Positions 1-64,000 of a stretch of 64,000 nucleotides of DNA are shown here, piece after piece (the stretch's first letter is position 1; each line of letters starts with the position of its first letter). Below the pieces are notes generated by a model. It was given only the letters and a program-made list of their open reading frames with translations. It searched no databases and was not told the origin of the DNA. Where the stretch lies: positions 1,116,001 through 1,180,000 of the forward strand of contig NZ_CP047952.1 of the NCBI RefSeq assembly GCF_014279875.1, read 5' to 3'. The stretch is from Synechococcus sp. MEDNS5 (GTDB lineage Bacteria > Cyanobacteriota > Cyanobacteriia > PCC-6307 > Cyanobiaceae). The position numbers were made by a program, and so were the translations under genes.

Positions 1-836
1 GCCCCCGCCGGCTCGAGAATGGACCGGGTGTCTTCAAAGACATCCTTAATCGCCGCACAAATCTCATCGGTGCTGACCGTGACGATGGCGTCGACATAAC
101 GCCGGGCCAGTCGGAACGTGTGTTCACCGACTTCGCGCACGGCCACACCATCAGCGAACAATCCAACTTGTGGAAGTCGAATGCGTTCACCGGCCTCCAG
201 CGACAGGGTCATGGCGGCAGCGTCATGCGGCTCAACACCAATGATCTGCACATCGGGCCATAGGGTTTTCACATAGGCCGCGATGCCTCCGATCAGGCCG
301 CCACCCCCAATGGCGATGTAGATGGCATCTGGGGGACGTGGGCTCTGACGCAGGATTTCCATGCCCACGGTGCCTTGTCCGGCAATGACATCGGGGTCAT
401 CGAAAGGGTGGATGAAGCAAAGGTGCTCGTTTTCACTGCGACGGAGTGCCTCGGCATAGGCCTCGTCGTAAGTTTCACCGTGGAGAACAACTTCGCCTCC
501 CAGTTGCTTCACGGCCTCAACTTTCACGCTTGGCGTGGTGATCGGCATCACAATCACTGCTCGGCAGTGTAGATGGGAGGCACTGAGAGCGACGCCCTGA
601 GCGTGGTTCCCAGCACTGGAGGCGATCACCCCACGGCTCAGTTCCTCTTGGGACAACTGGGCCATGCGGTTGTATGCCCCGCGAAGTTTGAACGAAAAGA
701 CCGGTTGCAGATCCTCCCGCTTGAGTCGGATGGTGTTGGTGAGACGGCGACTGAGATTGCTGGCTACATCGAGGGGGGTTTCACGGGCGACGTCATAGAC
801 CCGTGCACGAAGAATCCTTTGGAGATAGTCGTCCAT
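1..836 (-). CDS. ilvA: Threonine dehydratase (partial, 3' end outside window)
   Basis: This is the PLP-dependent enzyme that deaminates L-threonine to 2-oxobutanoate, the first step towards isoleucine. About 278 N-terminal residues are visible, reading leftward off the window edge. The start is ATG at 836 ([17 protein letters not shown]). The segment [11 protein letters not shown] carries the Schiff-base lysine, followed by [12 protein letters not shown] and the glycine-rich phosphate-binding loop IGGGGLIGG, all hallmarks of the fold-type II threonine/serine dehydratase family. The C-terminal regulatory ACT-like part, which separates biosynthetic IlvA from shorter catabolic forms, lies outside, so that choice is inferred. 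It is divergent from dxs across a 77-bp gap. Confidence 0.93.
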
Positions 837-913
837 CTTCCCAGTGTGACAACTCAGCGGCTGTCGCGGCTGGTAAGGAGGGCCCGTAGATTGCCTGAAT
901 CAGAAGCGGGCCC

Positions 914-2857
914 ATGCACCTGAGCGACTTAGCCCATCCCAATGAGCTGCATGGCCTCTCTGTGGCAGAGCTCCAGGACGTTGCTAAACAAATCAGACAA
1001 CGCCATCTCGAGGTTGTTTCCAACAGCGGTGGACATCTCGGGCCCGGGCTGGGAGTTGTCGAGCTGACTCTTGCTCTTTATCAAACCCTTGATCTGGACA
1101 AGGACAGGGTGGTGTGGGATGTGGGCCATCAGGCTTACCCACATAAGTTGATCACAGGCCGTTATGCAGCGTTCGATTCCCTGCGTCAGCAGGGGGGTGT
1201 GGCTGGTTATCTCAAGCGCTGTGAGAGCGATTTCGATCATTTCGGTGCAGGGCACGCCAGCACATCCATTTCTGCTGCTCTCGGAATGGCGATGGCCCGC
1301 GACCGGCAGGGTCTGGACCATAAGTGCGTTGCTGTGATCGGCGATGGCGCTTTGACAGGCGGAATGGCCCTCGAGGCCATCAACCATGCCGGCCACATGC
1401 CTCACACACCCTTCCTGGTGGTGCTGAATGACAACGACATGTCGATCTCTCCCCCTGTTGGGGCGTTGTCAAGCCACCTCAACCGGATGCGACTGAGTCC
1501 TCCGATGCAGTTCCTGTCTGGAAGTGTTGAGGAAAGCATGCGCAATCTTCCTTTCATGGGCGGCGATTTGCCTCCGGAACTGAATCGTTTAAAGGAAAGC
1601 ATGCGCCGACTGGCGGTGCCCAAGGTCGGCGCCGTGTTCGAGGAACTGGGTTTCACTTACATGGGGCCGATTGATGGCCATGACATGGCCGAAATGATTC
1701 GCACGTTCCAGGCAGCCCATCGCATCGGTGGGCCCGTTCTCGTTCACGTCATCACAACGAAAGGTAAGGGCTATCCCTACGCGGAAGCTGATCAAGTTGG
1801 TTATCACGCCCAGTCGGCCTTCGACCTTGGAACCGGGAAAGCACGTCCAAGCAAAACCCCGAAACCTCCTAGTTACAGCAAGGTGTTTGGACAAACACTT
1901 GTGAAAATCTGCGAACAGAATTCAAAGGTGGTTGGCATCACTGCAGCGATGGCAACTGGAACTGGATTGGATCTGCTTCAAAAAGCAGTTCCGGATCAGT
2001 ACGTCGATGTTGGAATTGCAGAACAGCATGCCGTCACGCTTGCTGCAGGCATGGCCTGCGATGGACTCCGTCCGGTCGTCGCTATCTACAGCACATTCCT
2101 GCAGAGAGCGTTTGATCAGATGATCCACGATGTGGGGATTCAGAATCTGCCTGTTACATTCGTGCTCGATCGGGCGGGCATCGTCGGTGCCGACGGCCCG
2201 ACGCATCAGGGTCAGTACGACATCAGCTATCTGCGGGCGATTCCGAACTTCACCGTGATGGCCCCGAAAGACGAAGCCGAATTGCAAAGGATGCTGGTCA
2301 GCAGCCTCCAGCATTCAGGTCCTTGTGCCATCAGAATCCCCCGTGGACCCGGTGAAGGAGTTCCGCTGATGGAAGAGGGCTGGGAACCTCTGCCCATCGG
2401 TCGTGGCGAACTTCTGCGGGAAGGTGACGATCTTCTGATTGTGGCTTACGGAGCCATGAACTCAAAAGCGATGGCAACCGCCGAACTGCTCGCTGCCCAA
2501 GGAGTGGACAGCACGGTTGTGAATGCGAGATTCCTCAGGCCTCTGGACGATGAGCTGTTCCATCCACTGGCTCGGCGAATCGGCAAGGTTGTCACGATTG
2601 AGGAGGGAACCTTGTCAGGGGGGTTCGGATCTGCTGTCACCGAGTCGCTTAGTGACGCAGACATCAAGCCATCAATCCTGCGTTTGGGAATCCCAGACGT
2701 TCTTGTTGATCATGCAACCCCCCAGCAGAGTTTTGAACAGCTGGGTCTAACGCCCGTACAAATGGCAGAGAAGATCAAAACGTTTGTTCAGCGTGCCAAA
2801 GGGACATCTGCCAGTCCATTCATCCAGCAGCCGAGCATGACCGTCGTTGAGAGCTGA
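914..2857 (+). CDS. dxs: 1-deoxy-D-xylulose-5-phosphate synthase
   Basis: This enzyme condenses pyruvate and glyceraldehyde 3-phosphate to DXP, the entry step of the MEP isoprenoid pathway that feeds chlorophyll phytol, carotenoids and quinones. The 647 residues match the usual family length. An N-terminal TPP-binding half contains [18 protein letters not shown] near residue 150. A transketolase pyrimidine-binding half follows from about residue 320 ([18 protein letters not shown]), then the C-terminal transketolase domain (FGSAVTE). The start is ATG at 914. It is divergent from ilvA and convergent with psaK; a hairpin lies between dxs and psaK. Identification is firm. Confidence 0.97.
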
Positions 2858-2860
2858 GGA

Positions 2861-2884
2861 CTCAGGAGGGAAGGCCCCCCTGAG
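2861..2884. terminator. Hairpin between convergent dxs and psaK
   Basis: A 10-bp stem (CTCAGGAGGG against CCCCCCTGAG, one A-C mismatch) with a 4-nt loop sits in the 39-bp gap between the dxs and psaK stop codons. There is no T-run on either strand, so terminator function is inferred from position and stem strength only. Confidence 0.45.
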
Positions 2885-2896
2885 CTCACCGATGCA

Positions 2897-3154
2897 TCAG
2901 AAGACGCCGCGGGTTGACAGACCAAGAATGGCACCCATTCCCAGCAGGTGGCCGAAGCTGGTGCAGCCGAGCATGGCACCGTGACTCATGCCACCGAAGA
3001 AGGATCCGCTCGGCATTTTTGCGCCTTCGTTGGGGTACTTGATCGTGGCCTTGCCGATAGCGATCGCAATCACATTGCAGATGATCATCACCAGAGCCAC
3101 CTTGGGTGTCCAGGTCACGGAAGCAGGAGTGATGGCCAGAAGGGACAGGAACAT
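2897..3154 (-). CDS. psaK: Photosystem I reaction center subunit PsaK
   Basis: This is a small PSI membrane subunit at the edge of the complex, involved in antenna chlorophyll binding and, in cyanobacteria, in state transitions. The 85 residues fit the family length. Two hydrophobic segments are visible (about residues 14-32 and 55-80), separated by a basic/glycine loop, and the protein ends GAILGLSTRGVF. I chose ATG at 3154 (MFLSLLAITPASVTW) because it gives the family length; a longer frame to 3241 exists but would overlap the upstream gene. It follows DUF3593 by 67 bp on the same strand, so transcription may be shared with the Ycf49-like pair. Confidence 0.9.
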   Translation of the reverse strand: MFLSLLAITPASVTWTPKVALVMIICNVIAIAIGKATIKYPNEGAKMPSGSFFGGMSHGAMLGCTSFGHLLGMGAILGLSTRGVF

Positions 3155-3221
3155 GCGGTAAACAGGCGACGCCTTATCTTCAGCGTTCACACAGCCTGAG
3201 CCCACCTCTCGTAAGAGATAT

Positions 3222-3512
3222 TCATCGCTTCGGCACATCAACTCTGAGAAGACCAGCCACGATCAGAGCGTTGCTGAAAGTGAGGAAGGCTTCAGCGCCG
3301 CCATGAAGAGGATCGATGGCAACGAGTTCGGCATCGAAGCGAACCAGAGCCACAACGGCGGCAACGATGGTGACGCCAACAAATAGAAGAGTGAGTTGAA
3401 AGCCAACGCGCGCGAGCCGGTTGAACCAGCCGTTGCTTCCGAGTTTGTACAGGAAGAAGAGATACGGGAAAAGCGAAAGCGCAAAGACGGGTGCCGGATC
3501 AAAATTGTCCAT
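3222..3512 (-). CDS. DUF3593 membrane protein, conserved in cyanobacteria and plastids
   Basis: A 96-residue protein beginning MDNFDPAPVFALSLFPYLFF. It has about three hydrophobic segments: residues 8-25, a central VGVTIVAAVVALVRF stretch, and a C-terminal FSNALIVAGLL stretch. I recognise it as a DUF3593-type protein, a family of cyanobacteria and chloroplast-bearing eukaryotes with no established function. Its ATG overlaps the upstream DUF2499 stop by one base (TGATG), a sign of translational coupling, and psaK follows. The context suggests a thylakoid role, possibly linked to PSI; that is inference. A longer frame running to 3779 is only the shadow of DUF2499. Confidence 0.75.
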   Translation of the reverse strand: MDNFDPAPVFALSLFPYLFFLYKLGSNGWFNRLARVGFQLTLLFVGVTIVAAVVALVRFDAELVAIDPLHGGAEAFLTFSNALIVAGLLRVDVPKR

Positions 3513-3832
3513 CACTGCTCCTCCTGAGATGGTGATTCGGGAACTGATGCCATATGACCGTTCGCTGCTGCCAAGGCAAGACAACAATTGCCCAAAAGGG
3601 TTGTGAATGCCTGAAGCGTGACCAACCACCGCAATGATTCGGCGTTGTCGTAGAGGTGCCAGGTGCATGCCGCCATCGCACTGATCAATGCCGGAACCAT
3701 GGCAAGGCTGAAGAGGCTCATGCCTGCCAACTTCAGACCAGGAGAGCGGCGCTGGATCAGAACAATGGCAGCAAGCCACTCAACAACAGATGCCCAGTGG
3801 ATCCACCAGGTCCCGAGTGACAGTTCGTGCAT
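3512..3832 (-). CDS. DUF2499 / Ycf49-like membrane protein
   Basis: A 106-residue protein starting MHELSLGTWWIHWASVVEW, with three hydrophobic segments (about 10-28, 38-56 and 68-90) and a short polar tail. The length, WIHWASVVEW start and membrane layout fit the Ycf49/DUF2499 family, which is encoded in some plastid genomes and most cyanobacteria and has no assigned biochemical function. It is the first gene of a coupled pair with DUF3593 (TGATG overlap at 3510-3514) and lies upstream of psaK. It is divergent from csaB across 45 bp, so promoters for both must be in or near that gap. Confidence 0.78.
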   Translation of the reverse strand: MHELSLGTWWIHWASVVEWLAAIVLIQRRSPGLKLAGMSLFSLAMVPALISAMAACTWHLYDNAESLRWLVTLQAFTTLLGNCCLALAAANGHMASVPESPSQEEQ

Positions 3833-3877
3833 GACAGCGGATCGATCGCTCTACCGTAATGGCACTGCCATTCGATA

Positions 3878-4981
3878 ATGGACAGAAGCGTGGGGATGAT
3901 TTTGGCGCACTCAAGCAACAGCGGCCGTCCCAGGATTCTGATTTGCGGGTACTACGGAGAGCACAACCTGGGGGACGATGCGCTGCTTTCAGTTCTCCTG
4001 AATCAGCTGGACGATCGATGGGAACCAGTGATCACAGCAAGAGATCGCCAAGCAGTGGAGTCATTGGCCCCAGGCATTGAGACTGTTGACAGGCGTTCTC
4101 TGGCAACGGTGCTGAAGGCAGTGAGGCAGGTTGATGCCCTGATTCTGGGTGGAGGAAGCCTGCTTCAAGATTCAACGAGCACTCGCAGTTTGATCTATTA
4201 CATCCTTCTCATCTGGTGCGCAAAGAGTCTCCAGAAGCCAGTCCTGTTGTGGGGGCAAGGTTTAGGACCATTGAAACGAAGGTTCAGCAGGTTGCTGGTT
4301 CGAACGTCATTAAAAACGATTAGCTCAGTTACCTGGAGAGACCCATCCTCGATGAATCAGGCAATGGAATGGAAGCTGGACGTACCGATGAAAATTGGAC
4401 CAGATCCCGTTTGGGCTCATTCAGCACCGGCCTGGACATCGGGACAGTCGTTGATCTTGTGTTGGAGGCCTACTCCACTTTTAAACATCAGCGGCTGGCA
4501 TCGGCTCGTCAATTCGTTGTCTCGATTCAGTGAGATGCATGATTTGAATGTTATTTGGCTTGCATTTCATGGACATCAAGATGCCAGCTTATATCAGTCT
4601 TTGCTCGAAGAAAATATTGTTCCAAATGCACTCGAACAACGGTCAACTGTTCATATTGCAGAGTCGATCCCTCAAGTTCAAAAACTTTTCAGCGAGTCGA
4701 GAATGGTGATTGCTATGAGGCTACATGCCCTTATTTTGGCTGCCGTAGGTGGTGTTCCGACGAGTGCACTGAGCTACGACCCAAAAGTGAGGGCAGCAGC
4801 CGATCTTGCAGATATTACGTGCTCTGAACTCAACAATCATTTGTCAGAGCATCATTTAATAAGCCAATGGAAAGAGGCAATGAAAACTCATCTCGATGAG
4901 TGTAATATTCATGCGTTAGCATGCGACGCAAAAGTTCACAGCAAAGTAATGAATGAAAAACTGTGCAAACTAATTAATTGA
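3878..4981 (+). CDS. csaB: Polysaccharide pyruvyl transferase, CsaB family
   Basis: Members of this family transfer pyruvate from phosphoenolpyruvate to cell-wall polysaccharide sugars, and in several bacteria the ketal anchors SLH-domain proteins. The 367 residues carry the N-terminal signature CGYYGEHNLGDDALL, then LILGGGSLLQDSTS and LWGQGLGPL, typical of this GT-B-like fold. A late AMRLHALILAAVGGVP segment matches the conserved nucleotide-sugar-type site. An alternative start is ATG 3896 (MILAHSSNSG). The 3' third becomes visibly AT-rich (from about 4.5 kb), merging with the low-GC block downstream. It is convergent with the phosphate-binding protein gene. Family assignment is good; the exact acceptor polysaccharide is unknown. 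Confidence 0.86.
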   Translation: MDRSVGMILAHSSNSGRPRILICGYYGEHNLGDDALLSVLLNQLDDRWEPVITARDRQAVESLAPGIETVDRRSLATVLKAVRQVDALILGGGSLLQDSTSTRSLIYYILLIWCAKSLQKPVLLWGQGLGPLKRRFSRLLVRTSLKTISSVTWRDPSSMNQAMEWKLDVPMKIGPDPVWAHSAPAWTSGQSLILCWRPTPLLNISGWHRLVNSLSRFSEMHDLNVIWLAFHGHQDASLYQSLLEENIVPNALEQRSTVHIAESIPQVQKLFSESRMVIAMRLHALILAAVGGVPTSALSYDPKVRAAADLADITCSELNNHLSEHHLISQWKEAMKTHLDECNIHALACDAKVHSKVMNEKLCKLIN

Positions 4982-5011
4982 GGACAATAAGCGAAATAAA
5001 TTGAAATTAAG

Positions 5012-6031
5012 TTAACGGAACTGTGGTTTTTTATGAACATCAAAACTTGTTTGTAGAATTTGTCCAATTGTTAAACCAACGGGGATTTTGCCGGCAAATG
5101 ATGTTCCGAGAATATGACGGTAAAGCTTGGAATCGACAAGTCGATAGGTCGCACTTTGCAAAGGAATATAATTTGCCTGTGTCACAAGCTGTTCGACGTT
5201 ACGCAGATAATAAGTGATGAAGTTGCGAAAAGACGTGTTATTGCGTAAAGAACGATCGTTAACATAAAGGAACAGAGGACGGGAAAGAGGCTGATAGATC
5301 TCTTTTTGTACGGCCGCTAAAGAGGGAAGAATGGCATTCCCCTTACCATTAACAATTCGAATGGCTTTGAGTTTTGATTGATTGTTAAGGAAGTAGGAAA
5401 AACCGAAATATCCTAGAGCGTTTGGATTATTTGCGACACAATTAACAATGACATTGTCATCCTCGCTAGATTTATAATCGGTTCTAGAATTAGCTTTGGA
5501 CTTATTGATGGCTTTATTAAAGATATCAAATGTACCGGAATCCTTACCTGGCCCACAAAGTTTAATTTGCTTATCGGGAAAATCAAGATTGACTTGATTC
5601 CAGGTTTGTACCTTGTCCTGTGATGCCTTGGACCATAAACGTGAAAGCTCGGACGGAGTTAAGGAATTAAGCCAACGGTTCGATTTGTTAACAACCACAG
5701 TAATGGCGTCAAAGGCTATCGGTAATTCAATAAATTTGACACCGTTCCGTTGGCAAGCAATGATTTCCTTTGCACTAATAGGCCTTGATGCATTGGCAAG
5801 AGGAATTTTATTGCTGCAAAACTCCCTAAAACCTGCGGAGGATCCAGTTGACCGCAAAGAAAACGAAACGTTTTTTCCTTGACTTGTTTCGTTGAATTTT
5901 TTAATTGCTAAGGATGTAATGGGATAAACCGTACTGGATCCAGCAATTGAGAGCCCTGCAGCCGAAGCTGCAGCACTAAGGCTAGAGACGAGTGCAAATG
6001 AAGCGAGGAAAAAAGAAGGTCTTAATCCCAT
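5012..6031 (-). CDS. sphX: Phosphate-binding protein, PstS/SphX family
   Basis: This is a periplasmic solute-binding protein of the phosphate ABC transporter type. The 339 residues begin with a signal peptide (MGLRPSFFLASFALVSSLSA, likely cut after ASA-AG), then LSIAGSSTVYPITS. RSTGSSAGFREFC and GKDSGTFDIF follow, which line the phosphate site in this family. The lack of a lipobox and the presence of Cys pairs fit SphX-type proteins better than classical PstS, but separating the two by eye is uncertain. It lies far from pstCAB (pstC is about 15 kb away) and downstream of corA. A Pho-box-like repeat precedes it. Codon use is AT-rich compared with most of the window. Confidence 0.82.
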   Translation of the reverse strand: MGLRPSFFLASFALVSSLSAAASAAGLSIAGSSTVYPITSLAIKKFNETSQGKNVSFSLRSTGSSAGFREFCSNKIPLANASRPISAKEIIACQRNGVKFIELPIAFDAITVVVNKSNRWLNSLTPSELSRLWSKASQDKVQTWNQVNLDFPDKQIKLCGPGKDSGTFDIFNKAINKSKANSRTDYKSSEDDNVIVNCVANNPNALGYFGFSYFLNNQSKLKAIRIVNGKGNAILPSLAAVQKEIYQPLSRPLFLYVNDRSLRNNTSFRNFITYYLRNVEQLVTQANYIPLQSATYRLVDSKLYRHILGTSFAGKIPVGLTIGQILQTSFDVHKKPQFR

Positions 6032-6077
6032 TTTGTAAAAACTGACACCATTATTCTGGATACAGAAAACCTGCGAT

Positions 6078-6096
6078 GGGTTAACAACTCGTTAGG
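6078..6096 (-). promoter_or_regulatory. Candidate Pho box upstream of sphX/pstS
   Basis: On the minus strand two 8-bp half-sites separated by 3 bp read CCTAACGA-GTT-GTTAACCC, with TTAAC/CTAAC cores exactly 11 bp apart. The cyanobacterial PhoB/SphR box is described as CTTAACCT-like repeats with the same 8+3+8 spacing. The site lies 46-65 nt upstream of the ATG at 6031 and overlaps the corA stop codon. The match is imperfect. Confidence 0.4.
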
Positions 6097-7246
6097 GACC
6101 GAATTTTCGACTACGGCCCGAAAGATCTTGAAACCATCCCCGCTTCCATAGAAAATAAGCTTGGAAAAGAGCAATCAAAGTCATTAATATCAACGAATAC
6201 ATGTATCCATATTTCCATTTTAATTCGGGCATATTTTCAAAGTTCATGCCATAAATGCCCGCAATGAAGGTTAATGGGGCAAAAATAGTACTCACAATAG
6301 TAAGTGTTTTGATGATCTGATTCATGACATTACCCGTACTGGCCATGTAAGCATCGTTAATACTATTCAGCTGAAGACGAATACTATCCCCTATTTCCAG
6401 CAAAGTATTGACGTGTTCGGCCATATCATGAAGGCCTTCGCGGGCAACTGGCCCAAGTAAACGTTGACTTTGCCTGAGAAGAATAATCAATTCATTGCGT
6501 AATGGCCACAACTGTCGGCGTGCGACACGATGATTAAACCTGACTTGATAAGCTCGATTAAGAACTGAAGGTTTTGGTTTTAACAAGGCTCGTTCCTCCA
6601 AATCATCGAGGAACACACTCATCGCCTCAAGCATGGGCAGATGGCTATCAAGAATATCATCAATGACAAAATGAAATAAATTATCTAAATCGATAGCTTT
6701 AACGTTGTTCCTCTTAAAATTGAGCCATGCCTCGAGGTCACTGAAGGTGCGCTGGGGGTTCTCCTGGATTGTGATCAACATGCGATTGGTTAGTACTAAA
6801 TTGTATTGAGTGCTAATTAGATGCGTTGGATCAGTCGCATGAGAGAATTCGTGAAGTACCGCCAAGACAGAATTATTTGTTGAAGTGATTCTCGATTTTT
6901 GTGGAAAAGTCAGGAGAATATCAATGACACTAGGTTCCAGAGAAAGTAAAGACAAGTACTGATGCAGCAAGTCCATATTGCCAAGACCACGGAACTGCAG
7001 CCACATCAATGCTTGAGAGGAGATAAGTAATTCAAGTTCTTCACAATTGTGCACCTGAATACAAGACACTACCTCGTCGTTGAACTGCAGAACTTTGCAA
7101 GAAAAGGGTGCCTTGCCTCCATGCAGAAATAAATGAGCGGGTAGATCTCCTGGACGTTCAAGTAAAGGTAAAGGTTCCGGAATACTATCAGGGGCCAGGC
7201 GATCACCAGGTTTAAACAGTGATTGGTCAGATGGTGAATCAGCCAT
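6092..7246 (-). CDS. corA: CorA-family magnesium/cobalt transport protein
   Basis: This is a pentameric inner-membrane channel for Mg2+ (or Co2+/Ni2+). At 384 residues it is somewhat longer than E. coli CorA. A long cytoplasmic, mostly helical N-terminal domain (about residues 1-315) is followed by two C-terminal membrane helices. The first ends in FIAGIYGMNFENMPE, containing the family GMN selectivity motif; the second is YMYSLILMTLIALFQAYFLW. The end is basic (KRGWFQ). The start is ATG at 7246. It is the next gene upstream of sphX (60-bp gap) and lies downstream of the ggt operon after a 428-bp gap. Sequence is AT-rich. The ion specificity cannot be read from the motif. Confidence 0.92.
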   Translation of the reverse strand: MADSPSDQSLFKPGDRLAPDSIPEPLPLLERPGDLPAHLFLHGGKAPFSCKVLQFNDEVVSCIQVHNCEELELLISSQALMWLQFRGLGNMDLLHQYLSLLSLEPSVIDILLTFPQKSRITSTNNSVLAVLHEFSHATDPTHLISTQYNLVLTNRMLITIQENPQRTFSDLEAWLNFKRNNVKAIDLDNLFHFVIDDILDSHLPMLEAMSVFLDDLEERALLKPKPSVLNRAYQVRFNHRVARRQLWPLRNELIILLRQSQRLLGPVAREGLHDMAEHVNTLLEIGDSIRLQLNSINDAYMASTGNVMNQIIKTLTIVSTIFAPLTFIAGIYGMNFENMPELKWKYGYMYSLILMTLIALFQAYFLWKRGWFQDLSGRSRKFGP

Positions 7247-7674
7247 GACTACGATCTATCATTTTCATTATGATGAGATCCATTGAATATAATTGAATTC
7301 ACTGATTGCTTTAATGATGTAAAGCCTGTTCTGTAGACGACAAATCCGGTCGAATGGCTGATTTTTCAAGGGATACTGTAAATTAAATGACACTTGAATG
7401 ATCAATGCAATCAATGGTGAGAGATTGACGATCTAGAAAGAATGAAGAGCTAATCTCCAGATTTGATGACAGTGATTGATGTTAAGGGAAATCTCAAGTT
7501 TGAGGTTATCACATTTACCGAGAATCTAGAAGCGTCTTACATTATCTTTCAGGTATTGTGATAGCCATTTGGGTTCATGGACTTGATACATTAAATTGTA
7601 ATGTCTGTCGTTAACAAGCACATAAATTCATGAACTTACATGTATTCCATTAAGTGAGAAAATTCATGACTAAC
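7247..7674. other. 428-bp AT-rich intergenic region between ggtA and corA
   Basis: This is the only gene-free stretch over 300 bp in the window. No ORF of useful length, tRNA or strong terminator is visible. Base composition is extreme: the line 7261-7320 has 15 G/C of 60 by hand count. A weak CTCAA-AC-TTGAG inverted repeat occurs around 7490-7505. It must contain the corA promoter (minus strand) and possibly the end of the ggt transcript. A small RNA cannot be excluded. Confidence 0.6.
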
Positions 7675-8646
7675 TTAACTTGTACGCAACCCTGTGACGA
7701 CATCAAAATGAAAAACTTTTGATTTATCCCATTGCACGAAGACACGTTCAGGACAATTAAATGATGGTTCCACGACCATTCTTAACTCGCCTTCTGCTGA
7801 TTCAAGATAAAGAAGTTGTGTGTTGCCGAGCCATTCTCGTGCAATCAGACGACAGGCTAAGCCTGAATCGCAAATTTTAAGATGTTCCGGACGAATTGCC
7901 AGAATCTGACTCTGGCGCGGCTTTAGGCAATTAATCTGGGGACGACCCAAAAACTGAGCGACAAAAAGTGAAGACGGGTTTTGGTACAGGTTAATCGGTG
8001 TATCTAGCTGTTCTATAATCCCCTGATTGAGAATCGCAATCTTGTTAGCTATAGCCAACGCCTCACTTTGATCGTGCGTGACATAGACAGTTGGTTTTTC
8101 TTGATTCAGAATAAGCTTCCGAAGCTCAGGTCTGATCTGTTCACGTAATTGAGCATCCAAATTACTCATTGGCTCATCAAGTAAATAGACCTTTGCATCT
8201 CTAAGCAATGCACGAGCTAAAGCCACCCTTTGCCTTTGGCCACCAGATAATGCTGAAGGTTGATGGTATGCTCGATCAGCTAACTGCACAACATCAAGAA
8301 TATGCTTTATCCTTCGACTTCTTTGTTCCGAGCGCACACCGCGAATACGTAGACCTAGCTCGAGGTTCTCGTAGATTGTTAAATGAGGAAGAAGGGCATA
8401 ACTTTGGAAGACCATACCCACTGCCCGATCAGATGGTTTGGATGTAGTGACATCACGGTTCTCAATTTTGATTCTGCCATGTTGACACTCATCCAATCCT
8501 GCGATCAATCGAAGTGTCGAGCTTTTTCCACAACCACTTGGTCCCACAAGAACAAGACATTCGTCCTGTTTCACTGAGAATGTTAAATTACGAACAATCC
8601 AATTCGAATTAATTTGACGTCCAACAGAATCAAGTTCAAGTGTCAT
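7675..8646 (-). CDS. ggtA: ABC transporter ATPase, glucosylglycerol/compatible-solute import
   Basis: This is the ATPase of a CUT1-type sugar importer. The 323 residues show Walker A (GPSGCGKSS, about residue 36), Q-loop (MVFQSYALLPHL), signature LSGGQRQRVALARAL, Walker B (VYLLDEPMSNLDAQ) and the switch His (VYVTHDQSEAL). A C-terminal TOBE-like regulatory domain follows (LAIRPEHL), as in MalK. It is the last gene of ggpS-ggtB-C-D-A, and its ATG overlaps the ggtD stop by 4 bp. Assignment to glucosylglycerol rests on ggpS being in the same operon; other disaccharide-like osmolytes (sucrose, trehalose) may also be taken up, as reported for the Synechocystis Ggt system. Confidence 0.85.
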   Translation of the reverse strand: MTLELDSVGRQINSNWIVRNLTFSVKQDECLVLVGPSGCGKSSTLRLIAGLDECQHGRIKIENRDVTTSKPSDRAVGMVFQSYALLPHLTIYENLELGLRIRGVRSEQRSRRIKHILDVVQLADRAYHQPSALSGGQRQRVALARALLRDAKVYLLDEPMSNLDAQLREQIRPELRKLILNQEKPTVYVTHDQSEALAIANKIAILNQGIIEQLDTPINLYQNPSSLFVAQFLGRPQINCLKPRQSQILAIRPEHLKICDSGLACRLIAREWLGNTQLLYLESAEGELRMVVEPSFNCPERVFVQWDKSKVFHFDVVTGLRTS

Positions 8647-9458
8647 CCTTTAACAGCTCCACTCGTGAGGCCTGAAACAATTGGCTTTTGAAAAATAATC
8701 ACTAGCAGTATGAGTGGAATTGCACCCAAAACAGTGACAGCGGCATACGCACCGTAGGGTACTGAATGGATTGATGAACCAGCAATACGTGCCATTGCAA
8801 CTGGCAGAGTAAGTTTCGACTGATCACTAATCCATGTTAAAGCAATTGGGTATTCATTCCATGAGAACAGGAAAATCAAAATCGCAGTGCTAGCTAGAGC
8901 TGGGGCCAATAATGGTATGTAGATCCAGCGAAAACGATTCAATAACGATAGTCCCTCAACCCGTGCGGCGTCATCCAATTCAGATGGAATCGCTGCAAAA
9001 GCACTTCCTAACAATAAAATAGCAAGTGGTTGAGACAAAGCTGCATAGGGCAGAGCTAGTGCAAATAGACTGTTGCCTAATGATAGTGTTCTAGCAATTT
9101 CGAGCAAGGCTAAGAACAACAAAACATATGGAAATAATGCACAACCAATAAGAACCATGCGAACTATATTTGATTTTGCAGTTGGCATTTTACTCAGTGA
9201 ATATGCTGCAGGAAGAGCAACTAATAATGTTAAGAGTGTTGAGAGTGCCCCAACAAAAAAACTATTCCATAAGTATAGGAAAAACGGAGGATTTGATGAT
9301 ATAACACTTCGGTAGTGCTGCAGCGTCCAACGGCCTGCTAATTCAGCAAATGGTGTTACCAATGCTTGATCAGTAGAAAAAGAAGTGTACAACTGCCAAA
9401 GCAGTGGTGCTGATGACCATAAAAGAAGAATGAAAATCGGTACTGTTCTTAATTTCAT
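8643..9458 (-). CDS. ggtD: ABC transporter permease, glucosylglycerol import (GgtD type)
   Basis: This is a MalG-type inner-membrane permease of 271 residues with six predicted helices. The EAA loop, AAIPSELDDAARVEGLS, lies near residue 175 and contacts the ATPase. I chose ATG at 9458 (MKLRTVPIFILLLW) because it forms an ATGA overlap with the ggtC stop; a longer frame to 9509 would run into ggtC. It is followed by ggtA with another 4-bp overlap, consistent with tight stoichiometric expression of the importer. The D/C lettering follows the order known from cyanobacterial ggt clusters and is inferred. Confidence 0.83.
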   Translation of the reverse strand: MKLRTVPIFILLLWSSAPLLWQLYTSFSTDQALVTPFAELAGRWTLQHYRSVISSNPPFFLYLWNSFFVGALSTLLTLLVALPAAYSLSKMPTAKSNIVRMVLIGCALFPYVLLFLALLEIARTLSLGNSLFALALPYAALSQPLAILLLGSAFAAIPSELDDAARVEGLSLLNRFRWIYIPLLAPALASTAILIFLFSWNEYPIALTWISDQSKLTLPVAMARIAGSSIHSVPYGAYAAVTVLGAIPLILLVIIFQKPIVSGLTSGAVKG

Positions 9459-10330
9459 TCTGTCACCGTCAGTGATCGTTGTTGGTTCAAAATGAGTAAT
9501 AACCACCAACTGAATCCGACGACTGTAGATAATAGGATAAAGCTAGCGATCATAATAGTCGCGCTATAGCCAAAATCTAGAAACCGAAGGGCATTCCAGT
9601 AGGCATACAAAGCGATACTCTCTGTACTACTTGCAGGGCCTCCACCAGTCATTACTTGAACAAGATCAAAAACCCCAAATGCTTGAGCTAGCCTAAACAT
9701 CGCTGCTAACCCCAGGTAGGGTTTCAAAAGTGGCAATGTGATTCTGCGGAAACAGGTCCAAGACGATCCGCCCTCAAGAGTACAAGCTTCATAAAGATCA
9801 CCAGGAATACTTTGTAATCCAGCGAGCATAATCAGGGCCACGAATGGTGTTGTCTTCCAGACGTCCGCATAAACTAATCCCATCCAGGCAATGGACGGAT
9901 TACCTAGAATATTTAGAGACAAATCCCAAGCTGTGGATGTGAATTGATCAAACGGACCATATGGTGTATTGAATATCCATCGCCAGCCGAGCGCCATCAC
10001 AGTTGTCGGCAAGGCCCAAGGAATTAATGATACAGAGCGAATTACACCTCTCTTCCTCATTGGTTGGTTGAGTAGCAAAGCGATGACGAGTCCTAAGACA
10101 AGCTCTATGCCAACAGATGCAATCGCAAATCGCATGGTCTGACTCAAATCCTGCCAATATCGATGATCGTTCATTAAACGAATCCAATTGGCTCCGCCGT
10201 TGGCTACCGGTTGTAGGCCTGTAAGAACAGAGTCAGCATGGAAGCTCAACCATGCATAGCGCATCAATGGCAGACCAAACACACTGACGAGCAACAGCAT
10301 AGAAGGGACCAACAAATAAAAGACAATCAT
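9455..10330 (-). CDS. ggtC: ABC transporter permease, glucosylglycerol import (GgtC type)
   Basis: This is a MalF/UgpA-type permease of 291 residues with six hydrophobic segments, starting MIVFYLLVPSMLLLVSVFGL. The EAA loop reads QSIPGDLYEACTLEGGSSW near residue 185. The ATG at 10330 overlaps the ggtB stop by 4 bp and the gene's own stop overlaps ggtD by 4 bp. It would form the membrane heterodimer with GgtD. AT-rich codon use is the same as in its operon partners (line 9901-9960 has 23 G/C of 60). Confidence 0.84.
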   Translation of the reverse strand: MIVFYLLVPSMLLLVSVFGLPLMRYAWLSFHADSVLTGLQPVANGGANWIRLMNDHRYWQDLSQTMRFAIASVGIELVLGLVIALLLNQPMRKRGVIRSVSLIPWALPTTVMALGWRWIFNTPYGPFDQFTSTAWDLSLNILGNPSIAWMGLVYADVWKTTPFVALIMLAGLQSIPGDLYEACTLEGGSSWTCFRRITLPLLKPYLGLAAMFRLAQAFGVFDLVQVMTGGGPASSTESIALYAYWNALRFLDFGYSATIMIASFILLSTVVGFSWWLLLILNQQRSLTVTE

Positions 10331-11607
10331 TGAATACCTCCACCTGCAGCACTTATGATTTGCTCAGAGAAAATCTGGGCATTCTTCATGCTTGACTTTG
10401 CCTCAATCTCGTCTGTGAATGATGCACTTAAACTACGTTGAAGTACATCACTCAGCTGTGCATATACCGGAGTCTCGGGCCGCATTTTGGCAATTGATAA
10501 TGCTCCATACAACTTGGCTAGATATGGGTATTCATTCAATAAATCCTCGTTTTGATAGATGGATTTTAGGGTTGGTGTGTAACCGTACTCAGTAAAAAGT
10601 TCTACCTGGGCCTCATTTGTTGTTAAATACTTGAACGCTTTAATTGCTGCATCTTTATGCTTTGATCCCTTGAGAAGACTAAAACCCCAGCTTCCTATTG
10701 TCGAGGCTTGCGAGACTCCTGGAATCGAAACCATGGTTGAAATTCCAACATGTCCGCGCACTTGACTATCCTCCTTTTGCAATTCCGCCCATGCATAGGG
10801 CCAGTTGCGCATCAATGCACTATCACCTGATTTAAAACTTTGAAGTGCTTCGGATTCTGCATAATTGGTGACAGCTCTTGGGCTGATTCCGCTGTTAATT
10901 AAATTTGTGAGCCACTGAGCTGCATTGATACCGGGTTGATAATCCAGACCAAATTTTTCCCCTTCGGGATTAAACCACTGCCCCCCAAATCCATCGATCA
11001 TTTCTAAATAGACACAACTCAGACCTTCGTATTGACGGCCCTGCCACACATATCCCCACGGAACTTTCTTTTTGCGCTGTAGTTCTTGGCTAATGGAAAC
11101 TAAATCCGTTGGCGTTGATGGTGGTTTTTCCATTAAATCAGTTCGCCAAAATAGCAGTCCCATGTCCGCCACCAATGGCCATCGGTAAAGGCTTCCTTCA
11201 TAGATGTTACCTAATTGAGCACCGTTTGTTAATTCCTGAATTTCAGTTTGGTCAAAGCCATCATCCAAAGCTTCAAGCCACCCAGCTCGAGCATATTTTG
11301 GTAACCATGTGATATCCATTAGAATGGCGTCGAAGGGTGTATCCCCTAACAACAAACTGCTAATTGCTAAGTCTGATATTGCCTCAGTTTCGAGGGGCCC
11401 CCGAATAACTTCTAGGTGAATGGTGTTTACGTATTTTGCATTGAACTCTTTGACTAACTTGACTGTTGAGTCCGCGAAAGGGGCTGGCATTAATATTGAT
11501 ATGGACTCAACGTCACGAGCAATAATGCTGGGTATGAATATCAAGAGTGAGCTTATAGCGAGGATAACTGACACGCACAATGTTATCTGTTTATCGCGAC
11601 TAAGCAT
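10327..11607 (-). CDS. ggtB: ABC transporter substrate-binding protein, glucosylglycerol import
   Basis: This is a family 1 extracellular solute-binding protein (MalE-like) of 426 residues. An N-terminal hydrophobic anchor or signal (CVSVILAISSLLIFIPSIIA, residues 11-30) has no clear lipobox Cys after it, so it may be an uncleaved anchor. Core family features include a DAILMDITWLPKYARAGWL segment and MRNWPYAWAEL in the hinge region. It lies 4 nt downstream of ggpS and overlaps ggtC by 4 bp. The role in recapturing leaked glucosylglycerol is inferred from operon context. Confidence 0.84.
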   Translation of the reverse strand: MLSRDKQITLCVSVILAISSLLIFIPSIIARDVESISILMPAPFADSTVKLVKEFNAKYVNTIHLEVIRGPLETEAISDLAISSLLLGDTPFDAILMDITWLPKYARAGWLEALDDGFDQTEIQELTNGAQLGNIYEGSLYRWPLVADMGLLFWRTDLMEKPPSTPTDLVSISQELQRKKKVPWGYVWQGRQYEGLSCVYLEMIDGFGGQWFNPEGEKFGLDYQPGINAAQWLTNLINSGISPRAVTNYAESEALQSFKSGDSALMRNWPYAWAELQKEDSQVRGHVGISTMVSIPGVSQASTIGSWGFSLLKGSKHKDAAIKAFKYLTTNEAQVELFTEYGYTPTLKSIYQNEDLLNEYPYLAKLYGALSIAKMRPETPVYAQLSDVLQRSLSASFTDEIEAKSSMKNAQIFSEQIISAAGGGIQ

Positions 11608-11611
11608 AGGT

Positions 11612-13102
11612 TTAATTCATGGTCTCGAGTGATTGCATTTGTTCCTTGGCCCAATCATCAACTGTAAATTCTTCCACAGCTGAAACCATTTTGTTAATTC
11701 TTTCGATTTGTTCATTTTGAGGCAACTCCAATGCCGATTCGATGGCTTGATCCATCTGTTTGTGTGAGTAAGGGTTGGTAAGGATAGCTCCATCAAGCAC
11801 AACAGATGCACCAGTGAACTCTGATAAAACAAGAACTCCATCTCTTCCTTTCCGTGCCGCTACGTATTCCTTGGCAACTAGATTGAGGCCATCTCTTAAG
11901 GGTGTGATCCAGCATATATCTGACATTGAAAACCATGCCACCATTTCCTCATAGGGGATGCGGTTGGTTGAAAACCGAATCGGAACCCAATCAATGGAAC
12001 TAAATCGTCCGTTGATTCGTCCAGCCGTTTCCTCAATCAGTCGCTGAGTCTCTTCATAGATTTTCATCCCCGATGATGCTGCTACACAAGCCAACATTAA
12101 AACCACTTTCCCGTGAAGATCTTGACGCCGCTCAAGTAATCTCTCGAATGCTAAAAGAAGTTCTTCGTTCCCTTTTGTATAGTCCACACGACTTGCCGAT
12201 AAAATTAGTTTTCGCCCTTTTTTGGTGTCTGCATCAATCTGTCTTGTTAATTCAGTTACATCGTCTCGCATTGTCAAGGTTTGAATAACATCTGGCGATG
12301 TCCCTACAGGTGAAGAGACTAATTTTACCTTTCGTTTATTGTATTCAAGCCATGGTGTTTCTGTTGGTTCAGTCAAAGCCGAACCAAATTTTAGAAACTT
12401 CGGCGCGACTTCTGTTTTTGGACCTTTTTTAACCCCGAGTAGACAGCTTGCTGCTCGTGCAAAATTCTCTGTGTACCTTGGTATGTGAAAACCTACGACA
12501 TCACATGCAAGTAAGCTTTCAATAATTTGTTTTCTCCACGGAAGAATTGCGAACACATCATTTCCTGGGAATGGTGTGTGATGGAAGAATGCAATTTTCA
12601 AGTCAGGACGCTTTTCGCGAATAAATCCTGAAACAAGCCACAAATTGTAATCGTGTATCCACACTGTGGCCCCCATAGCTGCTTCGGAGCAAGCTGCGTC
12701 TGCAAACCGACTATTCACTTCTTCGAAAATTGCCCAATTAGCATTGTTGACATCAAAGTAAGTTGGAAACGTATGAAGTATCGGCCATACCGATTCTTTT
12801 GATGTTACGTGGTAGAAACTGGATACTTGGCTTTCTTCGAGAGGGATGCGTCTTAGTGTAAAAGTTGATGGATTGTCCATGGCAATCCTTTCATCTTCCT
12901 CGCCATTTGCATCGTCAACTTGCCGCCAAGCTATCCATGTTCCATTTTCTTGACTGCGAAATAGATTCCGTAATGTGGGAATGATCCCATTTGGGCTTTT
13001 TTGATCCCGCCAAGTTCTATTCCCCTGTTCATCGATCGCTTCATCAAATGGCGTTCGATGATACAAAATGATGAAATCACTGTTACCTCCGCTTATCGTC
13101 AT
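11612..13102 (-). CDS. ggpS: Glucosylglycerol-phosphate synthase
   Basis: This is a GT20-family enzyme that makes glucosylglycerol-phosphate from ADP-glucose and glycerol 3-phosphate, the committed step of the main marine cyanobacterial osmolyte. The 496 residues carry ILYHRTPFDE at the N-terminus, KSPNGIIPTLRNLF, then WIHDYNLWLVSGFIR, FFHHTPFPGNDVFAILPW and SRVDYTKGNEELL, and the C-terminal ITPLRDGLNLVAKEYVAAR. I chose ATG 13102, with AGGTG six bases upstream, over GTG 13111, which overlaps that Shine-Dalgarno. A related trehalose-6-phosphate synthase is the main alternative, but the ggt neighbours favour GgpS. The phosphatase GgpP is not in the window. Confidence 0.9.
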   Translation of the reverse strand: MTISGGNSDFIILYHRTPFDEAIDEQGNRTWRDQKSPNGIIPTLRNLFRSQENGTWIAWRQVDDANGEEDERIAMDNPSTFTLRRIPLEESQVSSFYHVTSKESVWPILHTFPTYFDVNNANWAIFEEVNSRFADAACSEAAMGATVWIHDYNLWLVSGFIREKRPDLKIAFFHHTPFPGNDVFAILPWRKQIIESLLACDVVGFHIPRYTENFARAASCLLGVKKGPKTEVAPKFLKFGSALTEPTETPWLEYNKRKVKLVSSPVGTSPDVIQTLTMRDDVTELTRQIDADTKKGRKLILSASRVDYTKGNEELLLAFERLLERRQDLHGKVVLMLACVAASSGMKIYEETQRLIEETAGRINGRFSSIDWVPIRFSTNRIPYEEMVAWFSMSDICWITPLRDGLNLVAKEYVAARKGRDGVLVLSEFTGASVVLDGAILTNPYSHKQMDQAIESALELPQNEQIERINKMVSAVEEFTVDDWAKEQMQSLETMN

Positions 13103-13165
13103 GTTCAGCACCTACTCGAGATATCCATCTCTACCTTTAAACAAAATCTCTGAATTGTCAAATGG

Positions 13166-13726
13166 TTATGTGGTCTGCATGGACTGCAAACCCTTCAATG
13201 TCTCCAATACTTCTTGTGCGTGACCTACAGGCCTAACACCTGTCCAGCGCGCTTGTACGACTCCGGAAGGGTCAATCAAAAAGGTATGTCGTAGTGAGTA
13301 AGGAGCCATCCATGAGCCGTAGCTTCGACTCACAATGCCATCATGATCAGATAGTAAAGTGAAATCTAACTCTTCGCTGTTACAGAACGATTCATGATCC
13401 TCAACTGAATCGGCGCTGATAGCAGCCACATCACAATTGTTAATTTTAAATTGTTCAAGCGAATCTTGAAATCCGTGGGCTTCAATCGTGCAACCTGATG
13501 TGAAGTCTCTTGGATAGAAGTACAGAACCAGCCATCGATCATTCCAGTCAGTCAAAGACCAGCGCGACTTATCTGGCACGAGCAGGTTTGTACCAGATAA
13601 TTCGAAGTTCGGCGCAGGAGCACCAATGTCTGGAGCGTTGCCTCCGAGTGCCAGACCTTTTTTTGGAAACAAGCTGAGTGTAACGGCAGCTACGAACCCT
13701 TTTTGAAGTAGTAACCGCCGTTTCAC
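13166..13726 (-). CDS. Exported peroxiredoxin, PrxQ/Bcp-like
   Basis: This is a thiol peroxidase of the AhpC/TSA-Bcp class, 186 residues. The start is GTG at 13726, with AGGAG five bases upstream. The N-terminus (KRRLLLQKGFVAAVTLSLF) is a signal peptide with an RR pair resembling a Tat signal, so the protein is probably lumenal or periplasmic. The active site reads YFYPRDFTSGCTIEAHGF: the peroxidatic Cys is present, but the PrxQ resolving Cys five residues later is replaced by His, so it looks like a 1-Cys type. It is 14 bp downstream of rpmB and 63 bp upstream of ggpS. Confidence 0.82.
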   Translation of the reverse strand: MKRRLLLQKGFVAAVTLSLFPKKGLALGGNAPDIGAPAPNFELSGTNLLVPDKSRWSLTDWNDRWLVLYFYPRDFTSGCTIEAHGFQDSLEQFKINNCDVAAISADSVEDHESFCNSEELDFTLLSDHDGIVSRSYGSWMAPYSLRHTFLIDPSGVVQARWTGVRPVGHAQEVLETLKGLQSMQTT

Positions 13727-13740
13727 TTTGACTCCTAGAC

Positions 13741-13977
13741 TCAAAGACGGGCTAGATCGATGCCAAGAGATTTGGCATAGGCACCCAATCCTTTCTTCTG
13801 AATTGTTTTGAGTGCACGGGTTGTGATGCGAAGATTCACCCAGCGCTTGCCCTCTGCCCACCAAAGGCGACGCTGCTGCAGATTTGCTTGTTGCAGCTTT
13901 TTGGTACGAATATGGGAATGGCTGACAGCCATGCCGTTATTGGCTTTCGTACCTGTGAGCTGACACACTCTGGACAT
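13741..13977 (-). CDS. rpmB: 50S ribosomal protein L28
   Basis: A 78-residue basic ribosomal protein starting [20 protein letters not shown], with the conserved SHSHIRTKK and [16 protein letters not shown] segments. The length and order match bacterial and plastid L28. It is the upstream neighbour of the peroxiredoxin and lies downstream of htpG on the same strand (57-bp gap). The early Cys-Thr-Gly region is a typical cyanobacterial L28 feature. Identification is secure. Confidence 0.96.
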
Positions 13978-14034
13978 GATCCGTATCCTTTAGAGAATTG
14001 GCACCTGCCAAGCTGCCATCCTAGCAAAAGGGCT

Positions 14035-15936
14035 TCATGTTCCCTGCTGCAGAAGGCTAGACATCAGCATGGTGGCTCTGGCCTGAAAGCCTCCGAGCTC
14101 TGTCGGCTCTAATCCACCAACGGCGAGGCGTGCCAGATCGTAAAGGTGTTGAGCCAGGTCGACCGCAAGCTGGTGACTGGGTGATGAGGCTCCATCAGCG
14201 ATAACGACCGATCCTGATTCAAGACTCAGCAGAGCCTCGACCAAGGGATGCTGTCGGTTCACCAGCAGGATGTGATGATCGGGCAGGCCAGGAAGTCTTT
14301 GTTCCATTAGTGCTCCGATGTCGTTCATTCGGCGCATTTGCTCTGGTAAAAGAATCAAGGCAGCAGGTGCTTCAGAACCGCCTTTCAAAGCCTGAACCTG
14401 AACAGTCACTTTGTCGTTATTCAGCGCTTTTTTGATCAACGTTCTAAGTGACTCACTTTTTGTTTCGCCTTCCTGGTCGCTTAATTCAGGTTGATCATCC
14501 TGAAGACTAGCGTCTAGTTCTGAGTCAACACGTTGAAATGTTAGTTCTGTTTCTTTTGACTCGAGCCAGGGGATAAATTGACTGTCTAATACTGTCTCAG
14601 CGAAGATGACTTCAGCGCCTTGTCCTTTCCAAAGTGTGAGTGCGCCAGCTTGTGCAATTTCATCTGTGCAGTAAAGAACGCGTTTCTGGTTATCGTTTGC
14701 TTGTCGCTCTCTGTAGGCTGAAATTGTTGTGTAAGATCGATCGTTTCCATTTAGTAAATCTGTAGATGTATTTTTGTCTGCTGTTGTCTGGAAGAGAATC
14801 AATTCCGATACTTGCTCTGCAAACTTCTCGTCTTCCATGGCTCCGATTTTGACAAACGGTGCCACCGAATCCCATATCTCTGCGTAGTGGTCTGGATTGT
14901 CATTTTTGAGGTCGCGGAGTTTGTCAGCAACTTTCTTGGAAACGAACTGGCCGATCGATCGCACACGTCGATCTGTTTGCAGAGCGCTGCGGCTTACGTT
15001 AAGTGGAATATCTGGCGAGTCTAGGACTCCACGAAGGGGAAGTAGGTAGCGAGGAACAACTTCTTTGATTGAGTCGCTCACAAATACTTGATTGCAGTAG
15101 AGCTTTATTTCTCCTTTTTCCCAGTCTGCTCGCCCTGTCTGCTTCGGAAAAAAGAGAATTCCTTGAAGGCTATAGGGGTAATCAGTGTTCAGATGCACCC
15201 ACAGTAATGGATCTCCTTGAAATGGATAAAGATAATGATAGAGGTCGATGTAATCCTGGTCTTCGAGCTCTCTAGCGCTGCGTCGCCACGGCGGATTCAT
15301 CTTATTGATTGTTTCACCTTCTAATTGAACCGGTACTGCCATGAAGTCGCAGTAGGTGTTGATGAGAGTTTTGATTCGTGATGGCTCAAGGTATTCAAGT
15401 TCGTCCTCCAGAAGATGGAGGACGATGTCTGTTCCTGGATGATTACGCTCTCCCTCTGTCAGTGAATAATTCGGTGAACCGTCGCAGCTCCAGCGCACTG
15501 GAGTGCTGTCTGTACGAGCCGAGAGCGTGATGATTTCAACACGCTCTGAAACCATAAAACTCGAGTAAAAACCTAGGCCAAAATGACCAATGATTGCTTC
15601 GCTATCTTGTTTGTATTTTTCTAAAAAGTCCTCTGCGCTTGAAAATGCAACTTGATTGATATATCGCTTTACTTCGTCGGCTGTCATGCCGATTCCGTTG
15701 TCGCTGATTGTGAGCGTCTTATCTGTACGATCTACCCTGATTTGAATGGTTCCTTCGTCTCCTTCCTGGCAGTCACCAGCCATGGCTGCCATGCGTCTTT
15801 TGCTAATTGCATCAACACCATTGCTGACCAATTCTCTTAGGAAGACTTCATGGCCCGAATAAACTGCCTTTTTAATAATTGGAAATATATTTTCGGTGTG
15901 GATCTGAATCTGTCCGTTTTCTTCTAGTACTGCCAT
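14035..15936 (-). CDS. htpG: Molecular chaperone HtpG (Hsp90)
   Basis: This is a dimeric ATP-dependent chaperone. The 633 residues contain the N-terminal GHKL ATPase with FLRELVSNGVDAISKRRMA (catalytic Glu in REL), ISDNGIGMTADEV and IGHFGLGFYSSFMV. The middle domain and a C-terminal dimerisation domain follow. The start is ATG at 15936. In cyanobacteria HtpG also acts in heat, cold and oxidative stress and in tetrapyrrole/phycobilisome homeostasis. I saw no CIRCE element in the 113-bp upstream gap. Codon use is less AT-rich than the ggt block but more than the genes around 22-26 kb. Confidence 0.97.
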   Translation of the reverse strand: MAVLEENGQIQIHTENIFPIIKKAVYSGHEVFLRELVSNGVDAISKRRMAAMAGDCQEGDEGTIQIRVDRTDKTLTISDNGIGMTADEVKRYINQVAFSSAEDFLEKYKQDSEAIIGHFGLGFYSSFMVSERVEIITLSARTDSTPVRWSCDGSPNYSLTEGERNHPGTDIVLHLLEDELEYLEPSRIKTLINTYCDFMAVPVQLEGETINKMNPPWRRSARELEDQDYIDLYHYLYPFQGDPLLWVHLNTDYPYSLQGILFFPKQTGRADWEKGEIKLYCNQVFVSDSIKEVVPRYLLPLRGVLDSPDIPLNVSRSALQTDRRVRSIGQFVSKKVADKLRDLKNDNPDHYAEIWDSVAPFVKIGAMEDEKFAEQVSELILFQTTADKNTSTDLLNGNDRSYTTISAYRERQANDNQKRVLYCTDEIAQAGALTLWKGQGAEVIFAETVLDSQFIPWLESKETELTFQRVDSELDASLQDDQPELSDQEGETKSESLRTLIKKALNNDKVTVQVQALKGGSEAPAALILLPEQMRRMNDIGALMEQRLPGLPDHHILLVNRQHPLVEALLSLESGSVVIADGASSPSHQLAVDLAQHLYDLARLAVGGLEPTELGGFQARATMLMSSLLQQGT

Positions 15937-16049
15937 TTCGAGCTTTAAAAACTACATTTTATCGAGTCGTGAACTTAAGCCCAATGCCTTCCTAGGAGGG
16001 TTTTCCGTACCTGGGCGTGCTTGATGGGTGATGATCGCGTACAAGTGAA

Positions 16050-16274
16050 CTATTTTGTATTTTGGAGATCGGCTCTCTCCTCAGCCAAAATGGCTCCATC
16101 AACAGGGCATACTTGGAGGCAGATCCCGCAATCGATACAGGTATCAAAATCTATCCAGTAGAAGTCTGTTCCTTTCTTGTTTTTTCCCTTGCCCGGTTGG
16201 ATACACGCGACTGGACACGCGTCAACGCAATCTGCTACTCCCTCGCAAACGTTAGTGACGATGGTGTGAGCCAT
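16050..16274 (-). CDS. Bacterial-type Fe-S ferredoxin
   Basis: A 74-residue ferredoxin with Cys at 10, 16, 20, 24 and at 46, 49, 52, 56. The second motif is a standard CxxCxxCxxxCP. The first is non-standard: Cys10 and Cys16 are separated by five residues, with no Cys between them. This resembles 7Fe ferredoxins such as Azotobacter FdI, where one motif binds a 3Fe-4S cluster, more than a 2[4Fe-4S] protein. It is not PsaC, whose sequence and length differ. It sits 24 bp downstream of hisZ and 113 bp upstream of htpG; its redox partner is unknown. Confidence 0.85.
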   Translation of the reverse strand: MAHTIVTNVCEGVADCVDACPVACIQPGKGKNKKGTDFYWIDFDTCIDCGICLQVCPVDGAILAEERADLQNTK

Positions 16275-16298
16275 GGATTTGTTTAGGAAGACGTGATC

Positions 16299-17477
16299 CT
16301 AGTCGTCCATCCAAAGCAGCGAGCTGCATCCTGATGGCTCCACGCGTTGGTCTGCATCAGCTTTGGACTCGCAGGGTTGATGGTCGATTTGACAGTTCAG
16401 GCCTTTGCGATGGCAATCGGCTTGGACCTGTAGAGCTTGTTCCATGGATGTGCTCTGTGAATAGCAAAGCAGGATCCGTTCGGGTTTTGCTGATGTCATG
16501 GCGAAGGCGCCAGGCAGATCCCTCAGATCATCCACACAAAAACTAAATCCAAGTCCTGTGGCATCCCTTCCTTTTGCTCCCAGCCGTTGAACAACAGCGT
16601 CGTACCGACCTCCACGGGCGACAACCACTGGGGACGAAACGCCTCGACAAACCAATTGGAAAACAACGCCGTCGTACAACTCGTAGACCGGCTGAAACGT
16701 TGGATCCAGCTGAAGGCCGATTCCGGTTTCTTTGGCAAGGGGAGTGAGGTGATTGACAAGTCTTGATAGCTGATCAAGCACGTGAGCTTTCGGAAAAGCT
16801 TCCTGGAGTTTTGTGATCACTCCCTCAGGTGAACCTCGCCGATCGAGCCATTGCAGCAGATGAGCATGCTGAGGTTGATGGCTGATTCGTTCCTGCAGTT
16901 CGAGCCGATCCAGTCGCGTTAAACAGCTTCGGAAGGCTTGATGCTGCTGATGGTCAATGTTCTGTAGCAGTAATTGCATTAAGCCCGTGTGGCCGATCAG
17001 AAGTCGCGGAGGGTCACTCAGTGGCAGACTCAGGGCCCTGAGCGATGCCATCAGCAGTGTCAGCAGCTCCAGTTCTGCCTCCACACCATTGGCTCCGAAG
17101 AGCTCCACGCCGCAATGCAAGTTTTCTTCGATGCAGAGGCCGCCTTCGTCGGCCTGACGACTCTCAAAAACAGTGCCGTGGCTCCACAGTCGCAAGGGGC
17201 GTTGCCGATCTTGGAATCGTGTACACGCGGCTCGGGCAATGGATGCCGTCATTTCCGGCCTTAAGCCCAAGGGTTCATCAGCGACAAGACGGACAATGTC
17301 CCGACTATCAATGGCCCCACCCGCCTTGAGCGTGTCCATTCGCTCCACCCTCGGTGGAGAGACTTCTTCGTACCCCCAGAGTCTGAAAACCTCCGCCAGT
17401 GTTTCTCGCAATTCATGATTGCGCCGAACCTGCTGAGGATTCAGATCCCTGACGCCAGAGGCAGGCTGTAGGGCCAT
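16299..17477 (-). CDS. hisZ: ATP phosphoribosyltransferase regulatory subunit
   Basis: This is a catalytically inactive histidyl-tRNA-synthetase paralogue that pairs with short HisG in the first step of histidine synthesis. The 392 residues start MALQPASGVRDLNP, followed by the class II core LGLRPEMTASIARA and WSHGTVFESR. VVARGGRYDAVVQRLG corresponds to motif 3. It lacks the HisRS anticodon-binding domain. I chose ATG 17477; GTG 17480 is immediately adjacent. The stop lies 24 bp upstream of the ferredoxin and suhB ends 20 bp upstream of the start, so the 2Fe-2S ferredoxin, suhB, hisZ and the Fe-S ferredoxin are probably co-transcribed. hisG is not in the window. Confidence 0.88.
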   Translation of the reverse strand: MALQPASGVRDLNPQQVRRNHELRETLAEVFRLWGYEEVSPPRVERMDTLKAGGAIDSRDIVRLVADEPLGLRPEMTASIARAACTRFQDRQRPLRLWSHGTVFESRQADEGGLCIEENLHCGVELFGANGVEAELELLTLLMASLRALSLPLSDPPRLLIGHTGLMQLLLQNIDHQQHQAFRSCLTRLDRLELQERISHQPQHAHLLQWLDRRGSPEGVITKLQEAFPKAHVLDQLSRLVNHLTPLAKETGIGLQLDPTFQPVYELYDGVVFQLVCRGVSSPVVVARGGRYDAVVQRLGAKGRDATGLGFSFCVDDLRDLPGAFAMTSAKPERILLCYSQSTSMEQALQVQADCHRKGLNCQIDHQPCESKADADQRVEPSGCSSLLWMDD

Positions 17478-17497
17478 CACGCTTGATCAATACCTGA

Positions 17498-18382
17498 TCA
17501 GGATCCCACGTCCAGGTTCCCTCCATAGTGCTGAGGAGGAATCGGCGACACCTTTGCGAGTTCTTGTTTCAAGGGCTCATGCAGCTGAGCGCCAGAGGCC
17601 AGAATCCTTCCAGACCCAAGTTCGAAGCCCTCTCCGCGGTAATCGTCAACCAATCCACCCGCTAATTGCACGAGTGCTGCGCCAGCAGCAAGGTCCCAGG
17701 GTGCCAGCCCCCGCTCCCAGTAGCCATCAAGTCGCCCGGCGGCCACAAAAGCCAGGTCCACCGCTGCGGCACCGCCGCGGCGGACTCCCCGAGTGCGGTG
17801 GGTCATCCAGGCAAATTCGGCATAGTTATTGTCGAGCACCTCACGCCGGTCATAGGCAAATCCTGTGACGAGGAGACTTTCATCGAGAGAAACGCACTCT
17901 GTCACGCGTATTTTCTGATCGTTGAGGAATGAGCCTTCTCCGGGGCAGCACCAGTACAGCTCCTTGAGAAACGGCACGGAGATGGCACCCAGTACCGGTT
18001 GGTCGCGCCAGACAAGGCCGACCGACGTTGCGAACAATGGGTAGCTGTGGGCAAAGTTCGTTGTTCCATCCAGTGGGTCCACGCACCAGCACAGATCGGC
18101 AATGTGGTCACTTGCGCCTGACTCCTCGGCAAGAATGGCGATCTCAGGTGTTAGATGCGACAAGACTCCCAGAACCTCAGCTTCAGCTGCGTGATCAGCC
18201 GCCGTTACCAGGTCGCCTGAGCGTCCTTTTTCGCGAATCGACGTCAGCTTCCCGAAGTGTTCCATCAACCTGTGGCCCCCTTGGCGCGCTGCCTGCACTG
18301 CCACAGCAGAGAGAGCTTTCATCCGTTCATCGGACAACCCAGCTTCAGCAGCAACGGCAGAGCAATCAAGACGTTCAGGCAT
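17498..18382 (-). CDS. suhB: Inositol monophosphatase family protein
   Basis: This is a Mg2+-dependent phosphatase of the IMPase superfamily, acting on inositol-1-phosphate or related sugar phosphates. The 294 residues contain the metal site ILAEESG (Glu), CWCVDPLDGTTNFAHSYP (the DPLDGT motif) and the C-terminal APWDLAAGAALVQLAGG. The ATG at 18382 overlaps the stop of the upstream 2Fe-2S ferredoxin by one base (TAATG). The histidinol-phosphate phosphatase HisN belongs to the same superfamily; with hisZ directly downstream that role is worth considering, but motifs alone do not separate the two. Confidence 0.85.
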   Translation of the reverse strand: MPERLDCSAVAAEAGLSDERMKALSAVAVQAARQGGHRLMEHFGKLTSIREKGRSGDLVTAADHAAEAEVLGVLSHLTPEIAILAEESGASDHIADLCWCVDPLDGTTNFAHSYPLFATSVGLVWRDQPVLGAISVPFLKELYWCCPGEGSFLNDQKIRVTECVSLDESLLVTGFAYDRREVLDNNYAEFAWMTHRTRGVRRGGAAAVDLAFVAAGRLDGYWERGLAPWDLAAGAALVQLAGGLVDDYRGEGFELGSGRILASGAQLHEPLKQELAKVSPIPPQHYGGNLDVGS

Positions 18383-18747
18383 TACTCCTCATCCAATGGA
18401 AGGCCTCGGGTGACGACGCCCTTGCCGAAGTGTTGCCCGAACTGAAGTTCATACACCTCATCCTCATCTTGGGTTTCAGCCTCCAAAGGACCAACGGCAC
18501 GCGCTACACACAGGAGCCCATAACCCTTGTCTCTCAGCTCCTGAGACAACCCCATCGCTTCTCGCTGGTCGAGTTCACCGTTCAACACCCTGACCGCACA
18601 TGACGTGCAACACCCATTTCGACAGGAAAAGGGCAGTGGGTCCCCCTGGCGTTCAAAGCTTTGCAGGATGTACTCGCCCTCCTGCACGTCGTGGCTGATG
18701 ACACGGCCCTGCTGACGCCAGTGGATGGTGATGCGGTGACTCGGCAT
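18382..18747 (-). CDS. 2Fe-2S plant-type ferredoxin
   Basis: A 121-residue protein with the [2Fe-2S] loop CRNGCCTSC (Cys43, Cys48 and Cys51, with an extra Cys47) and a fourth Cys in YGLLCVA near residue 80. It is longer than PetF and has an acidic C-terminal tail (about residues 92-121), like the divergent FdxC/Fd-like proteins of picocyanobacteria. I chose ATG 18747 over the adjacent TTG 18750. It is divergent from tRNA-Ser and coupled to suhB. It is probably not the main photosynthetic ferredoxin. Confidence 0.83.
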
Positions 18748-18803
18748 CAATACGACTCCTCAGGGACTGCCCTGCTACATTCTCACTTGCCCCATCAGCC
18801 GCT

Positions 18804-18890
18804 GGAGAGGTGGCCGAGTGGTCGAAGGCGCAGCACTGGAAATGCTGTATAGGGGCAACTCTATCGAGGGTTCGAATCCCTCCCTCTCCG
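18804..18890 (+). tRNA. tRNA-Ser (anticodon GGA)
   Basis: An 87-nt type II tRNA. The acceptor stem GGAGAGG pairs with CCTCTCC at 18883-18889, with discriminator G at 18890. The D-arm contains GGCCGAGTGGTCGAAGGC. The anticodon stem is CAGCA/TGCTG with loop CTGGAAA, giving anticodon GGA at 18838-18840. A long variable arm follows and the T-arm is GGGTTCGAATCCC. The CCA end is not encoded. A strong terminator follows. Confidence 0.96.
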
Positions 18891-18895
18891 CTTCC

Positions 18896-18922
18896 AAACC
18901 GGCCCAAGGGCCGGTTTTTTTT
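18896..18922 (+). terminator. Rho-independent terminator after tRNA-Ser
   Basis: CCGGCCC-AA-GGGCCGG forms a 7-bp GC stem, extended by AAA/TTT, followed by a run of eight T. It lies 6-32 nt after the tRNA. This is the clearest intrinsic terminator in the window. Confidence 0.88.
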
Positions 18923-18975
18923 GCCAATGGTGGGAACCCTGATGGAGCCCCCACTGGATCATCCGACAACGTCGA

Positions 18976-19791
18976 TCAACCGAACCGACCAGAGACATAG
19001 TCCTGGGTGGCCTGTTGCGATGGTGAATTGAAGATTTTTTCGGTCTCATTGAACTCAACGAGATAACCGACCTTCCCGGATCCCCCCTCCACAGCTTCAG
19101 CGTTGTAGAAGGCAGTCATGTCACTCACCCGTACAGCCTGCTGCATGTTGTGAGTCACAATCACAATCGTGAAACTCTTTTTGAGCTCATGCATTGTTTC
19201 TTCGATCTTCAAGGTGGAGATCGGGTCAAGGGCTGAGCAGGGTTCATCCATCAGAATGACTTCTGGTTGAATGGCAATCGTGCGGGCGATGCAGAGACGC
19301 TGCTGTTGACCACCAGACAGTGAGTATCCGCTTTCATTGAGCTTGTCTTTGCATTCGTCCCACACGGCGGCCTGGCGCAAGGAGCGCTCAACAAGCTCGT
19401 CCATATCGCCTGTGAAACCATTGATGCGTGCGCCGAAAGCGATGTTTTCATAGATCGTCTTCGGGAAAGGATTCGGTTGCTGGAACACCATGCCGATCCG
19501 GCGCCTGACTTCAACAGGGTCAACCGTTGGGTCGTAGAGATCAGCACCGTCAAACAGAACGCGCCCCCGCAACGAGCATCCCTCGATGAGGTCATTCATG
19601 CGATTAAGAGCACGCAGCACGGTTGATTTGCCGCAACCTGATGGACCGATAAAGGCTGTGACTTTTCCGCGAGGGATATCGCAATAAACGTTCTTGACGG
19701 CCTCGTAGCTGCCGTAACTGATGGTGGCGTTTTGGATTGAGATACAGGTGTTCTCGGAGACTTGGTGAGGAGAAGAGGTGGAAACAGTCAT
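18976..19791 (-). CDS. pstB: Phosphate ABC transporter ATP-binding protein
   Basis: This is the ATPase of the high-affinity phosphate importer. The 271 residues have Walker [29 protein letters not shown] (the Q-loop with the PNPFP motif typical of PstB), signature [16 protein letters not shown], Walker [14 protein letters not shown] and [15 protein letters not shown]. It is the third gene after pstC-pstA, 39 bp from pstA. No pstS or phoU is adjacent. It is likely induced by low phosphate through the site upstream of pstC. Confidence 0.95.
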
Positions 19792-19830
19792 TGGTAGTGA
19801 GGAGGTACAGGTAAACAGAACTTGAATGAA

Positions 19831-20742
19831 TTACTTAGACGCGAACTGACCCAGCCAGCGCGCGAAAAGGTTCATGCCAAGAATGGCTAAAACCAAAACA
19901 AAGGAAGCGGCCCATGCAAGCTCATTCTGGGCCTCGTAAGGCATGATCGCAAAGTTGTAGATCAGAACAGACAGCGTGGCAATGGGATTGAAGATTCCGT
20001 CGATACCTTCTGACCAGAATGGTGAAAAGAGAGCTGTAAAAATCAGAGGCGCCGTTTCTCCGGCCGCTCTGGCAATTGAGAGCACCACGCCTGTGGCAAT
20101 CGGCGTAAATGCTGTTGGCAGCGTAATGCGGACCACAGTCACAAATTTGGAAGCTCCGACTCCGAGTGCGCCACGGCGAAGATCATCTGACACAAGCTTC
20201 AAACCTTCATCTGTTGTTTTAATCACAGTGGGGAGCATCAAGATTGACAATGCCATTCCTCCTGCAGCTGCGCTGTAGGCGTTGCCAAACAAAACCCTGC
20301 TGGTGACGATTGTTCCGTAGATGAACACACCAGCAATGATTGATGGAACGCCTGACAAAACATTGGTGCCAAAACGGATGAATTGCGCGAACTTTCCACC
20401 ACGGGAGTATTCGGCGAGAAAAACACCACCGCCTACGCCAACAGGAATGGCAATCATTGCGGCAATCAATGTCACAACGATGCTGCCGATAATCGCGTTG
20501 GCAATGCCACCACCTTCCAAGCCTGGTGGTGGTGGGAGTTCGGTTAGTAATGTGATGCTGATTTTTTCGCCGCCCTTGATCAACACGTAAACCAACACAG
20601 CAATCAGCGGTAATACCGCGATCGCTGCAAACAAACCAGAGATCAGGGTGAGGAGTCGACTGATCAGGTTCCGACGCAGTCCCTGCTTGTAAGCAAGGTC
20701 AGGGACGCCATTCGCTTGGCGAGTTGTGGAAGAAAAAGTCAT
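19831..20742 (-). CDS. pstA: Phosphate ABC transporter permease PstA
   Basis: This is the inner-membrane permease that pairs with PstC. The 303 residues have six predicted helices, with a periplasmic loop rich in proline and glycine (ELPPPPGLEGGG) and the EAA loop SDDLRRGALGVGAS near residue 195. ARAAGETAPLIFTA is a conserved PstA segment. It starts 2 nt after the pstC stop, consistent with coupled translation, and pstB follows. Confidence 0.94.
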   Translation of the reverse strand: MTFSSTTRQANGVPDLAYKQGLRRNLISRLLTLISGLFAAIAVLPLIAVLVYVLIKGGEKISITLLTELPPPPGLEGGGIANAIIGSIVVTLIAAMIAIPVGVGGGVFLAEYSRGGKFAQFIRFGTNVLSGVPSIIAGVFIYGTIVTSRVLFGNAYSAAAGGMALSILMLPTVIKTTDEGLKLVSDDLRRGALGVGASKFVTVVRITLPTAFTPIATGVVLSIARAAGETAPLIFTALFSPFWSEGIDGIFNPIATLSVLIYNFAIMPYEAQNELAWAASFVLVLAILGMNLFARWLGQFASK

Positions 20743-20744
20743 GA

Positions 20745-21692
20745 TCAGTACTTAAGACTCAGACGCTTTACAAGCCATTGCGCAAAAACATTCACCCCAA
20801 GGCTGAGGACCATCAGGACGAAAGCGGCATACATCAGTGAAGAAACCTGACTGCCATCCGCTTCACCGAACTGATTGGCAAGCATCGCGGCGATGGTGTT
20901 ACCAGGTGCCAACAGCGATGGGCTGAAGTTATTCGAGTTCCCAATGATCATCGTCACGGCCATGGTCTCACCCATCGCTCGACCCAGCGCCAACATGACG
21001 CCGCCGACGATCCCCGAAATTGCCGCCGGAAGCATGACGTTGAGGACGGCTCCCCAGCGCGTGGTTCCCACGCCATAGGCAGCCTGGCGGAGTTTCACGG
21101 GAACCTGGTTGAGAGAATCTCTCGAGATGGCCGTGATGATTGGCAGGATCATCACAACGAGAATCAACACGGCAGGCGCTGTCCCAGGTCCGATAGGTGG
21201 CGAAGAAAAGATGGGCAGCCATCCAAGCGTTGCATAGAGGAACTCAAGAAATGGCCTGATAAACGGTTCCATCACAAAAATCGCCCAAAGCCCGAGCACC
21301 ACTGATGGGATTGCTGCCAACAGCTCCACCATCACGCCAATGACGTTGCGAATCCTCAGAGGAATGATGTTTTCAGTGATGAACACTGCAGTACCCACCC
21401 CGAGTGGCACGGCAATCAGCAACGACAGCAGGGACGTGACAATCGTTCCGTAAATGGCTGTGAATGCTCCGTATTCGTCATCTACGGGATTCCAATTCGA
21501 GGTGACCAGGAATTTCCAGCCATAACGTCCCATCGACTCGAGGGACCCCCAGAAGACGACAACGAGGATGGCAAACAACACAACAGCCACCATCGACGCC
21601 AGGATCACGGCGAGGTATTTGAAGCTCACATCCACCACCCTCTCCGATGGTGGACGGCGCCTCAGGAGGTAGGACTCCTTGGACTCAGGCAT
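20745..21692 (-). CDS. pstC: Phosphate ABC transporter permease PstC
   Basis: This is the first gene of pstC-pstA-pstB. The 315-residue permease has six helices, the EAA-loop region QVPVKLRQAAYGVGTTRW near residue 215, and GRAMGETMAVTMIIGNS, a conserved PstC segment. The N-terminus is cytoplasmic and charged. The start is ATG at 21692. A Pho-box-like repeat lies 50-68 nt upstream. It is divergent from dnaK1 across 145 bp. The cognate binding protein is probably sphX/pstS at 5-6 kb or another copy elsewhere. Confidence 0.95.
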   Translation of the reverse strand: MPESKESYLLRRRPPSERVVDVSFKYLAVILASMVAVVLFAILVVVFWGSLESMGRYGWKFLVTSNWNPVDDEYGAFTAIYGTIVTSLLSLLIAVPLGVGTAVFITENIIPLRIRNVIGVMVELLAAIPSVVLGLWAIFVMEPFIRPFLEFLYATLGWLPIFSSPPIGPGTAPAVLILVVMILPIITAISRDSLNQVPVKLRQAAYGVGTTRWGAVLNVMLPAAISGIVGGVMLALGRAMGETMAVTMIIGNSNNFSPSLLAPGNTIAAMLANQFGEADGSQVSSLMYAAFVLMVLSLGVNVFAQWLVKRLSLKY

Positions 21693-21741
21693 CCCGCTCG
21701 GGCAAAGACCCCCGAAACGTAACGGTGAAACCGTATGGAAT

Positions 21742-21760
21742 TCACTAAGGACGCTTTAAC
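21742..21760 (-). promoter_or_regulatory. Candidate Pho box upstream of pstC
   Basis: On the minus strand the sequence reads GTTAAAGC-GTC-CTTAGTGA, two 8-bp half-sites with TTAA/TTAG cores 11 bp apart, similar to the CTTAACCT repeats reported for cyanobacterial PhoB/SphR boxes. It lies 50-68 nt before the pstC ATG, nearly the same distance as the candidate upstream of sphX. The consensus match is moderate. Confidence 0.38.
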
Positions 21761-21837
21761 GCAAGCTGCTTCAGACCTTGTCATGGGCTAGATGACCGCG
21801 GGTGAGGCCGTTAACTTGGGAGTCCCCACAGGCGTCT

Positions 21838-23838
21838 ATGGGACGGATCGTCGGAATCGACCTGGGTACGACCAACTCCGTTGTTGCTGTTCTCGAGGCT
21901 GGTCGCCCTGTGGTGATTGCTAACGCTGAGGGGACGAGAACCACCCCTTCCGTCGTTGGTTACACCAAGGACAACGAGCTGTTGGTTGGTCAGCCTGCCC
22001 GTCGGCAGTTGGTTTTGAATCCACGCAACACGTTCTCCAATCTCAAACGCTTTGTTGGTCGAAGCTGGGATGAACTCGACGACAGCTCTCTCACCGTGCC
22101 CTACACCGTGAGAGCCAACAGCCAGGGCAATGTGCGTGTGGCTTGTCCGCAAACCGAACGGGAATATGCCGCTGAGGAGCTCGTGGCCAGCATCCTGCGC
22201 AAGCTTGTGGACGATGCCTCCACCTACCTGGGTGAAGAGGTGGAAGCTGCCGTGATCACCGTTCCTGCTTATTTCAACGATGCTCAACGTCAGGCCACAC
22301 GCGATGCGGGGCGTCTGGCGGGGCTGACGGTTGAACGGATCCTGAATGAGCCGACTGCTGCCGCTCTGGCCTACGGATTCGACCGCAGTGCCGTGCGTCG
22401 TGCCCTGGTGTTCGATCTCGGTGGAGGCACCTTCGATGTGTCCTTGCTGAGGATCGCCAATGGTGTTTTTGACGTGAAAGCCACCAATGGTGATACCCAG
22501 CTTGGTGGTAACGACTTTGATCAACGCATCGTCGATTGGCTGGCGCAGTCGTTTCTCAAAGAACACAACCTCGATCTCCGCCGTGACCGCCAAGCACTGC
22601 AGCGACTGACAGAAGCCGCAGAAAAGGCCAAACAAGAGTTGTCAGGTGTGGGCGCGACGCCCGTGTCGCTTCCTTTCATTGCCACGGGGCCTGACGGTCC
22701 ACTGCATATTGAAACCACACTGGATCGTGAAACGTTCGAGGGGCTCTGTCCCGATCTTCTCGATCGCTTGATGCTCCCCGTGCAGGCGGCCCTGAGGGAT
22801 TCCGGCTGGAGTGCTGATGACATCGACGATGTGGTTCTGGTGGGAGGAAGCACGCGGATGCCGATGGTGCAGCAACTGGTGAGAACGCTTGTGCCAAATG
22901 ATCCCTGCCAGTCCGTTAATCCCGATGAGGTGGTGGCCATCGGTGCTGCGGTTCAGGCGGGAATCATTACGGGCGATCTGAGGGATCTCCTGCTGAATGA
23001 CGTGACGCCCTTGTCCCTCGGTTTGGAAACCATCGGCGGGCTGATGAAGGTCCTGATTCCAAGGAACACGCCGATTCCTGTGCGCCAGTCCGATGTGTTC
23101 AGCACCTCAGAACCCAATCAGTCGTCCGTTGAGATTCACGTTTGGCAGGGGGAGCGCCAGATGGCGGCTGACAACAAATCCCTGGGCCGTTTCCGTCTCT
23201 CCGGCATTCCTCCAGCCCCCAGGGGCGTTCCTCAGATCCAGGTTGCTTTTGACATTGATGCCAATGGCATTCTTCAGGTGAACGCCACCGATCGAACCAC
23301 TGGACGCAAGCAGTCGGTGACGATCCAGGGCGGATCAACCCTCAACGAGGACGAAATCCAGGCCCTTCTGGCAGAAGCCGAGGCCCGGGCCGATGAGGAC
23401 CGTCGCCGCCGCGCCACCATCGAGCGCCGTAACTCGGCCTTGACCTTGGTGGCTCAGGCAGAACGGCGTCTGAGAGATGCGGCACTGGAATTCGGCCCCT
23501 ATGGAGCAGAACGCCAGCAACGCGCTGTGGAAATGGCCATGCGTGACGTGCAGGATTTACTCGAGCAAGAGGATCTCCAGGAACTGGAACTGGCTGTGAG
23601 CGGATTACAGGAAGCGCTGTTCGGGCTGAATCGACGGCTCACGGCGGATCGCCGCACGGAGTCGGGTCCACTCCAGGGGTTGAAAAGCACGCTTGGAACC
23701 CTGAAAGACGAGCTGTTCGCCGACGATGACTGGGATGATGACCCCTGGTCAACGCCTCAAGACCGCTACGGCTACGACTCTCGTCAGCGGAGTGGACGCA
23801 GAGGCCTCGACCCTTGGGACGATGACAACTTCCGCTGA
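21838..23838 (+). CDS. dnaK1: Hsp70 chaperone DnaK1
   Basis: This is an ATP-dependent chaperone. The 666 residues start MGRIVGIDLGTTNSVVAVLE at ATG 21838. The ATPase domain contains LVFDLGGGTFDVSLL and VLVGGSTRMPMVQQL. The substrate-binding domain starts near residue 390 (VTPLSLGLETIGG). The C-terminal lid ends in an acidic, Asp/Arg-rich tail instead of the classic EEVD. Cyanobacteria carry several dnaK genes; the VVAVLEAGRP start and a dnaJ-like partner directly downstream fit the DnaK1 lineage. It overlaps dnaJ by 17 bp. The upstream frame to 21802 is an extension without support. Confidence 0.92.
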   Translation: MGRIVGIDLGTTNSVVAVLEAGRPVVIANAEGTRTTPSVVGYTKDNELLVGQPARRQLVLNPRNTFSNLKRFVGRSWDELDDSSLTVPYTVRANSQGNVRVACPQTEREYAAEELVASILRKLVDDASTYLGEEVEAAVITVPAYFNDAQRQATRDAGRLAGLTVERILNEPTAAALAYGFDRSAVRRALVFDLGGGTFDVSLLRIANGVFDVKATNGDTQLGGNDFDQRIVDWLAQSFLKEHNLDLRRDRQALQRLTEAAEKAKQELSGVGATPVSLPFIATGPDGPLHIETTLDRETFEGLCPDLLDRLMLPVQAALRDSGWSADDIDDVVLVGGSTRMPMVQQLVRTLVPNDPCQSVNPDEVVAIGAAVQAGIITGDLRDLLLNDVTPLSLGLETIGGLMKVLIPRNTPIPVRQSDVFSTSEPNQSSVEIHVWQGERQMAADNKSLGRFRLSGIPPAPRGVPQIQVAFDIDANGILQVNATDRTTGRKQSVTIQGGSTLNEDEIQALLAEAEARADEDRRRRATIERRNSALTLVAQAERRLRDAALEFGPYGAERQQRAVEMAMRDVQDLLEQEDLQELELAVSGLQEALFGLNRRLTADRRTESGPLQGLKSTLGTLKDELFADDDWDDDPWSTPQDRYGYDSRQRSGRRGLDPWDDDNFR

Positions 23839-24742
23839 AACCGATTACTGGTCTCTCCTTGGTCTGACGCCTGATGCGGATCAGGAGACTCTGAAGCGCG
23901 CTTTCCGCCGTGAAGCCCGCCGCTGGCATCCCGACCTCAACGGCAACGACCTTCAGGCGGAGGAGCGTTTCAAGCTCGTTAATGAGGCCTATGCGGTACT
24001 CAGTAATCCCGAGCGCAAAACGGAATGGATCCGCTTGCGTCAGGGACAGGGCGAGCATGCCGACCCTTTCAGCACTGGATTCCCCGATTTCGAGGACTAT
24101 CTGGACGTGGTGTTTGGTTCCGGGCGCCAACGTCGTTCAACCGCTGGCATCGACGATCCCGTGCAGACGGACAGTCGAATTGAAGATGACGAGCACCATT
24201 GGCCGGAACCCTCCCCACAACCGTCGCCACCGATCCGATCCCACGATGATCTCGAGACGGTGGTTGAGCTCACGCCTGATCAAGCCCTTCATGGAACTCT
24301 GGTGGAGCTGGAACTTGGTGATGGAACACTTGTGGAAGTGAGCACACCACCCCAGGCCGGTGATGGATGGCGTCTGCGGCTGGAGGGGGTGGCACCAGGC
24401 GGAAAGGATCACTTTTTGCAATTGCGTGTGATCACCGAAGAGGGGTTGCGGATCGACGGACTCAAGGTGCACTACAGACTTGAACTTCTCCCACCTGATG
24501 CCGCCTTGGGTTGCGCCGTCAACGTGCCCACCCTGATGGGTTCAGTGACGCTCCAAGTTCCTCCTGCATCGTCCAGTGGACGGCTGCTGAGGCTGCGAGG
24601 AAGAGGTCTTGAGCTCGGAACTCAGAGGGGCGATCAACTCGTTGAGATCGTGATCGTGATCCCTTCGTCGCTGGAGGATGATGAGCGTGCTCTCTACCAA
24701 CGTTTGCAGGAGATCAGTCTCGAACGGTCTGGTCTGCCCTGA
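23822..24742 (+). CDS. dnaJ: DnaJ-family co-chaperone without zinc finger
   Basis: This is the co-chaperone expected to stimulate the adjacent DnaK1. The 306 residues begin with a J-domain (DYWSLLGLTPDADQETLKRA, with the catalytic HPD in RRWHPDLN). A linker follows with a DPF/GF-like stretch and an acidic-proline region, then the C-terminal peptide-binding domain (from about 130). The Cys-rich zinc fingers are missing, so it is CbpA/type II-like. I chose ATG 23822 (MTTSAETDYW), which overlaps the dnaK1 end by 17 bp; a frame from 23726 adds only non-homologous sequence. Confidence 0.9.
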   Translation: MTTSAETDYWSLLGLTPDADQETLKRAFRREARRWHPDLNGNDLQAEERFKLVNEAYAVLSNPERKTEWIRLRQGQGEHADPFSTGFPDFEDYLDVVFGSGRQRRSTAGIDDPVQTDSRIEDDEHHWPEPSPQPSPPIRSHDDLETVVELTPDQALHGTLVELELGDGTLVEVSTPPQAGDGWRLRLEGVAPGGKDHFLQLRVITEEGLRIDGLKVHYRLELLPPDAALGCAVNVPTLMGSVTLQVPPASSSGRLLRLRGRGLELGTQRGDQLVEIVIVIPSSLEDDERALYQRLQEISLERSGLP

Positions 24743-24782
24743 GCAGAGAACGATGAGAGACTCGCATGGGCGATTCATCTGC

Positions 24783-25184
24783 ATGTTGGTTCACGTTCTC
24801 CTGTTCGACGCAGGTCAGGACAGCGAAGGCATTCACTCCCTGGAGCTTTCAGGTCACACCGTGGTGCTCATGTTCGAAAACAGCGACGATGCTGAGCGTT
24901 ACGCCGGACTTCTCGAAGCGCAGGATTTCCCCACACCGAGCGTTGAAGCCCTTGATCGAGAGGAGGTTGTGTTGTTCTGCCGGGAAGCGGGTTATGAGGC
25001 TCGCTTGGTTTCAGAGGGTTTTGTGCCCAAAACCGAGGAGGAGCGTCTGATGCTCGCTCCTCCCTCCGCGAATCGGGATGTAAGCAATTGGCAGGACGGC
25101 GATCTGGACAGCCCCCAGGAGCAAGTTGATCGCGACAGTTCTGATCTGGATGCGGTGCGTCGTCGTCTTGAGGGACTGTTGTGA
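24783..25184 (+). CDS. DUF3110 family protein
   Basis: A 133-residue protein starting MLVHVLLFDAGQDSEGIHSL. It appears soluble and alpha/beta in the first 90 residues (VVLMFENSDDAERYAGLLEAQ), with an acidic, Gln/Asp-rich tail ending LDAVRRRLEGLL. I recognise it as DUF3110, a cyanobacterial family also seen in plants, with no known function. I chose ATG 24783. It is located 40 bp after dnaJ, and its stop overlaps the GTG start of murQ (GTGA), so it is probably part of the dnaK1-dnaJ transcript. Function is unknown. Confidence 0.72.
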   Translation: MLVHVLLFDAGQDSEGIHSLELSGHTVVLMFENSDDAERYAGLLEAQDFPTPSVEALDREEVVLFCREAGYEARLVSEGFVPKTEEERLMLAPPSANRDVSNWQDGDLDSPQEQVDRDSSDLDAVRRRLEGLL

Positions 25185-26131
25185 TTGAACCGTCTGCTGA
25201 TCGAGGCCATCTGCTGACAGAGCAGACCAATCCGTCCAGTGACAGCCTTGATCTGCTTCCCACCGATGCGCTTATCAGTCTCTTCGTGGAGGAAGACCGA
25301 CGCCCCCAGATGGCCGTGCAAGGGGCAATCAGCGCTCTGACCGAAGCTGTGGATGCCATCGCGGACCGCCTGAAAGCTGGCGGCCGCTTGTTTTATCTGG
25401 GAGCCGGCACATCAGGCCGACTCGGTGTTTTGGATGCGGCCGAATGCCCGCCAACGTTCTGCAGCCCGCCGGATCTGGTGCAAGGTGTGTTGGCCGGGGG
25501 GCCTGCGGCACTGCTGCGTAGCTCCGAAGGGCTTGAAGATCTTGGATCGGCAGGAGTTTCTGATCTGAAAGATCGAGACTTCACAGGGAGTGACTGCCTG
25601 GTTGGCATCGCCGCCGGGGGAACGACTCCCTACGTGAAAGGTGGATTGCACTACGCCCGCGAGCTTGGTGCACTCACCATCGCCATGGCCTGTGTTCCTT
25701 CCGATCAGGCTCCTTTGCCCTGTGACGTTGACATACGGCTCTTAACAGGGCCTGAACTGCTGACGGGCTCCACCCGACTCAAGGCTGGGACAGCCACAAA
25801 GATGGCACTGAACATCTTGTCCACTGGCGTGATGGTCAGGCTGGGAAAGGTGTACGGCAATCGGATGGTGGACGTTGCCGCTAGCAACAGCAAGCTGGTA
25901 GACCGCTCCATGCGCATTCTTCGTGATCTGCTGGGGTTGGATCGCGACGCCTCTCAGGTGCTACTTGGTGCGGCAGGCGGTTCCGTGAAGCGCGCCCTTG
26001 TGATGGGCAGCTGCCATCTGGATGCTGATGCAGCCGATGCACTGCTGAAGAACCACGAATCGGACCTTCGGCAGGCACTGCTCAGCCAAGGGGTCACCCT
26101 TCCTCAGGAGGGTGTCACGCTTCCCCAGTAA
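25181..26131 (+). CDS. murQ: N-acetylmuramic acid 6-phosphate etherase
   Basis: This SIS-fold enzyme cleaves the D-lactyl ether of MurNAc-6-P to give GlcNAc-6-P, a step of peptidoglycan recycling. The 316 residues contain LLPTDALISLFVEEDR, then the substrate loop YLGAGTSGRLGVLDAAECPP. SKLVDRSMRILRDLLG is near the C-terminal end. The start is GTG 25181, overlapping the DUF3110 stop by 4 bp. The C-terminus ends in a two-copy GVTLPQ repeat (26090-26128). The last 28 bp overlap mtnP on the opposite strand. anmK and murein amidases are not adjacent. Confidence 0.93.
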   Translation: MIEPSADRGHLLTEQTNPSSDSLDLLPTDALISLFVEEDRRPQMAVQGAISALTEAVDAIADRLKAGGRLFYLGAGTSGRLGVLDAAECPPTFCSPPDLVQGVLAGGPAALLRSSEGLEDLGSAGVSDLKDRDFTGSDCLVGIAAGGTTPYVKGGLHYARELGALTIAMACVPSDQAPLPCDVDIRLLTGPELLTGSTRLKAGTATKMALNILSTGVMVRLGKVYGNRMVDVAASNSKLVDRSMRILRDLLGLDRDASQVLLGAAGGSVKRALVMGSCHLDADAADALLKNHESDLRQALLSQGVTLPQEGVTLPQ

Positions 26132-27021
26132 GGAGAGGTGAAGAGATCGAGACGGCGGCGGGTGGCTTCAGGCACAACCTCCGGAGGCGTCATCAAGGCA
26201 TCGGCCAGGGCATGATGCGCTTTGGAGGCCGGCGGCTCTTGGCAGATGCTCTCCATTAAACGGCTGAGAATCGGTCCTGTGGCCAAAGCGTTGGCTTTCA
26301 GGTTGCCCACCACCATTTCCACAGTGACCGCGTCGTGATCGTTGTGCCAGCAATCAAAGTCGGTCACCATGCTCAACGAGGCATAGGCAATCTCTGCCTC
26401 CCTCGCCAGGCGGGCCTCGGTGTGATTGGTCATGCCAATGACATCGCACCCCCAATGGCGGTAGAGCTCGCTTTCCGCTCGGGTGGAAAACGCAGGACCT
26501 TCCATGCAGAGATAGGTTCCGCCCCGGTGCAAATGATGTCCGGTAGGCATCTCCATTGATGCTGCTGAGGCAAGAAGGTCACTGAGCCTGGAACAGAAGG
26601 GTTCAGCCAGGCTGACGTGAGCAACGCAACCGTCGCCGAAAAACGATTGCGGGCGCTGCATTGTGCGATCAATGAATTGATCGGGAACCACCATGTCGCG
26701 CGGACGGAGATGCTCCCGAAGAGAGCCAACGGCTGAAACCGAGACCAGCCAGCGCACACCGAGGGAACGCATGGCCCAGACGTTGGCCCGATAGGGCACT
26801 TCACTCGGAAGCAAATGGTGATGACGTCCGTGACGCGCCAGAAAGACGATGTCCACTTCGTTGAGGCGCCCCAGCATGAAGGCATCAGATGTCGCGCCGA
26901 ATGGGGTCTCCAGTTCAGCTTCACGCACGTCCTCCAACCCATCGATGGCATAGAGACCGCTTCCACCGATCACGCCCACCCGGGCCGAGTCGAGCGATGG
27001 CGGGGTGGAAATGTTGGTCAT
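26104..27021 (-). CDS. mtnP: S-methyl-5'-thioadenosine phosphorylase
   Basis: This enzyme phosphorolyses MTA to adenine and methylthioribose-1-phosphate, clearing the by-product of polyamine synthesis. The 305 residues contain [15 protein letters not shown] at the N-terminus (phosphate site GGSG), [20 protein letters not shown], and [15 protein letters not shown] with [15 protein letters not shown] (purine/ribose site, PNP/MTAP family). The start is ATG 27021. It is convergent with murQ with a 28-bp 3' overlap. Methionine recovery would connect to metH later in the window, although the rest of the mtn pathway is not here. Confidence 0.92.
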
Positions 27022-27096
27022 AGCAGGAGTGCGGCGCTGGAATTATGCCCTTGCCTAGCATGGTGTTTTGGTGTTGATGCCTTGACCACGGTTCTC

Positions 27097-27525
27097 ATGA
27101 CCACGGACGCCGGCCAGATCAAGCTGGAGATGTTCGACAACGATGCCCCGAACACCGTGGCCAACTTTGTGAAGCTTGCTCGTGAAGGGTTTTACGACGG
27201 TCTCTCATTCCATCGGGTGATCGATGGTTTCATGGCCCAGGGTGGATGCCCGAACAGCCGTGAGGGTTCCCGTGGCATGCCTGGAACCGGTGGGCCTGGG
27301 TACACGATCGATTGCGAGATCAACAGCAAGAAACATGTTCCCGGTGCCCTGTCCATGGCCCACGCCGGACGCAATACGGGCGGAAGCCAATTTTTCATCG
27401 TGCATGATTCCCAGCCCCATCTCGATGGTGTGCACACTGTTTTCGGTCAGACCGGAGATATGGATGTGGTACTGGCTATCAAAAACGGCACCAAGATCCA
27501 AACGGTGACGGTTCAGGACCAGTGA
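27097..27525 (+). CDS. ppiB: Cyclophilin-type peptidyl-prolyl cis-trans isomerase
   Basis: A cytosolic PPIase of 142 residues with [20 protein letters not shown], then [20 protein letters not shown] (the catalytic Arg and Gln of cyclophilins) and [12 protein letters not shown] chose ATG 27097 ([13 protein letters not shown]); a TTG at 27082 would add five residues and fits some homologues equally well. There is no signal peptide. It overlaps the ribBA 3' end by 13 bp in convergent orientation. A hairpin directly after the stop is the probable terminator. Confidence 0.92.
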
Positions 27526-29195
27526 ATCAATGCCGGCTGGTTCGCTCTCTCCAACCAGCCGGCCTTCTCCTTCGTTGTTCGGAGCGACTCCAGCGAGCGC
27601 TCTTCTCTGTTCAGCCACTGTGGGGGATGACTGATCTGAATCGTTTTCACTGCATGCAGAACTCCGATGCGGGATATTTCCTGCCAGGACGCCATCGCGG
27701 CCAACAGCTTCTGCATCACTGAATCTGTGGGATCAGAATTCTGAATCGACCACACGAATCTCGGTCGTTCCCAGAGTGCGAGCAAGCGTGGATTGTGTTC
27801 GGCTTGAAGCTGCAGCTTGTGTTCTTCAGCCAGGTGTTCCATGCGTTGAACCAGCTTGGAGAGAATGGTTTCATCGTTGGTATGGGAGTCGAGGCCAATC
27901 ACCCAGTGGGAACGCTCGGGTTGCTCCTCGAACAAATGGCCTAATTTTTCGCGCTTTGTCGCCAGATACTGGGCGTTGTAATCCCCTGGATCAATTTCCA
28001 GAGGCACTCGATCCACCACTTCCAGTCCATAGCCCCCAAGGCCGGCGATTTTGCGGGGGTTGTTGGTGAGAAGGCGAAGGCGATGAATTCCCAGGTCACT
28101 GAGGATCTGGGCCCCTACTCCGTAATTGCGCAGATCTGGGGCAAAGCCAAGCTTTTCATTGGCCTCCACCGTGTCAAGGCCTCCATCCTGAAGGCTGTAG
28201 GCCTTGAGTTTGTTGATCAGGCCGATACCACGGCCTTCCTGGCGCAAATACACCAGAACACCCTCCCCTTCCATCTCGATCTGATGCATGGCCGCTTCGA
28301 GTTGGGCGCGGCAATCACAGCGCAGTGAACCGAAGGCATCACCCGTCAGACACTCTGAATGCATCCGCACCAGCACAGGTTCCTTCATCGAACCGATGGT
28401 GCCTTTCACCAGCGCCACATGTTCACTGCCATCAAGCGCATTGCGAAAACCGATGGCCTGAAAACTGCCGAACTGACTGGGGAGGGATGCCTGGGCCTGA
28501 CGAACGACAAACCGTTCATTGTCCAATCTGTACCGAATCAGATCGGCGATGCTGATCAGGCGTAGTCCCCACTGCCGTGCGTACTCCTGCAGCTCTGGCA
28601 GCCGAGCCATGGAGCCGTCGGCATTCTGGATCTCACAGATCACGCCCGATGAATTCAGTCCAGCCAACTGGGCGAGATCGACTGCGGCTTCGGTATGTCC
28701 AGCCCGTTTCAGCACACCACCGGGTCGGGCTCTAAGGGGAAAGATGTGGCCAGGTCGCCTTAGATCCGAAGGTCTTGATTCAGCCTGAATGGCCACCTGG
28801 ATGGTTCGAGACCGGTCTTCGGCCGAGATGCCAGTGGAGACTCCGTGCTCCGGTCCAGCATCGATGCTCACCGTGAAGGCCGTCTGGTTCGCGTCGGTGT
28901 TGCGGTCCACCATCAAAGGAAGGTCCAGAGCATCGAGGCGATCCCCTTGCATTGCCAAACAGATCAAACCCCTGGCTTCAGTAGCCATGAAATTGATTTG
29001 TTCGGGTGTGGCGAACTGGGCTGCGCAGATCAGGTCCCCTTCGTTCTCCCGACGCTCATCGTCGACGACAACAACGCATTCACCGTTGCGAATGGCTTTG
29101 AGCGCATCAGGAATGGTGTCAAACAGGGTTTGAGCTTGCGTTGATTGATCGACAGATTCGGGCAGAGCTCTCGTTGTCCTGAGTTCAGACACCAT
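27513..29195 (-). CDS. ribBA: Bifunctional riboflavin synthesis protein RibBA with C-terminal extension
   Basis: This protein combines 3,4-dihydroxy-2-butanone-4-phosphate synthase and GTP cyclohydrolase II, the two entry enzymes of riboflavin synthesis. The 560 residues start [16 protein letters not shown] at ATG 29195. RibB core residues include [14 protein letters not shown] and [19 protein letters not shown]. RibA follows from about 245, with the zinc Cys set [15 protein letters not shown] and [14 protein letters not shown]. After [18 protein letters not shown], near residue 435, an extra domain of about 120 residues continues to the end. Classical RibBA ends near there. The C-terminal tail also carries the ppiB hairpin antisense. 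Confidence 0.93.
27532..27563. terminator. Perfect 11-bp inverted repeat at ppiB/ribBA convergent ends
   Basis: GCCGGCTGGTT (27532-27542) pairs with AACCAGCCGGC (27553-27563) around a 10-nt loop. It starts 7 nt after the ppiB stop and lies wholly inside the last ribBA codons. It is followed on the plus strand by a pyrimidine-rich CTTCTCCTTCGTTGTT, not a clean T-run. It is likely a ppiB transcription terminator. Confidence 0.6.
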
Positions 29196-29235
29196 TATCG
29201 ACGTCGGTACGATCGGTTGATGTGTTGGCGCAGAG

Positions 29236-30300
29236 ATGCTGAATCGACGGGTTGCCGTGGTGGGTGCCTCGGGATATGGAGGGCTCCAGACCTTGCGCCT
29301 TCTCAAAGAGCACCCCTTATTTCAAGTGAGCTTTCTGGCTGGCGAACGCTCAGCCGGACGTCCCTGGAAGGAGATCTGCCCGTTTCTTCCACTGGATGGT
29401 GATCGGATCGTTGAAGCTGCGGATCCGGATCGCATCGCATCAACGTCGGATTTTGCCGTACTGAGCTTGCCCAACGGACTGGCCAGCAAGTTGGTGCCTC
29501 CACTGCTGGAACGAGGGGTGAAAGTGGTCGATCTATCGGCGGACTATCGCTACAAATCGCTTGATCAATGGTCCTCGGTGTATGTGCAGGAGGCCAGGAG
29601 CGCAGCAAGAACAGACCATGATCTCTGCGAGGAAGCCATTTATGGCCTGCCCGAATGGCATCACCAGGACATTGCCAATGCTCGGTTGGTTGCAGCGCCG
29701 GGCTGTTTCCCGACAGCGAGTCTGTTGCCACTGCTCCCCTTCCTCAAGCAGGGATTGATCGAGAGTGATGGCTTGATCATTGATGCCAAAACGGGCACTT
29801 CAGGTGGAGGGCGCGCAGCGAAGGAACACCTTCTCCTTGCTGAGGCGTCTGAATCAATCGCTCCTTACGGCGTGATCGGGCACCGCCACACCTCTGAAAT
29901 CGAACAGTTGGCCAGCACCGTTGCAGGCTGCCCCATCCAACTGCAGTTCACGCCCCATCTTGTCCCCATGGTGCGCGGCCTTCTCTCGACTGTTTACGCC
30001 AGGTTGAGGGATCCAGGATTGACCGCGGAGGATTGCACCACGGTGCTCCAGACCGTTTACCAGCAGCAGCCCTGCGTTGAGGTTCTTCCCGTGGGAACCT
30101 ACCCAGCGACGAAATGGGCCAAACACACCAACCGCGCCATGCTTTCGGTTCAAGTCGATACAAGAACCGGTCGCCTCGTGCTGATGAGCGCTGTTGACAA
30201 TCTCCTTAAAGGTCAGGCAGGCCAGGGCGTTCAGTGCCTCAATTTGATGGCTGGCCTCGAGTCCACCGAAGGTCTGCCACTGACACCGTTCTATCCCTGA
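29236..30300 (+). CDS. argC: N-acetyl-gamma-glutamyl-phosphate reductase
   Basis: The third enzyme of arginine biosynthesis, NADPH-dependent reduction of N-acetylglutamyl phosphate. The 354 residues contain the Rossmann start [18 protein letters not shown], the catalytic Cys in [18 protein letters not shown] and the conserved [28 protein letters not shown] is near the C-terminus. The start is ATG 29236, divergent from ribBA across 40 bp. The 3' end overlaps purN by 10 bp in convergent orientation. No other arg gene is adjacent. Confidence 0.95.
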
Positions 30301-31001
30301 ACCTCCGCATGCCCCTCTCGTCTCCACTGCATGCCAGCTAATGCCGTGGCCCAGGGAAGAAGCCGATGCTCCTGCCTCTGAATCCGCTTGGCGAGGGTCT
30401 CCACGTCATCGTTTGCATGCACAGGGATTGCCGCCTGAGCGATGACCGCTCCAGAATCCACATCGGCCTGGACGTGATGAACGCTGCAACCGGTGATCTT
30501 GACACCTGCTGTGAGGGCTTGACCAACGGCATCCAATCCTTTGAACGACGGAAGAAGAGAAGGGTGAAGGTTGATCAGCCTGCCGGGGTAGGCGTCGATC
30601 AAAACCGGGGTGACAATTCGCATCCAACCAGCCATCACCACCGCTTCGACATCGGCAGCCCGGAACGCAGACACCAGGGCGTTGTCGAGGGATTCACGGG
30701 TGCTGTGCAGTCGGTGATCGATGAGCTGCCAGGGGATTTGAAGACGAGCAGCCCGCTCCTTGGCTCTGCAGTTCGGGTTGTTCACAATCAACAACCGCAG
30801 GGATGCATCGAGGAATCCCTGCGTCGTGGCCTTGTGAAGTGCTTCGAGATTGCTGCCAGAGCCGGACGCCATGATTCCGATCCGTAGCGGCGGCGTGAAT
30901 CGCGGCCATGCTCCGATTGCCGGAACAATGAATTCAGAGGGCTCTTTTTCAAGGATCTGGCTAGTGTCTGAAGACGCGGGCATCCGGATTTCATGTCCCA
31001 T
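30291..31001 (-). CDS. purN: Phosphoribosylglycinamide formyltransferase
   Basis: This enzyme transfers formyl from 10-formyl-THF to GAR, the third step of purine synthesis. It is 236 residues with this start. The core begins at RIGIMASGSGSNLEAL, the catalytic Asn/His/Asp region includes INLHPSLLPSFKGLDAV, and GCSVHHVQADVDSGAVIAQ follows. About 40 residues precede the core, longer than in E. coli. The ATG at 31001 has AGGA six bases upstream; ATG 30983 lacks a Shine-Dalgarno but would avoid a 9-bp overlap with the divergent ycf35-like start. Convergent with argC (10-bp overlap). Confidence 0.92.
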   Translation of the reverse strand: MGHEIRMPASSDTSQILEKEPSEFIVPAIGAWPRFTPPLRIGIMASGSGSNLEALHKATTQGFLDASLRLLIVNNPNCRAKERAARLQIPWQLIDHRLHSTRESLDNALVSAFRAADVEAVVMAGWMRIVTPVLIDAYPGRLINLHPSLLPSFKGLDAVGQALTAGVKITGCSVHHVQADVDSGAVIAQAAIPVHANDDVETLAKRIQRQEHRLLPWATALAGMQWRREGHAEVQG

Positions 31002-31370
31002 CTCTCCATCCTGCCCACACTGGTTAAGGATCTCGATCTACTGGCTTCAGCTTTGCGTGCTGAGGGTTTTGTTGTGGAGCTCGAAGGTCAGCTCAGTTCC
31101 TTCGGCACGGCGCACAACGTGGCTCTTGCGGCTACCCATTCCACGGGATTTGCCTTGGGCTGGATCTGGAACCGCAACCACGACTCCCTCGATGTGGTGG
31201 TGGATCTTGGAAGGCCTGCGCACCCCTTCCCTGTGGAGCGGGTGCTGAGCCTGGTTCTGCGTCGCTATGCCTTGCAACAGGCCCTTCGTGATGCCAACCA
31301 TCAAAGCCTTGCTGTGGCCAGTGTTGATGAGCAGGTCACGTTGCTAACGCCAGCATCCGTCAGGAGCTGA
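30993..31370 (+). CDS. ycf35: DUF1257 / Ycf35-like protein
   Basis: A 125-residue soluble protein starting MSHLSILPTLVKDLDLLA. The MSH start, length and arrangement fit the Ycf35/DUF1257 family found in cyanobacteria and in red-algal plastid genomes; its role is not established. The start region overlaps the divergent purN start by up to 9 bp. The stop overlaps the next gene's ATG by one base (TGATG at 31368-31372), so it is probably co-translated with the M61 peptidase. The symbol is used on family resemblance only. Confidence 0.68.
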   Translation: MSHLSILPTLVKDLDLLASALRAEGFVVELEGQLSSFGTAHNVALAATHSTGFALGWIWNRNHDSLDVVVDLGRPAHPFPVERVLSLVLRRYALQQALRDANHQSLAVASVDEQVTLLTPASVRS

Positions 31371-33073
31371 TGGCAGGCGTCAACATTCAGCTGGATCTCA
31401 CCAGTCCGGGCGCTCAGACCATCGGTGTCGCGTTGCATTGGACACCACAACAGTCTGTGCAGACCCTGTCGCTTCCCGTCTGGACGCCTGGCTCTTACAC
31501 AGTTCGCGATCCATCACAGCACCTCCACAGCCTCTCAGCCGTCCAGGGTGATCGAGTTCTGGACTTGGAACGGCGTTCCCCAGAACGCTGGAAGTTCAGT
31601 TGTGCCTCTGGCGAGCCGTTGTGCATTCACTACCGGCTCGAGGCCAGGCAGCTCACGGTGCGAACCAATCACCTAGATCCAGATTTTGCTTCACTCAGCC
31701 TCCCCGCAGTGGTGATGTTGGTTGAGGGCGAACGTTGGAATGAGCACTGCCTTCAGGTTTCCGTGCCAGAGCACTGGTCTGTGGCGGTTCCCCTTTCGCA
31801 CGATGCGATCGGCTCGGTGTATCTGGCCAAGGACTTCGATCAGCTTGTGGATGCTCCGGTTCATGCCGGCACCTTTCATCCCGAGCGCCTCTGCGTGCGC
31901 GGGCATGATCATGAATTGATCCTGATCGGATCCCCGCCGTCGGGCTGGCCTGCTCGTTTCAAGCACGATCTCGAGGCTGTTTGCACAGCCGTCTGTGATC
32001 TCGTTGATTCAGATCCACCAGCTGAACAGGATTATCAGCTCGTGATCCAGTCTTTGGAAGAGGGGTATGGAGGCTTGGAACATGACAACGCCTCTGTGAT
32101 GCAGTTTCCCTGGCCGTCCCTTCAGGAGTCAGGCGGTTATCGCAAGCTTCTGCAACTTGTCGGCCATGAATATTTGCACCAGTGGAATGTACGGAGACTC
32201 CGTCCCAGCGAGTTCATTCCTTATCGCTACGACAGGCCCGTCATCAGCGATGGCCTCTGGTTCGCAGAGGGAGTCACGAGTTACTTCGATCTTGCCCTTC
32301 CCCTGCTTGCTGGACTCTCCTCTCGCCTTGATCTTCTCAAGGACCTAGGAGCAGATCTTTCCCATGTGCTGCTGAATCCCGGGTATGCCATTCAATCGCT
32401 TGCCGACAGTTCGAGGGAAGCGTGGGTGAGGCTCTACAAGCAGACGCCTGCGAACGCTCACAGTCAGATCAGTTACTACCGGCTGGGAACAGCGTTGGCC
32501 TTTTGCCTTGATGTTCATCTGCGTCAATCGCAACACTCTCTGGCGGACGTGTTGCGATGTCTCTGGAAACGCTTCGGTGTGCATGGAAGGGGTTACCGGC
32601 GAACTGATTTGATCGGCTGTTTCACCGAGTATTCCAAAGAGCTTGAAACACATTTGCCGGATTGGTTGGATGGTCGTTCTGCACTGCCGATCGAGGCCAG
32701 TCTCCAGATGATTGGCCTGTCACTCAATCCTGTGCGTGGCAAAACGCCCTCGGCAGGCTGGCTAATCCGTGAGCGCCAGGGGCGTGTCTGGATCGATCGC
32801 ACCGAAGTCGATGGTCCTGCTCAACGGGGGGGATTGGTGGTGGGAGATGAACTGGTCGCTCTGCGCGGCTGGCGATGCAGCTCAGTGCAGCGTTGTTCAG
32901 ATCTTTTGCAGGGCGACTCGATCCTCAAGGTGATCTACAGCCGTAGGGGTCTGCTCAAAACCACGGAACTCTCACTTGACGATCCAGGGGTGGACCGACA
33001 TGAACTGGCCTGGGATCCTGGTGCATCCCAGGCTGCACGTGCTCTACGCGATCAATGGTTCGCCTTCCTCTGA
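31370..33073 (+). CDS. M61 glycyl aminopeptidase-like metallopeptidase with PDZ
   Basis: A zinc peptidase of the M61 family, 567 residues. The N-terminal beta domain (PVWTPGSYTVRD) is followed by the gluzincin motif VGHEYLHQWNVRRLRP (HExxH plus downstream helper) near residue 265 and the third ligand Glu in GLWFAEGVTSYFD. A PDZ-like segment sits near the C-terminus (GPAQRGGLVVGDELVALRGW). There is no clear signal peptide, so it may be cytoplasmic. The start overlaps the ycf35-like stop (TGATG); the end overlaps the amidase start by 19 bp. Confidence 0.9.
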   Translation: MAGVNIQLDLTSPGAQTIGVALHWTPQQSVQTLSLPVWTPGSYTVRDPSQHLHSLSAVQGDRVLDLERRSPERWKFSCASGEPLCIHYRLEARQLTVRTNHLDPDFASLSLPAVVMLVEGERWNEHCLQVSVPEHWSVAVPLSHDAIGSVYLAKDFDQLVDAPVHAGTFHPERLCVRGHDHELILIGSPPSGWPARFKHDLEAVCTAVCDLVDSDPPAEQDYQLVIQSLEEGYGGLEHDNASVMQFPWPSLQESGGYRKLLQLVGHEYLHQWNVRRLRPSEFIPYRYDRPVISDGLWFAEGVTSYFDLALPLLAGLSSRLDLLKDLGADLSHVLLNPGYAIQSLADSSREAWVRLYKQTPANAHSQISYYRLGTALAFCLDVHLRQSQHSLADVLRCLWKRFGVHGRGYRRTDLIGCFTEYSKELETHLPDWLDGRSALPIEASLQMIGLSLNPVRGKTPSAGWLIRERQGRVWIDRTEVDGPAQRGGLVVGDELVALRGWRCSSVQRCSDLLQGDSILKVIYSRRGLLKTTELSLDDPGVDRHELAWDPGASQAARALRDQWFAFL

Positions 33074-33963
33074 GAAAGAACCTGTCAGCCGTCTTGAAGC
33101 GGCTGCATCGCCCCGGTGTTGGGATCGTCCTGGTCAGCACGGCAACACTGTTCGTGCTCGTGTCCCTGGTTGGTATCACAGCAGAAAAAGACAGTGGGGC
33201 GAGGCGCCCATCTCTGCTTGACCTTCTCAATGAAGTCGGCAAGGACAAGGATTCCGGCCAAGGCATCGACGGTGAGCCACCCCTTCCTCCCAAGGCCTTG
33301 TCCTGGTCCTCCCCGTTGGCACGCCAGTGTTCCGGTATTGATCCGAGCGTGAGGGAGCGTTTGCTGCGACGCAAACGCTCCCTTGCTCAAGAGCGGAAAA
33401 ACATCCCCGCCGATCCAAGCAACTTCGGAAGTCGCTATCGACGCAATCCATGGGGGCAACCACTCAACCCCGATCCGAGGGTGGTGGTTTTGCACGAAAC
33501 CGTGTATTCACTAGGGTCTGCCATCAACACGTTCCTGACGCCTCATCCCCGTGATGATGATCAAGTGAGTTATCACACCTTGATTGGTTTGGATGGCTCA
33601 ATTGTGGATCTTGTTGACCCACTTCAGCGCGCCTTCGGTGCTGGTTACTCGGCATTCCTCGGTGAATGGGCTGTCACCAACGCCAAATTCAAAGGCTCAG
33701 TGAATAACTTTGCGCTGCATTTGAGTTTGGAGACACCCGAGGATGGTCATGACAATGACAATCGTCACAGTGGATATACCCCAGCGCAATATGACGCCAT
33801 GGCTCTTGTTCTCGACGAATGGATTGAGCGCTTTGGGTTTCAACCCGCAGCCATCACAACGCATCAGCATGTGGATCTTGGCGGCGAGCGTGCGGACCCA
33901 CGCAGTTTCTCCTGGGCTGACCTTCAAATCCGTTTGGCAGCTCTTGGAAAGCTTTGTCTCTGA
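33055..33963 (+). CDS. N-acetylmuramoyl-L-alanine amidase, family 2
   Basis: A zinc amidase of the PGRP/AmpD-like Amidase_2 fold, 302 residues. An N-terminal membrane anchor or signal (GVGIVLVSTATLFVLVSLVG, residues about 22-41) places it at the envelope. A basic linker follows, then the catalytic domain: VVVLHETVYSLGSAINTF (first His ligand) and ITTHQHVDLGGERADPRSF (later ligand and conserved Asp/Pro). The start is ATG 33055, overlapping the peptidase end by 19 bp. It is convergent with the transglycosylase-like gene 23 bp away. Confidence 0.87.
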   Translation: MVRLPLRKNLSAVLKRLHRPGVGIVLVSTATLFVLVSLVGITAEKDSGARRPSLLDLLNEVGKDKDSGQGIDGEPPLPPKALSWSSPLARQCSGIDPSVRERLLRRKRSLAQERKNIPADPSNFGSRYRRNPWGQPLNPDPRVVVLHETVYSLGSAINTFLTPHPRDDDQVSYHTLIGLDGSIVDLVDPLQRAFGAGYSAFLGEWAVTNAKFKGSVNNFALHLSLETPEDGHDNDNRHSGYTPAQYDAMALVLDEWIERFGFQPAAITTHQHVDLGGERADPRSFSWADLQIRLAALGKLCL

Positions 33964-33986
33964 CGAATCCTTCGTAAAGATTTCGA

Positions 33987-34811
33987 TTAGATGAGATAAG
34001 GCTTCTCCGGCTGGCGAGCGCTGTAAATCAGGCCATGCAAGGCAGGATCTTGCATGTAGCGCAAAATCCTGGCTGGATAATCAAGTTTGCCGTTATGCAG
34101 ATAGGCCAGGGTGGCAATGGCCTTCGCATCCACATAAGAGCGACTTGCGATCAAAATCGATCCTTGGTCAAGACCGAGCTCGTTCTTGATCCTCGACAAC
34201 TTTGCTGCCAGCAGCTCGATGTTGGCATCGGGGTTCATCAGCAGATCACGTGCTTCGCTGATCTGCTCAGAGGTCGGTTCTGCAGGAAGCCGGCCCTGAT
34301 GGATCAGTTCACTGATCCCGAGCTGTGCCGGACCATGGGTATCAACCAACCCTGAATGCACCACAAAGGGAAGATCTTCGCCAGGCTTGGAATGTTGAAT
34401 CTCATCGAAGAGAATGGCCGTGATCAACATCGGGTTGACGCGATGGCGGAAGGCTTCGCGCTGAATCACAGGTTTCAGACCCCGCAACCTTGAGAGGGTG
34501 TTGGCGCGCAGCGGCTGCAGCTGATCCATTCCTCTGGTGAAGAGCTGAGCCAGAGGGGTCTGGGGACCATGCACCCCGAAACGGCGCTGCAGGAGTTCCA
34601 ATTCCTCCGCACTGAAGTCAGTTGGGTCAGGATTGGACTCACCCACTGTTGACTCAGCCTGTGCATCCTTTGAGGAACTGGATGCAATGTCCGCAATAGA
34701 ACTCGGAGGCAATGATGAATGAAAAGCCACGGAGGTGGCTGCCAGTGCAGCGGCAGCGCAGAGCAACCCACGCATGGAGACAACCCGAGCAGGAGACCTG
34801 TCAATGGACAT
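33987..34811 (-). CDS. Exported protein, possibly lysozyme/transglycosylase-like
   Basis: 274 residues with a signal-like start (MSIDRSPARVVSMRGLLCAA, then AAALAATSVA). A mainly helical body follows with REAFRHRVNPMLITAILFDE near residue 120 and AQLGISELIHQGRLPAEP, an arrangement that resembles SLT-type lysozyme folds, where a Glu sits after a helix of the MLITAILFDE kind. I cannot identify the family. The position opposite an amidase supports a cell-wall role but does not prove it. It is convergent with the amidase and divergent from pgi. Confidence 0.45.
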   Translation of the reverse strand: MSIDRSPARVVSMRGLLCAAAALAATSVAFHSSLPPSSIADIASSSSKDAQAESTVGESNPDPTDFSAEELELLQRRFGVHGPQTPLAQLFTRGMDQLQPLRANTLSRLRGLKPVIQREAFRHRVNPMLITAILFDEIQHSKPGEDLPFVVHSGLVDTHGPAQLGISELIHQGRLPAEPTSEQISEARDLLMNPDANIELLAAKLSRIKNELGLDQGSILIASRSYVDAKAIATLAYLHNGKLDYPARILRYMQDPALHGLIYSARQPEKPYLI

Positions 34812-34893
34812 GCGTCGAGATTAGCGGCGGTATTCCAGTTGATGGGCAGCCAAGCGGTTTGTGGATACCTTCAGTGCGTGCATGCACCTCGTG

Positions 34894-36492
34894 ATGAGCT
34901 TCCCGGATTTCAGCGCCACTGACACCCAGATTCAATGGCAACGCTTCTGTGATCTCCTCTGGTACCACGACGATCTCGGTTTCTGGCTGGACGTCAGCCG
35001 TATGCATCTCAACTCCGCAGCGTTGGACGAGCTCACTCCCCCACTGGAGCAGGCTTTTGAAGCGATGAAAAAGCTTGAGGCCGGTGCCATCGCCAATGCG
35101 GATGAGAACCGCCAGGTGGGTCACTACTGGCTTCGCAATCCCCAGTTGGCGCCAGACCAAGCCGTCGGTCAACACATCGCTGCAGAAATCAACGACATCG
35201 AGCAGTTTGGAAAAGCTGTGATCAGTGGCGAGATCAAGTCACCCACAGGCCAGCCCTTTACGGACGTTCTCTGGATTGGCATTGGCGGAAGCGGTCTTGG
35301 TCCCCTGCTGATGGTCCGCGCCTTGCAGGACACCGGAAATGGGCTGCCCTTCCATTTCTTCGACAACGTCGATCCCAATGGCATGAGCCGGGTGCTCGGT
35401 GAACTTGGCGATGCCCTGCGCACAACTCTTGTGGTCACGGTCAGTAAGTCAGGTGGTACGCCCGAACCCCACCTGGGAATGGAGCAAGCCCGTCACCGGG
35501 TGGAGTCTTTGGGAGGCAATTGGCCGGGTCAGGCTGTCGCCATCACCATGGCCAGTAGCCACCTGGATGAGCAGGCCTCGGAAGAGCAGTGGCTCAAACG
35601 ATTTGACATGTTCGACTGGGTGGGCGGGCGTACGAGCATCACCAGTGCTGTGGGCCTGTTGCCTGGTGCACTGATCGGCAGTGATATCCAAGATTTCCTG
35701 GCCGGAGCCGCTCAGATGGACGAGGCCACCCGCTTCGCTGATGTGCGACGCAACCCAGCCGCTCTGATGGCAGCTGCTTGGTATTCCGCCGGAGATGGGA
35801 AGGGCAAACGCGACATGGTGGTGCTGCCTTACCGCGACCGGCTGGAAGTCTTCAGCCGTTATCTGCAACAGCTGGTGATGGAGTCCCTCGGCAAGCGCCT
35901 TGACCGCAGTGGTGCCGTTGCCCATCAGGGCATCGCTGTCTATGGCAACAAGGGTTCAACAGACCAGCATGCCTATGTGCAGCAGCTCCGCGATGGCGTG
36001 GATAACTTCTTCGTCACCTTCATCGAAGTTCTGGGTGATGTTGAAGACATCCCTGAAATCAATGGTGAGCGTCCCGGTGACTTCCTTGACGGTTTCGTGC
36101 AGGGAACCCGTTCTGCGCTCACCGAAGGTGGGCGACAAAGCTTGAGCATCAGCATGCGCACATTCGACTCCCGCAGACTCGGTGCACTCATCGCCCTGTT
36201 TGAACGCGCTGTTGGTTTCTACGGCGAGCTAGTCAACATCAACGCTTATCACCAGCCAGGAGTCGAGGCGGGGAAGAAGGCTGCCGCTGCGATCCTGAAA
36301 CTCCAGAAGCAGGTGGAAGAGGTGCTCAGCGATGGAACGTCCCGTTCCGTGGTGGAGATTCAGCAAGCGATCGGTGAGGGATCCGATGAAGCCATCTTCT
36401 GGATCCTGCGCCATCTCACTGGAAACAACCGTGGATACCAGGCTCAGGGAACTTGGGACAGCCCGGCGTCCCTCCGCTTCGTCAAGGGCTAA
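34894..36492 (+). CDS. pgi: Glucose-6-phosphate isomerase
   Basis: This enzyme interconverts glucose-6-P and fructose-6-P, in glycolysis, the pentose phosphate cycle and glycogen metabolism. The 532 residues contain VLWIGIGGSGLGPLLM (SIS phosphate site), VVTVSKSGGTPEPH and WVGGRTSITSAVGLLP. The C-terminal region has INAYHQPGVEAGKKAA with the catalytic Lys. I chose ATG 34894 (MSFPDFSATD); frames from 34861 add 11 residues with no visible Shine-Dalgarno. It is convergent with leuS; stops lie 6 nt apart. Confidence 0.96.
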   Translation: MSFPDFSATDTQIQWQRFCDLLWYHDDLGFWLDVSRMHLNSAALDELTPPLEQAFEAMKKLEAGAIANADENRQVGHYWLRNPQLAPDQAVGQHIAAEINDIEQFGKAVISGEIKSPTGQPFTDVLWIGIGGSGLGPLLMVRALQDTGNGLPFHFFDNVDPNGMSRVLGELGDALRTTLVVTVSKSGGTPEPHLGMEQARHRVESLGGNWPGQAVAITMASSHLDEQASEEQWLKRFDMFDWVGGRTSITSAVGLLPGALIGSDIQDFLAGAAQMDEATRFADVRRNPAALMAAAWYSAGDGKGKRDMVVLPYRDRLEVFSRYLQQLVMESLGKRLDRSGAVAHQGIAVYGNKGSTDQHAYVQQLRDGVDNFFVTFIEVLGDVEDIPEINGERPGDFLDGFVQGTRSALTEGGRQSLSISMRTFDSRRLGALIALFERAVGFYGELVNINAYHQPGVEAGKKAAAAILKLQKQVEEVLSDGTSRSVVEIQQAIGEGSDEAIFWILRHLTGNNRGYQAQGTWDSPASLRFVKG

Positions 36493-36498
36493 GCAGGG

Positions 36499-39135
36499 TC
36501 AGGACGGCACCAGATTGACAAGCTTCCCCGGAACCACGATCACGCGCCTGGGAGGCTTTCCTTCCAGCCAGCGCTCCGCCACTTCACTCGCCAAAGCCAA
36601 TTCCTCCAATTTTTCTTTGCTGCAGTCAGCCGGAACGCTGATCGAACCACGCACCTTGCCTTTCACCTGGATCACAAGGTCCACGGTGTCTCGCACTAAT
36701 GCAGAGGGGTCATGGTTCGGCCATGGCTGGTTGTGAACGCTGTCTTGGCCGCCGAGGCTGAACCAGAATTCCTCTGCCAGATGGGGGGCAAAAGGAGCAA
36801 GAAGGCGGATCAGCGCTGAGATTGCTTCAGCCTGAACACCCCTTGATGCTTCAGCGAGCGGTCCTGAGAGGGCATTGGATAGTTTCATCAACTCCGAAAT
36901 CGCCGTATTGAATTGGTACTCACCCGTCAGGTCGTCACTGACGGCTTCGATGGCGGTGTGCACTGCGCGACGAATCTCAGACTCTTTTTCAGACAGGCCT
37001 GAAGCTTCTGTAACAACTTCTGGTGCTCCCAGAAGCTGATCCTGGTGATCTGATCGCACGTTCTCGATCAGCCGCCAGAGCCGTTGCAGAAATCGGAACT
37101 GACCTTCAACGTCTGCATCGTCCCATTCCAGATCTTTTTCAGGGGGTGCCTTGAACAGAATGAACATCCGAGCCGTGTCAGCGCCGTAGCGGTCGATCAC
37201 GGCAGCGGGATCAACACCGTTGTATTTCGATTTCGACATCTTCTCGAACAGCACCTCAAGATCGCCGCCATCCACTGGGTCTTTGGGTTCGCTCTCGTCT
37301 CTGACTTCCGAGGGCGCCACATACCGACCCGTGCGGGGATTGCGGTACGTCACACCCTGGACCATTCCTTGAGTAAGCAGACGCTCGAATGGTTCTCGGA
37401 TGTTCAGTAATCCACGATCACGCAGTGCTTTGGTGAAGAAACGGGAATACAGCAGATGGAGGATGGCGTGTTCAATACCACCGACGTATTGCTGCACGGG
37501 CAGCCAGCGCTCCACAGCATCAAGATCAAACGGACGCTCCGTGTTGTGCGGATCGGCAAAACGAAGGAAATACCACGATGAGCACATGAAGGTGTCCATG
37601 GTGTCTGACTCCCGTCGGGCGGGTCGTCCGCAGCTTGGGCAATCCACACTCACCCAGGACTCCAGGGAGGCCAAGGGTGAACCTCCTCTGCCTTGAAGAT
37701 CCACATCCTTGGGCAAGGTCACCGGAAGCTGATCCGCCGGCACGGGCACAGCGCCGCAGTGATCACAGTGAATGACTGGAATCGGACACCCCCAGTAGCG
37801 CTGACGCGAAATCAGCCAGTCCCTCAGCCTGTACTGGCGTTTGGGCCGAGCCCAACCCAGTTCCTGACCGTGAGCAGTGATCGCCTGCCTGCCATCGTCG
37901 CTGGACTGGCCATCGAAACGACCGCTGTTCACAAGAATCCCAGGGCCTGTCCATGCCTCGCCATCGCTGAGATGTTCGTTGGCACCAGCAGCCTGGATCA
38001 CCCGTTTCAGCGGCAGTTCATAGGTGCGTGCAAACAGGAAATCGCGTTCGTCGTGAGCTGGGACACCCATCACGGCTCCGGTTCCGTAACCGGCCAGGAC
38101 GTAATCGGCGATCCAAATCGGAATTGATTCGCCGTTGGCCGGGTTCACTGCTGTGGCCCCAATGGGTACTCCGCGCTTGGGACGATCATCCGCAGTGCGT
38201 TCATCAGCACTCAGCTCTCCCACCAGATCTCTAAAAGCAGTGACGGCCTCTCGTTGTTCTTCCGAGGTGAGAGCTTCGACCAATGGATGCTCAGGAGCCA
38301 GCACCACATAGCTGACTCCATGCAGCGTGTCGGCCCTTGTGGTGAAGACTGTGATCACTGCATCGTCGTGATCGCTGACGCGGAAATCAATCTCCGCTCC
38401 GATCGAACGACCGATCCAGTTCGCCTGCATCGTGCATACCCGTTCGGGCCATCCGTTCAGCAGATCAAGATCGTCAAGCAGTGCGTCGGCGTAATGGGTG
38501 ATCCGCAGGAACCACTGCCTGAGATTTTTCTGCTCGACAAGAGCGCCGGAACGCCAGGAGCGTCCCTCGCTGTCAACCTGCTCGTTGGCCAGCACGGTTT
38601 GGTCGACAGGATCCCAGTTAACGGTTGCATCTTTCTGGTAAGCCAGCCCCTGGTCCAGGAGTTCCAGAAATAACCACTGGGTCCATCGGTAGTAATCGGC
38701 ATGGCAGGTGGCTTGCTCCCTGGACCAATCGATCGACAGTCCCAGACGGGCAAGCTGGGCTTTCATCTGCTCGATGTTGCGGTCAGTCCAAATCCCTGGA
38801 TCGACCTGACGCTCAATCGCTGCATTCTCAGCAGGAAGTCCGAATGCATCCCAACCCATGGGATGAAGCACGGCATCACCACGCATGCGCTGAGCCCGGG
38901 CAATCACATCGGTGATCACGTAGTTGCGCACATGTCCCATGTGCAGGCTTCCTGATGGATAGGGAAACATCGAGAGGGCATAGAACGCGTTCTGACCGGG
39001 CTCCGGTGGACGCGTTGCATACAGGTCGCTGTGCTGCCACTGGCTCTGCCAGCGCTGCTCGAGCGCAATGGGGTCGTACCGATCCGGACGTTCAGAAGCC
39101 GTTGCGGTGGCGGAGGAGGACTTGGAGGCCGTCAC
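36499..39135 (-). CDS. leuS: Leucyl-tRNA synthetase
   Basis: A class I aminoacyl-tRNA synthetase, 878 residues. It has the HIGH-like motif [12 protein letters not shown] near residue 60, the CP1 editing domain with [16 protein letters not shown], a zinc-type pair [15 protein letters not shown], and [18 protein letters not shown] (KMSKS). I chose GTG 39135 ([18 protein letters not shown]), giving a normal N-terminal start before [12 protein letters not shown]. The open frame to 39168 adds non-homologous residues. It is convergent with pgi and lies downstream of hfq on the same strand. Confidence 0.95.
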
Positions 39136-39189
39136 GGCACGAAAACACCTGGGGCGATCGTGACACAACCAGGGATCGGATTCGGCGGG

Positions 39190-39411
39190 TCAGATCAAGG
39201 TGCGGATGGTGAGCACTGACTGACGATTGATCAGGATTGGATCGGATGCGTCATCGCGTTGCATGGCCAGGTAGAGGGGGTCCTGCCATGAGAGACGGCC
39301 GTCGACGCGTTTTCCGTCGCTCAGTTCAATACTGAGAGTTCGCTGGTCGCGGATCCAGGATTGAAGAAGACGGATTCCGGGAAGACTCGGATCAAAGCTT
39401 GTCGGCTCCAT
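39190..39411 (-). CDS. hfq: Hfq-like protein (cyanobacterial type)
   Basis: An Sm-fold protein of 73 residues starting MEPTSFDPSLPGIRLLQSWI. The order SLPGIRLLQSWIRDQ, then LSIELSDGKRVDGRLSWQD, matches cyanobacterial Hfq. These differ from the E. coli form, have a weak RNA-binding surface, and in Synechocystis act on type IV pili through PilB. I chose ATG 39411; the longer frame to 39462 overlaps the dapF start. It is divergent from dapF across 27 bp and lies 54 bp upstream of leuS. Identification rests on the Sm1-like pattern. Confidence 0.78.
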   Translation of the reverse strand: MEPTSFDPSLPGIRLLQSWIRDQRTLSIELSDGKRVDGRLSWQDPLYLAMQRDDASDPILINRQSVLTIRTLI

Positions 39412-39438
39412 AGGATCACTCAGGGGTAACGAAGCGCC

Positions 39439-40545
39439 ATGCTGCAGTTCAGTAAGTACCAAGGTCTCGGCAACGACTTCATCCTGGTGGAAGGTCGCGA
39501 TGGCCGGCTTCCTGAGGGCATCTCCGCTCCCGATTCTGACTGGGTCCGTAGTGTTTGCGACCGTCGCTTCGGCCTCGGAGGCGATGGCTTGATCCTTGCG
39601 CTGCCTCCGCAGGGCCAGGGAGAACTGCGCATGCGCATTTTCAACGCCGATGGTTCAGAGGCTGAAATGTGCGGCAATGGAATTCGCTGCCTCGCCCGCT
39701 TCCTTGCCGATAGTGATGGCGATTTGCCTGGACGGAGCTGGAAGATCGAAACTCCAGCTGGTCTCATCATTCCCGAGCTTCAACAAGACGGCCAGATCCG
39801 CGTCGATATGGGTGCCCCCTTCTTGAAGCCCGAGATGGTTCCGACGCACCTGAGCCCAGATGAAAACGGCCTTCCTCGTGGTGAAGTCACCCGTGAAGGA
39901 CTCACCCTGTCCCTCGCAGCCGTGGGGATGGGGAATCCACATGTAGTGGTTCCCGTGAACGATCTGGAGGCGATTCCATTTGAAGCACTTGGCGCACAGC
40001 TGGAGTGCGACCCGCTCTTCCCGGCGAAAACCAACGTTCACTTTCTCAAAGTGCACAGCCGTCAGCATCTTGAGATTCGCGTCTGGGAAAGGGGTGCTGG
40101 TCCAACCCTGGCCTGCGGGACCGGTGCCTGCGCCACTTTGGTGGCTGCTGTCCTGCTTGGATTCAGCGACAACGAGGCAACCGTGGTCCTTCCAGGCGGT
40201 CCGCTGGGCATCAACTGGCCTGATCAACAGGGGTCGGTCTTCATGACCGGACCCGCTGTAGCTGTCTTCGACGGCGTGATGAATCCAGAGCTGATGCCTG
40301 AGGGGCGTCCCCCAGAGATGGCTGCGGAACCCAAGCCCTCGGTTTCTTCAAATCCTCCAGGCCTTGACTGTGCCAACGACTGCAAGGAGGGCTGCCGGCA
40401 ACCTGATCGTTGTTTGCGTGAGGAGGCACAGGCAAGGGTCCAGGCGTTCCTGGAATCCACTTCGCTGGATTCGATGATCAATCTCGCCGGAGATTCCCTC
40501 GAGCAGCGCACCCTGTCACGCACTCAACGTGATGGTCAGAGCTGA
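39439..40545 (+). CDS. dapF: Diaminopimelate epimerase with Cys-rich C-terminal extension
   Basis: This enzyme converts LL- to meso-diaminopimelate for lysine and peptidoglycan. The 368 residues start MLQFSKYQGLGNDFILVEGR. The catalytic Cys pair lies in NADGSEAEMCGNGIRCLARF and GPTLACGTGACATLVA, and MTGPAVAVFDG closes the canonical domain near residue 278. A tail of about 90 residues follows, which ordinary DapF lacks; it contains four closely spaced Cys (LDCANDCKEGCRQPDRCLRE). The 3' end overlaps the desulfurase start by 14 bp. Confidence 0.93.
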   Translation: MLQFSKYQGLGNDFILVEGRDGRLPEGISAPDSDWVRSVCDRRFGLGGDGLILALPPQGQGELRMRIFNADGSEAEMCGNGIRCLARFLADSDGDLPGRSWKIETPAGLIIPELQQDGQIRVDMGAPFLKPEMVPTHLSPDENGLPRGEVTREGLTLSLAAVGMGNPHVVVPVNDLEAIPFEALGAQLECDPLFPAKTNVHFLKVHSRQHLEIRVWERGAGPTLACGTGACATLVAAVLLGFSDNEATVVLPGGPLGINWPDQQGSVFMTGPAVAVFDGVMNPELMPEGRPPEMAAEPKPSVSSNPPGLDCANDCKEGCRQPDRCLREEAQARVQAFLESTSLDSMINLAGDSLEQRTLSRTQRDGQS

Positions 40546-41713
40546 CGCGACGCCCATCTACCTCGATGCCTGTGCCACGACACCTCTGCGACCGGGTGTG
40601 CAGCAGAGGATGTTGGATGTTCAAACTCAGGCCTGGGGCAATCCCTCCAGCCTGCACTCCTTTGGGATTGCAGCATCGGAAGCCCTGGAACGCACAAGGG
40701 TTGAAATCGGTGCACTGCTCGGCGCAGACCCCGATGAAGTGCTGATCACCTCAGGAGCCACTGAATCCATTCATCTTGGGATCCGGGGCTTGGCGTCGTC
40801 CTTCCCGCCAGGACGGATCGTGATCTCCGCTGTCGAGCATCCAGCCGTGACGGCGGCGGCGCAGGCGCTGACCCCCTTGGGATGGCATGTGTCAGTGGCC
40901 CCTGTCGATTCGCAAGGACTCATCCAACTGGATCGATTCGAAGAGCTTCTCCGCCCACCCACGCGCCTGGTGTCTGTGATCTGGGGACAGAGTGAGGTGG
41001 GCACGCTTCAACCTCTTCAGACGATCGGCACTCTTTGCCGTCGGTACGGAATTCCCTTCCACACGGATGCCACCCAGGTGATCAGCCAGGCCCTTCCCGA
41101 CTGGAACTCCCTGCCTGTGGATTTACTCACCGCGTCAGCCCACAAATGTGGGGGGCCCAGAGGTGTGGGCCTGCTTCTGATTCGTCGAGCCTGGAAACAG
41201 CAACTCAACGCGCTGTTGACAGGGGGCGGTCAGGAGAACAATTTGCGCAGTGGAACTGAATCCGCTGTGTTGGTGGCTGGAATGGCTGAGGCCCTGTCGC
41301 AGATTCAACGATGTGACCTGGATGGGCTGCCTGACAGCGGCGATGGCATCCGACGAATTAGGGATGAATTGGAGCTGCAGCTCTGTCGAACAGCTGGTGT
41401 CGCAACGATTGGTCAACCTCATCAACGCCTCCCTCATCATTTGGCTCTGGTGCTTCGCGACCATTCAGGCCAGCCGTTGTCTGGTCGGCGAATGGTGCGC
41501 GTTCTCGATCAAGAGGGGCTGGCCGTGAGCAGTGGAAGTGCCTGCTCATCAGGGCGTGACACGGATAGCAGGGTGCTCACAGCGATGAATATTCCCCGGG
41601 AAATGAGACGTTCGGGCCTGAGGCTCAGCCTCGGGTTCTGGAACACGTCCAACCAGATCGAGAGCATCATTGAGCGATTTGAACGTGCGTTGCTGGCTTG
41701 TGCTGAAAGCTGA
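40532..41713 (+). CDS. Cysteine desulfurase, NifS/IscS-like
   Basis: A PLP enzyme that takes sulfur from cysteine for Fe-S clusters or thio-cofactors. The 393 residues contain YLDACATTPLRPGV, VLITSGATESIHLGI, TDATQVISQ and the PLP Lys in LTASAHKCGGPRGVG. The catalytic Cys lies in LAVSSGSACSSGRDTDS. I chose ATG 40532; GTG 40529 is adjacent. The start lies inside the dapF end (14-bp overlap). The Cys-rich dapF tail beside a sulfur donor is noteworthy. Group I (NifS/IscS) is indicated by the SSGSACSSG loop and length. Confidence 0.9.
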   Translation: MVRADATPIYLDACATTPLRPGVQQRMLDVQTQAWGNPSSLHSFGIAASEALERTRVEIGALLGADPDEVLITSGATESIHLGIRGLASSFPPGRIVISAVEHPAVTAAAQALTPLGWHVSVAPVDSQGLIQLDRFEELLRPPTRLVSVIWGQSEVGTLQPLQTIGTLCRRYGIPFHTDATQVISQALPDWNSLPVDLLTASAHKCGGPRGVGLLLIRRAWKQQLNALLTGGGQENNLRSGTESAVLVAGMAEALSQIQRCDLDGLPDSGDGIRRIRDELELQLCRTAGVATIGQPHQRLPHHLALVLRDHSGQPLSGRRMVRVLDQEGLAVSSGSACSSGRDTDSRVLTAMNIPREMRRSGLRLSLGFWNTSNQIESIIERFERALLACAES

Positions 41714-41757
41714 TCGAGCGATCGCAGTACGCTCCGCCAAAGTTGCATTGATGGCTC

Positions 41758-42453
41758 GTGAGCGCTGTTCTTCCCGCTGATCTTCTCGAGGCTGAGCAGC
41801 GCACGATTGCAGCGTTGGAGTCTGTGCTGGGTGGGGTTCGGCGCGGACGCTGGATGGTGACCTGGCGGTTCGAAGGCCTGCGGGTCATGGGTCCGGCACT
41901 GCGTCTGGCAAGAACGCTTAAGGAACGCAGCTGGCCGCTGCTGGTGGCTTTTCCCGATGCTGGCGCGGCGGCTCTCGCTAAACGCGATGCGCCTGATCTC
42001 GCCGGTTGTTGCGTTGATTTCATGCAGCTGCAGAGGGATCCGGCCTGGGCTAACCGAGGCGAACTGTTGCTGCTGATTGGTGCCCAGCCAAGCGACTACG
42101 AAACTGTTGAAGCGATCTGCAACCTGTGGAAAGAGCCTGTTGTGCTTGTGAATGGACGGCTCGAAGATGCCGGGGTCGGCATCGGCAGTGTGGCCCGTTC
42201 CAGACGCCGCGGTTTTTTGGCCACCTGGTCAAGCGCATTCCATCTAGAGCCCCTCGCGCAAGGGGCACTGCTACTGGAACGTCAGAAGGAATGGGAACTG
42301 TTCCGCTGTGATCCCGATGGATACCGTTGGATTCATCGGTTCGAACAACGTCCTGACCCTGAGCAGATCGATGCAGCCGTCAGTCCATCAGTGGATGGAT
42401 TGCGCCAGACATTGGGTGCTGTGGATCGGCTGATTGACGATCTCAGAGGTTGA
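41758..42453 (+). CDS. DUF1995 family protein
   Basis: A 231-residue protein from GTG 41758 (SAVLPADLLEAEQRTIAALE after the start). The body is alpha/beta, with WMVTWRFEGLRVMGPALRLA, LLVAFPDAGAAALAKR and VVLVNGRLED. It resembles DUF1995, a family found in cyanobacteria and plastids; a plant member (LPA3) has been linked to PSII assembly, but a role here is inferred. No membrane segment is visible. It is 44 bp downstream of the desulfurase and 45 bp upstream of DUF4330. GTG is the only in-frame start before the conserved region. Confidence 0.65.
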   Translation: MSAVLPADLLEAEQRTIAALESVLGGVRRGRWMVTWRFEGLRVMGPALRLARTLKERSWPLLVAFPDAGAAALAKRDAPDLAGCCVDFMQLQRDPAWANRGELLLLIGAQPSDYETVEAICNLWKEPVVLVNGRLEDAGVGIGSVARSRRRGFLATWSSAFHLEPLAQGALLLERQKEWELFRCDPDGYRWIHRFEQRPDPEQIDAAVSPSVDGLRQTLGAVDRLIDDLRG

Positions 42454-42498
42454 TCACAGGCCGTAACACTTTTAGGGTGCAAGCTCCCTCGGAACTTC

Positions 42499-43014
42499 AT
42501 GGGCATCAAGGATCGTTTTCGCTCCCTGTCAGTGATTGATGCCGCTGCCGCTCTTGTGGCAGTGGCAGCCGTCGCTGGTGTGCTCTGGAGCCCGAAACTC
42601 AGCAACACGATTGCCAGAGCAACAGGCTCCGTGAAGCCGGTTCTGGTGAGTGTGGATGTCCGCAATTCGAGTTCTGCAGACCCTGATGGCCTGATCAAGC
42701 AGGCCATCGATCGCGGTCGAACCAACCTTGTGATTCGCAATCAGCCTGCCGGCAGTGCGGAACTCATTCGTGTGGATGACATCAGCAGGAAGCTCGTTGC
42801 TGTGCAACCTGATGGACGGGTCGTCTCTGCTGTTGATCCGAATCGTCAGAACCAAGGAATCCTCGACGCTCGATTTGTTCTTCGAAGCGAAGCCACCGTC
42901 ACCCCCTCAGGTGTGGTGATAGCAGGCACAAAGCTCAAGGTGGGAACGCCCGTCGAACTCGACGGCCGCCTTTATCGGCTGAATGGAATCGTCAGCGGGA
43001 TCGACCTGCAATGA
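42499..43014 (+). CDS. DUF4330 membrane-anchored protein
   Basis: A 171-residue protein starting MGIKDRFRSLSVIDAAAALV, with one N-terminal transmembrane segment (about residues 13-30). A soluble, probably extracytoplasmic domain follows, with KPVLVSVDVRNSSSADPDGL and VVIAGTKLKVGTPVELDGRL. It resembles DUF4330, a cyanobacterial family of unknown function. Its stop overlaps the dacB ATG by 4 bp (ATGA), so both are probably translated together. The dacB link suggests an envelope role; that is inference. Confidence 0.72.
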   Translation: MGIKDRFRSLSVIDAAAALVAVAAVAGVLWSPKLSNTIARATGSVKPVLVSVDVRNSSSADPDGLIKQAIDRGRTNLVIRNQPAGSAELIRVDDISRKLVAVQPDGRVVSAVDPNRQNQGILDARFVLRSEATVTPSGVVIAGTKLKVGTPVELDGRLYRLNGIVSGIDLQ

Positions 43015-44318
43015 ACACACGCATCTGCCCTTTCGTGCTTTTGGCAGCAACGCTGCCAGCTGGCGTCCAAGCCGAGGTCATTCCCTTGATCTCCCCTCCG
43101 GCTCCTGAGACCCAGCAACCGCTCCCTGAGCTGCAAAAAGCGCGTTCCTGTCAGCCCCTGCAATCGGCGATCCAGGCCAATCTCGGTTCTGAGCCCAGGG
43201 TGTGGTCTGTCACGGTGCTGAACAGTGATGGGGATTTACTTGGGGATATCAATGGCTCCATCGCTCGTATCCCCGCCTCCAATCAGAAACTGATCAGCAC
43301 GGCTTACGCCCTGGATCGTCTTGGACCCGATTTCCGGCTGAAGACTCGCCTGATCCAGCGACCTGATGGCTCCATGGAGCTGAATGGAGAGGGGGATCCC
43401 GACCTTGGGATTGCCGGTCTGCAGCGCTTTGCGCTCGCAGCTCTTCGTCAGGGTGGATCCCGAGGGGTGACATCGGGCCCGGTCAACTTGATGGTGCGCG
43501 AGGAGCCAAGGCGGAATTGGTGGCCGAGTGACTGGCATCCTGCTGACCGTGGTTATGCCTACGGGGCACCCATCACGCGGCTGGCCCTGACCAGCAACGC
43601 CGTTGGTGGTGCCGTCAGCGATCCCTACAACCGACTGCAGCGGTTGTTTCAGAAAGAGGTGCAACGGAGGGGTGGTGCCGTGCGCATCCAGCAGGCCCAG
43701 CCTCTGAGCATGGCTGAGATCTCCAATCGAGGCGATCGGGAGGAGATGGTGGTTCTGCATGAGGAGACTTCAGCGCCCATGCATGCTTTGCTCAGTCTCG
43801 CCAACACGGAGAGCCACAATTTCACAGCTGAGGTGTTGATGCGTCAGGCGGCCGACCTCTGGGACGTGAAGGCTGCATCCAGAGCGACGGAACGCTGGAT
43901 GTGGGAACAGGGTCTCCCCGTTCAAGGGCTGCGGGTTGCTGACGGAAGTGGGCTGTCCAGGAACAACAGGGTCACCAGCCAAACCATTGCCGCTTTGCTG
44001 ATGCGTATGGATCAGCATCCTTACGCTCCCTACTACCAGGCCTCCATGGCCATTGCCGGACAACGGGGCACACTCAGAAATCTCTACAGAGGCACTCCCA
44101 TCGATGGACGCTTCCGAGGGAAGACGGGAACCATCAGCGGCGTGCGCAGCATCTCCGGAATCCTGCAAACCGCTGATGGGCCCCGTTATGTGAGCATGAT
44201 CTCCAACGGCTCGACCCGGCCGAACACGGTGATCGGTCAGATTCTGCGATCCGTGCTCAAATTCAGCCCGTGCCCTTCATCTGTCGCACCCGCGATGCTG
44301 CACGGCGGGCGCGGCTGA
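43011..44318 (+). CDS. dacB: D-alanyl-D-alanine carboxypeptidase/endopeptidase (PBP4 type)
   Basis: A class C penicillin-binding protein that trims peptidoglycan peptides. The 435 residues start with a signal peptide (FVLLAATLPAGVQA). The catalytic SxxK is in ARIPASNQKLISTAYAL, the SxN-like motif is in NTESHNFTAEV and the KTG is in FRGKTGTISGVRS. The start is ATG 43011, overlapping the DUF4330 stop by 4 bp. The 3' end overlaps the coiled-coil gene on the opposite strand by 56 bp, the longest antisense overlap of genuine genes in the window. Confidence 0.93.
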   Translation: MNTRICPFVLLAATLPAGVQAEVIPLISPPAPETQQPLPELQKARSCQPLQSAIQANLGSEPRVWSVTVLNSDGDLLGDINGSIARIPASNQKLISTAYALDRLGPDFRLKTRLIQRPDGSMELNGEGDPDLGIAGLQRFALAALRQGGSRGVTSGPVNLMVREEPRRNWWPSDWHPADRGYAYGAPITRLALTSNAVGGAVSDPYNRLQRLFQKEVQRRGGAVRIQQAQPLSMAEISNRGDREEMVVLHEETSAPMHALLSLANTESHNFTAEVLMRQAADLWDVKAASRATERWMWEQGLPVQGLRVADGSGLSRNNRVTSQTIAALLMRMDQHPYAPYYQASMAIAGQRGTLRNLYRGTPIDGRFRGKTGTISGVRSISGILQTADGPRYVSMISNGSTRPNTVIGQILRSVLKFSPCPSSVAPAMLHGGRG

Positions 44319-45192
44319 TCGGAACAGCCTTCGAGTCGCTTGTTTCATTGATCGGAGCTTCAGTGCGTCCTGTCTGAATCTTCACCAATTCCTGACGGCC
44401 AGCCAACACCACCTGAGCCATCTCTTTTAAGCGCTGTTCGAGCTCACCGAGGGTTTGTTCCGCATATCGGTTGGCACCGTCCTGAACGGTGGAAGCTTCC
44501 TGGCGACTCCGCTGAATTAAGGACTCGCACTGCTGTTGGGTCTGTTGACGGAATTGCAATGCATCCTGATGCAAGCGTTCGGCTTCGCCCTGAGCTTCCT
44601 TCTGAAGCCTCAAGCCTTCATGACGGATTTGATCGAGCTCCTGCAAGGACTGAAGCCGGTTCCGCTCATGTTGTTCGCTGAGCTGACGTTTCAGTTCAAT
44701 CGCTTCCTGATCGAGCTGCTGACGGCGCTGCAATGCCTCTTGTTCCAGCTGCTGTCTGCGAGTGGCGTACTGCTGCTCCAGTTGGGCCTGCTTGGTTTGC
44801 ATCTCCTGTTCCATCTGGGCGGACTGGTGACGCGCGGTCTGCAGAAGCTGCTCGCATTGCTGGCGAACCTGTTCACGCATCTCATTCACCTGTCGCTCAG
44901 CTTCCTGACGGATGGAGGCTTGAGACACGAGCTGTTCGCGTTGCTGTTGAGCATTCGCGACGATCTCGTCAGCTTGGGAGCGAGCCGTGGCGATGAACTC
45001 ATCGCGCTTCTCCAGCAGCTGATCGGCTTGAGCAACTTGGGAGGGCATCGCTTCGCGAACCGCGTCTAACAGTTCGACGGCATCCTGCTCGTTCACGAGC
45101 CTCCCACCGCTGAAGGGAATACGGCTTCCCTCGAGCATGATCTCCTCGAGCTGATCGAGCTGGTCGAGTACGGAGAACCGGATCTCGCTCAT
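44263..45192 (-). CDS. Long coiled-coil protein, DivIVA/Cdv3-like
   Basis: 309 residues with an N-terminal [20 protein letters not shown] segment, then [21 protein letters not shown] very long Gln/Glu/Arg-rich coiled coil of about 190 residues (REQLVSQ to [10 protein letters not shown]) follows, and a basic C-terminal end. The N-terminal pattern is like DivIVA-type proteins and the cyanobacterial cell-division protein Cdv3, but the rest is low complexity. Its start overlaps the coaD stop by 4 bp, so it is translated after coaD. The 3' end is antisense to dacB. Function is not firmly known. Confidence 0.6.
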
Positions 45193-45686
45193 CGCGACGG
45201 GGGGGCGAAAGCCGAATTAAAGAACCTCGCAAGGTCTTCCGCCACCACCCGCGGCACCATGTGGTCGACTGCACCACCGAAACGAGCCACTTCTTTCACG
45301 ACCGAGCTGCTGAGAAAGCTGTAGTGGGCTGACGTGGTGAGAAAAATGGTTTCGAAATCCGGATCGAGCGAGCGATTGGTGTGAGCAATCTGAAGTTCAT
45401 ATTCGAAATCGCTCATGGCCCGGAGTCCACGCAAGATGAGGCGTGTGCCTTGTTCTTTGGCACAGGCCACCGTCAGCCCATCGAAACTAATCACGGACAC
45501 ATTGCCGAGGTGCTGGGTGGAAGCGGTGATCTGGTGCAGACGCTGTTCGAGGGGAAACGCTGGGGACTTCCCAGGATTCTGCAGAACAGCAACCACCAGT
45601 TCATCCACAAGGGATGCCCCTCGCTCAATGAGGTCAAGATGCCCAAGGGTGAGAGGGTCGAAGCTGCCTGGATACAGCGCTTTCAT
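45189..45686 (-). CDS. coaD: Phosphopantetheine adenylyltransferase
   Basis: The penultimate step of coenzyme A synthesis, from 4'-phosphopantetheine and ATP to dephospho-CoA. The 165 residues start [20 protein letters not shown] at ATG 45686, with the nucleotidyltransferase TxGH-type motif, [20 protein letters not shown] and [18 protein letters not shown]. The track to 45722 is longer without homology. The stop overlaps the coiled-coil gene's ATG by 4 bp. It is divergent from uvrC across 59 bp. Confidence 0.95.
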
Positions 45687-45745
45687 CCGATTGATGTCGC
45701 GGTCCGGGCGGATCCTATGCACATCGGTCTCTTTAGATTGGCCGC

Positions 45746-47704
45746 ATGCCCACCCTGATTGAGCAACCGGAACGGCTCGAACAGCGCCTCAAGGAGATTC
45801 CCACCGAACCCGGCTGTTATCTGATGCGGGACGGGGACGACCGCCTTCTCTACGTCGGTAAATCAAAGAGCCTGCGCAGTCGCGTGCGCAGCTATTTCCG
45901 CAGCAGACACGACCTGAGCCCGCGCATCCGCTTGATGGTGCGCCAGATCTGTGACATCGAATTCATCGTGACCGACAGTGAGGCCGAAGCTCTCGCTCTC
46001 GAGTCGAATCTGATCAAGAACCAGCAGCCTCACTTCAATGTGTTGCTCAAAGACGACAAGAAATATCCCTATCTCTGCATCACCTGGAGCGAAACATATC
46101 CGCGCATCTTCATCACCCGTCGTCGCCGCTTCCGTAGCCCACTCGATCGCTTCTATGGCCCTTACGTGGATGTGGGTCTGCTCAGGAGAACGCTCTTTCT
46201 CGTGAAGAGGGTCTTCCCGTTGCGGCAGCGACCCCGTCCATTGCATCCCGACAGAACCTGTCTCAACTTCAGCATCGGTCGTTGTCCAGGTGTCTGCCAG
46301 GAAAAGATCAGCTCTGAGGACTACCACCGAACGTTGCGCAAGGTCGCAATGGTGTTTCAGGGGCGTAGTGATGAGCTGCAGACGTTGCTGCACCAGCAGA
46401 TGGATCGTTACGCGGAACGGCTGGATTTTGAGGCTGCCGCAAAGATCAGAGATCAACTGCAGGGGCTGGACCAACTGACTGCTGACCAGAAGATGAGCCT
46501 GCCTGACTCCTCGGTGAGTCGTGATGTGATCGCCATGGCCGGGGATGAACGTTTGGCAGCAGTGCAACTGTTTCAGATGCGGGCTGGAAAGCTCGTGGGT
46601 CGTTTGGGCTATCTGGCGGACGCATCCAACCAACCGCCCGGACTAACGCTTCAAAAGGTGATCGAAGAGCACTACAGCCAGGTGGATTCCGTTGAAATCC
46701 CTCCGGAACTTCTAGTGCAGCATTTCCTCCCTCAGCAGACACTGATTGAGGAATGGCTCTCAGAACAACGGGAACGCAGGGTTCAAATTCACTGCCCAAA
46801 GCAACGTCAGAAAGCGGATCTGATCGAGCTGGTTCAGCGCAACGCCGACTATGAGTTGCAGCGCGCCAAACAAGGTCAGGAACAGCAGGCTCTGGCAACG
46901 GAGGATCTGGCCCAGCTCCTTGAGCTTCCAGTGCCACCGAGACGAATCGAGGGCTACGACATCAGTCACATTCAGGGGAGTGATGCCGTTGCATCCCAGG
47001 TTGTCTTCATTGATGGTCTTCCTGCTAAGCAGCATTACCGCAAATACAAGATTCGCAGCAGCAGCATCCGCGCTGGTCACAGCGATGACTTCATGGCCAT
47101 GGCGGAGATCATGCGCAGGCGTTTCCGGCGATGGGCTCGGGCCAAGAGAGAGGGTGTGGATGTGGGAGCACTGCGTCAGAAAGGCGGCAGCGCTTTGCAG
47201 ACCGATGGACTCAACGACTGGCCTGATGTGGTGATGATTGATGGAGGGAAAGGTCAGTTATCGGCGGTGATGGAGGCGTTAAGGGAACTGGATCTGCACG
47301 AGGACCTCACCATCTGCTCTCTGGCCAAACAACGGGAGGAGATTTTTCTGCCTGGGGAAAGCCAGCCGCTCGAGACTGATAGGGACCAATTGGGAGTCGC
47401 CCTGCTGCGCAGGCTCCGCGATGAAGCCCACCGTTTTGCCGTCAGCTTTCATCGTCAGAAGCGTGGGGAACGCATGAAACGGTCGCGCCTCTCGGATATC
47501 CCCGGGGTAGGACCGAAGCGGGTGAAAGACCTGCTCGCCCATTTCCATTCGATTGATGCCATTCAATTGGCTTCGGTCGAGACCCTTGCCAAGGCCCCCG
47601 GCGTGGGGATCGCTTTAGCGCGCGATATCCGCCGGTTCTTCCACCCCGAAGAGGACACAGAGCAGGATGGAGCGGTTCAAGTCTCGGAGCCGATCAGCCG
47701 ATGA
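45746..47704 (+). CDS. uvrC: Excinuclease ABC subunit C
   Basis: The dual-incision nuclease of nucleotide excision repair. The 652 residues have the N-terminal GIY-YIG domain ([11 protein letters not shown], then [18 protein letters not shown]), a UVR motif near 225-255, the RNase-H-like endonuclease with [18 protein letters not shown] and [13 protein letters not shown]. Tandem helix-hairpin-helix motifs follow ([16 protein letters not shown] and [14 protein letters not shown]). The start is ATG 45746. The stop overlaps the next small gene by 4 bp, and a photolyase-like gene follows, making a small DNA-repair block. Confidence 0.95.
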
Positions 47705-48003
47705 TCCGCGTTCTGCCGTTGATCCTCTGTCTGATCGGCATGGTTTCAGGCGCCTGGTTTCCCAATCCTGCTTACGCCTCACCAGGACTCTGTACGGGTC
47801 CTGTTTGCGCTGATGACATCACCAGAAGTGCAAAAAACCACTGGCAACTGGTGCTCAAATTGAATGATCAACAGGGACATCGTGAAAAGGTGGTGATGAA
47901 CTGCCTCGCAGGGCAGCTGAGCCCGAGCTCCGGCCCCGTGGATCGGGCCTATGCCACCGCCCTTGGCCGCAGGGCCTGTCGGTTGGCCGGTGAGGGCCGC
48001 TGA
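47701..48003 (+). CDS. Small exported Cys-containing protein of unknown function
   Basis: A 100-residue protein with a clear signal peptide ([20 protein letters not shown], cleavage probably after AYA). The mature part has four Cys: [21 protein letters not shown] and RRACRLAG. I do not recognise a family. The ATGA overlap with uvrC upstream and the 2-nt gap to the photolyase gene downstream suggest it is a genuine, co-translated gene and not a leftover frame. Whether it has anything to do with DNA repair is unknown; an exported protein would not normally act on DNA. The start is ATG 47701. Confidence 0.6.
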
Positions 48004-48005
48004 CA

Positions 48006-49493
48006 ATGGAGATCACCCTGGTATTCCCCCATCAGCTGTTTGCGGACCATCCGGCCATCAGCAAGGGGCGTCCCGTGGCCCTGATCGAGGACCCACTCCT
48101 CTTCGGCACGGATCCGCAATGGCCGATCCGAGTGCACAGGCAGCGCCTTCTGCTGCACAGGGCCTCAATGACGGTGTATGCGGAGACGTTGCGGGGTAAG
48201 GGTTACACCGTTTTCCATCGCCGCCATCACCAAGCGAGCACCACCGAAGATCACCTTCAAGCCCTGCTGGAATCTGGGTTCGTCAGCTACCACCTGGCTG
48301 ATCCGCTCGACCACCTGCTCGAGAAACGCTTGCGGCGGTTCGTGGACCGCACGGGGGGAGTACTGCAGATCCTGGACTCGCCGATGCTTCTCACTCCGGC
48401 TTCGATGGTTGAGGAGCACTTCGCCACCGGCCGCAAACCCTTTATGGCCAAGTTCTATGAGCATCAGCGCCGGCGGATGGGGTTGCTTCTCGACGGCGAC
48501 GGAGGACCGCTTGGGGGCCAATGGAGTTTCGATGCCGACAATCGCAAGAAGCTCCCAAAAGGGATCAGCGTTCCAGCCGAGCCCTTTCATGACAGTGGTG
48601 CCGAAGTCGAACAAGCTCGTCGAGAACTCGAGGCTGAGCACTGTCCTGGCATCGGCAGCTGGGAGCCCTTCGGTTACCCGATTCGGCATGAGGATGCGGA
48701 ACGATGGTTGCAGACGTTCCTTGACCATCGCTTCCGTGACTTTGGTGCTTATGAGGATGCGATCAGCACCCAGTACCGGGTGATGTGGCACAGCGTTCTC
48801 ACGCCGATGCTCAACGTGGGTCTGCTAACGCCACAACAGGTTCTTGACCGCACCCTCGAGCGTGCTGCGGACGGTGACATTCCTCTCAATTCTCTGGAGG
48901 GATTCATTCGTCAGATCGTCGGATGGCGGGAATTCATGGCCGTGATGTATCGCCGGCATGGTGTGGTCATGCGCAACAGCAATTTCTGGGAGTTTGAGGA
49001 CAGACCAATCCCTGACGCCTTCTACACCGGGACAACGGGACTTCCTCCGGTTGATGACGCCATCAGCCATGCCCTGAGCAGTGGCTACTGCCATCACATC
49101 GAACGGCTGATGCTGCTCGGCAACATCATGCTTCTCTGCGGCTTTCATCCCCAAAGGGTGTACCAGTGGTTCATGGAGCTGTTTGTCGACGCCTACGACT
49201 GGGTGATGGTTCCGAACGTCTTTGGCATGAGCCAGTTCGCTGACGGAGGGCTCTTCACCACCAAGCCCTACCTCTCAGGCTCGAACTATGTCCGCAAGAT
49301 GTCCGACTACAAAAAGGGTGGCTGGTGTGATGTCTGGGACGGTTTGTTCTGGAGTTTCATCAAACGGCACGAAGACTTCTTCCGAAAGCAGTACCGACTG
49401 GCGATGATGGCGAGGAATCTTGATCGCATGGATCCAGGCACGCTCCTGAATCACCAGCGTTGTGCGTCTGGGTTTCTTGACGGGCTGGTCTGA
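48006..49493 (+). CDS. Cryptochrome/photolyase-related protein (FeS-BCP family, cluster Cys apparently lost)
   Basis: A 495-residue protein of the deoxyribodipyrimidine photolyase-related family (COG3046; FeS-BCP/CryB/PhrB type). It has TLVFPHQLFADHPA, RKPFMAKFYEHQRRRMG, PLNSLEGFIRQIVGWREFM, YCHHIERLMLLGNIMLL and GMSQFADGGLFTTKPYLSGS. The region after KMSDYKKGGWCDVWDGLFW normally contains a CxxC pair of the [4Fe-4S] site; here only one Cys is left, so the cluster may be absent. It probably binds FAD and a ribolumazine-type antenna. The start is ATG 48006, 2 nt after the small exported gene. Confidence 0.85.
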   Translation: MEITLVFPHQLFADHPAISKGRPVALIEDPLLFGTDPQWPIRVHRQRLLLHRASMTVYAETLRGKGYTVFHRRHHQASTTEDHLQALLESGFVSYHLADPLDHLLEKRLRRFVDRTGGVLQILDSPMLLTPASMVEEHFATGRKPFMAKFYEHQRRRMGLLLDGDGGPLGGQWSFDADNRKKLPKGISVPAEPFHDSGAEVEQARRELEAEHCPGIGSWEPFGYPIRHEDAERWLQTFLDHRFRDFGAYEDAISTQYRVMWHSVLTPMLNVGLLTPQQVLDRTLERAADGDIPLNSLEGFIRQIVGWREFMAVMYRRHGVVMRNSNFWEFEDRPIPDAFYTGTTGLPPVDDAISHALSSGYCHHIERLMLLGNIMLLCGFHPQRVYQWFMELFVDAYDWVMVPNVFGMSQFADGGLFTTKPYLSGSNYVRKMSDYKKGGWCDVWDGLFWSFIKRHEDFFRKQYRLAMMARNLDRMDPGTLLNHQRCASGFLDGLV

Positions 49494-49529
49494 ACCCTGC
49501 TTATGGTCCCCTCAAGTCCTTCCCTGGCG

Positions 49530-50117
49530 ATGACGCTTCCTGCCGAGGCCTATCTCTGGTTCAAGACCCTCCACATCGTGGGTGTAGTGGTCTGGTTTGC
49601 AGGCCTCTTCTATCTTGTCCGTCTTTTCATCTATCACGTGGAGGCCGAGGAGCTGGCCCCTGACCTGAGTCTGGCCTTCAAAAACCAGTACGGGCTGATG
49701 GAAAAGCGACTGGCGAACATCATTACGACCCCCGGGATGATCGTGGCCGTGTCGATGGCCGTCGGATTGCTGGTCGCGCAACCGACATGGCTGCAACAGG
49801 GATGGATGCACACCAAGCTTGCTTTTGTAGCAGCTCTGCTTGTTTATCACTGGTTCTGCTACAGGCTGATGGGTCAACTACAGGCAGGTCACTGTCAGTG
49901 GAGTGGAAAGCAGTTGCGTGCTTTGAATGAACTGCCAACGCTGCTCCTGGTGATCGTGGTGATGCTGGTGGTCTTCAAATCTCAGTTCCCGACTAGTGCA
50001 GCCACCTGGTTCATCGTGGGGCTCGTGGTCTTCATGGCTGCTTCCATCCAGTTCTATGCCCGGTGGCGCCGGTTAAAAGCTGAATCCATCGCTGCGGAGT
50101 CCGGTCATGCCAGCTGA
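49530..50117 (+). CDS. hemJ: Protoporphyrinogen IX oxidase, HemJ type
   Basis: A membrane enzyme that oxidises protoporphyrinogen IX for heme and chlorophyll. The 195 residues have four predicted helices, with the conserved His and WF in LHIVGVVVWFAGLFYLV, then GLMEKRLANIITTPGM. The start is a judgement: ATG 49530 (MTLPAEAYLWFK) matches the family start; ATG 49503 adds nine residues. It overlaps the PHP gene by 11 bp. The tetrapyrrole link is known for the family; the neighbouring photolyase might share a light-stress context, which is inference. Confidence 0.92.
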   Translation: MTLPAEAYLWFKTLHIVGVVVWFAGLFYLVRLFIYHVEAEELAPDLSLAFKNQYGLMEKRLANIITTPGMIVAVSMAVGLLVAQPTWLQQGWMHTKLAFVAALLVYHWFCYRLMGQLQAGHCQWSGKQLRALNELPTLLLVIVVMLVVFKSQFPTSAATWFIVGLVVFMAASIQFYARWRRLKAESIAAESGHAS

Positions 50118-50763
50118 TCTGCACCCCCTTCGAGCGATTCTTGAGACAGTCGGTCCTGAGAGCTGCCCCAGTGAGCTCAATTTTCACTGCCACACCATCT
50201 GCAGTGATGGCAGCCTTCAACCGGAGGATCTGATCCAACAGGCCAGCAGCAATGGCCTGCGTCACCTCGCGGTCACAGATCACCATTCGACTGCTGCCTA
50301 CCTGCCCATGCAGACATGGCTGCGGGCGCAGCAGACCGATGGCCAATCAGTGCCAACACTCTGGTCTGGGATGGAAATCAGCTGCATTCTTCGTGGCTGT
50401 CTGGTTCATATGTTGGCCCTCGGTTTCGAACCGGGACATCCGACGTTGGCGGTCTACAACCGTGGAGATGCCGTTGTCGGAGAAGCACTGCGTGCTGACA
50501 GCGTGGTCAAGGCCATTCACGACGCTGGAGGTTTGGCCGTTCTCGCTCACCCTGCTCGTTACAGGTTGGGATTCCGTGAATTGATCGATGCCGCTGCCGA
50601 TCTGGGTATCGACGGTGGCGAAGCCTGGTACGACTACGACATGCAACCGCAGTGGCAGTGGACTCCCATGGTCTGTGAACAGATCGATGCTCAGTTGAAG
50701 AACCTTGGCCTTTTGCGTACGTGTGGAACCGACAGCCACGGAGTTGACCTGAGAGGTCGCTAA
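50107..50763 (+). CDS. PHP-domain metal-dependent phosphoesterase
   Basis: A 218-residue PHP-fold protein with LNFHCHTICSDGS (HxH), AVTDHHSTAAYL, a central VLAHPARYRLG and the C-terminal CGTDSHGVDLRG, the four metal-ligand motifs of the family. Related proteins hydrolyse 5'-nucleotides, oligoribonucleotides or 3',5'-bisphosphates, so the exact substrate is open. It starts with ATG 50107 inside the hemJ end (11-bp overlap). It ends 27 bp before the next gene. No signal peptide. Confidence 0.82.
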   Translation: MPADLHPLRAILETVGPESCPSELNFHCHTICSDGSLQPEDLIQQASSNGLRHLAVTDHHSTAAYLPMQTWLRAQQTDGQSVPTLWSGMEISCILRGCLVHMLALGFEPGHPTLAVYNRGDAVVGEALRADSVVKAIHDAGGLAVLAHPARYRLGFRELIDAAADLGIDGGEAWYDYDMQPQWQWTPMVCEQIDAQLKNLGLLRTCGTDSHGVDLRGR

Positions 50764-50790
50764 GTTCAACTGACGTTCCTGATTTCGGGT

Positions 50791-51366
50791 ATGGGTTTCT
50801 TCGACCGTCTGCTCAATTCCGGTTCCTCCGATTCCGATCGGACCCGTGAGGCCACCGGGCCCAAGCAGGCAAAACCCAAGCCCGAGGCCTACTACCTCGA
50901 CAGTGACAGTTCCTCGACCCTCGGGAACAGGGATTACATGCGGGAAGCCAAGACCATCCGTCGTACCTTCCCTGGCACACTTGATAACCCTGGCGGCAAA
51001 GAACTCATCACGGAAGTTGATGCGCTCGACCTCAAGGTGGACAAGCGCAGTGATGGTCTCGGGGATCCGAAAGCCGAAAAACCCATGGAAAGCCTGATCA
51101 AGGACGGGATTCCCAAGCCGGTGAAAAAGACGTTCGCCGAGACCATGACCCAGTCGGAGCTGAACCAAAAACTCAAAGGCAGTGCTCTGAAGGCTTCTGG
51201 TGTCAACACTCCCAGTGCCCCTGATTCTGCACCTGTGGCACGCAAGGAAGAGCTCAAGCCTCAGGAAGCCCCTGCAGCAGCCCCGGCGCGTGGTGGTGCT
51301 GCCCCCAGCGACAAACCTGGCTCAATCGATCCTTTCCGTGCGATGGTGCGTGATCTCAACAAGTGA
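50791..51366 (+). CDS. Unknown conserved picocyanobacterial-type protein
   Basis: A 191-residue protein starting MGFFDRLLNSGSSDSDRT. It is rich in Lys, Pro, Ala, Ser, with probable disorder and no membrane segment. Two segments look more conserved: YMREAKTIRRTFPGTLDNPG (about 50-69) and PKPVKKTFAETMTQSELNQK (about 110-129); the end is IDPFRAMVRDLNK. I cannot assign a family. The start has no clear Shine-Dalgarno. It is convergent with cobN, whose stop lies 8 nt away, and 27 bp downstream of the PHP gene. Confidence 0.7.
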   Translation: MGFFDRLLNSGSSDSDRTREATGPKQAKPKPEAYYLDSDSSSTLGNRDYMREAKTIRRTFPGTLDNPGGKELITEVDALDLKVDKRSDGLGDPKAEKPMESLIKDGIPKPVKKTFAETMTQSELNQKLKGSALKASGVNTPSAPDSAPVARKEELKPQEAPAAAPARGGAAPSDKPGSIDPFRAMVRDLNK

Positions 51367-51374
51367 TCAGCACT

Positions 51375-54300
51375 TCAGCTGTTTGGGTCAGCACCGCATT
51401 CGACCGCTCGTTCAGCCTCCAGTAGTAACGCCCTAATTCCCTTGAGAAGGGAGGCATCAGCGTTGCTCCACAGCTTGCGATGAGATGCTTCCAACAACCG
51501 TTCTGCCATGTCCCGCAGAGCCCAGGGATTCATCCGCTGCAAAAACGTCTGAACCTCGTCATCAAGTAGCCAGCGTTCCGCAACTCGGGCATAGCACCAG
51601 TCGGGAACGGCCCCCGTGGTGGCGTCATAGGCAAAGAGATAGTCGAGGCTGGCACCCATTTCGAAGGCCCCTTTGTACCCATGCCGTTGCATCCCCTCAA
51701 TCCAGCGGGGGTTGAGCAGACGACTGCGGACAACCTTGTCGATCTCCCGTTCGAGGCCATGAATCCGCAGACGTTCGCGGCGTGAGTGATCTGCAAACAG
51801 AAGCCTGGGCGAGTGACCACCGACCTGTTGGATGGCAGCGGCCAAGCCACCCTGAAACTGGTAGTAATCATCGGAATCCAGGAGGTCGTGTTCACGGTTG
51901 TCCTGGTTGTGAAGCACCACTTGCACTGAGCGAAGCGCCTGTTCCAAACCCTGTCGGTCCGCATGGGCCACGGCATCGCCGTCGTAACGCCAGGAGCTCC
52001 AGGCCAGATAAGCCTCGCCAAGGTCAGAACGACGCTCCCACTGACCTGAATCGATCAGAGCCTGTAGACCAGCTCCATAGGCTCCTGGTGCTGAACCAAA
52101 CAGCCTGGACTGTGGTCCCTCCAACCGGGTGAGATGGGCCAGCGGATTCTCTGCCTCCGGCTCGACCAGTCCAGCCACCATGGTGAGGGCACGATTGACC
52201 CAGCCCAGTAGCTGGGGAAAGGCATCCCGAAACAAACCCGACATGCGCAGGGTCACATCCACTCGCGGCCGTCCAAGCAATGTGAGGGGTATCAGCTCGA
52301 GATCCACCATGCGACGAGTCGGCCCGTCCCAGACAGGGCGGACGCCGAGCAAGGCGAACATCTGGGCAATGTCTTCTCCGCCATTGCGCATGGTCGCTGT
52401 CCCCCACACCGACAACGCCAGATGGCGTAAAGGCTCACCGTGCTCAAGTTCGTAGAGCTCAACGAGCTGTTCAGCACTTCGCCGCCCAAGATCCCATGCT
52501 GCCTCCGTGGGAAGTCCGCGCAAATCCACGGAGTAGAAATTTCGTCCTGTAGGCAGCACGTCATCCCGTCCCCGCGTGGGTGCACCCGAGGGACCGCTTG
52601 AGACGCGACGCCCGCAGACCGCCGCCAGCAAGGCATCTCGCTCCCGCACACCACAGTGCTGCAGTCGAGGCCAGAGATCCGTCCTGATGCACTCAAGCGA
52701 TGCAGGAAGCGACGGCTCCCCAAGAATGCGATTCAGTGGATCGGCCAGCGCGATGAAAGCATTGTCTAAATCTTCTTCTTCAAGGCCAAGCAGCCGTTGC
52801 AACAGCCGTTGTGCCTGACCCTCAAGCCACTCCACAGCATCACTGACCCGACGGCAGCCGGGCGCACCCAAGGAATGCAGGATGTCTCTGTCGTTGGCGA
52901 CCAGGAGCATTCCGTCCTCATCACACCAGGGGTCAACGCTGAGATTGCACTCACGAGCGATCCATTGGGTAAGACCCGGGCGGCCCGCCACAGGAGCTCT
53001 GGCAATGGCGATCAACAGTTCGAGAAGCGATGCTGATGAAGGCAATTGCCCCAGTTGATGCAATCCGGTGCGGATCTGGGCTTCCTTCAGTTCGCAGAGG
53101 TAGGTTTCGACCTGCTCCAGTGTGGCGCTCCAGTGCGAGGACTCTGTGGCCGAATTGAGGGTGTCAGGTCGACCTGGCCAGTCCAATTCAACGAGTAGTG
53201 CACTGAGTTGTTGTTCCAGAGCACGGCAGCGTGACGCGCCGAGCTGACGCGCTTCGATGTACTCATCGAGCAGCGCTTCAAGAGACAGCAGGGAGCCGTG
53301 CAACCCAGCCCTGCCAAGCGGCGGGGTTAGATGATCAAGGATCACGGCATGTCCGCGACGTTTGGCCTGGGATCCTTCCCCCGGATCATTGACGATGAAG
53401 GGATAGAGATGGGGGATGGCACCGAGAGCCAGGGAAGGGCCACAGGACGCGCTGAGTCCGACGGACTTACCTGGCAACCACTCGGCACTCCCATGCTTGC
53501 CCACATGGATCATCAGTTGACAGCGCTCTTCACGGCGCAACCAGAGGTACTGGGCCAGATAACGATGAGGGGGAGGAAGATCTGGTGAATGGAGATCGCT
53601 GAGCTGCTCGGGGTCGTATCCACGACTCGGTTGCACCAGTACGGTGATCTTTCCGAATCGGATTCCGTGGATGGCGAATCCTTCGGCATCGAGGTCTTCG
53701 GCACCGTGGGGCTGACCCCAGCGGCTTTCAATGACGTCCCGGGCTGATTGCAGAAGCGTTGACCACCAGCTCACATAGGTCTCGAGCGGGAGATGGGTCA
53801 GGGGAGATCTGAGATGACTCTCCGGATCGTTGGTCCGCCCGGCAAGAATCATCGCCATCAGGGCATCGGAATCCTGAGGCAAGGGCTGAGGTCCAAGATC
53901 AAAACCTTCTGCCTGCAGCCAACGAAGGATGTTCAAGCAACTCGCTGGGGTATCGAGTCCGACACCGTTCGCGAGGCGTCCATTGCGGACTGGATAGTTG
54001 GCCAGAAGGAGCGTCAGTCGCCGCTCCTTTGCAGAGGTCGTCTGAAGATCGATCCAGGCGAGGGCATGGTCAGCGATCCAATGGATCCCTGCGTTGTCGG
54101 GTTCGAGACGCTTCACGGCCGTGCACAACCGATCGTCCGCTTTGAGCACTTCACGGAAAGCGCCGATTCTTGTGGTGATCCGCCCATCCAGCTCAGGAAG
54201 AACAACCTGCAGCGAGAGGTCGATGGGATCAAGACCCTGGAACGACGACGTCCAGAAGCTGCGTGGACGCGATGAACTCAGGAGCTGGAGAACTGGACAA

Positions 54301-55151
54301 TCGAGACTGTCCCAAAGCGGAGCTCCCAGACCAGCTTCCGAGAACTGAACCGATGCGAAGGATGTCGTGGTGATCACCAGCGCAACCTGCTGTTGGCTGA
54401 ACATCCGTTGAACGGCCTCCTGCACAGCCGCGTCGCGGAGGCTGCTGACCCAGAGAGCACGGGGAGAGAGACCGCGCTGGCGAAGGGCGCTCAGCAGTGC
54501 ATCGCACCAGAGCAGATCACCCGACTGGCGATGCGCTCTGTAGAGGAGAACGCCGATCCGTGGTCCCGACTCCTGCAGCCAGTCGTAAGGGTCAGGATCC
54601 GGAGAGGGAACAGCCGTGAGCAATGGCGGTTCCTGAGATCCCGATCGGTCATGACCGCTCTCGAGAATCCAGCGGAGTCCCGACAACCAGGTTTGAAGAT
54701 TGTCTTCACCCCCTTCACGCAGCAGGAGCGCCATGGCGTCGCTGATGCCTTCAGGCAGTGATCCGAGGCTGTGAAGCTCGCGATCCTGATCAGCGGTTCC
54801 GGCAAGGATGAGAAGAGTTCGCTCAGTTCTGGCGGATTCCCAGAGAGCGCACTGTTCCAAGCCGTAAGACCAATGCCCCCGTCCCCCGAGGAGACGCACA
54901 ACGATCAGTCGTGTGAGCGATGTGCAATTGGAAAGATAGTGGTCGATCTGTGCAGGATGATTCAGGGCATCGAGGGGAAGTGCGCGGATTCGGCCATCCC
55001 AGTCCTGCGAGGGACAATCGTCCAAAATTCTTGCCAGAGCCGACAAATCCGTACTGGCGCTGCTGAGAAAGAGCACCTCAGCGCTCGGTTGCTCCACAAA
55101 AGAAACCGGATCGTCGGTATCGCCGCCGGGGAGACTGGTTAAACGATGCAT
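51375..55151 (-). CDS. cobN: Cobaltochelatase subunit CobN
   Basis: The large subunit that inserts Co2+ into hydrogenobyrinic acid a,c-diamide in aerobic-type cobalamin synthesis; paralogue of ChlH. The 1258 residues contain HVGKHGSAEWLPGKSVGLS, FIVNDPGEGSQAKRRGHAVI and the later GRNFYSVDLRGLPTEAAW, with MNPWALRDMAERLLEASHRK near the end. The start is ATG 55151. No cobS or cobT is nearby, in line with cyanobacteria that may use ChlI/ChlD-like partners. Its product, B12, is needed by MetH nearby. Divergent from ilvE. Confidence 0.93.
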   Translation of the reverse strand: MHRLTSLPGGDTDDPVSFVEQPSAEVLFLSSASTDLSALARILDDCPSQDWDGRIRALPLDALNHPAQIDHYLSNCTSLTRLIVVRLLGGRGHWSYGLEQCALWESARTERTLLILAGTADQDRELHSLGSLPEGISDAMALLLREGGEDNLQTWLSGLRWILESGHDRSGSQEPPLLTAVPSPDPDPYDWLQESGPRIGVLLYRAHRQSGDLLWCDALLSALRQRGLSPRALWVSSLRDAAVQEAVQRMFSQQQVALVITTTSFASVQFSEAGLGAPLWDSLDCPVLQLLSSSRPRSFWTSSFQGLDPIDLSLQVVLPELDGRITTRIGAFREVLKADDRLCTAVKRLEPDNAGIHWIADHALAWIDLQTTSAKERRLTLLLANYPVRNGRLANGVGLDTPASCLNILRWLQAEGFDLGPQPLPQDSDALMAMILAGRTNDPESHLRSPLTHLPLETYVSWWSTLLQSARDVIESRWGQPHGAEDLDAEGFAIHGIRFGKITVLVQPSRGYDPEQLSDLHSPDLPPPHRYLAQYLWLRREERCQLMIHVGKHGSAEWLPGKSVGLSASCGPSLALGAIPHLYPFIVNDPGEGSQAKRRGHAVILDHLTPPLGRAGLHGSLLSLEALLDEYIEARQLGASRCRALEQQLSALLVELDWPGRPDTLNSATESSHWSATLEQVETYLCELKEAQIRTGLHQLGQLPSSASLLELLIAIARAPVAGRPGLTQWIARECNLSVDPWCDEDGMLLVANDRDILHSLGAPGCRRVSDAVEWLEGQAQRLLQRLLGLEEEDLDNAFIALADPLNRILGEPSLPASLECIRTDLWPRLQHCGVRERDALLAAVCGRRVSSGPSGAPTRGRDDVLPTGRNFYSVDLRGLPTEAAWDLGRRSAEQLVELYELEHGEPLRHLALSVWGTATMRNGGEDIAQMFALLGVRPVWDGPTRRMVDLELIPLTLLGRPRVDVTLRMSGLFRDAFPQLLGWVNRALTMVAGLVEPEAENPLAHLTRLEGPQSRLFGSAPGAYGAGLQALIDSGQWERRSDLGEAYLAWSSWRYDGDAVAHADRQGLEQALRSVQVVLHNQDNREHDLLDSDDYYQFQGGLAAAIQQVGGHSPRLLFADHSRRERLRIHGLEREIDKVVRSRLLNPRWIEGMQRHGYKGAFEMGASLDYLFAYDATTGAVPDWCYARVAERWLLDDEVQTFLQRMNPWALRDMAERLLEASHRKLWSNADASLLKGIRALLLEAERAVECGADPNS

Positions 55152-55223
55152 AAGCCCATTGTCTCCAGTGATGGGCGCAGCGGAGCGTGCAAGTGAGAAG
55201 ATCTGATCATCGGACCGTCATCG

Positions 55224-56141
55224 ATGCATCAGTTCCTTCCCTACGCCTGGTTCCAGGGACGCTGCGTTCCGTTCGAGGAAGCCAAGGTTTCAGTAGCGAC
55301 CCATGCTCTGCATTACGGGACGGGAGCCTTCGGCGGGATGCGCGCGATCCCAGATCCTTCAAAGCCCGGAGGCATGCTGTTGTTTCGAGCAGAACGTCAT
55401 GCACGACGTCTCTCTCAAAGCGCCCGACTCCTGCTTTCGGAACTCAGTGAGGCCACAGTGATGGATGCACTGGTGACGATGTTGAGAGCCAATCGCCCAG
55501 CAATACCGATCTATCTCAGACCATTCGTGTATACCAGCGATCTCGGGATCGCACCCAGGCTTCACAACATCGAGACCGATTTCCTGATTTATGGGCTGGA
55601 ACTCGGCGACTATCTGTCACCGGAGGGGGTGAGCTGCAGGATCAGCAGCTGGACACGGCAGGAAGACCGGTCCCTGCCGCTGCGAGGGAAGATCAGCGGG
55701 GCTTACATCACCAGCTCACTCGCGAAGACGGAGGCCGTGAGCAGCGGCTTCGACGAAGCACTGCTGATGAACACCCGTGGCAAGGTGAGTGAAGCCAGCG
55801 GCATGAATCTGTTCATCGTCAGGGACGGCGATCTGATCACGCCTGGAGTGGATCAGGACATCCTTGAGGGGATCACCCGTGCCAGCGTGATCGAACTGGC
55901 GAAGTCGATGGGACTGAACGTGATCGAGCGCCCGGTCGACAAGACAGAACTTTTCATTGCTGATGAAGTGTTCCTGACGGGAACGGCTGCCAAGATCACG
56001 CCGATCCGTCAGCTGGAATCAACGGTCCTCTCCCATCAACGTCCTGTGATGGATGCCTTGCGTCAACGCCTGATCGCGATCACCGAGGGTCGGGACGAGG
56101 AGTTCCGTCACTGGGTGACACGCATCGAGCTCGATCGCTGA
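55224..56141 (+). CDS. ilvE: Branched-chain amino acid aminotransferase
   Basis: A fold-type IV PLP aminotransferase for leucine, isoleucine and valine. The 305 residues have VSVATHALHYGTGAFGGMRA, the active Lys in GKISGAYITSSLAKTEAV, and EASGMNLFIVRDGDLITPG, with DEVFLTGTAAKITPI near the end. The start is ATG 55224. It is divergent from cobN (72 bp) and followed by metH in 81 bp. With partial ilvA at the window start, two ilv functions occur but are not linked as an operon. Confidence 0.93.
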   Translation: MHQFLPYAWFQGRCVPFEEAKVSVATHALHYGTGAFGGMRAIPDPSKPGGMLLFRAERHARRLSQSARLLLSELSEATVMDALVTMLRANRPAIPIYLRPFVYTSDLGIAPRLHNIETDFLIYGLELGDYLSPEGVSCRISSWTRQEDRSLPLRGKISGAYITSSLAKTEAVSSGFDEALLMNTRGKVSEASGMNLFIVRDGDLITPGVDQDILEGITRASVIELAKSMGLNVIERPVDKTELFIADEVFLTGTAAKITPIRQLESTVLSHQRPVMDALRQRLIAITEGRDEEFRHWVTRIELDR

Positions 56142-56222
56142 TGGTTTGCGTGGGGTGATGTAGACCCGCTGACCAAGGAAGCACGGAGCTTTTCTTAGGA
56201 TGGTGTGAACGGTTTTGGTGAG

Positions 56223-59200
56223 ATGCAGGCAGTTCAGAGCAAACCCAGTACTGCAACCTCCCGTTTTCTTGAGCGTCTTCACGATCATTCCAAGCCTGTT
56301 CTGGTGTTTGACGGCGCGACTGGGACATCACTGCAGCAGATGGACCTGACGGCCGACGACTTCGGCGGAGAAGCTCTTGAAGGGTGCAATGAGAACCTCG
56401 TCGTCACACGACCAGATGCGGTTCAGGCCGTTCACCGTCTGTTCCTGGACGCGGGATGCGACGTGATCGAGACAGATACTTTCGGAGCCGCCTCGGTGGT
56501 CCTCGCCGAATACGGACTAGAGGATCAAGCCTTTGAGCTGAATCGACGTGCAGCCGTGCTGGCGCGTGAGATGGCCGATCAATACAGCAGCACAACCAAG
56601 CCCAGGTTCGTGGCTGGTTCGATGGGACCGACTACAAAACTGCCGACATTGGGCCATATCGACTTCGACACACTGCGTGACTCCTTCAAGGAGCAAGCCG
56701 CAGGTCTGCTCGCCGGCGATGTGGATCTGTTCATCATTGAGACCTGTCAGGACGTTTTGCAGATCAAAGCGGCCCTGCAGGGGGTCGAAGCGGCCTTCCA
56801 GGCCAGCGGTCAACGACGCCCCTTGATGGTGTCGGTGACCATGGAAACCACCGGAACCATGCTGGTTGGTTCCGATATCGCAGCTGTGGTGTCGATTCTC
56901 GAGCCCTTTCCCATCGATGTTCTGGGTCTGAACTGCGCCACGGGCCCGGAGCAAATGAAAGAACACATCAAATACCTCTCCGAGTTCTCACCCTTCGTGG
57001 TCAGTTGCATCCCTAATGCAGGACTGCCCGAAAACATCGGCGGTGTAGCCCATTACCGGCTCACACCCCTGGAACTGAAGATGCAATTAATGCATTTCGT
57101 GGAAGACCTTGGCGTTCAGGTGATTGGTGGTTGCTGCGGCACAACACCGGCTCATATCAAGGCACTGTCTGAAATTTCTGAAGAGCTCAAACCCGCTGTG
57201 CGAGATGTGCGCACCCGTCATCTTGAACGTCAGCAACTGAGTTATGAACCTGCGGCGTCATCGATCTATGGCGCAACTCCCTATTTCCAGGACAACTCCT
57301 TTCTGATCATCGGTGAGCGCTTGAATGCAAGTGGTTCAAAGAAGGTTCGTGAACTCCTCAACGGAGAAGACTGGGATGGCCTCGTAGCCGTGGCGCGTGG
57401 TCAGGTGAAAGAGAACGCTCACGTTCTTGATGTGAATGTGGACTACGTGGGACGGGACGGAGAGAAAGACATGCATGAGTTGGTGACGCGAGTCGTCACC
57501 AATGTGAATCTCCCGCTCATGCTCGATTCAACCGAGTGGCAGAAGATGGAAGCTGGCCTGAAGGTGGCCGGTGGAAAATGCATTCTCAACTCAACAAACT
57601 ACGAAGATGGCGATGAACGCTTCTTTAAGGTTCTCGAGCTGGCTAGACGGTATGGAGCCGGTGTGGTGATCGGCACGATCGATGAAGACGGAATGGCTCG
57701 AACTGCTGAAAAGAAGCTTGCAATTGCCAAGCGTGCTTATCGCGATGCCGTTGAGTTTGGAATCCCCGCAAGAGAGATTTTCTACGACCCGCTTGCGCTA
57801 CCTATTTCAACCGGAATCGAAGAGGATCGTCGCAACGGTGCGGAGACCATTGCTGCCATTCGACGGATTCGTGATGAACTCCCTGGTGTTCATGTTGTTC
57901 TCGGTGTTTCCAATGTGAGTTTCGGACTGTCGCCAGCAGCGCGGATCACGCTGAACTCAGTGTTTCTTCATGACTGCTGTGAGGCAGGAATGGACGCCGC
58001 CATCGTTTCACCGGCGAAGATTCTTCCCTTGGTCAAAATTGATGCTGATCACCAGCAGGTTTGCCGTGATTTGATCAATGATGCGCGTCGCTTTGATGGC
58101 GATGCGTGCATTTATGACCCGCTCACCAAGCTCACGACGTTGTTCGAAGGCGTCAGCGCAAAGGATGCAAGAGCTTCAGGCCCTTCACTTGCTGATCTCC
58201 CCGTTGAAGAAAGGCTCAAGCAACACATCATCGACGGAGAGCGGATTGGCCTCGAGGGCGCTCTCAACGAAGGGCTCCAAACCTACCCACCACTCGACAT
58301 TGTGAATACCTTCTTGCTTGATGGCATGAAGGTGGTGGGAGAGCTATTTGGCTCAGGCCAGATGCAGCTTCCATTTGTGCTGCAGTCTGCAGAGACGATG
58401 AAAGCGGCTGTTGCTTTCCTCGAGCCTCATATGGAGAAAAGCGAAGGCAAGCGCAGCGCCAAGGCGAAATTCCTTATCGCCACAGTCAAAGGAGATGTTC
58501 ATGACATCGGCAAAAATCTTGTTGACATTATTCTTACTAATAATGGCTATGAAGTCATCAATTTAGGGATCAAGCAAGACATAAACGCGATCATTTCAGC
58601 CCAACAAAAACATGACGCTGACTGCATCGCAATGAGCGGTCTCCTCGTGAAATCCACTGCTTTCATGAAAGATAATTTGCAGGCCTTCAATGATGCTGGG
58701 ATTGACGTTCCTGTGGTTTTAGGGGGCGCCGCTCTGACGCCCCGTTTTGTGAATAAAGATTGCAGCGATGTTTATAACGGAAAAGTGATCTACGGGCGTG
58801 ATGCGTTCACCGATCTGCGTTTCATGGATGCTTTTGTGGACGCTCGTAAGCAGGGGCATTGGGACAACATCAAGGGATTCCTCAACGGCATACCCGAGGG
58901 GATCAGCCTCGGCGGGGACTTCGACTCATCATCCGAGGAGAGGCCAAACGATGGGACCCCTGCACCAGCCAGCGAAGCAGCCGCCGCCGTTGTTGTTACA
59001 GATGAACGTTCAGATGTCGTTCCTGAAGAACCCCCTCTGCGTCCGGAATTTCTTGGCTCAAAGGTGCTGCAGGGTGCTGAACAGATCCCTCTGAAGGAAG
59101 TCATTGCTTATCTCGATCGTCAAGCGCTGTTTGCCGGCCAATGGCAAATGCGTAAAGGAAAGGATCAGTCGAGGGAAAACTACGAAGCAGATCTGAAAGC

Positions 59201-59840
59201 AAAAGCCGAGCCAATCCTTCAGACCTGGCTGGAGCGATCCCTGAACGAGGATCTGTTGCAACCAGCTGTTGCCTACGGCTACTTCCCGTGCGGACGTGAC
59301 GGCAATGCCGTTGCTGTGTTTGATCCCGATTCAAACCGTGAGCTTGGGCGCTTTACGCTTCCTCGTCAGCGCAGTGGCAATCGCTATTGCATTGCTGATT
59401 TCTATCGCGATCTCTCCAGCGGGCACCCCACTGATGTGTTGCCCATGCAGGCGGTCACCATGGGCGAGAAAGCCTCTGTCTTCGCTCAGAAGCTCTTTGA
59501 AGCAGATTCCTACAGCGATTATCTGTTCTTCCACGGACTGGCGGTTCAGATGGCTGAGGCACTGGCTGAGTGGACGCACGCACGGATCCGTCGGGAATGT
59601 GGGTTCGCGGATCCCGACGTCATGCCTCTCAGGGATGTGTTGGCGCAGCGCTACCGCGGCAGCCGCTATTCCTTCGGTTATCCCGCCTGCCCCAATGTGG
59701 CTGATTCTCGCCAGCAACTGCTCTGGCTCGGTGCTGAACGAATTGGACTGAGCATGGACGAGAGCGATCAACTCCATCCCGAACAGAGCACAACGGCTCT
59801 TGTTGCTCTCCATAGCACCGCCAGGTATTTCAGCGCCTGA
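56223..59840 (+). CDS. metH: B12-dependent methionine synthase
   Basis: Methylates homocysteine with methyl-THF through cobalamin. The 1205 residues contain all four modules: the Hcy-binding domain (1-330, with [14 protein letters not shown] and the zinc pair [13 protein letters not shown]), the pterin-binding domain ([18 protein letters not shown]), the B12 cap and Rossmann ([17 protein letters not shown], with the DxHxxG His), and the activation domain (from about 940, with [15 protein letters not shown]). I chose ATG 56223; a GTG frame at 56205 adds six residues. I saw no cobalamin riboswitch in the 81-bp upstream gap. Confidence 0.96.
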
Positions 59841-59885
59841 AGCTGTGGCTTGCTACAGACTGCAGCGGCCTTTTCACTTCCGTTC

Positions 59886-60158
59886 ATGGATCTCAGCGGG
59901 CCTGACGCCATCGACAAAGCCATTGATGCAGGGGTTGATCTCGATGGATCACCCCTGCCTGATGCAATGCTTGCCCTTTATCGAGAAGTAATGAATCTCG
60001 AAGGCCAGCGCAAGCGCAGCGGTGTTCGGAAGTCGATGCGCAATCGCGTTGTTCGGACAGGTGCCAAGCACTTCGACCAGGACACGCTCAACGAGCGCTT
60101 GCTCCAAGCGGGCTGGGAGGGTCTGAAGGCCAAGGAGATTGCCTTCTTCTTCGGCTGA
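59886..60158 (+). CDS. Small conserved protein, possibly DUF3136
   Basis: A 90-residue protein starting MDLSGPDAIDKAIDAGVDLD. The C-terminal half is basic (EGQRKRSGVRKSMRNRVVRT), then FDQDTLNERLLQAGWEGLKA. It resembles a picocyanobacterial family that may correspond to DUF3136, with no known function. I chose ATG 59886; a frame from 59850 adds a non-conserved stretch. It lies 45 bp after metH and may be co-transcribed. The basic centre could contact nucleic acid; that is a guess. Confidence 0.55.
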   Translation: MDLSGPDAIDKAIDAGVDLDGSPLPDAMLALYREVMNLEGQRKRSGVRKSMRNRVVRTGAKHFDQDTLNERLLQAGWEGLKAKEIAFFFG

Positions 60159-60175
60159 CCCGAAGAACCGACATC

Positions 60176-60207
60176 GAGGCTCTGCCACTCAGTCTTGGCA
60201 GAGCTTC
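60176..60207. terminator. Long hairpin between convergent small genes
   Basis: GAGGCTCTGCCA (60176-60187) pairs with TGGCAGAGCTTC (60196-60207) as a 12-bp stem with one G-T wobble and an 8-nt loop. The minus-strand gene's stop (60189-60191) falls in the loop, so the right arm is coding. No T-run follows. Probably terminates the metH-DUF3136 transcript. Confidence 0.55.
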
Positions 60208-60419
60208 TCCATGGTGTCGATCACTTCCTGTTGAAACTCATCGAGCGCACTCGACTCACTCAGATCAATCCCTTCACCAGCCGCGTTCTGGGCAAGGTCC
60301 TGAAAGTGAAAGGCACCCTCACCATTGGCCAAAAACTCGATTGCAGAGGACTCGCCGCTTTCGCGGAAGGCATCGCAGAGGGCGAGGAACGCCGCGTCTT
60401 CAGTGAACTCCCAATCCAT
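60189..60419 (-). CDS. Small acidic protein of unknown function
   Basis: A 76-residue acidic protein starting MDWEFTEDAAFLALCDAFRE, with FLANGEGAFHFQDLAQNAAG and a Glu/Asp-rich helical end (EFQQEVIDTMEKLCQD). The two Cys are at 15 and 74. No membrane segment or known domain. It is short, but reads as a protein, not as random sequence: amphipathic helices and a natural start. It is divergent from DUF2237 (111 bp) and convergent with the DUF3136-like gene over a hairpin. I cannot assign a function. Confidence 0.55.
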   Translation of the reverse strand: MDWEFTEDAAFLALCDAFRESGESSAIEFLANGEGAFHFQDLAQNAAGEGIDLSESSALDEFQQEVIDTMEKLCQD

Positions 60420-60530
60420 CGAGGAGGCATAACTGAATGACCTTTAACGCCTCGCCCCCGGGATCCGTCAACCTCTTGGTCGCGCAATGTGGCACTCCTT
60501 CGTCAGAATTGGAGGGCTTTAGGGGAGCGA

Positions 60531-60938
60531 ATGACCAGCTTGAGCAATGCTCAAATCATAGATCCGAGAACGGATCTCAACGTTCTGGGCTCTGCGCTTG
60601 AGCTCTGCAGCTGTGAACCTTTAACGGGATGGTTCCGCGATGGTCATTGCAAGAGCGATCCTTCAGATCACGGACAGCACACCGTGTGTTGTGTGATGAC
60701 CGAAAGCTTTCTCAGTTACAGCAAAGCGCAGGGCAATGATCTGAGCACTCCGATGCCCGCGTATGGGTTTCCCGGGCTTCAACCTGGTGATCACTGGTGC
60801 GTTTGCGCACCACGCTGGAAACAGGCCATGGAGGACGGGATGGCACCCCCCGTTCGCCTGGAAGCGACCGAACAGGCCTCTCTGGCAGTGATCCCTCTTG
60901 AGATACTGCGTGAACACGCTCACCAGGGGATCCGCTGA
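60531..60938 (+). CDS. DUF2237 family protein
   Basis: A 135-residue protein starting MTSLSNAQIIDPRTDLNVLG. The conserved features are GSALELCSCEPLTGWFRDG, HTVCCVMTESFLSYSKAQGN and GFPGLQPGDHWCVCAPRWKQ, with several Cys and His that could hold a metal; this is DUF2237, a family without a settled function. I chose ATG 60531 because AGGGGAG lies four bases upstream; a longer frame from 60489 lacks that. Convergent with the SDR gene with a 19-bp overlap. Confidence 0.85.
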   Translation: MTSLSNAQIIDPRTDLNVLGSALELCSCEPLTGWFRDGHCKSDPSDHGQHTVCCVMTESFLSYSKAQGNDLSTPMPAYGFPGLQPGDHWCVCAPRWKQAMEDGMAPPVRLEATEQASLAVIPLEILREHAHQGIR

Positions 60939-61648
60939 CCATCCCAGGCCAGAAACGCACCTGTTTGCTCGGGCGTCTGCTGAAGCAGGACATCGAGCAG
61001 GTGACCAGCTGCTCGACCTGGGCTGAACAGCTTCTCTGGTGGCACGAAGCTCTGAAAGGGTTGCGACAAAGGAGTATCGGTCGTACCCGGATGAAGCATT
61101 GTCACTGTGGCTGCGGGAAAGCGACGAGCCCACTCCACGCTGAGCGTGCGCAGCATCATGTTTTGGGCAGCCTTGGCGGCGCGATACGCGTACCAGCCGC
61201 CACTGCGGTTGTCGCCAATGCTTCCGACCCTGGCACTGAGACTTGCGAAATGAAAGGGTTCATCGCGACGTAGCGCCGGCTCTACGGCTCTAGCCAGCAG
61301 CAGGGGTCCGGCCGCGTTGATTTTGAAGGATTCGACCAGTTGGTCTGACTGGACATGCTGAAGTCGTTTCTCGGGCTGCAGAGAGGGACCGTGCAGGCGA
61401 CCAGTGGCGTTGAAAACCAGTCGCAGGGGGTAGTGGTCATTGGAGAGCGTTTGAGTGAGCCTGGAGAGGCTCTCGAAATTCTCCAGATCAAGAGGCCAGT
61501 CGGATGCTTCTTTCGGGTTCCGGCGACAGAGCGTGACCGTGAGCTGGGGGCAGCGATCGGCCAGCTGGGACGCCAGCACTTCACCGATGCCACCGCCACC
61601 CACAATCAGAGCACGGCCCAACCACCGTTCCTGGCTTGATTCAGGCAT
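60920..61648 (-). CDS. Short-chain dehydrogenase/reductase
   Basis: A 242-residue Rossmann SDR with ALIVGGGGIGEVLASQLAD (nucleotide loop, GGGGIG in place of GxxxGxG), NATGRL, the catalytic Ser region FASLSARVGSIGDNRSGGW and the YxxxK motif YAYRAAKAAQNMM. TMLHPGTTDTPLS follows. It resembles C-factor/CsgA-like SDRs of unknown substrate. The start is ATG 61648, 24 bp from the divergent SpoIID-like gene. The stop overlaps DUF2237 by 19 bp in convergent orientation. Confidence 0.86.
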   Translation of the reverse strand: MPESSQERWLGRALIVGGGGIGEVLASQLADRCPQLTVTLCRRNPKEASDWPLDLENFESLSRLTQTLSNDHYPLRLVFNATGRLHGPSLQPEKRLQHVQSDQLVESFKINAAGPLLLARAVEPALRRDEPFHFASLSARVGSIGDNRSGGWYAYRAAKAAQNMMLRTLSVEWARRFPAATVTMLHPGTTDTPLSQPFQSFVPPEKLFSPGRAAGHLLDVLLQQTPEQTGAFLAWDGQRIPW

Positions 61649-61672
61649 GATTCAGCCGCCGCTGTCGCGGAT

Positions 61673-62614
61673 ATGAAATTCACTCCCTCACTGTCACTGC
61701 TGTTGACCACCTTCACCAGTGTTGTTGCACTAGGTCTTTGGTGGGGATACGGAGGCCGCTCTTCACAACCAGACCCAACAGCCTCCGAAATCCTCTTGCA
61801 AACATTGCTTGATGGTTCGGATGAGAAAGGATCCTCACCCGTCACCGCTCAGGGGAGAGCTGATGAGCCTCCAACACCCAGCGCTGTCACTGTTCCGGCA
61901 ATTCCTGAAGCTGGTCGATCAGCTGATCCTCAGCTGAAGGTTGCACTCCTGAGTCAGTCGCCGCCCCGCAGCATCTCGCTTCTAAACGGTGCCCGTTGCC
62001 GTCGTTCTTCTGGAGAGGTGATCTCAAAAGGGACGCTGATGGATCTTTTGGCCGTTCAGGGGAAGGGACTGATCAGTTGTGGCAGCGAACGTGGACGTGT
62101 GGTGGTGAATGACAGGGCTTACGAAGGAACCATCCATCTTTTAAACAGAGGCAAGGGCTGGACCGCTATTAATCAGATCAACCTCGAGCGCTACGTGGCC
62201 TCCGTTGTCGGAGCTGAAATGCCTTCGCACTGGAACGGGGAAGCACTGAAAGCGCAAGCTGTGGCTGCACGTTCTTATGCCCTCGTGCATGTGATTCGTC
62301 CAGCGACGGATGACTGGAATCTTGGCGACACAACGCGATGGCAGGCTTACGCCGGCCTGATGAGCAACACCGCGTCGACCCGTGAAGCTGCCTCCGCCAC
62401 CAGTGGCATCGTCCTCAGTTTTCAGGGAGGGCTGGTGGAATCACTGTATGCAGCAACCCGGGAAATCTCGACGGAAGCCCACGGTCATCTAGGTGCCAGC
62501 ATGAGCCAGCATGGAGCTCAGAAACTGGCCGAGGAGGGTTTGCGCTTCAACGAAATCCTCGGCAGGTACTACGTCGGAGCATCTCTGGCGAGGATCAGAA
62601 CCGATGGGGAATGA
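61673..62614 (+). CDS. SpoIID/LytB-domain exported protein
   Basis: A 313-residue protein with an N-terminal signal/anchor (LSLLLTTFTSVVALGLWWGY), a low-complexity spacer and a SpoIID-type domain: LERYVASVVGAEMPSHW and ALKAQAVAARSYALVHV are the conserved core, followed by the GHLGASMSQHGAQKLAEEG end. In spore formers SpoIID is a peptidoglycan glycan-strand lytic enzyme; in cyanobacteria it probably has a cell-wall role. The start is ATG 61673. The 3' end overlaps the Ap4A phosphorylase start by 11 bp. Confidence 0.88.
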   Translation: MKFTPSLSLLLTTFTSVVALGLWWGYGGRSSQPDPTASEILLQTLLDGSDEKGSSPVTAQGRADEPPTPSAVTVPAIPEAGRSADPQLKVALLSQSPPRSISLLNGARCRRSSGEVISKGTLMDLLAVQGKGLISCGSERGRVVVNDRAYEGTIHLLNRGKGWTAINQINLERYVASVVGAEMPSHWNGEALKAQAVAARSYALVHVIRPATDDWNLGDTTRWQAYAGLMSNTASTREAASATSGIVLSFQGGLVESLYAATREISTEAHGHLGASMSQHGAQKLAEEGLRFNEILGRYYVGASLARIRTDGE

Positions 62615-63500
62615 ACATTTCTGGACAGCAGCGCTAAACCAATCCAGCCAGGCGCTTGAGCATGGAGCGCTGATCCCTCTGACGACCTCCCGGTTGCCGT
62701 GTCCAGGGCCGGGCGGCGAACAATTCGAACTGCGTCAACTCAATGCCCGGCTACCCAGACACCATCGGCCGGAGGGACCTAAGCCGAATCCCTTCAGTCC
62801 CTGGGATCCAGAACTCGAAATCGATTCGATCGGGGGCGACCATGTGCTGATTCTCAACAAATACCCCGTTCAGACAGGCCACTTGCTCCTGATCACCAGG
62901 CAATGGGCGTCGCAGGTTCACTGGCTTACCCACACAGACTGGAACGCACTGGTGCGGGTTGACCGCGACACCAGTGGATTGTGGTTCTTCAACAGTGGGC
63001 CTAAGGCTGGAGCGAGCCAACCGCACCGACATCTGCAGTTGCTGCGACGCCAGAGCGGTGAAAAGACGTGCCCTCGCGAAAGCTGGTTTCTCCACATCCT
63101 CGAAGGAGGCAACACAGTCGAGACGGCCGTGAGTCGCGATCCACTGATCGGCAGTTGCGCCGTAGTGCAGCGTCCCAACCTCTCCGACCCAGAGCAGGAG
63201 TCCCGCGCTTTGCACGATCTGTATCGCTCCCTCGCGATGACGCTGGCCCTTGGCGATGCTGATGCGGAGCAACCTCCTCGGGCTCCTTACAACCTTCTGC
63301 TCACTCCAAAGTGGATGGCCTTGATCCGGCGCAAAAAGGAGCGAGCTTCAGGATTCAGCCTCAACGCCCTTGGTTTCGCCGGGTATCTTCTCGCCACTCA
63401 GAACTCAGATCTTGGCTGGTTGGAGCACAACGGAGGTGAACGGCTACTCCAGGAGGTTGTAAGCCGAATCAGTGATGCCACGGATGACAGTGAGTCCTGA
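62604..63500 (+). CDS. ATP adenylyltransferase / Ap4A phosphorylase
   Basis: A HIT-superfamily enzyme degrading diadenosine tetraphosphate to ADP and ATP by phosphorolysis. The 298 residues start MGNEHFWTAALNQSSQALEH. DHVLILNKYPVQTGHLLLIT and the HIT-like triad GASQPHRHLQLLRRQ are visible; the C-terminal domain has APYNLLLTPKWMALIRR. I chose ATG 62604; the frame from 62511 is a shadow of the SpoIID gene. Its length and the QPHRHLQ motif are like yeast APA1/2. Confidence 0.88.
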   Translation: MGNEHFWTAALNQSSQALEHGALIPLTTSRLPCPGPGGEQFELRQLNARLPRHHRPEGPKPNPFSPWDPELEIDSIGGDHVLILNKYPVQTGHLLLITRQWASQVHWLTHTDWNALVRVDRDTSGLWFFNSGPKAGASQPHRHLQLLRRQSGEKTCPRESWFLHILEGGNTVETAVSRDPLIGSCAVVQRPNLSDPEQESRALHDLYRSLAMTLALGDADAEQPPRAPYNLLLTPKWMALIRRKKERASGFSLNALGFAGYLLATQNSDLGWLEHNGGERLLQEVVSRISDATDDSES

Positions 63501-63555
63501 ATGACGACTGGATGGGATGAGGCCCTGCCGAGACAGGGGATCACGAAACCAATCC

Positions 63556-64000
63556 ATGAAGAAGCAAACAATCCAACGCAACCAGAGGGTGAAAGAGCAT
63601 TTGCAGCTCGTTATTCCAATTGCAAGGCACTACGCCAGACGTTGCGGAATCGACGCCGATGACTTGAAACAGGTGGGTCTCATGGGCCTGCTTCGAGCGG
63701 CGGAGAACTTCAACGCAGAACGCTGCACACCATTCAAGGCATTCGCCAAACCGCATATCCGCGGCGCCATCCTCCATTATCTGAGAGACGACGCATCGGT
63801 CGTGCGCTGTCCAAGACGGTTGCAGGAAAGCACAGGCAACACAGATCCAGGAAAGCATCGGTCTGGAGCCGTGCTTCGAAGGGTGTACTGCTGCGATGAG
63901 ACCCTTGCGGACTCTCGGCACGAGACCACCCAAGAAATCGAGCAGCTGGAGCGCTCAAGACTGATTCAAGACACCCTGAATGCGTTGGGTGGCCCTGAAC
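63556..64000 (+). CDS. RNA polymerase sigma-70 family factor (partial, 3' end outside window)
   Basis: 148 residues are visible before the window edge. The start is ATG 63556 (MKKQTIQRNQRVKEHLQLVI). Region 2 core: IPIARHYARRCGIDADDLKQ, VGLMGLLRAAENF and PFKAFAKPHIRGAILHYLRD (regions 2.2-2.4), followed by RCPRRLQESTG, which begins region 3. This arrangement is like group 3 alternative sigma factors (SigB/F/G or SigI type). Region 1 is missing and region 4 lies outside the window, so the class cannot be fixed. It is 55 bp downstream of the Ap4A phosphorylase gene. Confidence 0.82.
   Translation, partial: MKKQTIQRNQRVKEHLQLVIPIARHYARRCGIDADDLKQVGLMGLLRAAENFNAERCTPFKAFAKPHIRGAILHYLRDDASVVRCPRRLQESTGNTDPGKHRSGAVLRRVYCCDETLADSRHETTQEIEQLERSRLIQDTLNALGGPE

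Follow-up and report, generated by a model that had tools for sequence, protein, structure and literature searches.

Prokaryotic (6-4) photolyases carry a [4Fe-4S] cluster, held in PhrB by C350, C438, C441 and C454 (PMC3204975), that has no known function according to PMC12082625. PhrB mutants in the cluster ligands are described in PMC4619345 as insoluble or not expressed, and mutants therefore cannot easily answer the question of what the cluster does. A gene on the plus strand at positions 48006-49493 of the window, i.e., the whole 64,000-nucleotide stretch of Synechococcus sp. MEDNS5 DNA analyzed here, raises this question in another form: what is the role of a PhrB-type protein that lacks the cluster ligands, and how did its gene come to occupy its present place? 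A sequence-only reading of the gene had pointed to fold motifs of the PhrB/CryB family, to missing ligand cysteines, and to either a cluster-free (6-4)-type photolyase or a photoreceptor, and it had called for an alignment with PhrB and a structural model.

A PhrB-type fold without cluster ligands

The gene, of the phr2 type, starts with ATG and encodes a 495-amino acid protein that matches the Pfam families PF04244 (DPRP, E 2e-47) and FAD_binding_7 (E 8e-7). The solved structures related to it by sequence above the threshold are PhrB-type proteins only (E 3e-77 to 9e-65), namely 8ijy (S. elongatus), 4dja, 5kcm and 5lfa (PhrB), 9hnk and 9q8f (Caulobacter), 7ykn (V. cholerae) and 3zxs (CryB). 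Its AF2 model (pLDDT 91.8, pTM 0.92) finds its best fold match in PhrB 4dja, on which it superposes with Z 48.3 over 484 residues at 2.0 Å. Fold Z scores span 41.6-48.3 for PhrB-type structures, compared to at most 29.4 for CPD photolyases, and the closest overall fold is not that of the class I, II or III CPD photolyases. The FeS-BCP fold, a DPRP N-terminal domain joined to a helical FAD domain, is thus present, and the family assignment made from motifs is borne out by the domain matches, the sequence-related structures and the superposition alike. Four genomes of the genus to which MEDNS5 itself belongs (L119, L120, L121, L122) carry a 470-amino acid version of the photolyase that is about 25 residues shorter, 61-62% identical and a weaker DPRP match.

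None of the four ligand cysteines is kept at its PhrB position. In the alignment with PhrB, C350 is replaced by Pro348 (codon at 49047-49049, plus strand), C438 by Lys436 and C454 by Asp442, and C441 falls in a gap, which confirms that the ligands are absent and leaves the protein without the four cysteines that mark an FeS-BCP. The segment quoted in the sequence-only reading, KMSDYKKGGWCDVWDG, corresponds exactly to residues 431-446; it is indeed shortened and contains a single Cys, though the statement that two of the four ligands normally lie there has to be corrected, as PhrB has three (C438, C441 and C454). In their place stands the loop YKKGGWCDVWD (residues 435-445; 49308-49340, plus strand), which is 10 residues shorter than its PhrB counterpart; the AF2 model has a helix beginning at residue 439. 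The single Cys of the loop, C441, lines up with PhrB Ala453, which immediately precedes ligand C454, and this column holds another residue in 36 of the 121 cluster-free relatives described below. W440 and W444, in contrast, are invariant in all 121, with D445 kept in 118, and we infer that the two tryptophans fill the cluster site.

Homologues carry all four cysteines or none

Relatives came from 84,980 scanned species genomes, which yielded 80, and from the family and phylum of the source organism. All four cysteines are absent in 121 of the 193 aligned homologues and all four are present in the remaining 72, with no homologue carrying one, two or three; the 121:72 ratio is not a frequency, as sampling favored relatives of the MEDNS5 photolyase, and the four-Cys relatives from outside the cyanobacteria are PDB chains only. 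The place of C350 is taken by Pro in 119/121 cluster-free homologues and by Cys in 72/72 four-Cys homologues. Because the ligand-free state is common to 121 homologues, and because comparison with four marine Synechococcus orthologues gives dN/dS values of 0.06-0.11 (Nei-Gojobori; for the two more distant ones dS is close to saturation or beyond it), the absent ligands are neither a sequencing error nor decay; purifying selection on the gene is strong.

In a tree built without the cluster columns, and without a reliable root, the cluster-free and four-Cys sequences lie on the two sides of one branch with support 100. The MEDNS5 photolyase groups with cluster-free members from several phyla, which include Cyanobacteriota, Verrucomicrobiota, Bacteroidota, Balneolota, Planctomycetota, Ignavibacteriota, Nitrospirota, Pseudomonadota and Myxococcota, many of them represented by metagenome bins. 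Sequences from marine Synechococcus and reduced-genome picocyanobacteria form one clade (100/97) with Verrucomicrobiota as sister (99/94), and the remaining cluster-free genes of the same cyanobacterial family fall at the base of the cluster-free group. A single clade of all of the family's cluster-free genes is moderately rejected (AU p 0.0245, for a grouping named after the tree had been seen). The four-Cys genes of this family group with SePhrB and other cyanobacteria.

Conservation of the (6-4) active site

His364 (codon at 49095-49097, plus strand) is the counterpart of the essential PhrB His366, and is invariant in 193/193 homologues, as are Leu370, Met410, Tyr430 and Trp390 in PhrB numbering, which is used below for these positions. 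The H366N substitution abolishes (6-4) repair by PhrB (PMC4619345), and CPD photolyases have Asn in place of this catalytic His (PMC3204975, PMC4619345); the MEDNS5 protein does not have the CPD-type Asn. Mutagenesis of PhrB has established the importance of His366, Tyr424, Tyr430 and Trp390 (PMC4619345). The active-site His366 and the lesion-contact residues Tyr424 and Tyr430 are all retained in the MEDNS5 photolyase, Tyr424 being kept in 120/121 cluster-free homologues and missing in one of the 193. Gln306 and Asp179 are also invariant in 121/121 cluster-free homologues, and Asp254 is invariant like Asp179; Asp179 and Asp254 are the aspartate pair that Ma 2019 reportedly linked to Mg. The outer electron-transfer residue of PhrB, Trp342, is replaced by Tyr in the MEDNS5 protein and in 90/121 cluster-free members, though its loss is not tied to that of the cluster because many four-Cys cyanobacterial members are also without it. 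Cys362 (49089-49091, beside the catalytic His) and Cys378 (49137-49139) are typical of the cluster-free group.

The protein is therefore very probably a prokaryotic (6-4) photolyase without a cluster, and as such belongs to the known Phr2/PromaPL/subgroup M type. Between the two options left by the sequence-only reading, the first gains support from the missing ligands, from the retained catalytic and lesion-contact residues, which favor a photolyase, and from Phr2 of Synechococcus RS9916, a member of the same family by description, which lets E. coli survive UV in a light-dependent manner (PMC9426592); the second is disfavored. In the mechanism that we envisage, reduced FAD in the helical domain would absorb blue light, either directly or via an antenna pigment bound by the N-terminal domain. 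It would then pass an electron to the (6-4) photoproduct. His364 would donate a proton, and the electron would return to FAD. The C-terminal region, held by the cluster in PhrB, may be packed instead by the shorter loop, the two invariant Trp residues and the Pro at the first ligand position.

A proposed exchange of photolyases between uvrC and hemJ

The photolyase gene lies in a closely spaced run of plus-strand genes with short overlaps or gaps between them. Upstream are uvrC (45746-47704), an ORF named from its sequence and from an order that is kept in relatives, and a small ORF of 100 amino acids (47701-48003), which overlaps the end of uvrC, has no Pfam or NCBIfam match and is conserved beside the photolyase in relatives. 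Downstream are hemJ (protoporphyrinogen oxidase; 49503-50117; TIGR00701, E 4e-48, over the cut-off) and a PHP-domain gene (50107-50763; PF02811, E 1e-7), again in conserved order.

This order is found with the cluster-free gene in all readable marine Synechococcus orthologues, including that of WH7803. The same slot holds a four-Cys photolyase flanked by both neighbors in ten genomes of related genera (G106, G062, G054, G009, G064, G045, G037, G150, G115 and G092) and by one neighbor in four more (G024, G032, G023 and G072); the exception is G030, where the four-Cys gene lies outside the slot. Where the cluster-free gene lies elsewhere (genera g6, g45, g19, g35 and g48, as well as the reduced genomes g18 and g56), hemJ is directly preceded by uvrC, either alone or together with the small ORF; uvrC was not seen beside hemJ in the fetched stretch of G099, G084 and G051. 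In G035, the slot between uvrC and hemJ contains a relic (L217:1179-1406), a C-terminal photolyase fragment of 76 residues with the remainder of the gene gone, which is 74% identical to a four-Cys photolyase versus 37% to the best cluster-free one. The relic reads CCKGC...RALPF, with the fourth ligand Cys already changed to Leu, and the intact photolyase of this genome (L139) is cluster-free and lies outside the slot. Among the sampled genomes none carries both types intact.

These observations are most simply read as a slot first occupied by the four-Cys gene, which a transferred cluster-free gene then replaced. The marine Synechococcus lineage would have gained the cluster-free gene by transfer, and this gene would then have taken the place of the four-Cys gene between uvrC and hemJ. 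The exchange, the empty slots and the relic, together with the lack of any genome with both types, suggest that both forms do the same job. On this basis we regard it as reasonably likely that, within one cyanobacterial family, a transferred cluster-free homologue displaced the four-Cys photolyase in its slot (in other genera a copy elsewhere would have displaced it, leaving the slot empty or with a relic), the two never coexisting. The cluster would then be dispensable for the cellular role of the enzyme and would have been traded away, possibly together with an 8-HDF antenna.

Alternative functions

The authors of the marine Synechococcus study (Haney et al. 2022, mBio, PMC9426592) predicted CPD repair for cluster-free Phr2, and a CPD photolyase, or an enzyme that repairs both lesions with a PhrB fold of changed specificity, is one alternative: in the light, RS9916 Phr2 improved the survival of phr-deficient E. 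coli under UV-B by a factor of nearly ten, much like the predicted CPD photolyase Phr3, and UV-B damage is mostly CPD. The published argument, however, rests on the missing cluster only, and every residue on which (6-4) repair by PhrB depends is kept, including the His that stands in for the Asn of CPD photolyases. In the slot, moreover, the cluster-free gene takes the place of a four-Cys gene. Active-site conservation and the slot exchange together favor (6-4) repair over the published prediction, and we consider CPD activity unlikely.

A blue-light photoreceptor (cryptochrome) without repair activity would sit well with the regulatory functions of CryB, a related Rhodobacter protein (PMC9178010), and with the exchange of the outer electron-transfer Trp342 for Tyr, yet the light-dependent survival conferred by RS9916 Phr2 (PMC9426592), the retention of Tyr424, Tyr430 and His366 and the position of the gene adjoining uvrC, itself a repair gene, make this highly improbable. 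CryB itself is able to repair (6-4) lesions. It is scarcely credible that a cluster or another metal is still bound through other residues such as C362, C378 and C441. Cysteines do occur at these positions in 89/121, 116/121 and 85/121 cluster-free homologues, respectively, in columns that are mostly Ala in the four-Cys group, but more than a quarter of the cluster-free group has another residue at C362, and likewise at C441, C362 and C378 lie at opposite ends of helix 365-377 in the AF2 model, too distant for one cubane, and PromaPL is reported to be without a cluster (PMC9178010). We therefore rejected a cluster formed by these three cysteines, and retain the cluster-free (6-4) photolyase as the preferred assignment.

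Antenna

The column of PhrB Ile51, which lines the DMRL pocket of PhrB, holds His in 100/121 cluster-free homologues and in no four-Cys member. Ile51 is the residue mutated in 5kcm. The MEDNS5 genome has no CofH match, and its CofG match lies far below the cut-off; therefore it is probably unable to make 8-HDF, and in that case DMRL would be the expected antenna. Within the family, a strong CofH match is present in 23/34 genomes with a four-Cys photolyase versus 2/39 with a cluster-free one (one fragment counted; Fisher p 1e-8, relatedness ignored). Matches were scored by E-value, as the curated cut-off is passed by a single genome. The association hints that antenna pigment and photolyase type are linked, and suggests that cluster-free photolyases may use a different antenna.

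Relation to known photolyases

A cluster-free relative of PhrB is, as such, already known. Graf 2015 noted the joint absence of Tyr460 and the cluster cysteines in 7% of homologues (PMC4619345), and NAR 2022 defined a subgroup M without the cysteines and cited PromaPL as a (6-4) photolyase without the cluster (PMC9178010). Phr2 was found in all marine Synechococcus, mostly without the cluster cysteines (PMC9426592). The MEDNS5 protein has the PhrB-type fold without the four cysteines that distinguishes subgroup M, and it shares with Phr2 of marine Synechococcus and Cyanobium the PhrB-like N-terminal domain, the FAD domain and the absence of cluster cysteines seen in most of them, with no difference found from the description in PMC9426592; the WH7803 orthologue, of the Phr2 type, is 89% identical. 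PromaPL of Prochlorococcus marinus, compared by description, is likewise without ligands and belongs to the same phylogenetic group (PMC9178010), and the MEDNS5 protein shares 48-50% identity with reduced-genome relatives from the same family. With the FeS-BCPs PhrB (4dja), CryB (3zxs) and SePhrB (8ijy) the protein shares the full-length fold, His366, Tyr424, Tyr430 and Trp390, but at about 30% identity it differs in its missing ligands, the loop shorter by 10, and the changes Trp342 to Tyr and Ile51 to His.

The consulted parts of Graf 2015, NAR 2022 and mBio 2022 mention neither the slot exchange nor the G035 relic. Related cyanobacteria offer a natural pair of cluster-containing and cluster-free photolyases in the same slot, so that stability, photoreduction, antenna and repair can be compared directly; as the two forms apparently do the same job, the role of the cluster could be tested by swapping them.

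The MEDNS5 genome also contains, outside the window, a split photolyase with reversed domain order on the minus strand (G000 C1 at about 303 kb; L114:832-1260 and 1291-2220). It corresponds to phr4/phr5 of the mBio 2022 study; its two parts do not share a common reading frame, and the first part carries the Cys pairs YCSTC...TCPF.
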